Source: a virus
Reading direction: 5' to 3' (one strand)
Virus record (IMG/VR): IMGVR_UViG_3300012363_000014
Span: 1 to 33,704 of that record
DNA: 33,704 nucleotides
The notes below the pieces were generated by a model that was not told the origin of the DNA, searched no databases, and was given only the letters and a program-made list of their open reading frames with translations. The position numbers and the translations under genes are program-made. Of this stretch, positions 1-33,704 are shown in pieces (position 1 is the first letter of the stretch; each line of letters opens with the position of its first letter).

Positions 1-218
1 ACTGGTGCGACAGCATCGCTTCCGGGTGTGCCGCGCTCCGGCGCTCCTGCGGTACCGTTGCTGTCCGACTTACGGCCTCTCCGATCGGTCCGTCGTCCAG
101 CCAACTCTTCTCCGCCATTGAGGCCCTCCTCCGCCTTGATCGCTGCTGTTGAGGTGCTCAGTATCGCACCTGGTTCGAATCCCGGGATCTTAAATCCCGG
201 CGGCAACCTAACCGTCAT
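1..218 (-). CDS. Truncated 3' end: unknown protein in head operon
   Basis: An open frame starts with ATG at 218 and runs off the left edge without a stop, giving 72 visible residues. The ATG overlaps the stop of the metallopeptidase-like gene by four bases (ATGA), and a GGGG purine run lies about 6 nt upstream, so this looks like the next gene of the leftward head operon. The visible protein begins MTVRLPPGFKIPGFEPGA and becomes polar, rich in G, E, R and T. No domain is recognisable. By position it could be a scaffold, protease or capsid-related protein, but that is inference only. Confidence 0.6.
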   Translation of the reverse strand, partial: MTVRLPPGFKIPGFEPGAILSTSTAAIKAEEGLNGGEELAGRRTDRRGRKSDSNGTAGAPERGTPGSDAVAP

Positions 219-3200
219 TTCGTTCCCCTTAGTTTCGTACCCGTACGCAATGCTTGTCGTCTCGAAGCTTGCGTCGCAGCTGACCGTGCAATTAGTCTCC
301 TAATTGCGGAATCGCGGTCATTAATCGCCTTGCGAACCGCCGCACGCACGCCACTTCGCTGGGCCCTAGCGATCTCTTTATCCCAACGCGCAACTAGATC
401 TCGATAGGCAACGGTGTTCGTGATATCGATCTTACGTTGCGGTTCGGGTGTCGGTTGCGGCTCCGGCGACTGCGGCTGGTTGTACGGATATTCATACCCG
501 GCATCCTTCGTCCCGCCGATATACTTACCGTATCCCTCAGCCGGACCGCGCGGATACTCCTTCATCGAGTACTCAGACCAAAGCTCGGCAAGTAGCTCCG
601 CTGGGTGCGATGCTCCGTACTCCGATACCTGCGATTTTATCGCTTCTTTAACGTCGCTACCCTCAAACCAACGATTCAGACCGCCGGCCGGAGAGACGCC
701 TCCGCCCGGTGTCGAGTACGAAAGATTCGGAGGTTGAACGCCGAGAAGCTCGCCGATCTTGTCCCAGAATGACTGATTTAGCGGGACGCTATCCTGTCCG
801 AGATGGTTCGCGATCTTGTGACCGACCTCGTGAGCAAATACCTGGTCGTGGAATTGGAATGTATGATCGGCCCCGGACCACCAGCCGCCGAGGTTAAGCT
901 TCGTTTGATATAGCTGCTCGGTCGTAAAGTTCCGCGGGTGGAATACAATCTTGTCGGTACCCTGTTCGGTGTAGGCAGCAACGGAGTCCTTATTTCCGAG
1001 CGCTCCGAAATACGTACGAGCCGGATCGTCGATGACGAACTGGATTCCCTTCATGCTACCGGGAAGCAGCTTCTCCTGACGGTTAGCTGACTCGATAGCC
1101 AGCTGCGTCATCATCGCTTTCTCTTGCGGAGTAACGTTAGAAACGAAGTCCAGCGTCCAGCCCTGTGGCGACCTGAACAACGGATCGGACGTAAGTAGCT
1201 TCGTCATCACGTAGTGCTGACGGCCACTCTTGTCCTTAAAGACGGCTTCGCCCATATTCGTAAAGCGGTCAATTGTACCCGATGTATCCGAGCCCTTAAT
1301 GCGAACCCACTGACCAACGTTGAAGCCCTTCAGCGTCTGCGGACCCTTTTCGGTACCCTCACCGACAGGTCGTAGATTCTCGGCATACGCCGAACGATGC
1401 GTACCGGAAGTTTCGTCAAGGAACGTTACGAACTGACGCGGTCCGGTAACATTATCGACACGTACGACGGTTCCAATATCACCGCGCTTCGCGTCGAAAA
1501 CTTTATCGCCGACCTTGTAATTCTGTACCCGAACCCGCGAACCCTTCAACTGCAAGTTCTCGGCATATGAAGTAGAGGAGAGTCCGTTAGTTATCTTGAA
1601 CTCTACGTACTGACGCGGTCCAGTTCCACGGACGCTAATGACCGTACCAGAGCTTCCGGTGAGCTTGTTAACGACCTCATCGCCGACCTTGAAATCCCGT
1701 ACGGGCGGCTTCGGAACTCGTCCCTCAATGTCGCCGCCTTCGCCCTGCTTGAACTCCTTGCGACTCTGGCGTACGGCCCGCTCAGCTTCGAGACGCTTCG
1801 GGTGTCCCGGCGGATAAAGCTTACGAGCCTCGGTACGCTTCTTTAGCAGCTCGCCGTGACCCTCTTTCGCGATGGTCGGCTGCTGGCCGTACCCAGCGGA
1901 ACGGAGGAACGCTTCGCCGGCCTGCTGCGTTTCCGGGCGTGGATTCTTTGCGAGTGAGTACTCCGCCCATAGCTCAGGAACGATCTCGGAGTTCTTCGAT
2001 CCGGCGTAATGACTTACCGCTGGACCGTTCGGTCGGAGCTTACCGAAGGTCTTAATCCCGGGATATGCTTCGCCAGCAGCATCGTACGCAGCTCCGCGCG
2101 GGTTCGACTTTTCGTCAAGTGCATGACCGATCTCGTGCGCAACTTCGTAATCTACACTATTCGCACCGGTCTTCGGGTGGTAGCCATTCGCCTCGGCCTG
2201 CGCGTGCCATGCTGCGGAATCCTCGGTGAAGATACGAGGGTCGAGCTCCAGCGTCTTAGAAGCAAACGTGTACTTGCCGTTCTCTCCCTGCTTCTCCGCA
2301 AGTCCCGGAGTTATCTTGATCTGCGCAACTCCGGCGAGATCCGGAAGGAGCCTTCGCTGCTTATCCAGCGCAGCATCAAGTCGCTTACGATCCGGCGGAC
2401 TGAGCTGACCGTAATCGATATTCGGTCCGGGAGTTGTGGATGGCGTTTGCGTCGGCGTAGCGGATGCTTCTTGGATCGCCTGAGCTACGGCACGACCTTC
2501 ACGCTTCTCGTAGTGGCCGCTGGCTTGCTGAGCGTTGCGGAAGTCCTGAGGCGTAAACGTATACGAGCCGAGATGGTCCATTCGAGTGACCATCTTGGAG
2601 GCGAAGTCCGGATACGAGTAGACGTTTACGGTCCGGTTCTTCATGTCGACGACCTGGACGACCATCAGTGCGGCCTTGCCGGTACCGGCGATGGCACGGT
2701 ACTTACGGTCGATCTCCTCTTTCTTGATCGCCGTCTTCTGGCTCTTAGCGTTGACGTTCAGCGTCTTTAGCTCGCCACCGTAGAGATCATCGAGGTCGAA
2801 GTCCAGCGGGGTGTTCCGGGGACCGCCTTCGGCATGCGAGACAATCTGGTACGGTCCGCCGAACTTATTCACGATAAGGTGCGAACCCTTGTCCGCGAAC
2901 AACGACTCAAACGTATCACCGATCTCGCTTTTTCCCATCGCGTGACCGGTCTCAGGGTGAACGAAGTCCGACGGCGTCGTTACCTGGCGCAACCGCTTAT
3001 CGGTCGGCTCTACCGCGAAGCTAGCGTTGTGAACTACCTTACGAGGAAGCTCACGGGCCTCCTGCTGGGACAGCAACGCCGCCTGAGCTTCCACGCCAAG
3101 TCCGCCCTGCGTGAAATGCACTCGACCTTCGAGCAGGTCCTGAGCTGCCTCCTGTGCATCCGCAATGATGTCGGCGGCATCCTCCGCCTGGTCGCCACTG

Positions 3201-3301
3201 GCAATACCCTTCGTCGAAAAACGCCCGTGGAACCCGCGCGGGTGCAATGCCTCCGTATAGTCAGCACCAGCGTCGGGGTTAACGAGATCGACAAGGGTCA
3301 C
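215..3301 (-). CDS. Large virion-associated protein with two HExxH metallopeptidase-like domains and KOW/SH3-like repeats
   Basis: This 1028-residue protein starts at GTG 3301, overlapping the upstream stop as GTGA. Near residues 20-32 is a HPRGFHGRFSTKG stretch, like the RGRF segment found in many actinophage head proteins. Residues about 300-470 hold HEIGH (389-393) followed by ELWAEYS (443-449). Residues about 720-930 hold HEVGH (824-828) followed by AELWSEYS (905-912). The two regions look like copies of one zinc peptidase fold, with the late Glu as a possible third ligand. Between them, about 536-703, lie three repeats starting FKVGDEV, YKVGDKV and FNVGQWV that resemble KOW/SH3-like modules. 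The C-terminus is basic. Its place after the Mu F-like gene suggests a protein packaged in or on the virion, perhaps a maturation or injected protease. The function is not proven. Confidence 0.7.
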   Translation of the reverse strand: MTLVDLVNPDAGADYTEALHPRGFHGRFSTKGIASGDQAEDAADIIADAQEAAQDLLEGRVHFTQGGLGVEAQAALLSQQEARELPRKVVHNASFAVEPTDKRLRQVTTPSDFVHPETGHAMGKSEIGDTFESLFADKGSHLIVNKFGGPYQIVSHAEGGPRNTPLDFDLDDLYGGELKTLNVNAKSQKTAIKKEEIDRKYRAIAGTGKAALMVVQVVDMKNRTVNVYSYPDFASKMVTRMDHLGSYTFTPQDFRNAQQASGHYEKREGRAVAQAIQEASATPTQTPSTTPGPNIDYGQLSPPDRKRLDAALDKQRRLLPDLAGVAQIKITPGLAEKQGENGKYTFASKTLELDPRIFTEDSAAWHAQAEANGYHPKTGANSVDYEVAHEIGHALDEKSNPRGAAYDAAGEAYPGIKTFGKLRPNGPAVSHYAGSKNSEIVPELWAEYSLAKNPRPETQQAGEAFLRSAGYGQQPTIAKEGHGELLKKRTEARKLYPPGHPKRLEAERAVRQSRKEFKQGEGGDIEGRVPKPPVRDFKVGDEVVNKLTGSSGTVISVRGTGPRQYVEFKITNGLSSTSYAENLQLKGSRVRVQNYKVGDKVFDAKRGDIGTVVRVDNVTGPRQFVTFLDETSGTHRSAYAENLRPVGEGTEKGPQTLKGFNVGQWVRIKGSDTSGTIDRFTNMGEAVFKDKSGRQHYVMTKLLTSDPLFRSPQGWTLDFVSNVTPQEKAMMTQLAIESANRQEKLLPGSMKGIQFVIDDPARTYFGALGNKDSVAAYTEQGTDKIVFHPRNFTTEQLYQTKLNLGGWWSGADHTFQFHDQVFAHEVGHKIANHLGQDSVPLNQSFWDKIGELLGVQPPNLSYSTPGGGVSPAGGLNRWFEGSDVKEAIKSQVSEYGASHPAELLAELWSEYSMKEYPRGPAEGYGKYIGGTKDAGYEYPYNQPQSPEPQPTPEPQRKIDITNTVAYRDLVARWDKEIARAQRSGVRAAVRKAINDRDSAIRRLIARSAATQASRRQALRTGTKLRGTK

Positions 3302-4122
3302 TCGGCGGCCCCAGCGGGGATCAGATACGGAACGCCATTGCGCAATTCAATCGTCATATCCCCGGGCTCCTCGGCTCCAGCTTCAGCTGGCTTCTCTTGT
3401 AGCTCGCCTTCCTTCCACTGGAAGCGCTTGTCAAAGCTGAACTTGATCGGCGGTTCGGGCTTGGCTAGCTCGATAGCGTTGCGGTGCGGCGGTCCGGCCT
3501 TGCACCGGCAGTTGACGTGAACGACACCGGGCCAGCCGATCCTTGGCGGCTTCGATGCGGAGAAGTTCTTTCCGTTAGCATCGCGACATTCCTGCGTTGT
3601 CTTACCGTCAAGCTTCGCATACCAGCCAAGTGTCGGTCCGTACTTCTCGGCCAGACGATCGATCTCGTTCGCCGCACGCATCCGCAAACCGTCGGCCTCG
3701 ACGTGCTGGTTAAAGTAACGCAATTCCGTCCTAGCTGCCGCTTGCATCCCGGCTATTCCGCCGGCATTATACGCTTGCAGCAAACGGTTAAAGCACAGGA
3801 TCAAGTAGGCGGCTCGACGCATCTCATTCAACTTCGTAACGTACTGCTGAGCGGTACCACCTTCAACCGGTTCCGGCGGCATACTCTCGAGTATTCGCAG
3901 CGCAGCTGCTAGCGCCGCTTTGTCGCGTTGCGCAAACTTACGGCTCACGAACAGGTAGGTCAACGGAATAAACGCAAGCAATGGCGACGGTGCGGCGGCC
4001 AGAATCGCAGCGATCGCAGCAACGAGCTGTGACGTAACTTGAAGCAGCGCACCAGTTGGCGGCGGAGCCGTAGGAGGTAGCCGTCGCTTCCGCTTCTTCT
4101 TAGCTTGAGGCGGGTTAGTCAC
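3298..4122 (-). CDS. Mu F-like minor head protein (head morphogenesis)
   Basis: This 274-residue protein carries the hallmark C-terminal pattern of Mu gpF-like head morphogenesis proteins. LDGKTTQECRDANGK comes first, then a proline-rich stretch and VVHVNCRCKAGP, which is the D-x-x-T...C...NG...H-x-x-CRC signature. In this family the protein sits at the portal and helps assemble the capsid. The N-terminus is Lys/Arg-rich and followed by a hydrophobic stretch (about residues 25-60). The start is GTG 4122, with an AAGGAGG ribosome binding site that is part of a duplicated junction sequence. The gene probably once followed the portal gene directly, before the glycoside hydrolase gene came between them. 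Confidence 0.85.
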   Translation of the reverse strand: MTNPPQAKKKRKRRLPPTAPPPTGALLQVTSQLVAAIAAILAAAPSPLLAFIPLTYLFVSRKFAQRDKAALAAALRILESMPPEPVEGGTAQQYVTKLNEMRRAAYLILCFNRLLQAYNAGGIAGMQAAARTELRYFNQHVEADGLRMRAANEIDRLAEKYGPTLGWYAKLDGKTTQECRDANGKNFSASKPPRIGWPGVVHVNCRCKAGPPHRNAIELAKPEPPIKFSFDKRFQWKEGELQEKPAEAGAEEPGDMTIELRNGVPYLIPAGAAE

Positions 4123-4137
4123 TGGTTACCTCCTTGC
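4119..4137 (-). repeat. Direct repeat copy 1: junction and RBS duplicated around the GH16 gene
   Basis: On the minus strand this reads GCAAGGAGGTAACCAGTGA, identical over 19 nt to 4944-4962. Taking in 4115-4118 and 4940-4943, 22 of 23 positions match. It contains the ribosome binding site and GTG start of the Mu F-like gene. Confidence 0.85.
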
Positions 4138-4152
4138 GCTCGGATCTAAGCG

Positions 4153-4947
4153 TCACCCTGAAGTGACGGTGAGAACTCCGACCCCCATTGCCGCGTTCGG
4201 AACGATCGGGCCGCCCACTGTATTGCTCGCCCCGTAGTCGTTGATGACGTACATCGGGTCGGTAACAATCGGTACCCCGATGGACTTGCACGGCGACGAG
4301 CACGACTGCTTGACCAGGCCGACCTGGCTGTCGTTGAAGCTGAAGGTGATCGATGTAGCCGTCCAGTGGACGCTGTAGGTATTCCAGGCATTGCAGACAA
4401 ACGCGGTAATCTTACCGCCCACCTGCGCACTCTGCCCGGAGGCATTCAGGTAATGGTAGTGCCAGTAGGCAGCTCCGGCTCCAGCGATGCCCCCGCTGAG
4501 CCCTTCCACGAGGTCAATCTCGCCATGCGCGGGCCAGGAGCCGACCGTTCCGTCCATCCAGAACGCTGGCCAGTTCTCGATCTGGCCGGATGCGTTGCAC
4601 GGGAGCAAGACGTTCTCGTAGACCGTGACGGGCGGCGTCCAGGTCTCGTTCCCCTGGGTATTCATTGCCCCGGAAAGCGTGGCACCGGAGTTCATGGCTA
4701 GGAAGACGCGGACAACCTCGACATCGCCTATTAGGACGCCGGCGAAGGATACCTGCGCCGGGTCGAAGCTGACCGAATACTGGTTCGGGTGCTGAACAGT
4801 GTTGCAGCCGTTCTGCTCCTGGTAGGTCGGACACCAGACCACTCCGCCGTACGTGAACGGAGCTGGAACTGATGCGTGCGCCGCTGGAATGGCGGCCCCA
4901 GCCAGCGCGATCGCTAGTGCAATAGCTAGCACTATCTTCTTAATCAC
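4153..4947 (-). CDS. Secreted GH16-type glycoside hydrolase (glucanase-like)
   Basis: This 264-residue protein begins with a clear signal peptide: MIKK, a long Ala/Leu/Ile core, then a predicted cleavage near AHA-S at about residue 26. It carries the family 16 catalytic signature GEIDLVEG, in which E143, D145 and E148 fit the E-x-D-x-x-E pattern (nucleophile first Glu, acid/base last). Typical GH16 context surrounds it: NWPAFWMDG before, and YSVHWTATSITFSFND after. Family members cut beta-glucans, agars, carrageenans or related polysaccharides; the substrate cannot be read here. It starts at GTG 4947 (GTGA overlap with the portal stop, AAGGAGG site). A secreted enzyme between portal and Mu F-like genes is out of place, and a 23-bp direct repeat brackets it, so it looks like an inserted accessory gene (moron). 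Confidence 0.85.
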   Translation of the reverse strand: MIKKIVLAIALAIALAGAAIPAAHASVPAPFTYGGVVWCPTYQEQNGCNTVQHPNQYSVSFDPAQVSFAGVLIGDVEVVRVFLAMNSGATLSGAMNTQGNETWTPPVTVYENVLLPCNASGQIENWPAFWMDGTVGSWPAHGEIDLVEGLSGGIAGAGAAYWHYHYLNASGQSAQVGGKITAFVCNAWNTYSVHWTATSITFSFNDSQVGLVKQSCSSPCKSIGVPIVTDPMYVINDYGASNTVGGPIVPNAAMGVGVLTVTSG

Positions 4948-4962
4948 TGGTTACCTCCTTGC
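4944..4962 (-). repeat. Direct repeat copy 2: end of portal gene and RBS
   Basis: This is the other copy of the 19-nt repeat. Here it encodes the last residues of the portal protein (QGGNQ, stop) and also serves as the ribosome binding site and GTG start of the GH16 gene. Confidence 0.85.
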
Positions 4963-6500
4963 TGTGCTTGCAGCTGCTTTCCAGCGAGCCCGGAAGCAGC
5001 TTGCGTTGCTCCGGCGATCTTCGCTGCACCTTGTGCCGCTGGCTGAGCTCCTTGCCGAGATAGCTCGGCGGCCAGCGCGGCACGCATCTTCGCTCCCTTC
5101 GCGATAACGTCCTGAACTTGTGCCGTTGGCAAGTCGAGAACCTGTCCCGTCTTAACCGCAAGTAGATCAACGTACTCGTCGGCGACTTTTAGCTGCGGTG
5201 CCACCGCCATCTGAGTGAACGCCGTGACAATCTGTTGCGTATCCCCCTGCGTCAGCGGCGAAGCATGAAGCTGCGGGACCCGGGCATCCGCACCCCGGTT
5301 CAGCACGATCAACGGTGCAATAACGTTTCTCGTATACGAGGCACACATTTCCCGGACAGTAGCCGTACGGGCCTGCAGGAAGAACTGCGACTGCGATTCC
5401 GAAAGGGCGTACGAGCCACGACCCAGCGCAGCTGCTGCGGGCAAGCGAAGGAATCCGGCGAGCACGGACTGGGTCTGGTACGACGCAAGAAAGTCGATTG
5501 CGTCCTTGTACTCCGCACCGCCACTGACTCCGGACGAAATGACGTCGAATAGCTTCTGTCCCGCAGGCGGACGAATGAAGCCACCGACGCCGGAACCCTT
5601 CATCTGGGCGATCGTTGACGCAATTGCGTCGGCCGATGGCTGGTCCGGACCGTATGCCGCGATCCGAGGCGTTGCCATCAGCTCGAGGAACTGGAACCAG
5701 AGAAAGAGTATCTTGAGCTTCTGCTTATACGCCCAGTAAACGACATCCATGTCGCTGGCACCGATCAGCGGATTCCGATACTGACCGTGAATGTACACGA
5801 ACGAGCGCATCGCGGGAATGTCCAGGTACCCGGTGAAGTTCGATCCGCCCGGTGCGGCGTTCTGCTTCTGCGGTGATGTACCGAACCACCAAGCCCGTTG
5901 ACGGAAGCCGTCAAAGTCGGCCGTCCGTTCGTTCCGCTTTACGTCACACGTTGACGCTGGTCGCCAGGCAAGCTTCGTAAGCTTAACCTTGTTCGGTCCG
6001 CCCTCCAGGTCCCACTTCTTCTCGAAGAAGGTCTTGCGGTAGATACACGCCTGTGCCATCAACGCAATGACCTGGTCGAACCCGGGATCGGTTCCGTTGG
6101 CACCCGGCGGACTCATCAGCTGCTCGTTAGCGAGTTCCGCCTCCCCCGTGTCACCCTTCACACCGTCAATCGTATACGTGGTGCTAACCAGCGGGAGGAT
6201 TAGCGCCTCGGAACACGACTGAGCGTCACCGTCACGGCGCAACATCTCGTCAATGTCCCGGGCACGCCACTCGCCAATCTCGAAGACATCGCCGCCGGTG
6301 AACGCCGCGAAGAGACGAGTGTAGAAGTCGAACTGCGTACCAATCTCAGTACCGAGGAGCTGACGCTTCTGCTTCGGCGTAAGCTGCGGAAGCTTCAGCC
6401 CACTAATGTCGCCCTTCTTGGCCGCCGCCTCCGTAGAGACGTTTCCGCCGGCCGCAGCGTAACCGTTAGAAGAGGCTTTAGGAGGCACTAGGAAATCCAA
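4944..6500 (-). CDS. Portal protein, Mu gp29-like (DUF935 type)
   Basis: About 518 residues, the usual size for a phage portal, the dodecameric ring at the head vertex through which DNA is packaged. The best evidence is the segment with GSYALSESQSQFF followed by a helix and an NVIAPLIVLNRG-like stretch. This matches the conserved C-terminal part of DUF935/gp29 portals. Position between the large terminase and the Mu F-like gene also fits. The C-terminal tail is Ala/Gln-rich and low in complexity. The start is uncertain: TTG 6500 overlaps the terminase by 13 nt, while GTG 6488 would give a TAGTG overlap. Neither has a strong ribosome binding site, so translation is probably coupled. Confidence 0.85.
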   Translation of the reverse strand: MDFLVPPKASSNGYAAAGGNVSTEAAAKKGDISGLKLPQLTPKQKRQLLGTEIGTQFDFYTRLFAAFTGGDVFEIGEWRARDIDEMLRRDGDAQSCSEALILPLVSTTYTIDGVKGDTGEAELANEQLMSPPGANGTDPGFDQVIALMAQACIYRKTFFEKKWDLEGGPNKVKLTKLAWRPASTCDVKRNERTADFDGFRQRAWWFGTSPQKQNAAPGGSNFTGYLDIPAMRSFVYIHGQYRNPLIGASDMDVVYWAYKQKLKILFLWFQFLELMATPRIAAYGPDQPSADAIASTIAQMKGSGVGGFIRPPAGQKLFDVISSGVSGGAEYKDAIDFLASYQTQSVLAGFLRLPAAAALGRGSYALSESQSQFFLQARTATVREMCASYTRNVIAPLIVLNRGADARVPQLHASPLTQGDTQQIVTAFTQMAVAPQLKVADEYVDLLAVKTGQVLDLPTAQVQDVIAKGAKMRAALAAELSRQGAQPAAQGAAKIAGATQAASGLAGKQLQAQQGGNQ

Positions 6501-8320
6501 TCGACGTCAACTGAGAATGGATCCTCTACGTTGAGCTCGTCGTAACCGAAGATGTGCGAATTCGGACGAACTCCGAGTTCGCCTTGCAGCTGGTGTGCGC
6601 GTTCCCGTCGCTGACGCTTCGTAAACGCCGGTGTGACTGGTGCAAGCTCCGGCGACTTATCGCTATCAACGTATGCCCATTCGTCGACCGAATCTTCCGT
6701 GATACCGTAGCCGTGAATTCGTGCCTTCGAGACTGACGATGAATCCGGCCAGAACGTCATAACAACGGCGTCGCCACAGTCCGGACTGCGCCTCAGCCGC
6801 TTACTGACATCGTCTTTCGGCTCAACCTGGATCACGGCACCGGTCTTGACGTTCCATGTCGGACACGTAAGATCGGCCTTAAGGTCCTCGTCCGGCGGAA
6901 TGCACAAGTTGTCCGGACCGTTTACGGGATCAAGCAACTCCCTCAGGTGCCAGTACGCCGCCGATCGCTTGTTCGCGAACGTAAATTCACCGGTTGCGTC
7001 ACGCATTCCGTCAGCGCTGGACGCACCAACGTACGGAATCACGGAGAGCTGAAGTCTCCTGATCCGGTTAACGATCGGAGCGCCCATTCCGGTACCGTCA
7101 ATGCAGGCGGACGACCCGGCATTAGCTCGCAACCGACCGACAATCCGTTCAGTAGTGGTCTCCGTGTCTTGCAGGGCACTGCGATTCAACGACATAACTA
7201 CGGGGCCGCGACGCAGCGGCATAACCGTTTCGTCCTTCCCGGTATCGGCAATGTCGCAACCGACAATTAGCCGACCATCCGGCTGCGGTCTCCCGGAGGC
7301 TTCCCACTCCTTCCAGCGACGCATTGCTCGTTCGACCCACGAGAGTGGAATCAGGCCTTCGCTCCCCTCCTCCGGAGGCCTTCCTCGAACCTTACTCCAC
7401 CACAATGCGGGCTCGCGCCAGCGCGGGTTACCGTCCTCATCAACGAAGCGCTCAACGTTCCAGCGCTTCATTCGCTCATAGACCCACTCCGGGTCCAGCA
7501 ATGCGGCACGCCATTCGGCTCGGACCAGCGGGGAAAACTCCTTGACGCTATTGTCAGCGAACGGTATTCCGTGGTCCCGCATGTACTGCATCAGCTCGGG
7601 GAATCGAGAGACGGCCGCACGAGTAAAGTTCGGCGTTAGCAGACCGTCAATCGTTACAACGTTCCAGCCACTACCCGGCTTGAGTACCTGCGCAAATTGG
7701 CTATCTGACGAGTCCGGGTTACCGATCGCCAGCACATGCACCTGACCGGATGCGGCTAGTGTATCCACGGCCAGCCAGAGTTCCGCCGGAACTCCGTCCG
7801 CCTCTTCGATGACGATAAGCATGAACTTTGCGTGAACACCCTGGAACGCTGCAACTTCCTTGGGCCTTCTACCGAAGGCCACCAGCTCGTCGCCAATGTG
7901 CCATTGCGGATAACCGCCTCGGGTGATTCGTCCACGCAAACCGGCGAGGGTATGTGCCTTGATCATCTCGCGCCATAGCACCGATTCGACCTGCGCGCTG
8001 GTCGGTGCCGTGCTGACGACGAATGCCGATCCAATCGTGTGCGAGTCGATAAAGTGATCGCACTTCATCCCGGCGAATCGTGACTTACCAGCGGAGTGGC
8101 ACGACGGGACGGCCGTGTAGCGATGCTGTACGATCGAATCGTTGATCATTCGCTGGGACGGGGTGAGCTGCGTTCCTAGCCGGTCCCGGCACCACTTCTC
8201 GAACGTATCCGTAGTGCGTGGCTGGAACATCGAGGCAGCTAGTGCCAGTGGATCCGTCTCTTGCGCGTTCGAGTAGCTCAGCACCATTCCTTTGACTTTC
8301 TCGCGAGCTACTCGTGCCAA
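6488..8320 (-). CDS. terL: Terminase large subunit (packaging ATPase and nuclease)
   Basis: The 610-residue product has the two-domain layout of large terminases. The ATPase part has a Walker A-like loop CHSAGKS (74-80), a Walker B-like strand ending IVIEEAD (169-175), and a GNPDSSDSQ coupling motif (200-208). The C-terminal RNase H-like nuclease has its expected acidic residues at D356 (GCDIADTGKDE), D408 (ACIDGTG) and D514/D517 (SPDCGDA). It powers DNA translocation into the prohead and cuts the concatemer. TTG 8320 is chosen because GGAG sits 6 nt upstream; ATG 8287 is the alternative. The small subunit lies upstream in the same orientation, separated only by an HNH gene on the other strand. 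Confidence 0.93.
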   Translation of the reverse strand: MARVAREKVKGMVLSYSNAQETDPLALAASMFQPRTTDTFEKWCRDRLGTQLTPSQRMINDSIVQHRYTAVPSCHSAGKSRFAGMKCDHFIDSHTIGSAFVVSTAPTSAQVESVLWREMIKAHTLAGLRGRITRGGYPQWHIGDELVAFGRRPKEVAAFQGVHAKFMLIVIEEADGVPAELWLAVDTLAASGQVHVLAIGNPDSSDSQFAQVLKPGSGWNVVTIDGLLTPNFTRAAVSRFPELMQYMRDHGIPFADNSVKEFSPLVRAEWRAALLDPEWVYERMKRWNVERFVDEDGNPRWREPALWWSKVRGRPPEEGSEGLIPLSWVERAMRRWKEWEASGRPQPDGRLIVGCDIADTGKDETVMPLRRGPVVMSLNRSALQDTETTTERIVGRLRANAGSSACIDGTGMGAPIVNRIRRLQLSVIPYVGASSADGMRDATGEFTFANKRSAAYWHLRELLDPVNGPDNLCIPPDEDLKADLTCPTWNVKTGAVIQVEPKDDVSKRLRRSPDCGDAVVMTFWPDSSSVSKARIHGYGITEDSVDEWAYVDSDKSPELAPVTPAFTKRQRRERAHQLQGELGVRPNSHIFGYDELNVEDPFSVDVDWIS

Positions 8321-8380
8321 CGGGGACTCCGTCCGGGGGGAACGGGCGGTTTACAGGGGATAGGTACCCAGCTTATCCAC

Positions 8381-8409
8381 TTGCAAAACGCTAACAAACC
8401 GGATATACT
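8381..8409 (+). promoter_or_regulatory. Promoter for HNH gene (TTGCAA-17-TATACT)
   Basis: A -35 TTGCAA at 8381-8386 and a perfect TATACT at 8404-8409 are 17 nt apart. The predicted transcript would begin at about 8416-8417, essentially on the GTG start of the HNH gene, which implies a leaderless mRNA. Confidence 0.7.
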
Positions 8410-8416
8410 AATTCAT

Positions 8417-8800
8417 GTGGAAGATGAGAAGCGGATACTCTACAAGAGGCGTCACGCGCTGCTACATCATCGTAGAGGTAGTGCGTATCTCACAGGTCCG
8501 TGCATTGACTGCGGAGATCCGAAAAGCGAATGGTCCCAGGTGAGTGGAACGTCCGGAGATGACACTTCTTCCGATTACGTCCCACGCTGTCGACGTTGCC
8601 ATCTCAAGTATGATCGCAAGCCTCCTAGGATTAAGCAGAGAGTTGAACGTAAAACGAACCGTAAACTAAGTGATATCGACGTTGCGAATATCCGTAAGCG
8701 TGCCGCAGCAGGGGAAAGACACAAAGGAATCGCTCAGGATTTCGATATTAGTCGTTCGTACGTTACTAATCTAGTAAACGGCTGGGCTACGACCCGATAG
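8417..8800 (+). CDS. HNH endonuclease with C-terminal helix-turn-helix
   Basis: From GTG 8417 the product is 127 residues. The HNH core reads HHRRGSAY, then CIDCG, EWSQVSGT, YVPRCRRCHLKYD. This gives two CxxC zinc pairs, a central His-to-Ser/Gly variant region and the CH..YD end typical of phage HNH enzymes. The C-terminal LSDIDVANIRKRAAAGERH and following SRSYVTNLVNGW look like a helix-turn-helix for DNA recognition. It lies antisense between the small and large terminase genes and its end overlaps the small terminase end by 14 bp. HNH proteins beside terminases are known both as packaging partners and as homing endonucleases. The opposite strand and private promoter favour homing. A longer frame to 8261 exists but would ignore the promoter. 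Confidence 0.8.
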   Translation: MEDEKRILYKRRHALLHHRRGSAYLTGPCIDCGDPKSEWSQVSGTSGDDTSSDYVPRCRRCHLKYDRKPPRIKQRVERKTNRKLSDIDVANIRKRAAAGERHKGIAQDFDISRSYVTNLVNGWATTR

Positions 8801-9440
8801 CCAGCGGAGGCGTGGCACTATCCATCCCCTGTGCCTGCATGAGCCACTTGTAAACGATGCCGCGAACCTTGTCATCGTCCGGGTCCAGTTCAAGGTCGTA
8901 GAGCATTCCGCGAATTGCTTCGCCAACGCGCTCAGCCAAACGCTCCGCCAAACGGACTCTTCGCTCCTCGAGTCCAGCGGCCAGTGCCGTACGACAGATT
9001 GAGGCGAGGTGCTTTCTCTCGTTGAGATACATCTCGACCCACAGCGCACCGGCCTGTGACCAGTCGTCCGTGTTGATTTCGTCGGGACGTACGAAGCCGC
9101 TCTGGCGTCCCCTGAGCCACAGGCTCTTCACGAACATCTCAGGATCTGAGTAAGCGATGTTGATTCGGAGCCACTCGATGTGGCCGGCCGTTCGCCGGAT
9201 CTCCTTCAGCAACACCTCACCGGCATCGGTATCGTCGGTAGGCTCGCCGTACATCACAAAATCGTGGTCTTCCGGTCTCGCCTGCTTACGCTCCGTGCCG
9301 CGAGTCGTTGTCACGCTACTACTTGCGCGACGCCTGGGACTACCGTCGAGGTTACCGGATCCGGGAGTCCGATTACGCGACTTTTCCGCCGCCTCGCGCA
9401 TAGCTGCTTGCGGGTCCTTAATACGATTGCGACTGCCCAT
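8787..9440 (-). CDS. terS: Terminase small subunit
   Basis: From ATG 9440 the protein has 217 residues. The N-terminal 80 residues are basic and disordered-looking. The core has LLKEIRRTAGHIEWLR, WVEMYLNERKHLASICRTAL and GLEERRVRLAERLAE, a helical pattern I know from actinophage small terminases. This subunit recognises the phage DNA end or pac site and recruits the large subunit. It is the first gene of the leftward packaging/head operon. No Shine-Dalgarno site is visible. A TATAAC box ends 7 nt before the ATG, so the message is probably leaderless. The frame extends to 9821, but no start codon with support lies upstream. Confidence 0.8.
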   Translation of the reverse strand: MGSRNRIKDPQAAMREAAEKSRNRTPGSGNLDGSPRRRASSSVTTTRGTERKQARPEDHDFVMYGEPTDDTDAGEVLLKEIRRTAGHIEWLRINIAYSDPEMFVKSLWLRGRQSGFVRPDEINTDDWSQAGALWVEMYLNERKHLASICRTALAAGLEERRVRLAERLAERVGEAIRGMLYDLELDPDDDKVRGIVYKWLMQAQGMDSATPPLAIGS

Positions 9441-9446
9441 ACTTAC

Positions 9447-9473
9447 GTTATACCCAGAAAGCTTAGCTGCCAA
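9447..9473 (-). promoter_or_regulatory. Probable leftward promoter of the packaging operon
   Basis: On the minus strand TTGGCA (9473-9468) is followed after 15 nt by TATAAC (9452-9447). The spacing is short. The ATG of the small terminase begins 7 nt after the -10 box. It is arranged back to back with the rightward promoter at 9484-9512. Confidence 0.45.
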
Positions 9474-9483
9474 ACAGTAACTA

Positions 9484-9512
9484 TTGACCTCACTAAGACA
9501 TTCGGCTATACT
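9484..9512 (+). promoter_or_regulatory. Rightward promoter (TTGACC-17-TATACT)
   Basis: TTGACC at 9484-9489 and TATACT at 9507-9512 with 17-nt spacing. ATG 9520 begins 8 nt after the -10 box, the same distance as at the HNH promoter, so the first rightward gene also appears leaderless. Confidence 0.75.
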
Positions 9513-9519
9513 GTATTGC

Positions 9520-9711
9520 ATGGGAGTGGTCAGATGGTATCTCGGGCGTAGACTTTCGCGTGTACATCCGCCTAGCGAAGAGCAGCAGCGAATGGCGTGG
9601 TATGGTCCGTGCGAGTATTGCGGAAGCGCCAGGAGCATGCGTACACTGATCGGTAAGCACGGAACGCGGTACGAATTGTACTGCCCGAACTGTAAGAGGA
9701 TAGCTGACTGA
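9520..9711 (+). CDS. Small zinc-ribbon protein, first gene of rightward operon
   Basis: 63 residues from ATG 9520. Two cysteine pairs (PCEYCGS and YCPNCK), separated by a loop of about 20 residues, form a probable zinc ribbon. No Shine-Dalgarno site is present; the start lies at the predicted transcription start of the promoter just upstream. The stop overlaps the next start (TGATG). The function is unknown. A DNA- or RNA-binding or regulatory role would fit its place at the head of the early-type operon, but that is inference. Confidence 0.65.
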   Translation: MGVVRWYLGRRLSRVHPPSEEQQRMAWYGPCEYCGSARSMRTLIGKHGTRYELYCPNCKRIAD

Positions 9712-10043
9712 TGGGCGAGGCAAGGCAGCGAAGAGAGCTTTCTGGCGTAGGCGTGGAGGCTCACCGTTCCGTTACAACAACGAACGAGAAGGCGTGGGCG
9801 CTCCACCGGAAGCACGGGCACCCAGCGGGGTATGAAGGTCCGTGCTGGGGACCGACACTCGTCGAGCTACAAGAAGCGCGTGACTACGTCATGCAGCAGC
9901 GAATGAAGGCGGTCGCGAAGAAGAATGAAGACACTGACGAAGGACGGGGAGATAGTGCTCCCGCCACGGTGGAAGCAAGTTCCGGAGGCGCGGGAAAGAC
10001 CGGTAAGGGGACGACCGTTCGAAGTCAGCGTAAACGAGCTTAA
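9711..10043 (+). CDS. Hypothetical protein, 110 aa
   Basis: It starts at ATG 9711, sharing one base with the preceding stop. The first 70 residues look protein-like (EKAWALHRKHGHPAGYEGPCWGP within them). The last 40 are low-complexity Gly/Ser/Thr/Lys. The final 119 nt overlap the nuclease gene in another frame, so either this C-terminus or the nuclease N-terminus (before GTG 9955) may be overcalled. No family is recognised. Confidence 0.5.
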   Translation: MGEARQRRELSGVGVEAHRSVTTTNEKAWALHRKHGHPAGYEGPCWGPTLVELQEARDYVMQQRMKAVAKKNEDTDEGRGDSAPATVEASSGGAGKTGKGTTVRSQRKRA

Positions 10044-11169
10044 CTCGTTCCAGCGGTGTCGCCGGGCGTGGGACATTACCTCCGCGAGTCGCCAGTCGCT
10101 TCACCGAATCGGTATGCCGGTAGCCGCGCTGAACATCGGGTCCGCCGTGCATTACGCACTGGCTTCGCACGCGCTTGGCTCAGACCCCGAAGCCAGTGCG
10201 CTGGTCTACTTCCAGCAATCCGTGGATCAGCTCCAGGTACAATACCGTGAAGTTATCGGGGCCGAGCTATCAACGCAGGAGTGGACCGCACTAGCCGAAG
10301 AGCGCGATATGGTCCTCGGCATGATCAAGGCGTACTTCGCGAGATATGGCTATACGCGGCCAACGAAGCCTTACCGAATAGTGGCGCCAGAGGTTACGTT
10401 TCGCATTCCGCTCGTTCCCGATTACGATATCTTCCTAGTGGGAACGATTGACCGGGTGCTAGTGGACGCCGACGGAAATCCGATTCCTGGCGAGATCAAG
10501 ACCTACAAGAGCAAGCCGAACAAGACAGATTGGCGGTTCAACCATCAGATCTACGGATACGCAGCGGCACTGCAGCTACTCACTAAGAAGCCCGTCCGTT
10601 ACGCTTTGTATGACGGGTTGCGAAAGAAGGCCCCGCTGCGTCCGAACGTACTCAAGGACGGGACGCTGTCTTCCGCGTGGATTGATACCACGCATGCGAT
10701 TTACCGTGCCGACCTGCTAGAGCTTTACGGCGGTGATATGTCCGTCCTTGCACATCCGGCCTACGCACCGCTGCTATCGCGATTGAAGGAACGCGACCTC
10801 TCACCGGACTCCGCATTCCATACTCGCTTCCGCATTCCGATTTCGCAGGTGGCGATTGAGCAGTGGTGGGATCAGGCACAGGCGATCGCAATGGAGATGG
10901 CACACGATCCCCGAATCTATCCGAACTTCCCGTGGGACGGTTGCCGGATGTGCCGAGTTCGCGACCTATGCCACGCAATTCAAGGCGGTGAGGATACCGA
11001 GTATCTACTCTCGCAGTTCGCCGTAGGACAAACGCATACCCGGCAAGCCAAGATCGTGGCAACTCCAGCGACAGTCCGCAGCGTGAAAGATCTAGCTGCC
11101 TATGCAGGTTCGCTGGACCCCGACCAGCCATTCGAAATTTCCGTAACCCCGGAGGCAGACCCGGCATGA
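9925..11169 (+). CDS. Cas4/RecB-like PD-(D/E)XK exonuclease with Fe-S cluster cysteines
   Basis: 414 residues. The nuclease motifs are GSAVHYAL (G72-H76 region), GTIDRV (D176), GEIKTY (E190 and K192, the ExK pair) and HQIYGYAAAL (Q208, Y210). One cysteine lies early (C45 in QRCRRAW) and three lie late (C340, C343, C349 in CRMCRVRDLC), which is the four-Cys arrangement that binds a 4Fe-4S cluster in Cas4 and AddB-type nucleases. Phage members process DNA ends in recombination or replication. Start ATG 9925 has only a weak AG-rich site. GTG 9955 follows GGGGA and would shorten the overlap with the upstream gene while keeping all motifs. The next gene overlaps the stop (ATGA). Confidence 0.85.
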   Translation: MKTLTKDGEIVLPPRWKQVPEARERPVRGRPFEVSVNELNSFQRCRRAWDITSASRQSLHRIGMPVAALNIGSAVHYALASHALGSDPEASALVYFQQSVDQLQVQYREVIGAELSTQEWTALAEERDMVLGMIKAYFARYGYTRPTKPYRIVAPEVTFRIPLVPDYDIFLVGTIDRVLVDADGNPIPGEIKTYKSKPNKTDWRFNHQIYGYAAALQLLTKKPVRYALYDGLRKKAPLRPNVLKDGTLSSAWIDTTHAIYRADLLELYGGDMSVLAHPAYAPLLSRLKERDLSPDSAFHTRFRIPISQVAIEQWWDQAQAIAMEMAHDPRIYPNFPWDGCRMCRVRDLCHAIQGGEDTEYLLSQFAVGQTHTRQAKIVATPATVRSVKDLAAYAGSLDPDQPFEISVTPEADPA

Positions 11170-11576
11170 TACGAACGTTCGATGAGTGGCTCGACACGCA
11201 GATTCCGCTGGCGGCGAACGCCGATTCCAGCGAGGCGATTGAGCAGATGCGCAACGCATGGAACGCAGCGATTACCAGCGGCGCTGACGAGTTCGCCGAA
11301 CGAAAGGAGGAGCTGCTGCTCAAGTACGATGCTCCGATACGCATATCAATCGGTGAGGCAGCTAAGCTCGTTCCGCCGACCATGGCGCTCAACCTCAACG
11401 AGAGCTTTGCGGCTCGGTATCCGTCACGTGAGGCCGCCGAGGAATGGCAGCAGCTTAACCTCGATCACTACGGTCACGAGGCCGTTGGAATTGTCGAGGA
11501 TCCGGTGCACGGCGGCTTCGTTGGCGTTATGTCGTACCGGAAGATGCTAGCGAGGCTGAGGAGTCAACGTACATGA
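11166..11576 (+). CDS. Hypothetical protein, 136 aa
   Basis: It starts at ATG 11166, overlapping the nuclease stop by four bases, and ends overlapping the next gene, so it is translationally coupled. The sequence is acidic and helical at the N-terminus (SSEAIEQMRNAWNAAITS) with a mixed C-terminal part. No family is recognised. Confidence 0.7.
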   Translation: MIRTFDEWLDTQIPLAANADSSEAIEQMRNAWNAAITSGADEFAERKEELLLKYDAPIRISIGEAAKLVPPTMALNLNESFAARYPSREAAEEWQQLNLDHYGHEAVGIVEDPVHGGFVGVMSYRKMLARLRSQRT

Positions 11577-11818
11577 GTTCGTGGGAGCAGCGAATGTCTC
11601 AGCGTGCCGCTGAACGCGAGCACCGACGCTTTCAAGCCGCCCGGCGCAAGCTAATGCAGTCAAAGCTGAAGCCGCATGTGGTTGCGTTCCTGCGGGAAGG
11701 TCACGTGCTGATCATTGAGGACGGTCCAGCGATCATGTCCGATTACCGTACCGGTCGGCTTATCTTGATGTGGCTCACTGACGTTCCGGAATGCGACTGT
11801 CACGGCGCCGGATTCTAA
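11573..11818 (+). CDS. Hypothetical protein, 81 aa
   Basis: It starts at ATG 11573, overlapping the upstream stop by four bases. The N-terminal half is highly charged and helical (RAAEREHRRFQAARRKL). The C-terminal half looks like a small beta unit ending CDCHGAGF. It is the last gene before the promoter at 11831. No function is recognised. Confidence 0.65.
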   Translation: MSSWEQRMSQRAAEREHRRFQAARRKLMQSKLKPHVVAFLREGHVLIIEDGPAIMSDYRTGRLILMWLTDVPECDCHGAGF

Positions 11819-11830
11819 CCGCCCGTGACA

Positions 11831-11859
11831 TTGACAGTGCTTTAAAGTGCGGCTATACT
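11831..11859 (+). promoter_or_regulatory. Promoter (TTGACA-17-TATACT)
   Basis: Both hexamers are perfect sigma-70-type consensus: TTGACA 11831-11836, TATACT 11854-11859, spacer 17 nt. It reads into a 47-residue gene with a GGAGGTGGG ribosome binding site. Confidence 0.85.
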
Positions 11860-11878
11860 ATAGCTGGAGGTGGGAACC

Positions 11879-12022
11879 ATGGCAACGGTGACAGTTCAGT
11901 GCGAGATCGTGATTGACGTAGGCGATCGGGACCCGGAGTTCGAGAAGACCGTGGAGTTCGCCGAGTCCGAGGCTGAACTCGTGCTTCAGGAGGCCGAGAT
12001 CAAAAGCTACCTGATCAAGTAA
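11879..12022 (+). CDS. Small acidic hypothetical protein, 47 aa
   Basis: ATG 11879 follows GGAGGTGGG and lies 20 nt after a perfect promoter. The product is MATVTVQCEIVIDVGDRD, then an acidic Glu-rich helix ending SYLIK. Short beta-forming N-terminus and acidic helix could suit a small regulator or inhibitor, but nothing is recognised. Strong promoter, strong ribosome binding site and clean stop support a real gene. Confidence 0.7.
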   Translation: MATVTVQCEIVIDVGDRDPEFEKTVEFAESEAELVLQEAEIKSYLIK

Positions 12023-12043
12023 CCAGCGGAGGTGCGGGAAACG

Positions 12044-12463
12044 ATGGCGAGACTAGTACTACTTAGCTTCAAGAGCAACGAAGAGGCCGAGATACTTGCG
12101 CGGATCGTGTGCGATCCGGAGGCGTACGTAGACGTTCCTGACCTACTCGTGAATGCTGAGGTCGAGTGGGTGATCGGTAGGCCGGTGAATGCGTGCGAGT
12201 GCAGTCAGACCCGCAAGGCACCGGGACGCCGGGGGAAGAAGGTAACCAGCGGGTGGACGAAAGGTCAGAAGTACGGCTGGTGGATTCATCCCGTGAAGGG
12301 TTGCGGCCGGGTCTCACGGCTAGTGCTGGAACGGTTTGTTGCTAACCTTACCGGCGGTGCGTATGACCTGCTGCCCGAGATTCTTGACGAGCCCGAACGC
12401 GTTCCGAATGATCCGCGGAAGTTCCTTCCCGAGGGAACGCTCGAACATCAGCTGGCCCGATGA
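12044..12463 (+). CDS. Hypothetical protein, 139 aa
   Basis: ATG 12044 is preferred to GTG 12032 because GGAGG lies about 13 nt before the ATG and inside the longer version. The protein has CECSQTRKAPGRRGKK near the middle, then WWIHPVKGCGRVSRLVLERF. The cysteines may bind a metal. It overlaps the next gene as ATGA. No family is recognised. Confidence 0.7.
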   Translation: MARLVLLSFKSNEEAEILARIVCDPEAYVDVPDLLVNAEVEWVIGRPVNACECSQTRKAPGRRGKKVTSGWTKGQKYGWWIHPVKGCGRVSRLVLERFVANLTGGAYDLLPEILDEPERVPNDPRKFLPEGTLEHQLAR

Positions 12464-12699
12464 ACATCATTGGCTACCGGATCGGCGATCACGTCTACGA
12501 TCCGACCGACGTGACAGTGCTCGTCCGCACGGACTGGCCCGGTCTTGGCGACGAGGCCGCCGTGATCCCCGTCCCGGTGCTGGAGTCCCTGGCCGGCGCA
12601 TGGACTTCGAGAACGAGAACGACCTGTCCTCGGCTTTCGCTGACTGCGCCCGCATGTTGCGGGAAGCCATCGCCCACGGAGGTCAGGGATGAAGCGTAG
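12460..12699 (+). CDS. Hypothetical protein, 79 aa, possibly frameshifted at its 3' end
   Basis: ATG 12460 overlaps the upstream stop. The first 46 residues look like a normal small protein (GDHVYDPTDVTVLVRTDW, AVIPVPVLESLAGA). After about 12597 the frame changes character to Ser/Thr/Arg/Pro/Cys-rich sequence typical of an off-frame read. Over the same bases another frame reads a normal acidic helix (12600-12692) whose stop overlaps the next gene exactly. A single missing base near 12600 would join the two, so the true gene may be 12460-12692. Confidence 0.5.
   Translation: MNIIGYRIGDHVYDPTDVTVLVRTDWPGLGDEAAVIPVPVLESLAGAWTSRTRTTCPRLSLTAPACCGKPSPTEVRDEA
12600..12692 (+). CDS. Short ORF, 30 aa, likely the displaced end of the upstream gene
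   Basis: It reads MDFENENDLSSAFADCARML and then EAIAHGGQG. The composition is natural and the stop overlaps the next ATG by four bases, as between other genes here. There is no ribosome binding site before ATG 12600. It is either a tiny coupled gene or, more likely, the C-terminus of the 12460 gene after a frameshift. Confidence 0.35.
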   Translation: MDFENENDLSSAFADCARMLREAIAHGGQG

Positions 12700-12910
12700 C
12701 GAGTGGTACGCGGCGCGGGAATCAGCCGGAAGGATGAGCAGCGAGGGACTAGCGAAGTTCAGCGCGGACATAGCCAGCGAGCATGCCGCCGGAATGAGGC
12801 GTGGCGGTCCGTCCTGCTGCGGCACTACTGGGGTCTGGCATAACCCGTGGTGTCCGATTGGACCGTGGGAACCGGAGGGGCGCAAGCTTGGCAACGACAG
12901 CTCCGGATAA
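12689..12910 (+). CDS. Hypothetical protein, 73 aa
   Basis: ATG 12689 follows GGAGG with 6-nt spacing. An N-terminal helical half (EWYAARESAGRMSSEGLAKF) leads to CCGTTGVWHNPWCPIGPW, in which Cys and His residues could bind zinc. No family is recognised. Confidence 0.65.
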   Translation: MKRSEWYAARESAGRMSSEGLAKFSADIASEHAAGMRRGGPSCCGTTGVWHNPWCPIGPWEPEGRKLGNDSSG

Positions 12911-13085
12911 GTGCTTCGCGTGCGGTTCCGTTAGGGTTAAGCGGCACCGCTGTAGTACTGCGCCTAATGCGCAATGCAACTGGGTCGTGTGTGAGGAATG
13001 CCGTGCCGTAAGCGGCTTCGGCTTTACTGAGGGAAGGGGAATCTACTATGGCGGAGAATCCGGCGGGCAGGATCGGCACTGGTAA
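12888..13085 (+). CDS. Small zinc-finger protein, 65 aa, TTG start
   Basis: TTG 12888 lies 7 nt after GGAGGGG and overlaps the end of the upstream gene. The frame is open further upstream, but no other start is so well placed. Cysteine pairs CFACGS and CEEC, with additional Cys/His (KRHRCS, AQCNW), suggest a zinc-ribbon fold. It overlaps the MazG-like gene by 38 nt. Confidence 0.5.
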   Translation: MATTAPDKCFACGSVRVKRHRCSTAPNAQCNWVVCEECRAVSGFGFTEGRGIYYGGESGGQDRHW

Positions 13086-13431
13086 AACGCTAGCGGAAAT
13101 GACCGGGGAGGTCTACGATACCTGCGTCAAGATTGGCTGGTACGACGATGAGGTGCCGTTCCCGCAGGCGATTGCGCTACTACACGCGGAGGCCAGCGAG
13201 GCACTCGAAGCCTACCGCCGGTGGGGCGTGAAGGACGCTACGAAAATTCCCGAGGAATGGGACGGAAATACGCCGAACAAGCCGGAGGGAGTGGGCAGTG
13301 AGTTCGCCGATCTCTTTATCCGGTTGCTGGACTACTGTCGTCGCTTTGGCGTGGATCTGGAATTCGAGTACGAACGCAAAGCCGCGTACAATCGAACGCG
13401 GGAATACCGACACGGAGGTAAACTGATATGA
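13048..13431 (+). CDS. MazG-like nucleotide pyrophosphohydrolase
   Basis: 127 residues of the all-alpha NTP pyrophosphatase type. The metal-binding helices are visible as LLHAEASEALEAYRRW (E-x-x-E-x-x-E pattern near residues 46-60) and GSEFADLFIRLLDYCRRFG (E and D near residues 89-95). The end is EYERKAAYNRTREYRHGG, typical of MazG-like phage proteins. Such enzymes hydrolyse NTPs or dNTPs to monophosphates and are thought to adjust the nucleotide pool or (p)ppGpp level during infection. ATG 13048 has GAAGGGGA upstream. The next gene overlaps as ATGA. Confidence 0.85.
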   Translation: MAENPAGRIGTGKTLAEMTGEVYDTCVKIGWYDDEVPFPQAIALLHAEASEALEAYRRWGVKDATKIPEEWDGNTPNKPEGVGSEFADLFIRLLDYCRRFGVDLEFEYERKAAYNRTREYRHGGKLI

Positions 13432-13907
13432 TTCGAGCAGTGCTTGCTGCAGCAGCGATGCTGCTTTCCGCCCCTACTGCGGGTACCGTTGCTGCCGTGG
13501 GCGACACAACCAGCTGTCCGGGTACGTGGGTTAGCTGTGCGGCAATGCCGGCCACTCCGGATTCGGTTGTCGGACAGAAGATAGTGGCCGGAGCGCAGAA
13601 TCCCGGAACGCCGTGGCTGATCACCGACAAGAACGGCGCACCAATGGCGTGGGTGAACCTGTATGGCTTGTACTCCGGAGGGGACGGGAACGCGATGCCC
13701 GGTGGCTTGATCTGCGTCACCTATGGCGTGTTGAAGACCTCAGCTTGTCTAACGCCGGTAGGGACACTAACGCTAACACCGACCGATACCAGCGGGCCCA
13801 CTGGACCTACCGAAACGCTAACGGCGCATGACATTGGCTTCGTGCACTGCCTGGAACTGAACACGCCCTACTATTGTCGTACCGCACTAGCCGCTGGGAA
13901 GTTCTGA
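13428..13907 (+). CDS. Secreted cysteine-containing protein
   Basis: 159 residues with a signal peptide (MIRAVLAAAAMLLSAPTAG, cleavage likely near residue 22-25). The mature part contains several cysteines (SCPGTWVSCAAM, ICVTYG, SACL, HCLEL, YYCRT), consistent with an exported, disulfide-bonded protein. No enzyme motif is seen. It starts at ATG 13428, overlapping the MazG-like stop. A secreted protein in a DNA-metabolism run is unusual and may be an accessory gene. Confidence 0.7.
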   Translation: MIRAVLAAAAMLLSAPTAGTVAAVGDTTSCPGTWVSCAAMPATPDSVVGQKIVAGAQNPGTPWLITDKNGAPMAWVNLYGLYSGGDGNAMPGGLICVTYGVLKTSACLTPVGTLTLTPTDTSGPTGPTETLTAHDIGFVHCLELNTPYYCRTALAAGKF

Positions 13908-13909
13908 CC

Positions 13910-14041
13910 GTGACCTACGGAATCTGCAGCACTGTCGGCATCAGCTACCTCAGCGATTCCGAACCTCCGCAGCATGACGAATGCACCTGCGAGGGCCGTA
14001 AGCGTCATATTCATCACGTATGGGGATGGCGTAATGCGTAA
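13910..14041 (+). CDS. Small Cys/His-rich protein, 43 aa
   Basis: GTG 13910 follows the upstream stop by 2 nt. The sequence contains ECTCEGRKRHIHHVWGW; its CxC and HxHH could bind metal. The stop overlaps the next ATG region by 8 nt. It is too short for family recognition. Confidence 0.45.
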   Translation: MTYGICSTVGISYLSDSEPPQHDECTCEGRKRHIHHVWGWRNA

Positions 14042-14138
14042 GCCACGTTGGCCGATAGTGCTGCAACTGATTGGCGGTGCGATTCTTGTACTAGGGGTGT
14101 CCGCATTCAACGTTCTCTACTATCTTAACCTGCTATAG
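14034..14138 (+). CDS. Small single-pass membrane protein, 34 aa
   Basis: MRKPRWPIV, then a continuous hydrophobic stretch of about 20 residues (LQLIGGAILVLGVSAFNVLY) and a short tail. The positive N-terminus suggests N-in topology. GGATGG just upstream of the ATG may serve as the ribosome site, although it is close. A holin-related or membrane-modifying role is possible but not shown. Confidence 0.55.
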   Translation: MRKPRWPIVLQLIGGAILVLGVSAFNVLYYLNLL

Positions 14139-14153
14139 GGAGGTGTTCGACCC

Positions 14154-14282
14154 GTGATTACCGTGCTAATCGCGATGTACCGAGCAATTCCGTTCCGTCC
14201 GCACTGCCGACCCAGCGGCCACACGTTGGCCTGCCGGCTACTCTGTCCGGTAGGTTACTGCGATCCCGGAAACGAGGGCTGA
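14154..14282 (+). CDS. Small hypothetical protein, 42 aa
   Basis: GTG 14154 follows GGGAGGTG with good spacing. The N-terminus MITVLIAMYRAIPFRP is hydrophobic, and the rest has HCRPSGHTLACRLLCPVGYC, rich in Cys and His. It ends 1 nt before the next GTG. The role is unknown. Confidence 0.5.
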   Translation: MITVLIAMYRAIPFRPHCRPSGHTLACRLLCPVGYCDPGNEG

Positions 14283-14283
14283 A

Positions 14284-14619
14284 GTGCTAGTCAACCTAAC
14301 CCCGCATCCGATAGCGATCTACGGGAATCGGATGCCGGAGGAAGGTCCGCAGGAAGTGATCCCTCCTAGCGGAACTGTCGCCAGGGTAGCGATGATCGAG
14401 CTGGGCTCGCAGCTATCCCGGTGGAGTGGACGCCAATACGAACTCGTTGAGTACGGACACGTCCATGACCTACCTATCCGCACGGCGCAAACGGACTTCA
14501 TCGTTTCGCTTGTCGTAGCTCTGGCGTGCAAGCGCGATGACCTTCTCGCACCGTACATCGAAGTGCGCAATGAAGAGGGAACAATGATCGGGTGTCGTTT
14601 CCTGCAACGCGTTTGCTGA
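14284..14619 (+). CDS. Conserved phage protein of the NLTPHP type, 111 aa
   Basis: The N-terminal NLTPHPIAIYG and following IPPSGTVARV make up a pattern seen in many phage hypothetical proteins. The family has no proven activity that I know of. Start GTG 14284 is immediately downstream of the preceding stop, so coupling is likely. Confidence 0.7.
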   Translation: MLVNLTPHPIAIYGNRMPEEGPQEVIPPSGTVARVAMIELGSQLSRWSGRQYELVEYGHVHDLPIRTAQTDFIVSLVVALACKRDDLLAPYIEVRNEEGTMIGCRFLQRVC

Positions 14620-14631
14620 AAGGAGCAAACA

Positions 14632-14826
14632 GTGCGACAGCTGTATTCGTATCAGGTCGTCAAGTACCCGATAAAGGATCCTTCGTTCGGTGACAAGGAG
14701 CAGCGGAAACTCGAGGCGGTGCTAAACGCTAACGGGGCGGATGGCTACCGGGTACTATCCGTCCGGGACTCACGGGCTCCGGAGCATGCGCTAATCCTAA
14801 TGCTAGAAAGGAAGTGGGAAGCGTGA
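14632..14826 (+). CDS. Hypothetical protein, 64 aa
   Basis: GTG 14632 is preceded by AAAGGAG at good distance. The pattern QLYSYQVVKY, then LEAVLNANGADGYRVLSV and ALILMLERK, resembles small DUF4177-like beta-alpha-beta proteins, but the match is weak. The stop overlaps the next GTG. Confidence 0.65.
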   Translation: MRQLYSYQVVKYPIKDPSFGDKEQRKLEAVLNANGADGYRVLSVRDSRAPEHALILMLERKWEA

Positions 14827-15404
14827 TACCAGCGACAATCACTACCGCGAACATAGGTGACGTGTGGGCGGTGAATACCGGCAACGCACTAGCCAGCGAA
14901 CTCATTCGCATCGGCGCGGCCCTCGAAGGGAAGCCAGCTGGCGTAAACCACGTGGTAGGTGTCGTAAAGGTGGACCAGCGGCATGTCTGGTGGGGCATTG
15001 AAGGACGCCCCGGTGGCGTTGCCTGGGCGGATCTCCGGCACTACCAGAACGCGGCACAGGCACGTCTCGGCAATACCAACGCCGGCCAGCCAAAGACACC
15101 GGAGCAGCGTGCTGGCATTGCCACGGGTGCTAAGCTGCTGCTAGGTGACGCGTATGACTGGGCAGCAATTACCGATGACACCGCCTCGGCATTGCACCTG
15201 CCGGAAGTGGCGGAGGCAATCCAGCACCTATGGGATCGCCACGGTACCAACTTGGATCGCGAACCCGTAGTGTGCTCATCGCTTTACGCGTTCCTGTACG
15301 TAAAGCTTAGCATTCCCAGCCCCGCCAACTGGAACGGAAAGGACTGGGACGCTATCGAGCCGGCTGACTGGTGGGCGTGGAATGCATCGGAGGGCTGGAA
15401 GTGA
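14823..15404 (+). CDS. NlpC/P60-like (permuted papain-fold) protein
   Basis: 193 residues from GTG 14823, which overlaps the upstream stop and follows AAAGGAAG. GDVWAVNTG starts the domain. The candidate catalytic His is H43 in NHVVGVV, and the candidate Cys is C151 in VVCSSLYAFLY, preceded by DAYDWAAI. The His-before-Cys order suits the permuted YiiX/LRAT-like branch of the NlpC/P60 superfamily, whose members are amidases, peptidases or acyltransferases. There is no signal peptide. A peptidoglycan role is possible; the lack of other lysis genes nearby leaves it open. Confidence 0.6.
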   Translation: MIPATITTANIGDVWAVNTGNALASELIRIGAALEGKPAGVNHVVGVVKVDQRHVWWGIEGRPGGVAWADLRHYQNAAQARLGNTNAGQPKTPEQRAGIATGAKLLLGDAYDWAAITDDTASALHLPEVAEAIQHLWDRHGTNLDREPVVCSSLYAFLYVKLSIPSPANWNGKDWDAIEPADWWAWNASEGWK

Positions 15405-15517
15405 CCCGGGAACAGATCGCGTGGATGCGCGGCTATATCGCTGGACGCTATCGGAACGACCCGGGTGATACCGGTTCCAGCGACCTGGATGACTGGGACC
15501 CCGATCACGCAAGGTAG
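15401..15517 (+). CDS. Small acidic protein, 38 aa
   Basis: GTG 15401 overlaps the upstream stop (GTGA). It starts MTREQIAWMRGYIAGRY and ends in an Asp-rich tail (SSDLDDWDPDH). It is the last gene of this rightward run, ending 4 nt before a parS-like palindrome pair. Unknown function. Confidence 0.5.
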   Translation: MTREQIAWMRGYIAGRYRNDPGDTGSSDLDDWDPDHAR

Positions 15518-15521
15518 CCCA

Positions 15522-15562
15522 GGTTTCACATGAAACCGAATGCTAAGGTTTCATGTGAAACC
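15522..15562. repeat. Pair of parS-like 16-bp palindromes, also a 16-bp hairpin
   Basis: GGTTTCACATGAAACC (15522-15537) and GGTTTCATGTGAAACC (15547-15562) are each 7-bp dyads around CA or TG. They are also reverse complements of each other, 25 bp centre to centre. The chromosomal parS core known for ParB is GTTTCACGTGAAAC; each copy differs by one central base. The pair sits between convergent genes, so it could be a partition or ParB-type site, another operator, or a bidirectional hairpin terminator (no T-run is seen). Confidence 0.6.
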
Positions 15563-15588
15563 GGGTGTGGCGCTTTACCTATGCGCTG

Positions 15589-15813
15589 CTACCAAGGCAT
15601 CTCCTCCGCACAAAGCTCATCGGTAACCTGCCACGTTTGCGTGTTACCTAGCGCTGGCCAATACTTGGACGGTATCGCTGGCTCCCTCGGAACCTCCGTG
15701 ACGCGTTCCCGATTGTGCTTTGCACACCGGTTGTGCACTAGCAGATGATCGGGGTTCTCCGCTGCTTCAATCACCTGAGTGATCGTGTGCTCGGTGTCTT
15801 TCCGGAATGGCAT
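15589..15813 (-). CDS. Lone leftward hypothetical protein, 74 aa
   Basis: ATG 15813 on the minus strand follows GGGAGGTG at normal spacing, with TATACT (15842-15837) 23 nt before the start. The sequence MPFRKDTEHTITQVIEAAEN, then HNRCAKHNRERVTEV, looks like a small helical protein with one Cys. It is convergent with the rightward operon and the only leftward gene right of 9.4 kb. Leftward element A lies about 130 nt upstream, and an inverted repeat overlaps its promoter. A small regulator is plausible but not shown. Confidence 0.65.
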   Translation of the reverse strand: MPFRKDTEHTITQVIEAAENPDHLLVHNRCAKHNRERVTEVPREPAIPSKYWPALGNTQTWQVTDELCAEEMPW

Positions 15814-15836
15814 TCCGCACCTCCCTTTCACCTACC

Positions 15837-15865
15837 AGTATACCACCTGAAAGGCTGGGTTACGA
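15837..15865 (-). promoter_or_regulatory. Probable leftward promoter of the 15589-15813 gene
   Basis: A perfect TATACT at 15842-15837 (minus strand) is well placed for the gene. The -35 at 17-nt spacing is TCGTAA, a poor match, so activation or an extended element may be needed. The -35 lies inside the 10-bp inverted repeat at 15851-15877. Confidence 0.5.
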
Positions 15866-15877
15866 ATACCCAGCCTT
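15851..15877. repeat. Inverted repeat over promoter region (operator or terminator)
   Basis: AAGGCTGGGT (15851-15860) and ACCCAGCCTT (15868-15877) are perfect 10-bp complements around a 7-nt loop. A third related half (GGCTGG, 15881-15886) follows, giving an alternative 6-bp hairpin with loop TTCGG. It could be a phage-style terminator for transcripts from element A or a repressor operator over the leftward promoter. Confidence 0.55.
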
Positions 15878-15931
15878 CGGGGCTGGTGTAAGCGACACTA
15901 TGTCCGCTTATATCGCCATACCACGCACGGC

Positions 15932-16162
15932 TGGCGTAGTATCACCGCTATTCTACGCTGCTTTCGCTTATACTGGAGGATGGCGTGCTTCGGGTGGATT
16001 GCCTCAGGGCCCCTGCCTGGCCCCGTACCGTGTCCTGAGCTGGCGCTTCTTCCTGACCCAACCAGGCACCCAGTCCAAGGGTCAAACGCGCCCTGAGCTG
16101 GCGCTTTGCCAGGCAGCACCTCCCGGGCAGGCCCTCCTCCTGAAGCGACATACTACGCCATA
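15932..16162 (-). repeat. Element A: structured non-coding element, leftward copy
   Basis: Read on the minus strand, the order is a TATGGCGTAGTATG box (16162-16149), CTGCCTGGC (16116-16108), AAGCGCCAGCTCAGG twice (16106-16092 and 16048-16034), GCCAGGCAG (16021-16013), and CAGCGTAGAATAGCGG (15960-15945). A further TGGCGTAGTAT is at 15932-15942 on the plus strand. The two 9-mers form a long-range stem enclosing both repeats. The first repeat also forms GCGCC/GGCGC around AGCTCAG. The same boxes occur in the same order in element B (19373-19559) on the other strand. ORFs crossing this stretch are low-complexity and lack start signals. Confidence 0.7.
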
Positions 16163-16338
16163 GCATCGCATGCTGCCCGCCACGTACGCTGAGGTTTGGC
16201 GGAGTTTATTCGTATATTCGTTATCCTGCCAGCAGGGTCACCAATTCATATGTGGAACGCACCACCGCTTACGTCCTGACCGGCCTGCACAGAATAGCGC
16301 TGCCCGTAGGTGCTTTACTTGGACCCGGCCTTTCAATC

Positions 16339-16367
16339 TTGACAATTCATGCCTTTGCGGGTATACT
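16339..16367 (+). promoter_or_regulatory. Promoter of the primase-helicase operon (TTGACA-17-TATACT)
   Basis: Perfect consensus hexamers at 16339-16344 and 16362-16367 with 17-nt spacing. The transcript would start near 16374 and have a leader of about 135 nt before the primase. Bases 16163-16338 upstream hold no gene I can support. Confidence 0.8.
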
Positions 16368-16400
16368 GGTAGTAAGCTTTGATTTTCACCGGGATAGTAA

Positions 16401-16487
16401 AAGGGCCCGGGGGAGGCAGTACCCGGACCCTTCTACATACGGAGCTTCCAGTTTCCCGCTGGAAAGCGCTCCCAGTCCCCCCTTGGG
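16401..16487 (+). promoter_or_regulatory. Structured 5' leader of the primase mRNA
   Basis: Hairpin 1 pairs AAGGGCCCGGG (16401-16411) with CCCGGACCCTT (16422-16432) with one mismatch. Hairpin 2 pairs GGAGC and TTCCAG (16441-16451) with CTGGAA and GCTCC (16459-16472) across a 3-nt bulge. A CCCA/TGGG stem (16471-16487) leads into AAGGAGG at 16494-16500. This arrangement could attenuate transcription or gate translation. No known riboswitch class is recognised. Confidence 0.45.
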
Positions 16488-16508
16488 TGCGGCAAGGAGG
16501 TCTCTACA

Positions 16509-17363
16509 CTGCCAAGACTACATGAATCCTGGCCCTTTGTCAAGTCCGATTACGACATAGCACAGCAGCTTAACTCGCCATTCGTCCTCGCTTTCTTGCA
16601 CAAGGACGGAGGTTTCTCGCTTGAGAAGGATTGGCAGCATTCCAGCGACCAGCGGCTCGACCGTTGGTTCAATGGCCAAGGTGATCTCCTAGCAGTAAGA
16701 ACAGGCATCAATTACGATGTCTTTGACTTTGACGCTCAGAACCAAGGCCTGCTCAGTGAGTTCCTCGAGCACATAGCCACGGCCCATCCCATCGGTAAGC
16801 GCGGCCACCTAACGGTACAAGGTGTCGTAGCCACTCCCAGCGGAGGTTACCACCTTTACGTCAATGCTCTAGGGCGAAGAAAGCGTCCTATTGCTAGGGG
16901 AATTGACTACCAAGGCAACCTCGGCATTGCGTTCATCCCTCCGTCAAAGAAGCGATCAAAGGTCACTAAGGAGATCGCACCATACCGTTGGCTAGAATGG
17001 TCTCCGGCAATGGATGACGATGGACCGGCCATCTATGACACCCTAGCGAACTGGGACGACCACCCTCCGGTAGTGCGATCAACAACCAGCTCAGTGGCGT
17101 CCACCGGTCACCACGGTCTTTCCCGGTCCGATGTCAAGCGCTATCGCCGTGAGGGTATTCCGGATAGCGAAAATCACGATGATACTCTGCGGGACATTGT
17201 TTGGTCCCTTTGTCGGTGGGCATCCAGCGAAGAGTACGCTCGTCAAGCATGGCAACAGGTAGTAGATAACACGACCCCCAAAGCAGGAAAGCGACCATAC
17301 GAGGAACGCGACTTCCTTCGACACTGGAACGGTGCGGAAAGGAAACTCCGAGGTGCTCCATGA
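16509..17363 (+). CDS. Primase-polymerase (Prim-Pol, AEP type) with PriCT-like C-terminus
   Basis: The N-terminal bifunctional primase/polymerase domain is recognised by LLAVRTGINYDVFDFDAQ (catalytic D-x-D near residues 73-75), SGGYHLYV (catalytic His near 115) and GIDYQGNLGIAFIPPS (about 130-145). The C-terminal part, GIPDSENHDDTLRDIVW and onward, resembles the PriCT domain that follows such primases. It would make primers for phage replication with the helicase encoded next. No ATG, GTG or TTG lies at a good distance from the strong AAGGAGG (16494-16500), but CTG 16509 follows it by 8 nt and supplies the expected N-terminal residues. TTG 16596 would truncate the domain and has no ribosome site. 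The start is therefore probably CTG. Confidence 0.8.
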   Translation: MPRLHESWPFVKSDYDIAQQLNSPFVLAFLHKDGGFSLEKDWQHSSDQRLDRWFNGQGDLLAVRTGINYDVFDFDAQNQGLLSEFLEHIATAHPIGKRGHLTVQGVVATPSGGYHLYVNALGRRKRPIARGIDYQGNLGIAFIPPSKKRSKVTKEIAPYRWLEWSPAMDDDGPAIYDTLANWDDHPPVVRSTTSSVASTGHHGLSRSDVKRYRREGIPDSENHDDTLRDIVWSLCRWASSEEYARQAWQQVVDNTTPKAGKRPYEERDFLRHWNGAERKLRGAP

Positions 17364-18693
17364 CCCCCTACCCGAAGAGCAGTGGACCAACACCGGATAT
17401 GCAAAGCGTCTCGCGATATTCGCGGCCGATGAGTACCGTTACATACCTACCTGGCACCAGTGGCGACACTGGGACGGAAAGCGCTGGCGTCAGGACGACC
17501 TGAATTCGATACAAGAAGCGACCATCCGGCTTGTCCGGCATATGACGGACGTCTCGGAGACCATCACTGACGAGAAGGGTAAGCAACCGTTCCGCTCAGC
17601 CGCACTGGCCCACGAGTCAGGTGGCTCCATCGCTTCCGTAATAAAGCTTGCCAGTAGCCATCCGCAGTTTGTCCGGATGCCTAAGGATTTCGATAGTGAC
17701 CCTATGCTGCTCAATACTCCCAGCGGGGTATTCGACCTCAACACATTCACGGTAGGTCCCCACGACCCGAAGCTAATGCTCAGCAAAATGACGACCGGTA
17801 GTTACCATCCGGAGCAGCTAAGCAACGGACACGGTCGGATATTCAAGCAGTTCCTTACCCGGGTTCAGCCAGCGGCCACGAATCGCTCCTTTATCTCTCG
17901 CTTGCTAGGGTGTATGCTCGAAGGACGGGTAACGGAGCAACTTATCGTCATTGAGCTAGGTACGGGTGCCAACGGAAAATCGACCTTCAACGAGATAATT
18001 GACTTCGCGCTGGGCAACTATGCTACCTACTCGGACGGTCGCATCCTCAGTAATCCAGATGAGCATCCCACGGGCATTGCCAACCTGGCCGGTCGCAGAT
18101 TGGTATTCGCCAATGAAATCGGGAACATCAACGAAACGCTCTTGAAGCAGCTCACCAGCCAAGAGCCCCTCCAGGCTCGTAGGATGAGAGAGGATTACTT
18201 CACGTTTACTCCAACGCACAATATCATCGCCACCACGAATACACCGCCAAACTTTGCCACGTTCACCAACGAAGGAGCTTGGCGGCGAATCCAGCTCGTA
18301 CCGTGGGACGTTCAACTACCCCGCGAGGAGTGGGATCGTAACATCGGCCAGCGGATACACGCTGAGGCGGACTTCATCGTAACGTGGCTACTCAAAGGCT
18401 ATAAGGCCTACCGTAAGCATGGTCTACATGCACCATCAACGGTTACCAGCGCCAACCGCCAACTCCGTGACGAAATGGATCCGGTGTCCGCCTTCATTCG
18501 CGAGCACTGCATTACGGCCCCAGATCGAAGCTCCACGGCAGCGAATCTATTCACCGCATACGAAAAGTGGCAGGCTAAAACGGGTTCCCGTAAGCTCACT
18601 CAAACTGCCTTCGGTCGCTCCCTATCGGGGAAGGGTTACCATCGCGGCCGGAACGCACAGGGTATCGTATGGTCGGGATTGGAGGTGCGTTAA
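17353..18693 (+). CDS. SF3 replicative helicase, D5/P4-primase type
   Basis: From GTG 17353 the protein has 446 residues. Layout: an N-terminal D5_N-like region; Walker A GTGANGKST (about 203-211); Walker B-like RRLVFANEI (248-256); motif C region HNIIATTNTPP (289-299); and a C-terminal winged-helix segment (VSAFIREHC, YEKWQAKTGSRKLTQ). This is the hexameric superfamily 3 helicase family of phage and plasmid replication. GTG 17353 follows AAAGGAAA by about 9 nt and overlaps the primase end by 11 nt; GTG 17332 is an alternative without a ribosome site. Primase plus helicase, with iterons just downstream, make a compact replication module. Confidence 0.9.
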   Translation: MLHDPLPEEQWTNTGYAKRLAIFAADEYRYIPTWHQWRHWDGKRWRQDDLNSIQEATIRLVRHMTDVSETITDEKGKQPFRSAALAHESGGSIASVIKLASSHPQFVRMPKDFDSDPMLLNTPSGVFDLNTFTVGPHDPKLMLSKMTTGSYHPEQLSNGHGRIFKQFLTRVQPAATNRSFISRLLGCMLEGRVTEQLIVIELGTGANGKSTFNEIIDFALGNYATYSDGRILSNPDEHPTGIANLAGRRLVFANEIGNINETLLKQLTSQEPLQARRMREDYFTFTPTHNIIATTNTPPNFATFTNEGAWRRIQLVPWDVQLPREEWDRNIGQRIHAEADFIVTWLLKGYKAYRKHGLHAPSTVTSANRQLRDEMDPVSAFIREHCITAPDRSSTAANLFTAYEKWQAKTGSRKLTQTAFGRSLSGKGYHRGRNAQGIVWSGLEVR

Positions 18694-18708
18694 AGTCACA
18701 GTCCCGAA

Positions 18709-18816
18709 TGTACGATTGTCTTGTACGGTAGTGTTAACGGTTCACCAACTATATCTAAGTAGAACATACTGTATATTCCTTGATCATTATGTACGGTATG
18801 TATGGTTTGTACGGTT
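18709..18816 (+). repeat. Iteron array in AT-rich DNA, candidate replication origin
   Basis: Copies of a 9-bp motif, consensus TGTACGGTW: TGTACGATT 18709, TGTACGGTA 18722, then three exactly abutting at 18790 (TGTACGGTA), 18799 (TGTATGGTT) and 18808 (TGTACGGTT). An inverted copy, TACCGTACA, is at 18968-18976. The stretch 18694-18850 is clearly more AT-rich than its surroundings and non-coding. Position directly after primase and helicase genes makes an origin the best guess. Confidence 0.65.
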
Positions 18817-18829
18817 ATTCCATATCCCT

Positions 18830-18858
18830 ATTACACAAGGAGATCATTAGGCTATACT
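18830..18858 (+). promoter_or_regulatory. Promoter downstream of iterons
   Basis: TATACT at 18853-18858 with ATTACA (4 of 6 to TTGACA) at 18830-18835, spacer 17 nt. The last iteron ends 13 nt upstream of the -35, so an iteron-binding protein could regulate it. A perfect palindrome, TCACATGTGA (18884-18893), lies just downstream of the predicted transcription start and could be an operator. The leader to ATG 19026 is about 160 nt. Confidence 0.55.
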
Positions 18859-19025
18859 ACCCATATAGCAATAGCCTCATATGTCACATGTGATGTAACC
18901 CTCGCCCGCAAAAAACCATGCATCCGTGCATTAGCCCAGCAATGGTGCGCCCCGGAACCGTCCAGCGTACCGTACAGGGTGCTTTCATTCCAACCATGCA
19001 TAGTACGAAAGACCGAGGTACCGTA

Positions 19026-19382
19026 ATGGCGATCGAAAACCATCTCGAAATACCCGAACATCTCATCCCGGCCCTAACTAAGATGCTCTCAGTCCTCGGA
19101 AAGAAACGGCAAGATTATGCCGGAGAGGATGCGTGGAGCAATTTCCGTGCAACCGCTGACCATTTCGACCTAAAACTCTACGAGGCGGCGGACTTTAATG
19201 AGGTGCAGAAACTCTCTCGCTTGAAAACCCTACGGCGATCGGGTAAGCCCCCTCAGAACGAGTCTATCGAAGATACCTACCTCGACAAAGCCAACTTCGC
19301 CCTGATGGCATACGCAATGTACCTTCACGAAATGGCTCAGCAGCTCGCCCAAACCACGCCATCCAAACCGGATATGGCGTAG
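19026..19382 (+). CDS. Phage protein resembling nucleotide-modification-associated family (DUF1599/Nmad1-like)
   Basis: 118 residues from ATG 19026, which follows GAGG by about 8 nt; a longer in-frame ATG at 18918 has no ribosome site. The pattern KKRQDYAGEDAWSNFR, then KLSRLKTL, NESIEDTYLDKANFAL resembles a phage family with K-x-DYxG, NF and NES-x-x-DT-x-x-D-x-A-N motifs linked to nucleotide metabolism. Acidic residues suggest a metal-dependent helical enzyme. The assignment rests on motif memory only. The stop codon lies inside the first box of element B. Confidence 0.55.
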   Translation: MAIENHLEIPEHLIPALTKMLSVLGKKRQDYAGEDAWSNFRATADHFDLKLYEAADFNEVQKLSRLKTLRRSGKPPQNESIEDTYLDKANFALMAYAMYLHEMAQQLAQTTPSKPDMA

Positions 19383-19559
19383 TATATCACTTGGCCCCAG
19401 TACCCTGCCTGGGCACCCTCCACCGCAAAGCCCCAGCTCAGGGGCAATTCGGGCACCTGACCCCGCTCACACCCCGTAGCCCCGCCCAGCCCCAGCTCAG
19501 GTCCTTGATCAACTTGAGGCAGGCCCTCCCAGGCAACTACCCCTACGCTGACATAGCGG
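19373..19559 (+). repeat. Element B: structured non-coding element, rightward copy
   Basis: Plus-strand order: TATGGCGTAGTATA (19373-19386), TGCCTGGG (19406-19413), AAGCCCCAGCTCAGG (19428-19442), CAGCCCCAGCTCAGG (19487-19501), CCCAGGCA (19528-19535), TACGCTGACATAGCGG (19544-19559). This is collinear with element A read on the minus strand. The repeat pair is spaced 59 nt here and 58 nt in A. The long stem pairs TGCCTGGG with CCCAGGCA. The local stem is GCCCC/GGGGC where A has GCGCC/GGCGC, a compensatory change. The 19383-19711 gap holds this element and the dyad at 19669; no gene there is supported. Confidence 0.7.
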
Positions 19560-19668
19560 ACAAATTGCCACTACACCACGCAGGGCGACCCTGTCAACCG
19601 GGACGGTGTGTGAGATATGTCACCGCACCGACCGCGCCCCAACGGGCATAAACCCTCGCCCCTGGCGT

Positions 19669-19697
19669 GTTGTTCCTAGTGGAACACAAGGAACAAC
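19669..19697. repeat. TGTTCC/GGAACA dyad upstream of the 19712 gene
   Basis: GTTGTTCCT (19669-19677) and AGGAACAAC (19689-19697) are perfect 9-bp complements. Nested inside is TGTTCCTAGTGGAACA (19671-19686), a 6-4-6 dyad, so one left half-site can pair with either of two right ones. It ends 14 nt before ATG 19712 and could be an operator or a switchable RNA hairpin. Confidence 0.5.
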
Positions 19698-19711
19698 AGA
19701 AGGGTCCCCAC

Positions 19712-20086
19712 ATGGCCACCATCCTCACCACCACGGAGACAGATTACCACGGCAACGTCACGGTGACCAAGCGCACCCTTACCCCTAAGGAGGTAACATC
19801 CCGAAGGGGAATCCTGCAATCAAAGACCATCCGGGCCTACAACGAAGGCCGGGGCCGCAGGAACGCCAGTCCCTATGGATACCGCGCCAGGGGATCGGGC
19901 CAAGGTGTCCTCCCGGCCGATGAGAAGGTACTAACCCGGGATGTGTTCCAGGCCCAGGTTAACCCGAATGCCCCGGCCACCGAGCCCCGCACCCCGGTAT
20001 GTTGGAAGTATAGCCCCGAGGGTGACAAGGGCCGGCAATACGAGCAGTCCATCAAGCAGGCCAAGAAGAACCGGCAGGGACGATGA
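19712..20086 (+). CDS. Hypothetical basic protein, 124 aa
   Basis: ATG 19712 (MATILTTTETDYHGNVTV) is preferred to the in-frame ATG at 19667, which would run through the dyad; AAGGG lies upstream. The protein is basic, with RGILQSKTIRAYNEGRGRRN and a Lys/Gln-rich C-terminus, consistent with nucleic-acid binding but without a known domain. It is the first of a coupled set of small genes and overlaps the next as ATGA. Confidence 0.6.
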   Translation: MATILTTTETDYHGNVTVTKRTLTPKEVTSRRGILQSKTIRAYNEGRGRRNASPYGYRARGSGQGVLPADEKVLTRDVFQAQVNPNAPATEPRTPVCWKYSPEGDKGRQYEQSIKQAKKNRQGR

Positions 20087-20274
20087 CCTACAAGGTAGTC
20101 GCTAACACCGTAATCACCTGCAAGGGAAGTGCCAAGTGTGGCTGTGGCGCTCCCCCCGAGGGTAACCTGTTCCCGATGATCATAGCCACCGGGGTGACCT
20201 TGGCCGAGGCCAATGCCATCGCGAAGAAGTACGCTAAGCTGGCCGTGCCCGTCACGGTTGAAGAGGAAAGGTAA
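20083..20274 (+). CDS. Hypothetical protein, 63 aa
   Basis: ATG 20083 overlaps the previous stop. KGSAKCGCGAPPEGN near the start has a CxC pair, and the remainder (TLAEANAIAKKYAKLAVPV) resembles one alpha-beta unit. No family is recognised. Confidence 0.55.
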   Translation: MTYKVVANTVITCKGSAKCGCGAPPEGNLFPMIIATGVTLAEANAIAKKYAKLAVPVTVEEER

Positions 20275-20279
20275 CCGCC

Positions 20280-20504
20280 ATGAACGCTCCCAGCCCCTTC
20301 ACGGTTCGCGCCCAGCAGGAAGGCCAGCACACCGAGGAATGGCTATTCGCGTTGCAGGCCAAGCGGATCAGCGAGTCTCTGAAAGACACGCCAAGCAACC
20401 GCAGGGCCCGCGTTCACGCCGCTGGATACCACGGTCCGCTGACCCGAGCCGAGGCAGCGAAGATAGCGGCAAAGCGCCACACCAAGCAGAACGCAGTAAG
20501 GTGA
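20280..20504 (+). CDS. Hypothetical protein, 74 aa
   Basis: ATG 20280 has GGAAAGG about 9 nt upstream. The protein is helical and basic at the C-terminus (EAAKIAAKRHTKQNA), with GYHGPLTRAE in the middle. Unknown function. Confidence 0.55.
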   Translation: MNAPSPFTVRAQQEGQHTEEWLFALQAKRISESLKDTPSNRRARVHAAGYHGPLTRAEAAKIAAKRHTKQNAVR

Positions 20505-20506
20505 CG

Positions 20507-20644
20507 ATGAGTGACAACGGAAGGTTGAACGCAGAGCAGGCCATGCGGGCATTCCGCGCCACTATCACCGGCCATGCCCCGCTGGTAGACACCCGGACCC
20601 CCGCCGACATCAAAGCCCAGAAGGAAGCAGGTAACCTGCGATGA
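20507..20644 (+). CDS. Small hypothetical protein, 45 aa
   Basis: ATG 20507 has AAGG about 6 nt upstream and starts 2 nt after the preceding stop. It reads MSDNGRLNAEQAMRAFRATI, then a Pro/Thr turn and a Lys-rich helix. The stop overlaps the next ATG by four bases, which supports the frame. Confidence 0.5.
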   Translation: MSDNGRLNAEQAMRAFRATITGHAPLVDTRTPADIKAQKEAGNLR

Positions 20645-20931
20645 GTATTACCCCGGAGCGCGTGTACGTGGCCACGGAAAGTGACGAGGACAACAACGTT
20701 GAGGTTGTCGGCGTATTCTATTCGCTGGCCGGTGCCCAAGATGCTTGCCTCGCCACCTTCACCGAGCAGTTCGAAGGCGAAGAGGATTTCGAGCTCACCG
20801 AGTGGAAGTTCGCTGCTGACCCCGTGACCTTCCCCTCCACGGGCCGCTACTTCCACAACGTATGGTTCGCGATGGAAACCGACGGGGAAGGCCCCGTGTA
20901 CCAGATCGAGAAGAAGGAGATACGTCCATGA
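20641..20931 (+). CDS. Acidic hypothetical protein, 96 aa
   Basis: ATG 20641 overlaps the preceding stop. ERVYVATESDEDNNVEVVGV and SLAGAQDACLATF resemble small phage proteins that follow a beta-beta-alpha pattern with acidic residues. No activity is known to me. Confidence 0.65.
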   Translation: MSITPERVYVATESDEDNNVEVVGVFYSLAGAQDACLATFTEQFEGEEDFELTEWKFAADPVTFPSTGRYFHNVWFAMETDGEGPVYQIEKKEIRP

Positions 20932-20990
20932 GCAAGGTAGCGTTCGCGAAGGTCGACATCCTGTTCGGCCCGGATGGCTACCCGCGATAG
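20928..20990 (+). CDS. 20-aa mini-ORF, possibly a truncated gene
   Basis: ATG 20928 overlaps the previous stop (ATGA) and follows AAGGAG, so initiation signals are good. The frame encodes only about 20 residues beginning MSKVAFAKVDILFGPDGYPR. Such a start looks like the head of a longer gene cut short by a stop before the promoter at 20995. Confidence 0.3.
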   Translation: MSKVAFAKVDILFGPDGYPR

Positions 20991-20994
20991 GGAC

Positions 20995-21023
20995 TTTCCG
21001 GCTAACCCGACCGCATGTATACT
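20995..21023 (+). promoter_or_regulatory. Probable promoter (weak -35, TATACT)
   Basis: TATACT at 21018-21023 is perfect. The -35 at 17 nt is TTTCCG, a weak match. GGAGGAGCG and ATG 21052 follow. Confidence 0.4.
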
Positions 21024-21051
21024 GTGTATGTGCCCAGCAGGAGGAGCGACC

Positions 21052-21366
21052 ATGACCACCCTAGATGAACTGATCACCGAGCTCGAGGATGCCCGCAACG
21101 ACATGGGTGGCGACACCGAGGTGCGCATCGCGTTCCAGCAGAACTGGCCGCTGCGAGGCACCGTCGACTCGGTCACGATACCCGACAAGGACATGTGCCC
21201 GGGGTGTGGCGAAGACGCGGACCACGATGGCGAAGAGTGCCCCGAGGCGCCAATCGCGAACGACAAAGCCAACGATCACAGCGACAACGACATGCTGTGG
21301 ATCGCAGTAGGCTCGGCACCATACGCCGAAAGCGGATATGCGCCCAAGTGGGCGTGGAGGTCCTGA
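21052..21366 (+). CDS. Conserved actinophage-type hypothetical protein with CxxC, 104 aa
   Basis: ATG 21052 follows GGAGGAG; the frame extends upstream without a better start. TLDELITELEDARNDMGGDT followed by VRIAFQQNWPL is a pattern I associate with a widespread actinophage protein of unknown function. MCPGCGEDADHDGEECPE adds a probable zinc site. Downstream genes follow with short spacing. Confidence 0.7.
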   Translation: MTTLDELITELEDARNDMGGDTEVRIAFQQNWPLRGTVDSVTIPDKDMCPGCGEDADHDGEECPEAPIANDKANDHSDNDMLWIAVGSAPYAESGYAPKWAWRS

Positions 21367-21368
21367 CC

Positions 21369-21788
21369 GTGCAAAAAGTAGACACGTGCCCGTATTGCCA
21401 AGGCACCCACCCGCACGTAGGCCCGATCAGCTGCCCGTCGCTGGTAATCGGCAAGGGCTTTGACTGGTCCCGAATTCCGGTCCACCACCGGCCAACCGCT
21501 GAGCGGATGACGCAGGCCAATGCAGCGGGCCTCAGCCTCGATGAGTTTGATGCCATCGTTCGCGAGGACGGTCACACCTGCATCCTCGGCCCAACGTGCT
21601 ATGACGAGCGAACGGGTGCGGATTGCGAGCACCAGTCATGCCAGGCGGTTTACCACGACCGGTGCATCCAGTGCTTCGTGGAAGCGATGAACGAAGTAGA
21701 GCCCGAGTGGCATTGCGGTGCGTGCAACAAGTGGCACCGCGGAACGTGCCCGCTGGATGGCTATTCCGACTACAACGAGAGCAGGTAA
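21369..21788 (+). CDS. Cysteine-rich zinc-binding protein, 139 aa
   Basis: GTG 21369 has GGAGG about 9 nt upstream. Several CxxC/H groups occur: TCPYCQGTH at the N-terminus, TCILGPTC and CEHQSC in the middle, RCIQC, and WHCGACNKWHRGTC near the end. This suggests two or more zinc sites, possibly a treble-clef or RING-like fold. No catalytic motif is visible. A nucleic-acid or protein interaction role is inferred only from the zinc sites. Confidence 0.6.
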   Translation: MQKVDTCPYCQGTHPHVGPISCPSLVIGKGFDWSRIPVHHRPTAERMTQANAAGLSLDEFDAIVREDGHTCILGPTCYDERTGADCEHQSCQAVYHDRCIQCFVEAMNEVEPEWHCGACNKWHRGTCPLDGYSDYNESR

Positions 21789-21793
21789 CTACG

Positions 21794-22198
21794 ATGAAGC
21801 AGCGCACCTTCCAGGTCACCGTGGAGATCGATGACCCCTTCGAGGAGGAACTGCACAAGGTACCGGCAATCATCCGGGGTCGCTTCGAGGAAACCGGGTT
21901 CCACGTCACGAACATCGACACCGACATCACGGTCAGCAACGAGCCGGTGAAGTGGGATCGCGAGCTTAACCGCCCCGCCACTGTCTACACGCCACCCGAG
22001 CACATCGTGCAATACCACGGTTCGGGACACCAGGACAGTGGCGATGAAGCGTTCGCGACCTGGCACTACCTCGAGTTCGGTTACCGTCCACGCGGAGCGA
22101 TCAACGAGGCGTGCCGGTCGGCATTCGAGTCGGGCCGCAGCTTTGAGCGTCAGCGCGCCATCAAGCTCCTCGATGAAGTGAAAGGAACACTGCGATGA
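21794..22198 (+). CDS. Hypothetical protein, 134 aa
   Basis: ATG 21794 lies 5 nt after the previous stop, with AGCAGG upstream. FQVTVEIDDPFEEELHKVPA suggests a beta strand and helix, and the C-terminus SAFESGRSFERQRAIKLL is helical. It overlaps the DUF2786-like gene (ATGA). No family is recognised. Confidence 0.6.
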   Translation: MKQRTFQVTVEIDDPFEEELHKVPAIIRGRFEETGFHVTNIDTDITVSNEPVKWDRELNRPATVYTPPEHIVQYHGSGHQDSGDEAFATWHYLEFGYRPRGAINEACRSAFESGRSFERQRAIKLLDEVKGTLR

Positions 22199-22911
22199 AC
22201 GCCAAGATCTGGTCCCCCGAGAAGGCACTCGATATCATCCGCAAGATGGTCGCCAAGGCGGAGAGCACGGACAGTGCGGAGGAGCGGGAGCTATTCCGCA
22301 AGGAAGCATTCGAGCTCGCGACCAAATACGAGATCGATTGGGCACTGGCGTATGAGCGTGGCGAGATCAAGGAGAAGGTCATCACGATCTTCTACAACGC
22401 GCCGAAGCCGTTCATTCAGAAGATGACGGTGCTCAACCTGATCGCTGTTCACACCGGCTGCACGCCAATTCGCCTGGCCGGGTTCAAGAACCGCTTGCAC
22501 GTATTCGGGTTCGAGTCGGACATGAAGCTGTTTCGGGTGCTGCTAGAGTCGGTGTACGCACAAGGCGAAATGACCTTCGCCACGGCACTACCTCCCGCTG
22601 GGGCCGTTCCCCGCACTTATCGGCGTGGCTGGTGGCAGGGGTTTGCTGTCGGTCTGTCAACGCAGACAGCGCGGGCCAAGCAGGAAGTAACGAAGGAAAG
22701 CGGCACACCAACTTCGGCTTTGGTTCTCCGCGACAAGAACGAAGCAGTTACGGAGGAGGTCGGTAAAGCGTATCCCAAGCTGGCCAAGGCCCGTAGGTCA
22801 CGCACCCGTTTCACCGCCGGTCAGGTCGAAGGCTACGAGGCCGGGAAGCGTGTCGACCTGGGCACCGGGAAGCTATCCGGTGGCAAGGACCAACCAGGAA
22901 TAGCCGGTTGA
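22195..22911 (+). CDS. DUF2786-like protein
   Basis: 238 residues. The N-terminal ALDIIRKMVAKAESTDSAEE, followed by KEAFELATKYEIDWAL, is the signature of DUF2786, a family common in actinobacteria and their phages with no established function. The central part has hydrophobic beta segments (NRLHVFGFESDMKLF) and the C-terminal part is basic (KARRSRTRF). It is the last gene of its coupled group, and a promoter overlaps its stop region. Confidence 0.8.
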   Translation: MNAKIWSPEKALDIIRKMVAKAESTDSAEERELFRKEAFELATKYEIDWALAYERGEIKEKVITIFYNAPKPFIQKMTVLNLIAVHTGCTPIRLAGFKNRLHVFGFESDMKLFRVLLESVYAQGEMTFATALPPAGAVPRTYRRGWWQGFAVGLSTQTARAKQEVTKESGTPTSALVLRDKNEAVTEEVGKAYPKLAKARRSRTRFTAGQVEGYEAGKRVDLGTGKLSGGKDQPGIAG

Positions 22912-22936
22912 CAGGAATACGCATGTATGCTATGCT
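22908..22936 (+). promoter_or_regulatory. Promoter (TTGACA-17-TATGCT, extended -10)
   Basis: TTGACA 22908-22913 and TATGCT 22931-22936, spacer 17 nt, with TG one base before the -10. It overlaps the stop of the DUF2786-like gene and reads into the 22973 gene (GAGGAGG). Confidence 0.8.
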
Positions 22937-22972
22937 GTAGGCATAGTAGGTGCAGGGTGCGAGGAGGCAGCG

Positions 22973-23353
22973 ATGGTGCGTAGGCAGGTCCAGCGACAGG
23001 TGACCCAGCGAACCGCGAAGCGTAGGGCCCAGCGGCGCGATCAACTCGCTCAGAAGCGAGTGGAGGCGAAGCGAAGCCAGATCGAACCGGAGACCATCTC
23101 CCAGGCCCGGGTCTGGGACCGAAAGAACAAGCGGTACCTCATCGCTGGACTGTGCTTCGGGTGCGCGGCACAGGCGGCATGGGGTCACGCGATCGGCTTC
23201 CAGAAGATAAACCCGCCATGCGCCGAGTGCATCCCACTCATAGCGTCATTTGACACTCCCGGCCCGCAGGGCAGCAAGTGGCGTAAGTGCCTGCTGAAGC
23301 TCGAATATATCCCCGAGGACGAAGTAGCCGCGATACTGGAGGCATCCCGATGA
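22973..23353 (+). CDS. Basic protein with paired cysteines, 126 aa
   Basis: ATG 22973 follows GAGGAGG. The first 45 residues are strongly basic (RTAKRRAQRRDQLAQKRVEA). They are followed by LCFGCAAQAAWGH and NPPCAECIPL, two CxxC pairs that could form a zinc knuckle. A nucleic-acid-binding role is a reasonable guess. It overlaps the next start (ATGA). Confidence 0.65.
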   Translation: MVRRQVQRQVTQRTAKRRAQRRDQLAQKRVEAKRSQIEPETISQARVWDRKNKRYLIAGLCFGCAAQAAWGHAIGFQKINPPCAECIPLIASFDTPGPQGSKWRKCLLKLEYIPEDEVAAILEASR

Positions 23354-23595
23354 AGCACTACGAGGCAACGATAACCGCAAAGCCGGAATACGCGACTAAC
23401 GTAACTGAGCACGACATCGCGTTCCTGTCCGGAACGTTCACGTTCAAGATCGGCGACAAGGCCACGCACTTTAACGGTCTCAAGCGACCCGCCGATCCGG
23501 TCACGCCGGAGATGGTCGTGACGACCACGATCAAGGATCTGTCCTTGGGCGGCTACGTGACCTACGAGATCAAGGAAGTTGAGGCGACACCGTGA
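23350..23595 (+). CDS. Hypothetical protein, 81 aa
   Basis: ATG 23350 overlaps the upstream stop. The sequence is mostly beta-type (HDIAFLSGTFTFKIGDKATH, GGYVTYEIKEV). No family is recognised. The next gene starts at the overlapping GTG. Confidence 0.6.
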   Translation: MKHYEATITAKPEYATNVTEHDIAFLSGTFTFKIGDKATHFNGLKRPADPVTPEMVVTTTIKDLSLGGYVTYEIKEVEATP

Positions 23596-24047
23596 AAGAC
23601 AATCCGGTACACCAGAACCTCGCCAGCTTGAACGAGATCATGGCCGAGGTCGTAAAGGCGGTATCCGCCGACCCAAGCTTCGTGACGGAAACGCGAAGCG
23701 TTCTCCGGAATCACTCCCACGCCATCGGCTTCGAGTTCCAGGGCCAGCGGCCGTCAGCATTCATGCCGGACCCGGAGCACAACGCCCCGGCAATGGAACC
23801 GCACCGCCGCTTCGTTGTCAACCAGGAAGACGTCGAGGAGGAAGTGGCTTACCCGGATGCGGAGATGATCGCTTCGCTGGATGAGACCACGAAGCTCCAC
23901 CAACAGGCCCGCCGCTGGAACAACGCGGTCAGCCCTCTCCGTGACATTGTCGAGGAGATGATCGAGGCATGCGACGCTCCGGTATTCCAGGTGTCGGTGG
24001 ACGATCTTCGCGACTGGTATCAGCGGATCACCGGAATAGTAGGTTAG
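23592..24047 (+). CDS. Hypothetical protein, 151 aa
   Basis: GTG 23592 overlaps the previous stop (GTGA). The N-terminus is helical (LASLNEIMAEVVKAVSAD) and the centre is charged (NQEDVEEEVAYPDAEM). The end is a helical DIVEEMIEACDAP segment. No domain is recognised. Confidence 0.6.
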   Translation: MKDNPVHQNLASLNEIMAEVVKAVSADPSFVTETRSVLRNHSHAIGFEFQGQRPSAFMPDPEHNAPAMEPHRRFVVNQEDVEEEVAYPDAEMIASLDETTKLHQQARRWNNAVSPLRDIVEEMIEACDAPVFQVSVDDLRDWYQRITGIVG

Positions 24048-24058
24048 GAGAAACCGCC

Positions 24059-24364
24059 ATGAATGAGCTAACGTACCCGGACCCGCATTACGAAGAGGAC
24101 TGTGACGGCGAGTGCCCGGATCGCGAATGCGGTTACCAGCTGAACCCGTGTCCGGAGTGCGGTGCGATGATCGGCCACGATGGCTACAACGAGCACCAGT
24201 GCGCCGAGATGCTATGTCCCTGGTGTCGCGAAGGCGATCATGGTCGCTGCACGCAACGTCCACCGTGCCTCTGTACGGATTCTTCCCACGCAGAGGACGT
24301 TCACGATCCCTTCGATCCAGAGGAATACGTACCGCCGATTGAACGCTACGGAAACGACAGTTGA
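24059..24364 (+). CDS. Cysteine/histidine-rich zinc protein, 101 aa
   Basis: ATG 24059 has GGAG about 9 nt upstream. It is dense in putative ligands: CDGECPDREC, PCPECGAMIGH, HQCAEMLCPWCREGDHGRC and PPCLC. At least two zinc sites are likely, as in phage zinc-ribbon tandem proteins. The acidic tail ends ERYGNDS. It is the last gene before a promoter that overlaps its stop. Confidence 0.65.
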   Translation: MNELTYPDPHYEEDCDGECPDRECGYQLNPCPECGAMIGHDGYNEHQCAEMLCPWCREGDHGRCTQRPPCLCTDSSHAEDVHDPFDPEEYVPPIERYGNDS

Positions 24365-24389
24365 CAGGTAAGCAGTTGCGTGCTACTAT
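24361..24389 (+). promoter_or_regulatory. Promoter (TTGACA-17-TACTAT, extended -10)
   Basis: TTGACA 24361-24366, TACTAT 24384-24389, spacer 17 nt, with TG one base before the -10. It overlaps the preceding stop codon. GGAGGTGG and ATG 24411 follow. Confidence 0.75.
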
Positions 24390-24410
24390 TGAGGGTGGAG
24401 GTGGTTAGGT

Positions 24411-24869
24411 ATGCATGAAAGCAACGGTGACCAGGTTGGCGTTCCCGGTGACGGTTTCTTCCAGATGGCCAAGTCGCTTGGCGTGGAGGGTGCGGAGGAG
24501 CTCCCAGCGCTAGCGTTCGTGAAGATCCCGTTCCCCCCGAATTCCGAGGAGTGGAATCCGCACCAGCAGGGTACTCGGGTCCGGTTCGCGGGGCATAGGC
24601 GGACCTACGAAGGACGGACCGGTACCGTAGTCAAGTGGGCCCGTAGCGTTCGCGCCCACGGAATCTTCGTCGCTATCTGTGCCGGTGCTAGGGCGGCCAA
24701 CCGCGAGCTGGTCAGTGACGATTACGAGTGCCTGATCGACAGCGAAGGTCCGGTCGTCCAGTGGGATCAGCAACTCGAGGGCGATGACGATTGCTGGTTC
24801 CCCGGCCAGTCCTCAGCAATTCTCGACCCGATCAGCTTAGCGGACGGGGTAGGATGGGGCGTGGAGTGA
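24411..24869 (+). CDS. Hypothetical protein, 152 aa
   Basis: ATG 24411 follows GGAGGTGG. The core GTRVRFAGHRRTYEGRTGTV resembles a KOW or SH3-like beta barrel start. The rest is acidic, with Trp residues (VVQWDQQLEGDDDCWFPGQ). No known family. It overlaps the SLOG-type gene by four bases. Confidence 0.6.
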   Translation: MHESNGDQVGVPGDGFFQMAKSLGVEGAEELPALAFVKIPFPPNSEEWNPHQQGTRVRFAGHRRTYEGRTGTVVKWARSVRAHGIFVAICAGARAANRELVSDDYECLIDSEGPVVQWDQQLEGDDDCWFPGQSSAILDPISLADGVGWGVE

Positions 24870-25345
24870 CCTACTACGAGATCGGTATCACCGGTACCGG
24901 GGACGGAGCGACAAAGCGTCAGCTGCTTATCGCTCTCGACCTGGTCAAGAAGGCCTATCTGGAGCACGGACCGGTTCGGATCCACGAGGGCGACTGCATC
25001 GGGTTTGACGCTGAGCTGACCAGCGAGGTGCTTCGCTGGCGCGCCCACGAAAACTTCTGGGTGTCGCAAGTGATGATCTGCGGTCATCCGCCACTCAACG
25101 ACAGTAAGCGCGCCCACGTTCATTGCGACATAGAAATGACTCCCGCTGGCTATCTGGACCGTGATCGGGAAATTGTCCGGCACGGTGAGGATCTCGTAAT
25201 TGCGGCCCCGAAGTCCCTCAAATATGCCGTTCGCGGTGGAACGAACTACACCACGAAGCTGTCCGTGAGGTCGGAGCGGAACGTTCAGGTCGTGCTAAGC
25301 ACCGGCACGATCATCTCAGGTGCGGATTTCGTAGAAAGGAGGTAA
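24866..25345 (+). CDS. SLOG-type Rossmann-fold protein (DUF2493/YspA-like)
   Basis: 159 residues from GTG 24866 (GTGA overlap; ATG 24854 is an alternative). Motifs in order: EIGITGTGDGATKRQL, VRIHEGDCIGFDAEL, MICGHPPLNDSKRAH, DRDREIVRHGEDLVIAAPK and a Thr/Gly-rich end. The family's H-x-GDC-x-G-x-D and HPP signatures and the following acidic Rossmann loop place it in the SLOG superfamily. Members sense or process nucleotide-derived ligands such as ADP-ribose. Stand-alone phage members are common; their role is unproven. Confidence 0.75.
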   Translation: MTYYEIGITGTGDGATKRQLLIALDLVKKAYLEHGPVRIHEGDCIGFDAELTSEVLRWRAHENFWVSQVMICGHPPLNDSKRAHVHCDIEMTPAGYLDRDREIVRHGEDLVIAAPKSLKYAVRGGTNYTTKLSVRSERNVQVVLSTGTIISGADFVERR

Positions 25346-25347
25346 GC

Positions 25348-25512
25348 GTGGCACCGAAGAGCGGAGGCGGAAAGGGCGGTTCCGGAGCACACGGAAAGCC
25401 CGGAAGCACCGACAGCGGCAAGAGCAACATCGACAAGACCGGCAAGTACGGCGATCATCACGGCGGTAACCTGAGCGGCGGTGGCGGCAAGTCCGGAAAG
25501 GGCGGTAAGTAG
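25348..25512 (+). CDS. Gly/Lys-rich small protein, 54 aa
   Basis: GTG 25348 follows AAAGGAGG (25336-25343). The protein is almost wholly Gly, Lys, Ser, with short stretches such as KSGGGKGGSGAHGKPG and TGKYGDHHGG. It should be disordered and cationic. It could bind nucleic acid or the capsid. Low complexity makes homology unreadable. Confidence 0.55.
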   Translation: MAPKSGGGKGGSGAHGKPGSTDSGKSNIDKTGKYGDHHGGNLSGGGGKSGKGGK

Positions 25513-25567
25513 CCGTTCCGCGCTGCACATCGGCCTATGTTACATGTACCGAAAGGAGGTGATAACG

Positions 25568-25654
25568 ATGCGTGGTCCCAAGCCACCGCCTCCGCCTGGA
25601 GGTGGGCGCCCCGATCCGCCCGGAACTCCCGGAGCGAGGCCAGGCGGCAAGTGA
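25568..25654 (+). CDS. Pro/Gly-rich minigene, 28 aa
   Basis: ATG 25568 is preceded by GAAAGGAGGTGAT, a full 13-nt complement to the usual bacterial 16S 3' end. The peptide begins MRGPKPPPPPGGGRPDPPG and ends in RPGGK. It has no predicted fold. The very strong ribosome site suggests real, high translation of a tiny peptide. Confidence 0.5.
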   Translation: MRGPKPPPPPGGGRPDPPGTPGARPGGK

Positions 25655-25689
25655 TATAGCGACGACTATCGGCGCCGTGCGTTGAACGC

Positions 25690-25750
25690 CCGGTCCGGAC
25701 CTAGGCTGCCGAGAAGTCGGGCAGCAAATGTGAAGCTGGGCCCGGACCGG
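25690..25750. ncRNA. Short structured intergenic element
   Basis: CCGGTCCGG (25690-25698) and CCGGACCGG (25742-25750) form a 9-bp stem. Inside it is the hairpin GCTGCCGA/TC-G-GGCAGC (25705-25725) with loop GAAG. The element lies between the Pro-rich minigene and the next promoter. There is no T-run, so it is either a small structured RNA domain, a terminator of unusual type or a 3' UTR stabiliser. Confidence 0.4.
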
Positions 25751-25770
25751 ACCTTGAACGTAGGAAAGCG

Positions 25771-25799
25771 TTGACAGGCTTTTGTTATTCGGCTATACT
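25771..25799 (+). promoter_or_regulatory. Promoter (TTGACA-17-TATACT)
   Basis: Perfect consensus hexamers at 25771-25776 and 25794-25799 with 17-nt spacing. It reads into the 25818 gene. Confidence 0.85.
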
Positions 25800-25817
25800 G
25801 CAGGTGGAGAAGGGTAG

Positions 25818-26174
25818 GTGCGAACCCCGATGACGTACACGATTGACCTCGAGCAGGAAGTTACCGATGCTCGTCGCGACGCTTCGAGGTACTACCGACG
25901 CTCCCGCAAGTTTGAGCGCGAGATAGTTCACCTCGAAGCTCAGATTGAGCTAAACGCGGAGAACGCAGCTTGGTTCGCTAAGCGTGAGGACGAGTTTCCG
26001 GATTACGCTGCTTCCCTGCTGAGGCTCAACGAGACGCTTCGCAAATCTATCGAGCAGAACAAGCGGCTTGCACCGAAGTACCGAGAATTCGGACGGGCGG
26101 CGGCCGAGCGCAAGCGGTCATACGAGGTTATGATCGCTAAGAGGAGGCAGACATGGGCGACAAGTACCGCGTAG
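25818..26174 (+). CDS. Coiled-coil hypothetical protein, 118 aa
   Basis: GTG 25818 has GGAG 9 nt upstream; ATG 25830 (MTYTIDLEQEV) is the alternative. The protein is strongly helical and charged throughout (TDARRDASRYYRRSRKFERE, then LRLNETLRKSIEQNKRL), consistent with a coiled coil. It overlaps the next gene by 22 nt. Unknown role. Confidence 0.65.
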   Translation: MRTPMTYTIDLEQEVTDARRDASRYYRRSRKFEREIVHLEAQIELNAENAAWFAKREDEFPDYAASLLRLNETLRKSIEQNKRLAPKYREFGRAAAERKRSYEVMIAKRRQTWATSTA

Positions 26175-26593
26175 TCGTATATCGTCTCGAGCCGGGCACG
26201 GACAGCGTATGGACCAAGGAGTTCGCGATAAGCGGACCCGCCGGATCTAGTGAGGAGGCACTAGCGTTGGCCGCTGGAAAGAAGCGGAAAGCGCCACACC
26301 AGGACGTCAACGCACCGCCGAAGCTGGCCGCGGCACACGGAGTGCTGATTCCGGACAGGTCCGGTGACGTTCGCTACCCCGCCGTGCACGTCAAGCTTTC
26401 CGGTACGGACGGTAACTCGTATGCGCTGATCGGGACGGTACGCCATGCGATGCGCAAGGCGAACGTGTCCAAGCTCGAGATCGGTACCTTCGCGAAGGAG
26501 TGCACGCACCCGGACGGGGCATTCGGTCTGAGCAAGGCCAACAACTACGACCACGTGCTTCGGACGTGCCTTCGCTGGGTCGATGTGTCGTGA
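26153..26593 (+). CDS. Conserved actinophage-type hypothetical protein, 146 aa
   Basis: ATG 26153 has GAGGAGG upstream. The C-terminal part, VHVKLSGTDGNSYALIGTV, then MRKANVSKLEIGTF and YDHVLRTCLRWVDV, matches a pattern familiar from phage hypothetical proteins (V-x-L-x-G-x-DGN...W-V-x-V). No biochemical function is known to me. The N-terminal 60 residues are basic and more variable. Confidence 0.7.
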   Translation: MGDKYRVVVYRLEPGTDSVWTKEFAISGPAGSSEEALALAAGKKRKAPHQDVNAPPKLAAAHGVLIPDRSGDVRYPAVHVKLSGTDGNSYALIGTVRHAMRKANVSKLEIGTFAKECTHPDGAFGLSKANNYDHVLRTCLRWVDVS

Positions 26594-26811
26594 GCGCGAA
26601 TTATCACATCAACGGAGTCCCGGACGATCTACCGCCCGGGGATTACTCGACGCGGATACTCGACATCAAGATCGTCCCGTGTCGTAACGGTGACATCGAC
26701 CTAGTGTTCGAGCTGGACTACGTTGGTCCAGCGAAGCCGAAGCGAACCGAAAACGGCCTGTTCCTGTTCACGAAGGTCGAAGCGGATGCCAACGCCAACC
26801 GGCCTACCTAA
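26590..26811 (+). CDS. Hypothetical protein, 73 aa
   Basis: GTG 26590 overlaps the previous stop (GTGA). YHINGVPDDLPPGDYSTRIL, then NGDIDLVFELDYVG, suggests a small beta-rich protein. The end overlaps the following gene by 26 nt in another frame. No family is recognised. Confidence 0.55.
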   Translation: MSANYHINGVPDDLPPGDYSTRILDIKIVPCRNGDIDLVFELDYVGPAKPKRTENGLFLFTKVEADANANRPT

Positions 26812-27055
26812 GGTAGGCGAAGTGTGGGAGCTGACCAGTAAGCTACCTCCCGACTGGAAGCCTGAGACCGTACGGTTCGTTGTGCTTGCGCGTGGACGTG
26901 GCGAGTACTGGTCAATGCGCGTATACGTGCCGACCAATGCACCGGACAGGCAGAAACAGCTCTGGGTCGACGCTGCGTACATGTGGTCGACCCAGGAGCC
27001 GAAGTACATTGACGTAGCCGGCCCGAAAACGAAGAAGAAGCTAAACCTAGCGTAA
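26786..27055 (+). CDS. Hypothetical protein, 89 aa
   Basis: ATG 26786 has AAGG about 10 nt upstream. LPKVGEVWELTSKLPPDWKP, then VRFVVLARGRGEYWSMRVYV, looks like a small SH3-like beta barrel. The tail is Lys-rich. It ends 12 nt before the next gene. Confidence 0.6.
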   Translation: MPTPTGLPKVGEVWELTSKLPPDWKPETVRFVVLARGRGEYWSMRVYVPTNAPDRQKQLWVDAAYMWSTQEPKYIDVAGPKTKKKLNLA

Positions 27056-27067
27056 GGGAGACCAGCG

Positions 27068-27598
27068 ATGGGCCAAGTTAAGCTCAAGACCGTTCAGACG
27101 GCGATGAAGGACCCCGGCAAGTGCACGGTGTGCGGTGACGAGCTCAAGCAGGGCGGTCCGTACCGCTACTTCAAGCCACAGTTCCGTGGCAACCGCAAGG
27201 TCGTTCGCTGCATGAAGCCGGAGTGCACGCCACGCCGAAGTGAGCTAGAGCTTAGCAAGCTTTCCGGCGTGTTCGCAGCGCAGGAAGACGCGGAGTCAGC
27301 GATTGACAGTGCCGAGTCGATCGAGGATATCCAATCGGCTCTCGAAGATTGCTCCGGTAGCGTGCAGGAGGTCATCGACGAATACGAGCAGGCGATCGAA
27401 GCAATGCCAGCTCTCGAAGCTAATACTCGTGATACGATCGACACGCTCGAGTCGTACATCAGCGATCTCGATGGCTTCAGCCCGGATGAGCCGGACGCCG
27501 ACGAAGAGGACGATGAGAAGTACGCGAAGGAGCTCGCCGAGTCGCTCGAGACCGCTAAGGAAGAGGCCCGCGATATCGTGAACGGACTGGCGCTGTAA
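27068..27598 (+). CDS. Zinc-finger plus acidic coiled-coil protein, 176 aa
   Basis: ATG 27068 follows GGGAGACC. The N-terminal zinc finger is KCTVCGDELKQGGPYRYF, later CMKPEC, a four-Cys site. The rest is a long acidic helix region (AAQEDAESAIDSAESIEDIQ, EVIDEYEQAIEAM, DADEEDDEKYAKEL). This architecture recurs among actinophage hypothetical proteins; its function is unknown. It shares a base with the next gene (TAATG). Confidence 0.65.
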   Translation: MGQVKLKTVQTAMKDPGKCTVCGDELKQGGPYRYFKPQFRGNRKVVRCMKPECTPRRSELELSKLSGVFAAQEDAESAIDSAESIEDIQSALEDCSGSVQEVIDEYEQAIEAMPALEANTRDTIDTLESYISDLDGFSPDEPDADEEDDEKYAKELAESLETAKEEARDIVNGLAL

Positions 27599-27825
27599 TG
27601 CCGCTCTACGCCGGTTCGTTCAGCAAGTCGGTCTGGTACGGCGTCCTCCGCGAAGCTAAATACCCGTACTACGTCTGCACGCACGCACATGTGACACGCA
27701 GCGAAGCTCAGAACTGTTCCCGGGAAGCAAAGCGTGCGATTGACGCAGCTACGGAGGACTGGCAGAAAGCCGGAAGTTCGCCGAACGATTCGATCATGCT
27801 TCCGCCGGGCTGGAGGGAGTACTAA
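27598..27825 (+). CDS. Hypothetical protein, 75 aa
   Basis: ATG 27598 overlaps the previous stop by one base. It reads MPLYAGSFSKSVWYGVLREA, then YYVCTHAHVTRSEAQNCSRE, with two Cys and two His that could bind zinc. It ends PPGWREY. Unknown function. Confidence 0.6.
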   Translation: MPLYAGSFSKSVWYGVLREAKYPYYVCTHAHVTRSEAQNCSREAKRAIDAATEDWQKAGSSPNDSIMLPPGWREY

Positions 27826-27828
27826 GCG

Positions 27829-27984
27829 ATGACGAAGCCAAAGCCGGAACCCAGCGCGAGAAAGGTCCGCAAGGGACTACGCAAGCTCGATCGTCGCGAG
27901 AGGCAAGTGACCAAGCAAGCTCGCCGCGATGTGAAGAAGGTCGGCAAGGAGCAGGACAAGAAGAAGAAGGACGGCGACAAGTGA
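27829..27984 (+). CDS. Small, very basic protein, 51 aa
   Basis: ATG 27829 has GGAGGGAG about 10 nt upstream, within the end of the previous gene. It is nearly all Lys, Arg, Asp and Glu, with Lys/Arg in clear excess (RKVRKGLRKLDRRERQV, KEQDKKKKDGDK). A nucleic-acid-binding helix is likely. The stop overlaps the next GTG. Confidence 0.55.
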   Translation: MTKPKPEPSARKVRKGLRKLDRRERQVTKQARRDVKKVGKEQDKKKKDGDK

Positions 27985-28097
27985 ACAAAGAATGCCGCAA
28001 GTGTCACGTTAAGGCGGTGTACTGGGACACGACCAACAAGATACTCCGCTGTCACGCCTGCGGACGAATCATTCCAGCGAAGGAGTCAGCTCAGTGA
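27981..28097 (+). CDS. Minimal zinc-ribbon protein, 38 aa
   Basis: GTG 27981 overlaps the previous stop (GTGA). Two CxxC pairs, CRKC and CHAC, separated by about 15 residues, form a minimal zinc ribbon with little else. The stop overlaps the next GTG. Such tiny zinc ribbons are common in phages, with roles mostly unknown. Confidence 0.55.
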   Translation: MNKECRKCHVKAVYWDTTNKILRCHACGRIIPAKESAQ

Positions 28098-28333
28098 ACA
28101 AGGTAAAGGAACGGTGCGAGTGGACGTGGTTCCCGTCACGCGTACCAGCTCAGACCTGCGTTCACGATGCCGTGTGGATCGTTTCGACAACAACAAGCGA
28201 CAAGCAACGGCTGTCGTGCCAGCAGCACCTGTCGGCTACGAGCATAGCCTCGCTGGACGACGACAGGGCTGTGCTTCACGTTCAGCTGATCGGTGCCCGT
28301 CCGAAGCAGTATCAGGACGGAGTGCTACGATGA
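28094..28333 (+). CDS. Hypothetical protein, 79 aa
   Basis: GTG 28094 overlaps the previous stop. RCEWTWFPSRVPAQTCVHDA and RLSCQQHLSA contain Cys and His spaced as in a small zinc-binding fold similar to other phage proteins with a C...C.H pattern. No family is assigned. It overlaps the next ATG. Confidence 0.55.
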   Translation: MNKVKERCEWTWFPSRVPAQTCVHDAVWIVSTTTSDKQRLSCQQHLSATSIASLDDDRAVLHVQLIGARPKQYQDGVLR

Positions 28334-28503
28334 TCGACTTCAAGTGTACGCTGGTCGCATACCATCCGGAGGCGAATGGTCCTTGGGGCGTCAGCATCTG
28401 CAGTGAGCCCGTAGCTGATCTGACCGAGATCAAAGGCTGGATCGAATGTCCGGACAAGGAGACTGCCGAGGAGATCATTAGAAGGTTGGAAGCAGGAAAG
28501 TAA
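28330..28503 (+). CDS. Hypothetical protein, 57 aa
   Basis: ATG 28330 overlaps the previous stop. FKCTLVAYHPEANGPWGVSI, then DLTEIKGWIECPDKE and a short C-terminal helix, suggest a small alpha-beta fold. It is the last gene before the promoter at 28510. Confidence 0.55.
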   Translation: MIDFKCTLVAYHPEANGPWGVSICSEPVADLTEIKGWIECPDKETAEEIIRRLEAGK

Positions 28504-28509
28504 CCGCAC

Positions 28510-28538
28510 TTGACAGGTATTCCGGTGTCTGCTAGCCT
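28510..28538 (+). promoter_or_regulatory. Promoter (TTGACA-17-TAGCCT, extended -10)
   Basis: TTGACA 28510-28515 and TAGCCT 28533-28538 with 17-nt spacing; TG lies one base before the -10. A purine-rich leader with GAGGAGAGGAGG follows. Confidence 0.65.
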
Positions 28539-28570
28539 TGGAGCTGGAGGAGAGGAGGTGCGTCAACAAG

Positions 28571-29545
28571 ATGGCCATACGTTACGAGATCACGGATGCG
28601 GAGCCGCTGGATCTGTTCCTCGGTGTCTGCAAGCGGTGCAAGCGACCGCTACGTGAGACGGACACGAAGTTCCCGAAGAGTCCGTGGGCCGACAAGCACT
28701 TCAGCACCTGCCCCGAGTGCCAGCGCCAGGTCGAGATGGAGCGCGTGTACGGCATCGAGGTCGGTATGAACTGCGATGACCGGTGCATGGGTGCTACCGG
28801 AGTGCACTGCGAGTGCGCATGCGGCGGCGTCAACCACGGCGGTATCTGGTCGGAGCGCGAGGAGGTGTTCGCAACGGCACTCAAGGCGTACAGGGAAACG
28901 GCGTCCAAGCGGGAAGTGAACTCCGATGCCCGCAAGGCGGCCACGATGGACAAGAAGCGCGCCGAGTTCAAGCAGTGGTGCAACGCGGAAGGTAACCGCG
29001 AGCTTGTCCGTTACCTCGCTGGGTACCGGGACCGGATGCGGGACGAGACCGAGGCGTACCCGAACCCGTTCCTCACCTCGCTGGCTGAGTGGCTGACCGA
29101 ACACAAGCCGCTGACCGAGAACCAGGTCGAGGCCGGAAAGCGTACGATGAACCGTCGCTTGAATGTGGCGCAGCGTCAGCCGAAGTCAGCCTCGAATGGT
29201 CTCAGCACCGAAGGTGTCACGCTGGGTGTCTTCAAGTACCGTGGCGAGGTCTTCGTGTGCAAGCCGAACAAGCAGGGCACCCGGAGCTACGCCAACCGCG
29301 TCGTCAAGTGCACGCCACGAGTTACGAAGGCCGGAACCACGGTCAAGCGCGAGCTCGAGTACGCACCCGGAGTGCTGACCAAGCTCACCGAGGACGACCG
29401 TATGCCTGAGGTCGAAGTGGCCGAGTTTATGATCGAGTACGGTCGCTGCTTCTGTGGCCGTGGGCTCAAGCGCGAGAAGAGCGTCCGCGGCATGGTCGGT
29501 CCCGTGTGCGCGAAGAAGTTCGGCCTCAAGTACGGAGGCGAATAA
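28571..29545 (+). CDS. DUF6011-like protein with N-terminal zinc sites
   Basis: 324 residues from ATG 28571, with GGAGGTG about 12 nt upstream. The N-terminal part has CKRCKRP and CPECQRQ, then CDDRCMGATGVHCECACGGV followed by NHGG, a pattern seen in many phage proteins. The middle is helical. The C-terminal part has VFKYRGEVFVCKPNKQGT and ends FCGRGLKREKS, then GMVGPVCAKKFG, the typical DUF6011 cysteine tail. Such proteins are widespread in actinophages; no activity is established to my knowledge. Nucleic-acid binding is plausible. Confidence 0.75.
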   Translation: MAIRYEITDAEPLDLFLGVCKRCKRPLRETDTKFPKSPWADKHFSTCPECQRQVEMERVYGIEVGMNCDDRCMGATGVHCECACGGVNHGGIWSEREEVFATALKAYRETASKREVNSDARKAATMDKKRAEFKQWCNAEGNRELVRYLAGYRDRMRDETEAYPNPFLTSLAEWLTEHKPLTENQVEAGKRTMNRRLNVAQRQPKSASNGLSTEGVTLGVFKYRGEVFVCKPNKQGTRSYANRVVKCTPRVTKAGTTVKRELEYAPGVLTKLTEDDRMPEVEVAEFMIEYGRCFCGRGLKREKSVRGMVGPVCAKKFGLKYGGE

Positions 29546-29562
29546 CGACGCGACGTAGAATT

Positions 29563-29788
29563 ACCGGAGCTCCGGTGTAGGTGACCGTTAAAAGCTGGAC
29601 CTACACCGGGACCGGCCCGGAGTCCGAACGTTCGGACCACGGACCTAGTGGGGTTCGGGAGAAGATCGTCCGGGAGGTTGAGCGCAATACCAGCCTTGAG
29701 CAGCGTGCTCAGGGATAGCCGGTCTACAGCGAGTAGACCTTGTGTGCCTGGCAAACGGCGCTAGGTCAGTAGTGGGAGTTCGGACTCC
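29563..29788 (+). ncRNA. Candidate structured non-coding RNA
   Basis: This 226-nt stretch has no credible ORF but many strong stems. They are CCGGTGTAGGT/ACCTACACCGG (29572-29582 with 29599-29609, 11 bp), the palindrome GTCCGAACGTTCGGAC (29622-29637), CCTTGAGCA/TGCTCAGGG around GCG (29694-29714), GGTCTAC/GTAGACC around AGCGA (29721-29739) and GGAGT/ACTCC around TCGG (29775-29788). The palindrome ACCGGAGCTCCGGT (29563-29576) offers an alternative pairing. It lies after the DUF6011-like gene and ends 35 nt before the next ATG. It could be a free RNA or a long 5' leader. No tRNA T-arm, CCA end or tmRNA feature is seen. Confidence 0.6.
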
Positions 29789-29823
29789 GGTCAATTCAGG
29801 TGTATCGAGGAGGTGTAAAAGAG

Positions 29824-30075
29824 ATGGGCGCTATTCGAAAAGCGCTATTCGTCGCCACCGTAGGAGCCGTGGCACCGCGTTCGAAGAAGCAGAAGGTTGC
29901 GCTTCAGACGCTGTCTGCGATCCAGGGTAAGAGCGAAGCAACGGTTAGGCGTACCGGAACGCGTCGACAAGCGATCTACGGTACACCACGGAGCGGAACG
30001 ATTCGTGGGACGAAGCCGAAATTCACCGCGGAGGAGCTTGCGTATTGCCGTGCGCATTTTCCCGGAAAGTCGTAA
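29824..30075 (+). CDS. Basic hypothetical protein, 83 aa
   Basis: ATG 29824 follows GAGGAGGTG; an in-frame GTG at 29800 lies upstream of that site. The protein is basic: IRKALFVATVGAVAPRSKKQ, then RTGTRRQAIYGTPRSGTIRG. The end is a helix, AEELAYCRAHFPGK. It follows the structured RNA region, which may control it. No family is recognised. Confidence 0.6.
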   Translation: MGAIRKALFVATVGAVAPRSKKQKVALQTLSAIQGKSEATVRRTGTRRQAIYGTPRSGTIRGTKPKFTAEELAYCRAHFPGKS

Positions 30076-30093
30076 GGTCGATTCCAGTGGAGC

Positions 30094-30123
30094 TTGACAC
30101 CGCATTTGCGGTTATGCTACACT
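30094..30123 (+). promoter_or_regulatory. Promoter (TTGACA-18-TACACT)
   Basis: TTGACA 30094-30099 and TACACT 30118-30123 with an 18-nt spacer. It reads into the acidic protein gene at 30170. Confidence 0.65.
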
Positions 30124-30169
30124 GGGGTTTGCAGATGAAGCACAGCGTATCGAGGAAGGACACGTAGCC

Positions 30170-30880
30170 ATGGCTACAGTTTCGGACCAGCTCCGCGCCA
30201 AGAAGGCCGCGGGCACCACCGCCACGAAGCCGCGGCCAGCGGGCGCGAAGCCCAAGACCAGCGGCACCAAGCCGGAGTCCAAGCCAGCTGAGCCCACCGA
30301 GGCCGAGCTCGCGAAGCAGAAGGCCGATGAGAAGGAAGCCCGGAAGCAGGCCGCGTTCAAGAAGCTCAAGGAGCGCGCCAAGGTCAAGCGGGCCGCTGCG
30401 AACGAAGCCCGGAAGGAGCAGATGACGTCGATCCAGGGCGAGCTCGAGGTCGGGGCGCACATGTTCCTGACCCGCGCCAGCTATTACGGTGTCGAGGTCA
30501 TCATCGAGGGCTTCGATGAGGTCCGTGGCCGGAACCTAGTCAAGGTCCGGGCGCTCAGCACGAAGAAGGGACGCGCTCTCGACGAGGACGCGCAGTACAC
30601 CCGGCAGGTCTCGCCGAAGTTCCTGAGCGAGGAGAGGCCGACCGAGAAGTACGTTCCCCGGCGTGGATCGGCGCAGGCCGAGCCGGAAGCCGAAGAGGAC
30701 GAGGCCGAGCTCGAGGAAGACGACACCGAGTCGGAGGACGAGGCCGAGTCCGGCGATGAGGAGTCCGAGGACGAGTCGGAGGACGGCGACGTCGAGGGCA
30801 CCGAGGACTCCGCTGAGGAGTCCGAGGACGAGTCGGACGATGACGAGGCCGATGAGGACTCGTGGGGCGAGGACGAGTAA
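30170..30880 (+). CDS. Protein with basic N-terminus and long acidic C-terminal tail, 236 aa
   Basis: ATG 30170 has GGAAGGA about 9 nt upstream. Residues 1-80 are Lys/Ala/Pro-rich and helical. A compact central part (about 85-160) contains LEVGAHMFLTRASYYGVEVI and RNLVKVRALSTKKG. From about 170 the tail is almost entirely Glu, Asp and Ser. The layout resembles single-strand-binding or histone-chaperone-like proteins in charge only, not in sequence. A strong terminator follows 21 nt after the stop, so this gene ends its transcription unit and may be highly expressed. Confidence 0.7.
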   Translation: MATVSDQLRAKKAAGTTATKPRPAGAKPKTSGTKPESKPAEPTEAELAKQKADEKEARKQAAFKKLKERAKVKRAAANEARKEQMTSIQGELEVGAHMFLTRASYYGVEVIIEGFDEVRGRNLVKVRALSTKKGRALDEDAQYTRQVSPKFLSEERPTEKYVPRRGSAQAEPEAEEDEAELEEDDTESEDEAESGDEESEDESEDGDVEGTEDSAEESEDESDDDEADEDSWGEDE

Positions 30881-30901
30881 CCCGTCCCAACAACGGCGGA
30901 T

Positions 30902-30930
30902 AAGGCAGGGGGAACGATACCCCCTGCCTT
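30902..30930 (+). terminator. Strong hairpin terminator
   Basis: AAGGCAGGGGG (30902-30912) and CCCCCTGCCTT (30920-30930) are perfect 11-bp complements around a 7-nt loop. A moderately T-rich stretch (TCATCTTTCTT) follows. It lies directly after the acidic protein gene. Confidence 0.8.
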
Positions 30931-30983
30931 CCGTCATCTTTCTTAGTGCGTTCGTCGCTACCGGCCTCGCCCTACTCAGGGCA

Positions 30984-31112
30984 GTGCGTTCAGCGCAGAA
31001 ACTTGGCGTCAATGCATTCTGGCTGAACGTACCCGGCGGCGGAGCGATGTGCCCGACGTGCGGTAAGCTTAACCCCCGACCAGCCGTATGGCTACTGGAG
31101 CATCTACGTTGA
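30984..31112 (+). CDS. Small CxxC protein, 42 aa
   Basis: GTG 30984 begins MRSAQKLGVNAFWLNVPGGG, then AMCPTCGKLNPRP and a short helix. The ribosome site is weak (CAGGG only 3 nt away). The stop overlaps the likely TTG start of the next gene (TTGA), which supports the frame. No promoter was found between the terminator and this gene. Confidence 0.4.
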   Translation: MRSAQKLGVNAFWLNVPGGGAMCPTCGKLNPRPAVWLLEHLR

Positions 31113-31348
31113 GCGCTAAGACAGCGAAAGAGAAGGAAGCGAACAAAGCACGCGGCCACGCCAAGCCGATGACAACGCGTGCGCGCAAGGTCAACTACCT
31201 CCGACAGACCAGCGGCAAGCGAATCCATCTGCTGGGTAGCGAAGGTGGCTATACCGGTCCGCAGCGTCGCCGGGTTCGCCACAAGATGAATCACCACAAA
31301 GCAACCGTCATGCGCCGCAAGATGAAGGAGATCGCCGATGCCGATTAA
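31109..31348 (+). CDS. Very basic small protein, 79 aa, TTG start
   Basis: TTG 31109 follows GGAG by 8-9 nt and overlaps the previous stop; the in-frame ATG 31088 has no ribosome site. The product is rich in Lys, Arg and His (SAKTAKEKEANKARGHAKPM; PQRRRVRHKMNHHKATVMRR). Its net charge suggests binding to nucleic acid. No family is recognised. Confidence 0.55.
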   Translation: MSAKTAKEKEANKARGHAKPMTTRARKVNYLRQTSGKRIHLLGSEGGYTGPQRRRVRHKMNHHKATVMRRKMKEIADAD

Positions 31349-31673
31349 CCATCGCGTCCGTACCGAAGACCAGATCAACGCGATAATTCAGCAGGTGGCC
31401 GGGAAGGAAGCCTCGATCTTCGGCTACCTGGTCCGCCTGATCTCGATCGGGATGCCGAACGGAACCAGCGAATACGGCTGGCACCTCGTCGTCACGATGA
31501 AGAACCCGGAGATCGGGAAGGGAGTTCTGTTCGGTAAGGCGGACCTGCCAGTCCTCGAGATTCCGCATGAGTTCGCCGTTCGAAGCGTCACTGAGATGGT
31601 CGAGGGCCTGCGCGATCTCCGAAAGAAGATCCTCAGCGGCGGCACAACGCAGAACGGAGCCGGATCACAATGA
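31338..31673 (+). CDS. Hypothetical protein, 111 aa
   Basis: ATG 31338 has AAGGAG about 7 nt upstream and overlaps the previous gene. It reads as an alpha-beta protein: EDQINAIIQQVAGKEASIFG, then GWHLVVTMKN and VTEMVEGLRDLRKKIL. No motif is recognised. The next gene overlaps the stop (ATGA). Confidence 0.6.
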   Translation: MPINHRVRTEDQINAIIQQVAGKEASIFGYLVRLISIGMPNGTSEYGWHLVVTMKNPEIGKGVLFGKADLPVLEIPHEFAVRSVTEMVEGLRDLRKKILSGGTTQNGAGSQ

Positions 31674-31927
31674 CCATCTTCACCGGACCTCCGGAGACCA
31701 AGGTCGCGCTCCCCGCCTTCGCCGGGCTGGTCACGTCACTTGTCGCGCAGGTGCTGCAGGAGTACGCACCGGGTATCAAGCCACCGTCAACGACGCTAGT
31801 CGCACTCAGCGTAACCACGATCATCGCAATCGTCGGTTACCTGTCACCGCACACGCACCAGTACCCGGCACCAACCCTCAAGCCGGTACAGCCAGATCGC
31901 ATACCCGGCGCTGTAACGTTCCAGTAA
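31670..31927 (+). CDS. Small membrane protein, possible holin
   Basis: 85 residues from ATG 31670. Two hydrophobic segments can be seen, AFAGLVTSLVAQVL (about 16-29) and TTLVALSVTTIIAIVGYL (about 41-58), with a Pro-rich C-terminal tail. The size and two-pass layout ending in GYLSP resemble small actinophage membrane proteins annotated as holins. No endolysin is visible nearby, so the role is uncertain. Confidence 0.5.
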   Translation: MTIFTGPPETKVALPAFAGLVTSLVAQVLQEYAPGIKPPSTTLVALSVTTIIAIVGYLSPHTHQYPAPTLKPVQPDRIPGAVTFQ

Positions 31928-31982
31928 AGTAGGTGAGGCCATCTAACAAGATTCGTTCCTATTAGGTTCTAGAAAGGCGAAC

Positions 31983-32921
31983 ATGAAGTCACGATTTACG
32001 AAGCTCGCAATTGCGCTCGTTGCAGTTGCCGGTCTTATCGGAGCTGCAGGAACTTCGCTTGCAGCTTCAAGCGTTACTACCACGCCGAAGATCTACTACG
32101 GCTGCGTCAAGACCAGCGGTACGCCAACCCGGGTACTGTGGAACGTTCACACCGTTCCGGTCACCTGCCCGCTCGGCTCGTTCGGCATCCACTGGAACCA
32201 GACCGGCCCGCAGGGACCGCAAGGCATCCAGGGCCTGACCGGAGCGACTGGCCCAGCAGGTCCAACGGGTTCGACCGGACCCAAGGGTGACGCCGGCGCC
32301 ACGGGACCGCAGGGACCACAAGGCGACACCGGAGCGACTGGCCCAACCGGACCACAGGGTCCACCAGGACCGTCCGACCTGAGCGTTATGGCAACGACTT
32401 CGGTCACCAACCGTGACGACAGTGGCGGCAACGGCTTCTGGGCCAAGGACGCATTCGTTCGCACGATCTCGATTACCCGGCACGAGGCATCCGACGTCTC
32501 GCACTGCGGCGGCGGAGTTCCGACCTGCTGGTTCTACAGTGGCACGTTCACTGACAGTGGCACGTTCGAGACCATCACGAACGCTTTCACGCCCAATCAA
32601 GGTCTAGACACGGGAATGCACATTTCCGGAACCGTGGACGGCAACTTCTCCGGCGGTAGTCACATCGAGTTCTACGCCTCCTCAAACGCACCGGACGCCG
32701 GACTGGTCCCGTCAACGGTGAGCGGTGATTCACCGTCAACCGGCACCTGGTACGAGAAGTTCTTCCCCGGCGGCACGTCGTTCTCTGGTCCGGCCAACCT
32801 GATTGACTGGTCGTGGACCTACAACGCACCGAATACCTGCGAGACCTGGGTCGATGCGTTTAACAACAGCGACGGACAGTCGCTCTCTGCTGGTGACATT
32901 ACCGGCGTTAACCACTGCTGA
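31983..32921 (+). CDS. Secreted collagen-like protein
   Basis: 312 residues with a signal peptide (MKSRF, hydrophobic core, cleavage near residue 28). A cysteine-containing region follows, then 19 uninterrupted G-x-y triplets (residues 75-131; repeats such as [18 protein letters not shown]). The C-terminal 180-residue domain is Ser/Thr/Gly/Asp-rich with paired Cys (CGGGVPTC). Collagen-like repeats trimerise into rods; in phages they occur in tail or head fibres, but an export signal points instead to secretion from the infected or lysogenic cell. AGAAAGG precedes ATG 31983. Confidence 0.75.
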
Positions 32922-32924
32922 CCC

Positions 32925-33704
32925 ATGAAGCCAACGCCGGAGCAAGAGATAGCGATCGAACGCTTCCTGCTTCATACGACCTACGGGTGCTTCGACCCGC
33001 AGGGTGCCGGGAAGACAGCTGTCGCGATCAATGCGATAGCAAGGTCCGATAGCTACCCGGCGCTTATTACCGTTCCGGCGCATTTGGCCGCTCAGTGGCG
33101 CAGCGAGCTTATCGAGTGGGGCGCACCCAGCGAGGAGATTTCCATCTTCACAGCAGCGTCGCGTCCGACCGAGAAACTCGCTGCGCTCACTGGCGAAACC
33201 GCAATCAGCATTGTATCGTACAATACGTGGAATACCTACAGCGAACAGCTACTCGATCCCCGCTGGAGGTCATACACGTTCGACGAATCGCACCGGCTCC
33301 GCAAGGCCAAGGGTGCGACATGGAAAGAGATCTACCGCCTACGAACCAAGACACGCTCAAAGCATCTCACGACGCCGATTTGGTGCCTATCCGGTACACC
33401 GCTGGTGCGGGACGCAGGCGATATCTTTCCGTTCCTGTCGCTGTGCGACCCGGTGCGTTGGCGTTTCAATGCCAGGGCAAAGTTCGTCCGCGACATTTGC
33501 CATACCTTCCAAGGCGAGTACGCAACAATCGTCGGAAAGGTACGTGACCCGCAGGCGTTCCACGCAATGCTTGGACGGTACTCGATTAGGCGTAAGTGGA
33601 ACGAAATTCCGTCGCTGGCTTCGCTGCAGCGTCGCGACATCAAGCTACCAGTTCAGCTGGACCAGCGCACGCTCAATCGACATCGAGCGATCAAGAAGGA
33701 CTGG
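32925..33704 (+). CDS. SNF2/DEAD-like superfamily 2 helicase, truncated at window edge
   Basis: The frame is open from ATG 32925 to the last base (260 residues, no stop). Motifs: PQGAGKTA (Walker A, 25-32), LITVPAHLAAQW (motif Ia region), FDESHRLRK (motif II, DESH at 120-123) and CLSGTPLV (motif III, 154-161), followed by IFPFLSLCDP typical of SNF2-type helicases. The second RecA domain lies beyond the window. Phage members take part in replication or recombination, or remodel host DNA-bound proteins. The start lies 3 nt after the collagen-like stop with no clear ribosome site. Confidence 0.88.
   Translation, partial: MKPTPEQEIAIERFLLHTTYGCFDPQGAGKTAVAINAIARSDSYPALITVPAHLAAQWRSELIEWGAPSEEISIFTAASRPTEKLAALTGETAISIVSYNTWNTYSEQLLDPRWRSYTFDESHRLRKAKGATWKEIYRLRTKTRSKHLTTPIWCLSGTPLVRDAGDIFPFLSLCDPVRWRFNARAKFVRDICHTFQGEYATIVGKVRDPQAFHAMLGRYSIRRKWNEIPSLASLQRRDIKLPVQLDQRTLNRHRAIKKDW

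Follow-up and report, generated by a model that had tools for sequence, protein, structure and literature searches.

Gene organization at the portal-MuF junction

We analyzed the complete viral record IMGVR_UViG_3300012363_000014 (33,704 nt, hereafter the window). In its head operon, a gene for a glycoside hydrolase family 16 (GH16) protein lies between the genes for the portal protein and a MuF-like minor head protein (Table 1). The portal stop codon and the GH16 start codon overlap as GTGA, and the same overlap, at 3298-3301, joins MuF to the gene for a 1028-aa protein downstream. No such overlap exists between GH16 and MuF: 30 nt separate the end of the GH16 stop at 4153 from the MuF start at 4122. 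On the coding strand, the portal end and the start of the next gene are contained in GCAAGGAGGTAACCAGTGATTAA, and the MuF start is contained in GCAAGGAGGTAACCAGTGACTAA. The PF04233 match of the MuF-like protein (E 9.9e-06, 26.7 against the Pfam cut-off of 29.6) falls under the cut-off, as does its TIGR01641 match. No integrase match was obtained among the window genes that were scanned with profiles.

Several features were observed in the surrounding genes. The 1028-aa protein carries two HExxH motifs (AHEIGHALDE and AHEVGHKIANH) and looks like a doubled metallopeptidase. In the Streptomyces phage Intolerant, an annotated ADP-ribosyltransferase occupies its place, and both proteins may be MuF-linked effectors. 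Different head-module proteins of related phages share a motif of some 35 residues, H..LL..R..AR...P.GHP.RL.AERAVR.SRK (window 215-3301; L003:8998-9795 and 10801-12024; more loosely, L007:9118-10239). A collagen-like protein with a probable signal peptide is encoded at 31983-32921 on the plus strand, and its matches to tail-fibre families run through the collagen stretch.

Table 1. Genes and repeat copies around the portal-MuF junction of the window
Feature	Positions	Strand	Evidence
Terminase large subunit, flanking gene	6488..8320	-	phrog_2, E 2.6e-25
Portal protein (Mu type), 518 aa	4944..6500	-	PF06074, E 2.5e-29; phrog_113
Upstream repeat copy: portal C-terminal codons (GGNQ stop), ribosome site, GTGATTAA GH16 start	4940..4962	-	
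GH16-family protein, 264 aa, probable signal peptide, E143-I-D145-L-V-E148	4153..4947	-	Pfam PF00722, PDB sequence matches, alignment, model
Downstream repeat copy: ribosome site and GTGACTAA MuF start	4115..4137	-	
MuF-like minor head protein, 274 aa	3298..4122	-	phrog_595, phrog_115, 39-45% identity to the MuF of three relatives
1028-aa protein downstream of MuF, flanking gene	215..3301	-	Weak metallopeptidase Pfam matches below cut-off

A direct repeat at both gene starts

The repeat finder confirmed what an earlier note on this DNA had claimed, namely a 23-bp sequence that occurs at the portal end and again before MuF (4940-4962 and 4115-4137). The two copies are identical at 22 of 23 positions, 19 of them in a row, and read GCAAGGAGGTAACCAGTGA[C/T]TAA on the coding strand; the single mismatch falls in codon 2 of GH16 and MuF. 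The 825-bp unit given in that note stands as the start-to-start spacing of the copies, but not as the length between them, since it is made up of one copy and the 802 bp in between. The MuF ribosome site in the downstream copy falls inside the 30-nt spacer that follows GH16. As the repeat straddles both gene ends, a single ancestral copy could have encoded the portal C-terminus and at once provided MuF with its ribosome site and start.

The 33.7-kb record contains the 17-base core of the repeat, AAGGAGGTAACCAGTGA, exactly twice, and four matches with at most three mismatches were found against 0.06 expected. When 36 gene starts chosen by hand from the window were compared from -15 to +8 (630 pairs; mean 8.0 identities, sd 2.3), the GH16/MuF pair reached 22/23 with a 19-nt run, and the next best pair reached 16/23. 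Outside the window, the 19-mer was found in three further IMG/VR contigs (L151-L153), apparently one lineage of unrelated phages, where the identical GCAAGGAGGTAACCAGTGA sits at an overlapping gene start. There, the match is two bases longer and has the GH16-side form, and the encoded proteins show no convincing match to the window locus. The repeat sequence can therefore arise independently, but very rarely. The predicted RNA fold at the MuF start was no better than that of shuffled sequences (z -0.80).

Start-associated repeat families exist in some phages. Such a family was considered here, prompted by AGGTAACC, which occurs seven times against 0.68 expected from dinucleotide shuffles. The candidate was rejected, since the excess of GGTAACC is not clear under a fifth-order model (18 seen, 13.6 expected) and the occurrences at 12240, 28990 and 31842 do not fall at accepted gene starts.

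The portal-MuF junction in related phages

Relatives were gathered with portal and terminase queries, and the distance from the portal stop to the in-frame MuF start was computed for 17 loci. In the 15 loci where both genes were readable to an in-frame start, the portal gene extends 4-41 nt into MuF, and no further gene separates the two (L003, L004, L007, L022/L023/L024/L033, L025-L028, L029, L031, and the Streptomyces phages JackieB, L005, and Intolerant, L150). Merging at 99% identity or more reduces them to nine lineages or named phages, with JackieB and Intolerant each counted singly, uncompared; they are the two phages in which the junction was read among 11 matched Streptomyces phages. 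The other two loci have different arrangements. In L032, the MuF frame opens with a LysM domain (Pfam 26.3 against 20.9 bits) and offers no ATG, GTG or TTG ahead of the MuF match. In the Microcystis phage Mwe-JY05 (L149), MuF was unmatched by the query, and the record lists a DnaQ-like gene between the portal and the capsid maturation protease.

PF00722, the GH16 profile, matched none of 17 related records, many of them fragmentary, and was positive in 6 of 14 control genomes; these 17 records overlap with, but differ from, the 17 junction loci. No copy of the repeat was present at any of the relatives' junctions examined. A table for phage SPP1 places the portal gene at 2336-3847 and gene 7 from 3804, so that these two also overlap (PMC6316719), and muf genes are described, in a passage of PMC5576092, as sitting immediately downstream of portal genes. 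Taken across the relatives, SPP1 and these descriptions, direct overlap is most likely the old state and GH16 a gain in the lineage of the window. The empty-site comparison suggested in the earlier note thus came out as predicted; relatives without GH16, on whose existence that note had made its idea depend, were found, and the reading of a gene gained where portal and MuF overlap has good support.

The window MuF starts with V-T-N-P, and comparable starts are found in L004 (V-A-N-P), JackieB (V-T-N-P) and L022 (M-T-T-P), which argues that the downstream repeat copy is the old MuF start. The portals of the closest relatives are 52-58% identical at best, and a close relative with an empty site was not found; at this distance, the exact sequence before the insertion is out of sight. 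The insertion itself is known from a single metagenomic contig.

The GH16 protein and its kin

The 264-aa product is a GH16 protein with a laminarinase-like fold. Its PF00722 match (E 8.2e-07, 29.1 bits) exceeds the curated cut-off of 22, and its PDB sequence matches are laminarinases, the best being 4crq (E 3.2e-08). E143, D145 and E148 do not vary across an alignment of 28 sequences and form the ExDx(x)E pattern by which GH16 members are known, so that both the family and the intact motif suggested earlier hold; ExDxxE is described as the beta-bulge form of the motif in a section of PMC6827312. In the structure model (pLDDT 80.4, pTM 0.81, residues 6-18 below 50), the chain adopts a beta-jelly-roll fold, and GH16 enzymes lead the Foldseek matches (E 3.3e-14, TM 0.62/0.68). 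The model comes closest to the endoglucanases 7kr6, 5nbo and 4crq, with a TM of about 0.6, and the closest named viral model is a laminarinase-like siphovirus protein. The best sequence and fold matches are the laminarinases and mixed-linkage endoglucanases ZgLamC (4crq) and those of Bacteroides ovatus (5nbo/7kr6), which have the same ExDxxE catalytic strand. The window protein differs from them in that identity in the fold alignment is about 20% and the N-terminal strands have diverged. Given these fold neighbours, the substrate of the predicted enzyme is probably a beta-glucan of the laminarin or mixed-linkage type. By eye, residues 1-26 resemble a Sec signal peptide, with KK, a long hydrophobic stretch and A-H-A before S. 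Intact catalytic residues are no proof of activity, since Rv0315 is reported, in part of PMC4606783, to be an inactive GH16 protein with both glutamates.

Searches with single-sequence patterns in viral contigs, phages and genome contigs returned no close GH16 relatives. An alignment-based search gave distant matches throughout, among the best 80 of 239 genome loci and in 13 viral loci. A second alignment search gave two viral loci, L132/L133, which seem to hold a single gene. This gene (4689-5390 in both) encodes a small GH16 protein with a probable signal peptide, in large phage contigs of 129 and 185 kb. The best genomic match was G017, the genome holding a Frankiales MAG locus (E 2.3e-18, 39% over residues 90-244); its order and phylum (298 and 396 genomes) yielded two matches each at E <= 1e-10. 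A search of the class with a two-row profile matched 75 of 394 at 1e-15, was dominated by the second row and served only to find rows for the tree. A first tree of 51 rows (the window and 50 of the fetched loci) contained long-branch rows, above all L045, which is probably mis-trimmed. The final tree had 47 rows, the window and 46 loci, without L045, L043, L055 and L117. In it, the window protein falls in a six-row clade with four genomes from the class of the Frankiales locus and the phage contig L132 (support 97/92); the L132/L133 protein is possibly its sister (94/65). The placement is unsure because the terminal branch is long (2.17).

The GH16 gene has a GC content of 0.610 and a GC3 of 0.768, compared with 0.593 (sd 0.027) and 0.696 (sd 0.070) in the other genes of more than 100 codons. 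Its composition and codon use are phage-like, and its kin, all distant, are actinobacterial GH16 genes and a phage copy. Since GC and codon use fit the phage, a high-GC chromosome is unlikely as the source just before insertion, and an earlier stay in phages seems likelier.

A scan limited to sigma-70-type sites found none in 3000-6600. The only terminator-like match on the coding strand, at 4418-4403, lies inside GH16. With no such promoter-like site, GH16 should be read together with terminase, portal and MuF, that is, late.

Discussion

Overall, we propose that a phage-adapted, exported beta-glucanase entered the head operon through an insertion that generated the repeat, is read out late and probably aids the spread of progeny; we hold this account as a whole to be likely. 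In the ancestral junction, portal and MuF would have overlapped directly, with one copy of the sequence serving both genes. A single insertion event would then have brought in the GH16 coding sequence along with a duplicated junction. The upstream copy would have kept the last codons of the portal gene and become the ribosome site and start of GH16, and the downstream copy would have continued to serve MuF as ribosome site and start, leaving each neighbour with its own copy. A repeat that spans both the portal end and the MuF start is what an insertion with junction duplication predicts. GH16 would be transcribed on the late head-operon mRNA, and the predicted protein would leave the cell through the host Sec system and cut beta-glucan outside. 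Most likely, this would loosen polysaccharide outside the host cell or neighbouring cells and allow progeny to spread or adsorb better.

A short flanking target duplication, as left by transposons, is present in the form of the 23-bp repeat, but a transposase and terminal inverted repeats are not: apart from GH16, nothing in the insert gave a protein match, and its two ends are not paired by any inverted repeat. We therefore infer ectopic or single-crossover recombination, or template-switching repair, at a short sequence as the probable course. The donor was probably another phage, given the phage-like composition of the gene and the distance of its nearest kin.

The two gene starts might instead have converged under a shared need for a strong ribosome site, spacing and GTGA, with GH16 arriving in some other way and no duplication involved. 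The repeat parts AAGGAGGT and GTGA are functional, so their likeness could reflect selection; AGGTAACC also stands directly before two more gene starts (20280 and 20641), and the 19-mer recurs at a gene start of unrelated phages. Yet none of the 629 other start pairs exceeds 16/23, the match extends into the spacer and upstream bases of no known role, the GGTAACC excess is not clear, and just one apparent lineage among IMG/VR contigs shares the 19-mer. We consider convergence improbable. It is less probable still that GH16 was ancestral here and was lost from the relatives by recombination between the repeats. Such a deletion would yield their arrangement, but it would have to be assumed in all nine lineages or phages examined, none of whose junctions keeps a repeat copy, and the overlap of portal and gene 7 in the SPP1 table of PMC6316719 extends the direct junction to a distant phage. 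Hardly any weight falls on an assembly chimera, in which GH16 was wrongly joined into a phage contig. The arrangement is known from a single metagenomic record; nevertheless, no reading frame is broken on either side, a GTGA overlap is present, and the composition of GH16 fits the phage. Assembler word sizes usually exceed 19 bp, the length of the exact repeat.

Even with the insertion accepted, the GH16 protein may no longer be an enzyme and may act as a sugar-binding, decoy or virion-associated protein. Its diverged N-terminal part and long branch, its location among virion genes and the inactivity of Rv0315 (as given in part of PMC4606783) point in this direction. In contrast, E143, D145 and E148 are invariant in all 28 sequences, and the probable signal peptide suggests export rather than a place in the capsid. 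We regard a loss of enzymatic function as rather unlikely.

Returning to the inserted, putative glucanase, the earlier note had suggested that it could alter the niche of the host. From the sequence, such a role is at most weakly suggested. In the sigma-70 scan, the gene showed no promoter of its own and would thus be expressed late, and an unbroken ExDxxE is no warrant of activity. Produced only shortly before lysis, a glucanase could hardly feed the host, which argues against niche alteration. A role in loosening the extracellular glucan that surrounds mycelium, biofilm or debris, which would benefit the progeny, is most likely and fits late production better.

GH16 resembles the morons and insertions known from structural operons, as described for SPP1 in a section of PMC6316719, in that the gene is absent from relatives and lies between conserved structural genes. 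In the original sense, a moron also has its own promoter and terminator. Since no promoter-like site was found, GH16 falls outside this definition, which asks for a complete transcription unit, and fits the wider, later use of the term. The 23-bp junction duplication that flanks it is not described for the SPP1 insertions in the available excerpt of PMC6316719, and a strictly worded literature search on flanking duplications of morons returned no paper, while a looser one returned others, the SPP1 paper among them. GH16 beta-glucanases of soil viruses likewise come from environmental viruses and are read, in the sections available of PMC10127799 and PMC6460857, as auxiliary carbohydrate genes. 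The window gene differs from them in its head-operon site between portal and MuF and in having no close relative in the collections searched.

Other extra sequences are found at the same junction. The DnaQ-like gene of Mwe-JY05 (L149:4463-5041) is cargo unrelated to GH16. In L032 (IMGVR_UViG_3300025588_000001), a LysM domain (7460-7700) is joined ahead of MuF; it is again unrelated to GH16 and differs in being in frame with MuF rather than a separate gene. These cases suggest a wider idea, in which cargo would dock repeatedly at the portal-MuF overlap. The junction would be duplicated each time, the neighbours would stay intact, and the new gene would receive a ribosome site and a start; GH16, the LysM sequence of a relative and the DnaQ-like gene of the Microcystis phage would be its three outcomes. 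We think this generalization doubtful and quite unlikely.

Phage GH16 genes and gene insertions are already known; what is unusual here is a legible junction duplication that straddles two gene ends. The gene pair concerned is otherwise kept overlapping over great distances, and the edges of the gain are still readable. This hints at a way for a tightly packed essential operon to take up a new gene while both neighbours stay unharmed. Moreover, it adds a candidate secreted late glucanase, which points to the spread of progeny rather than to the feeding of the host.
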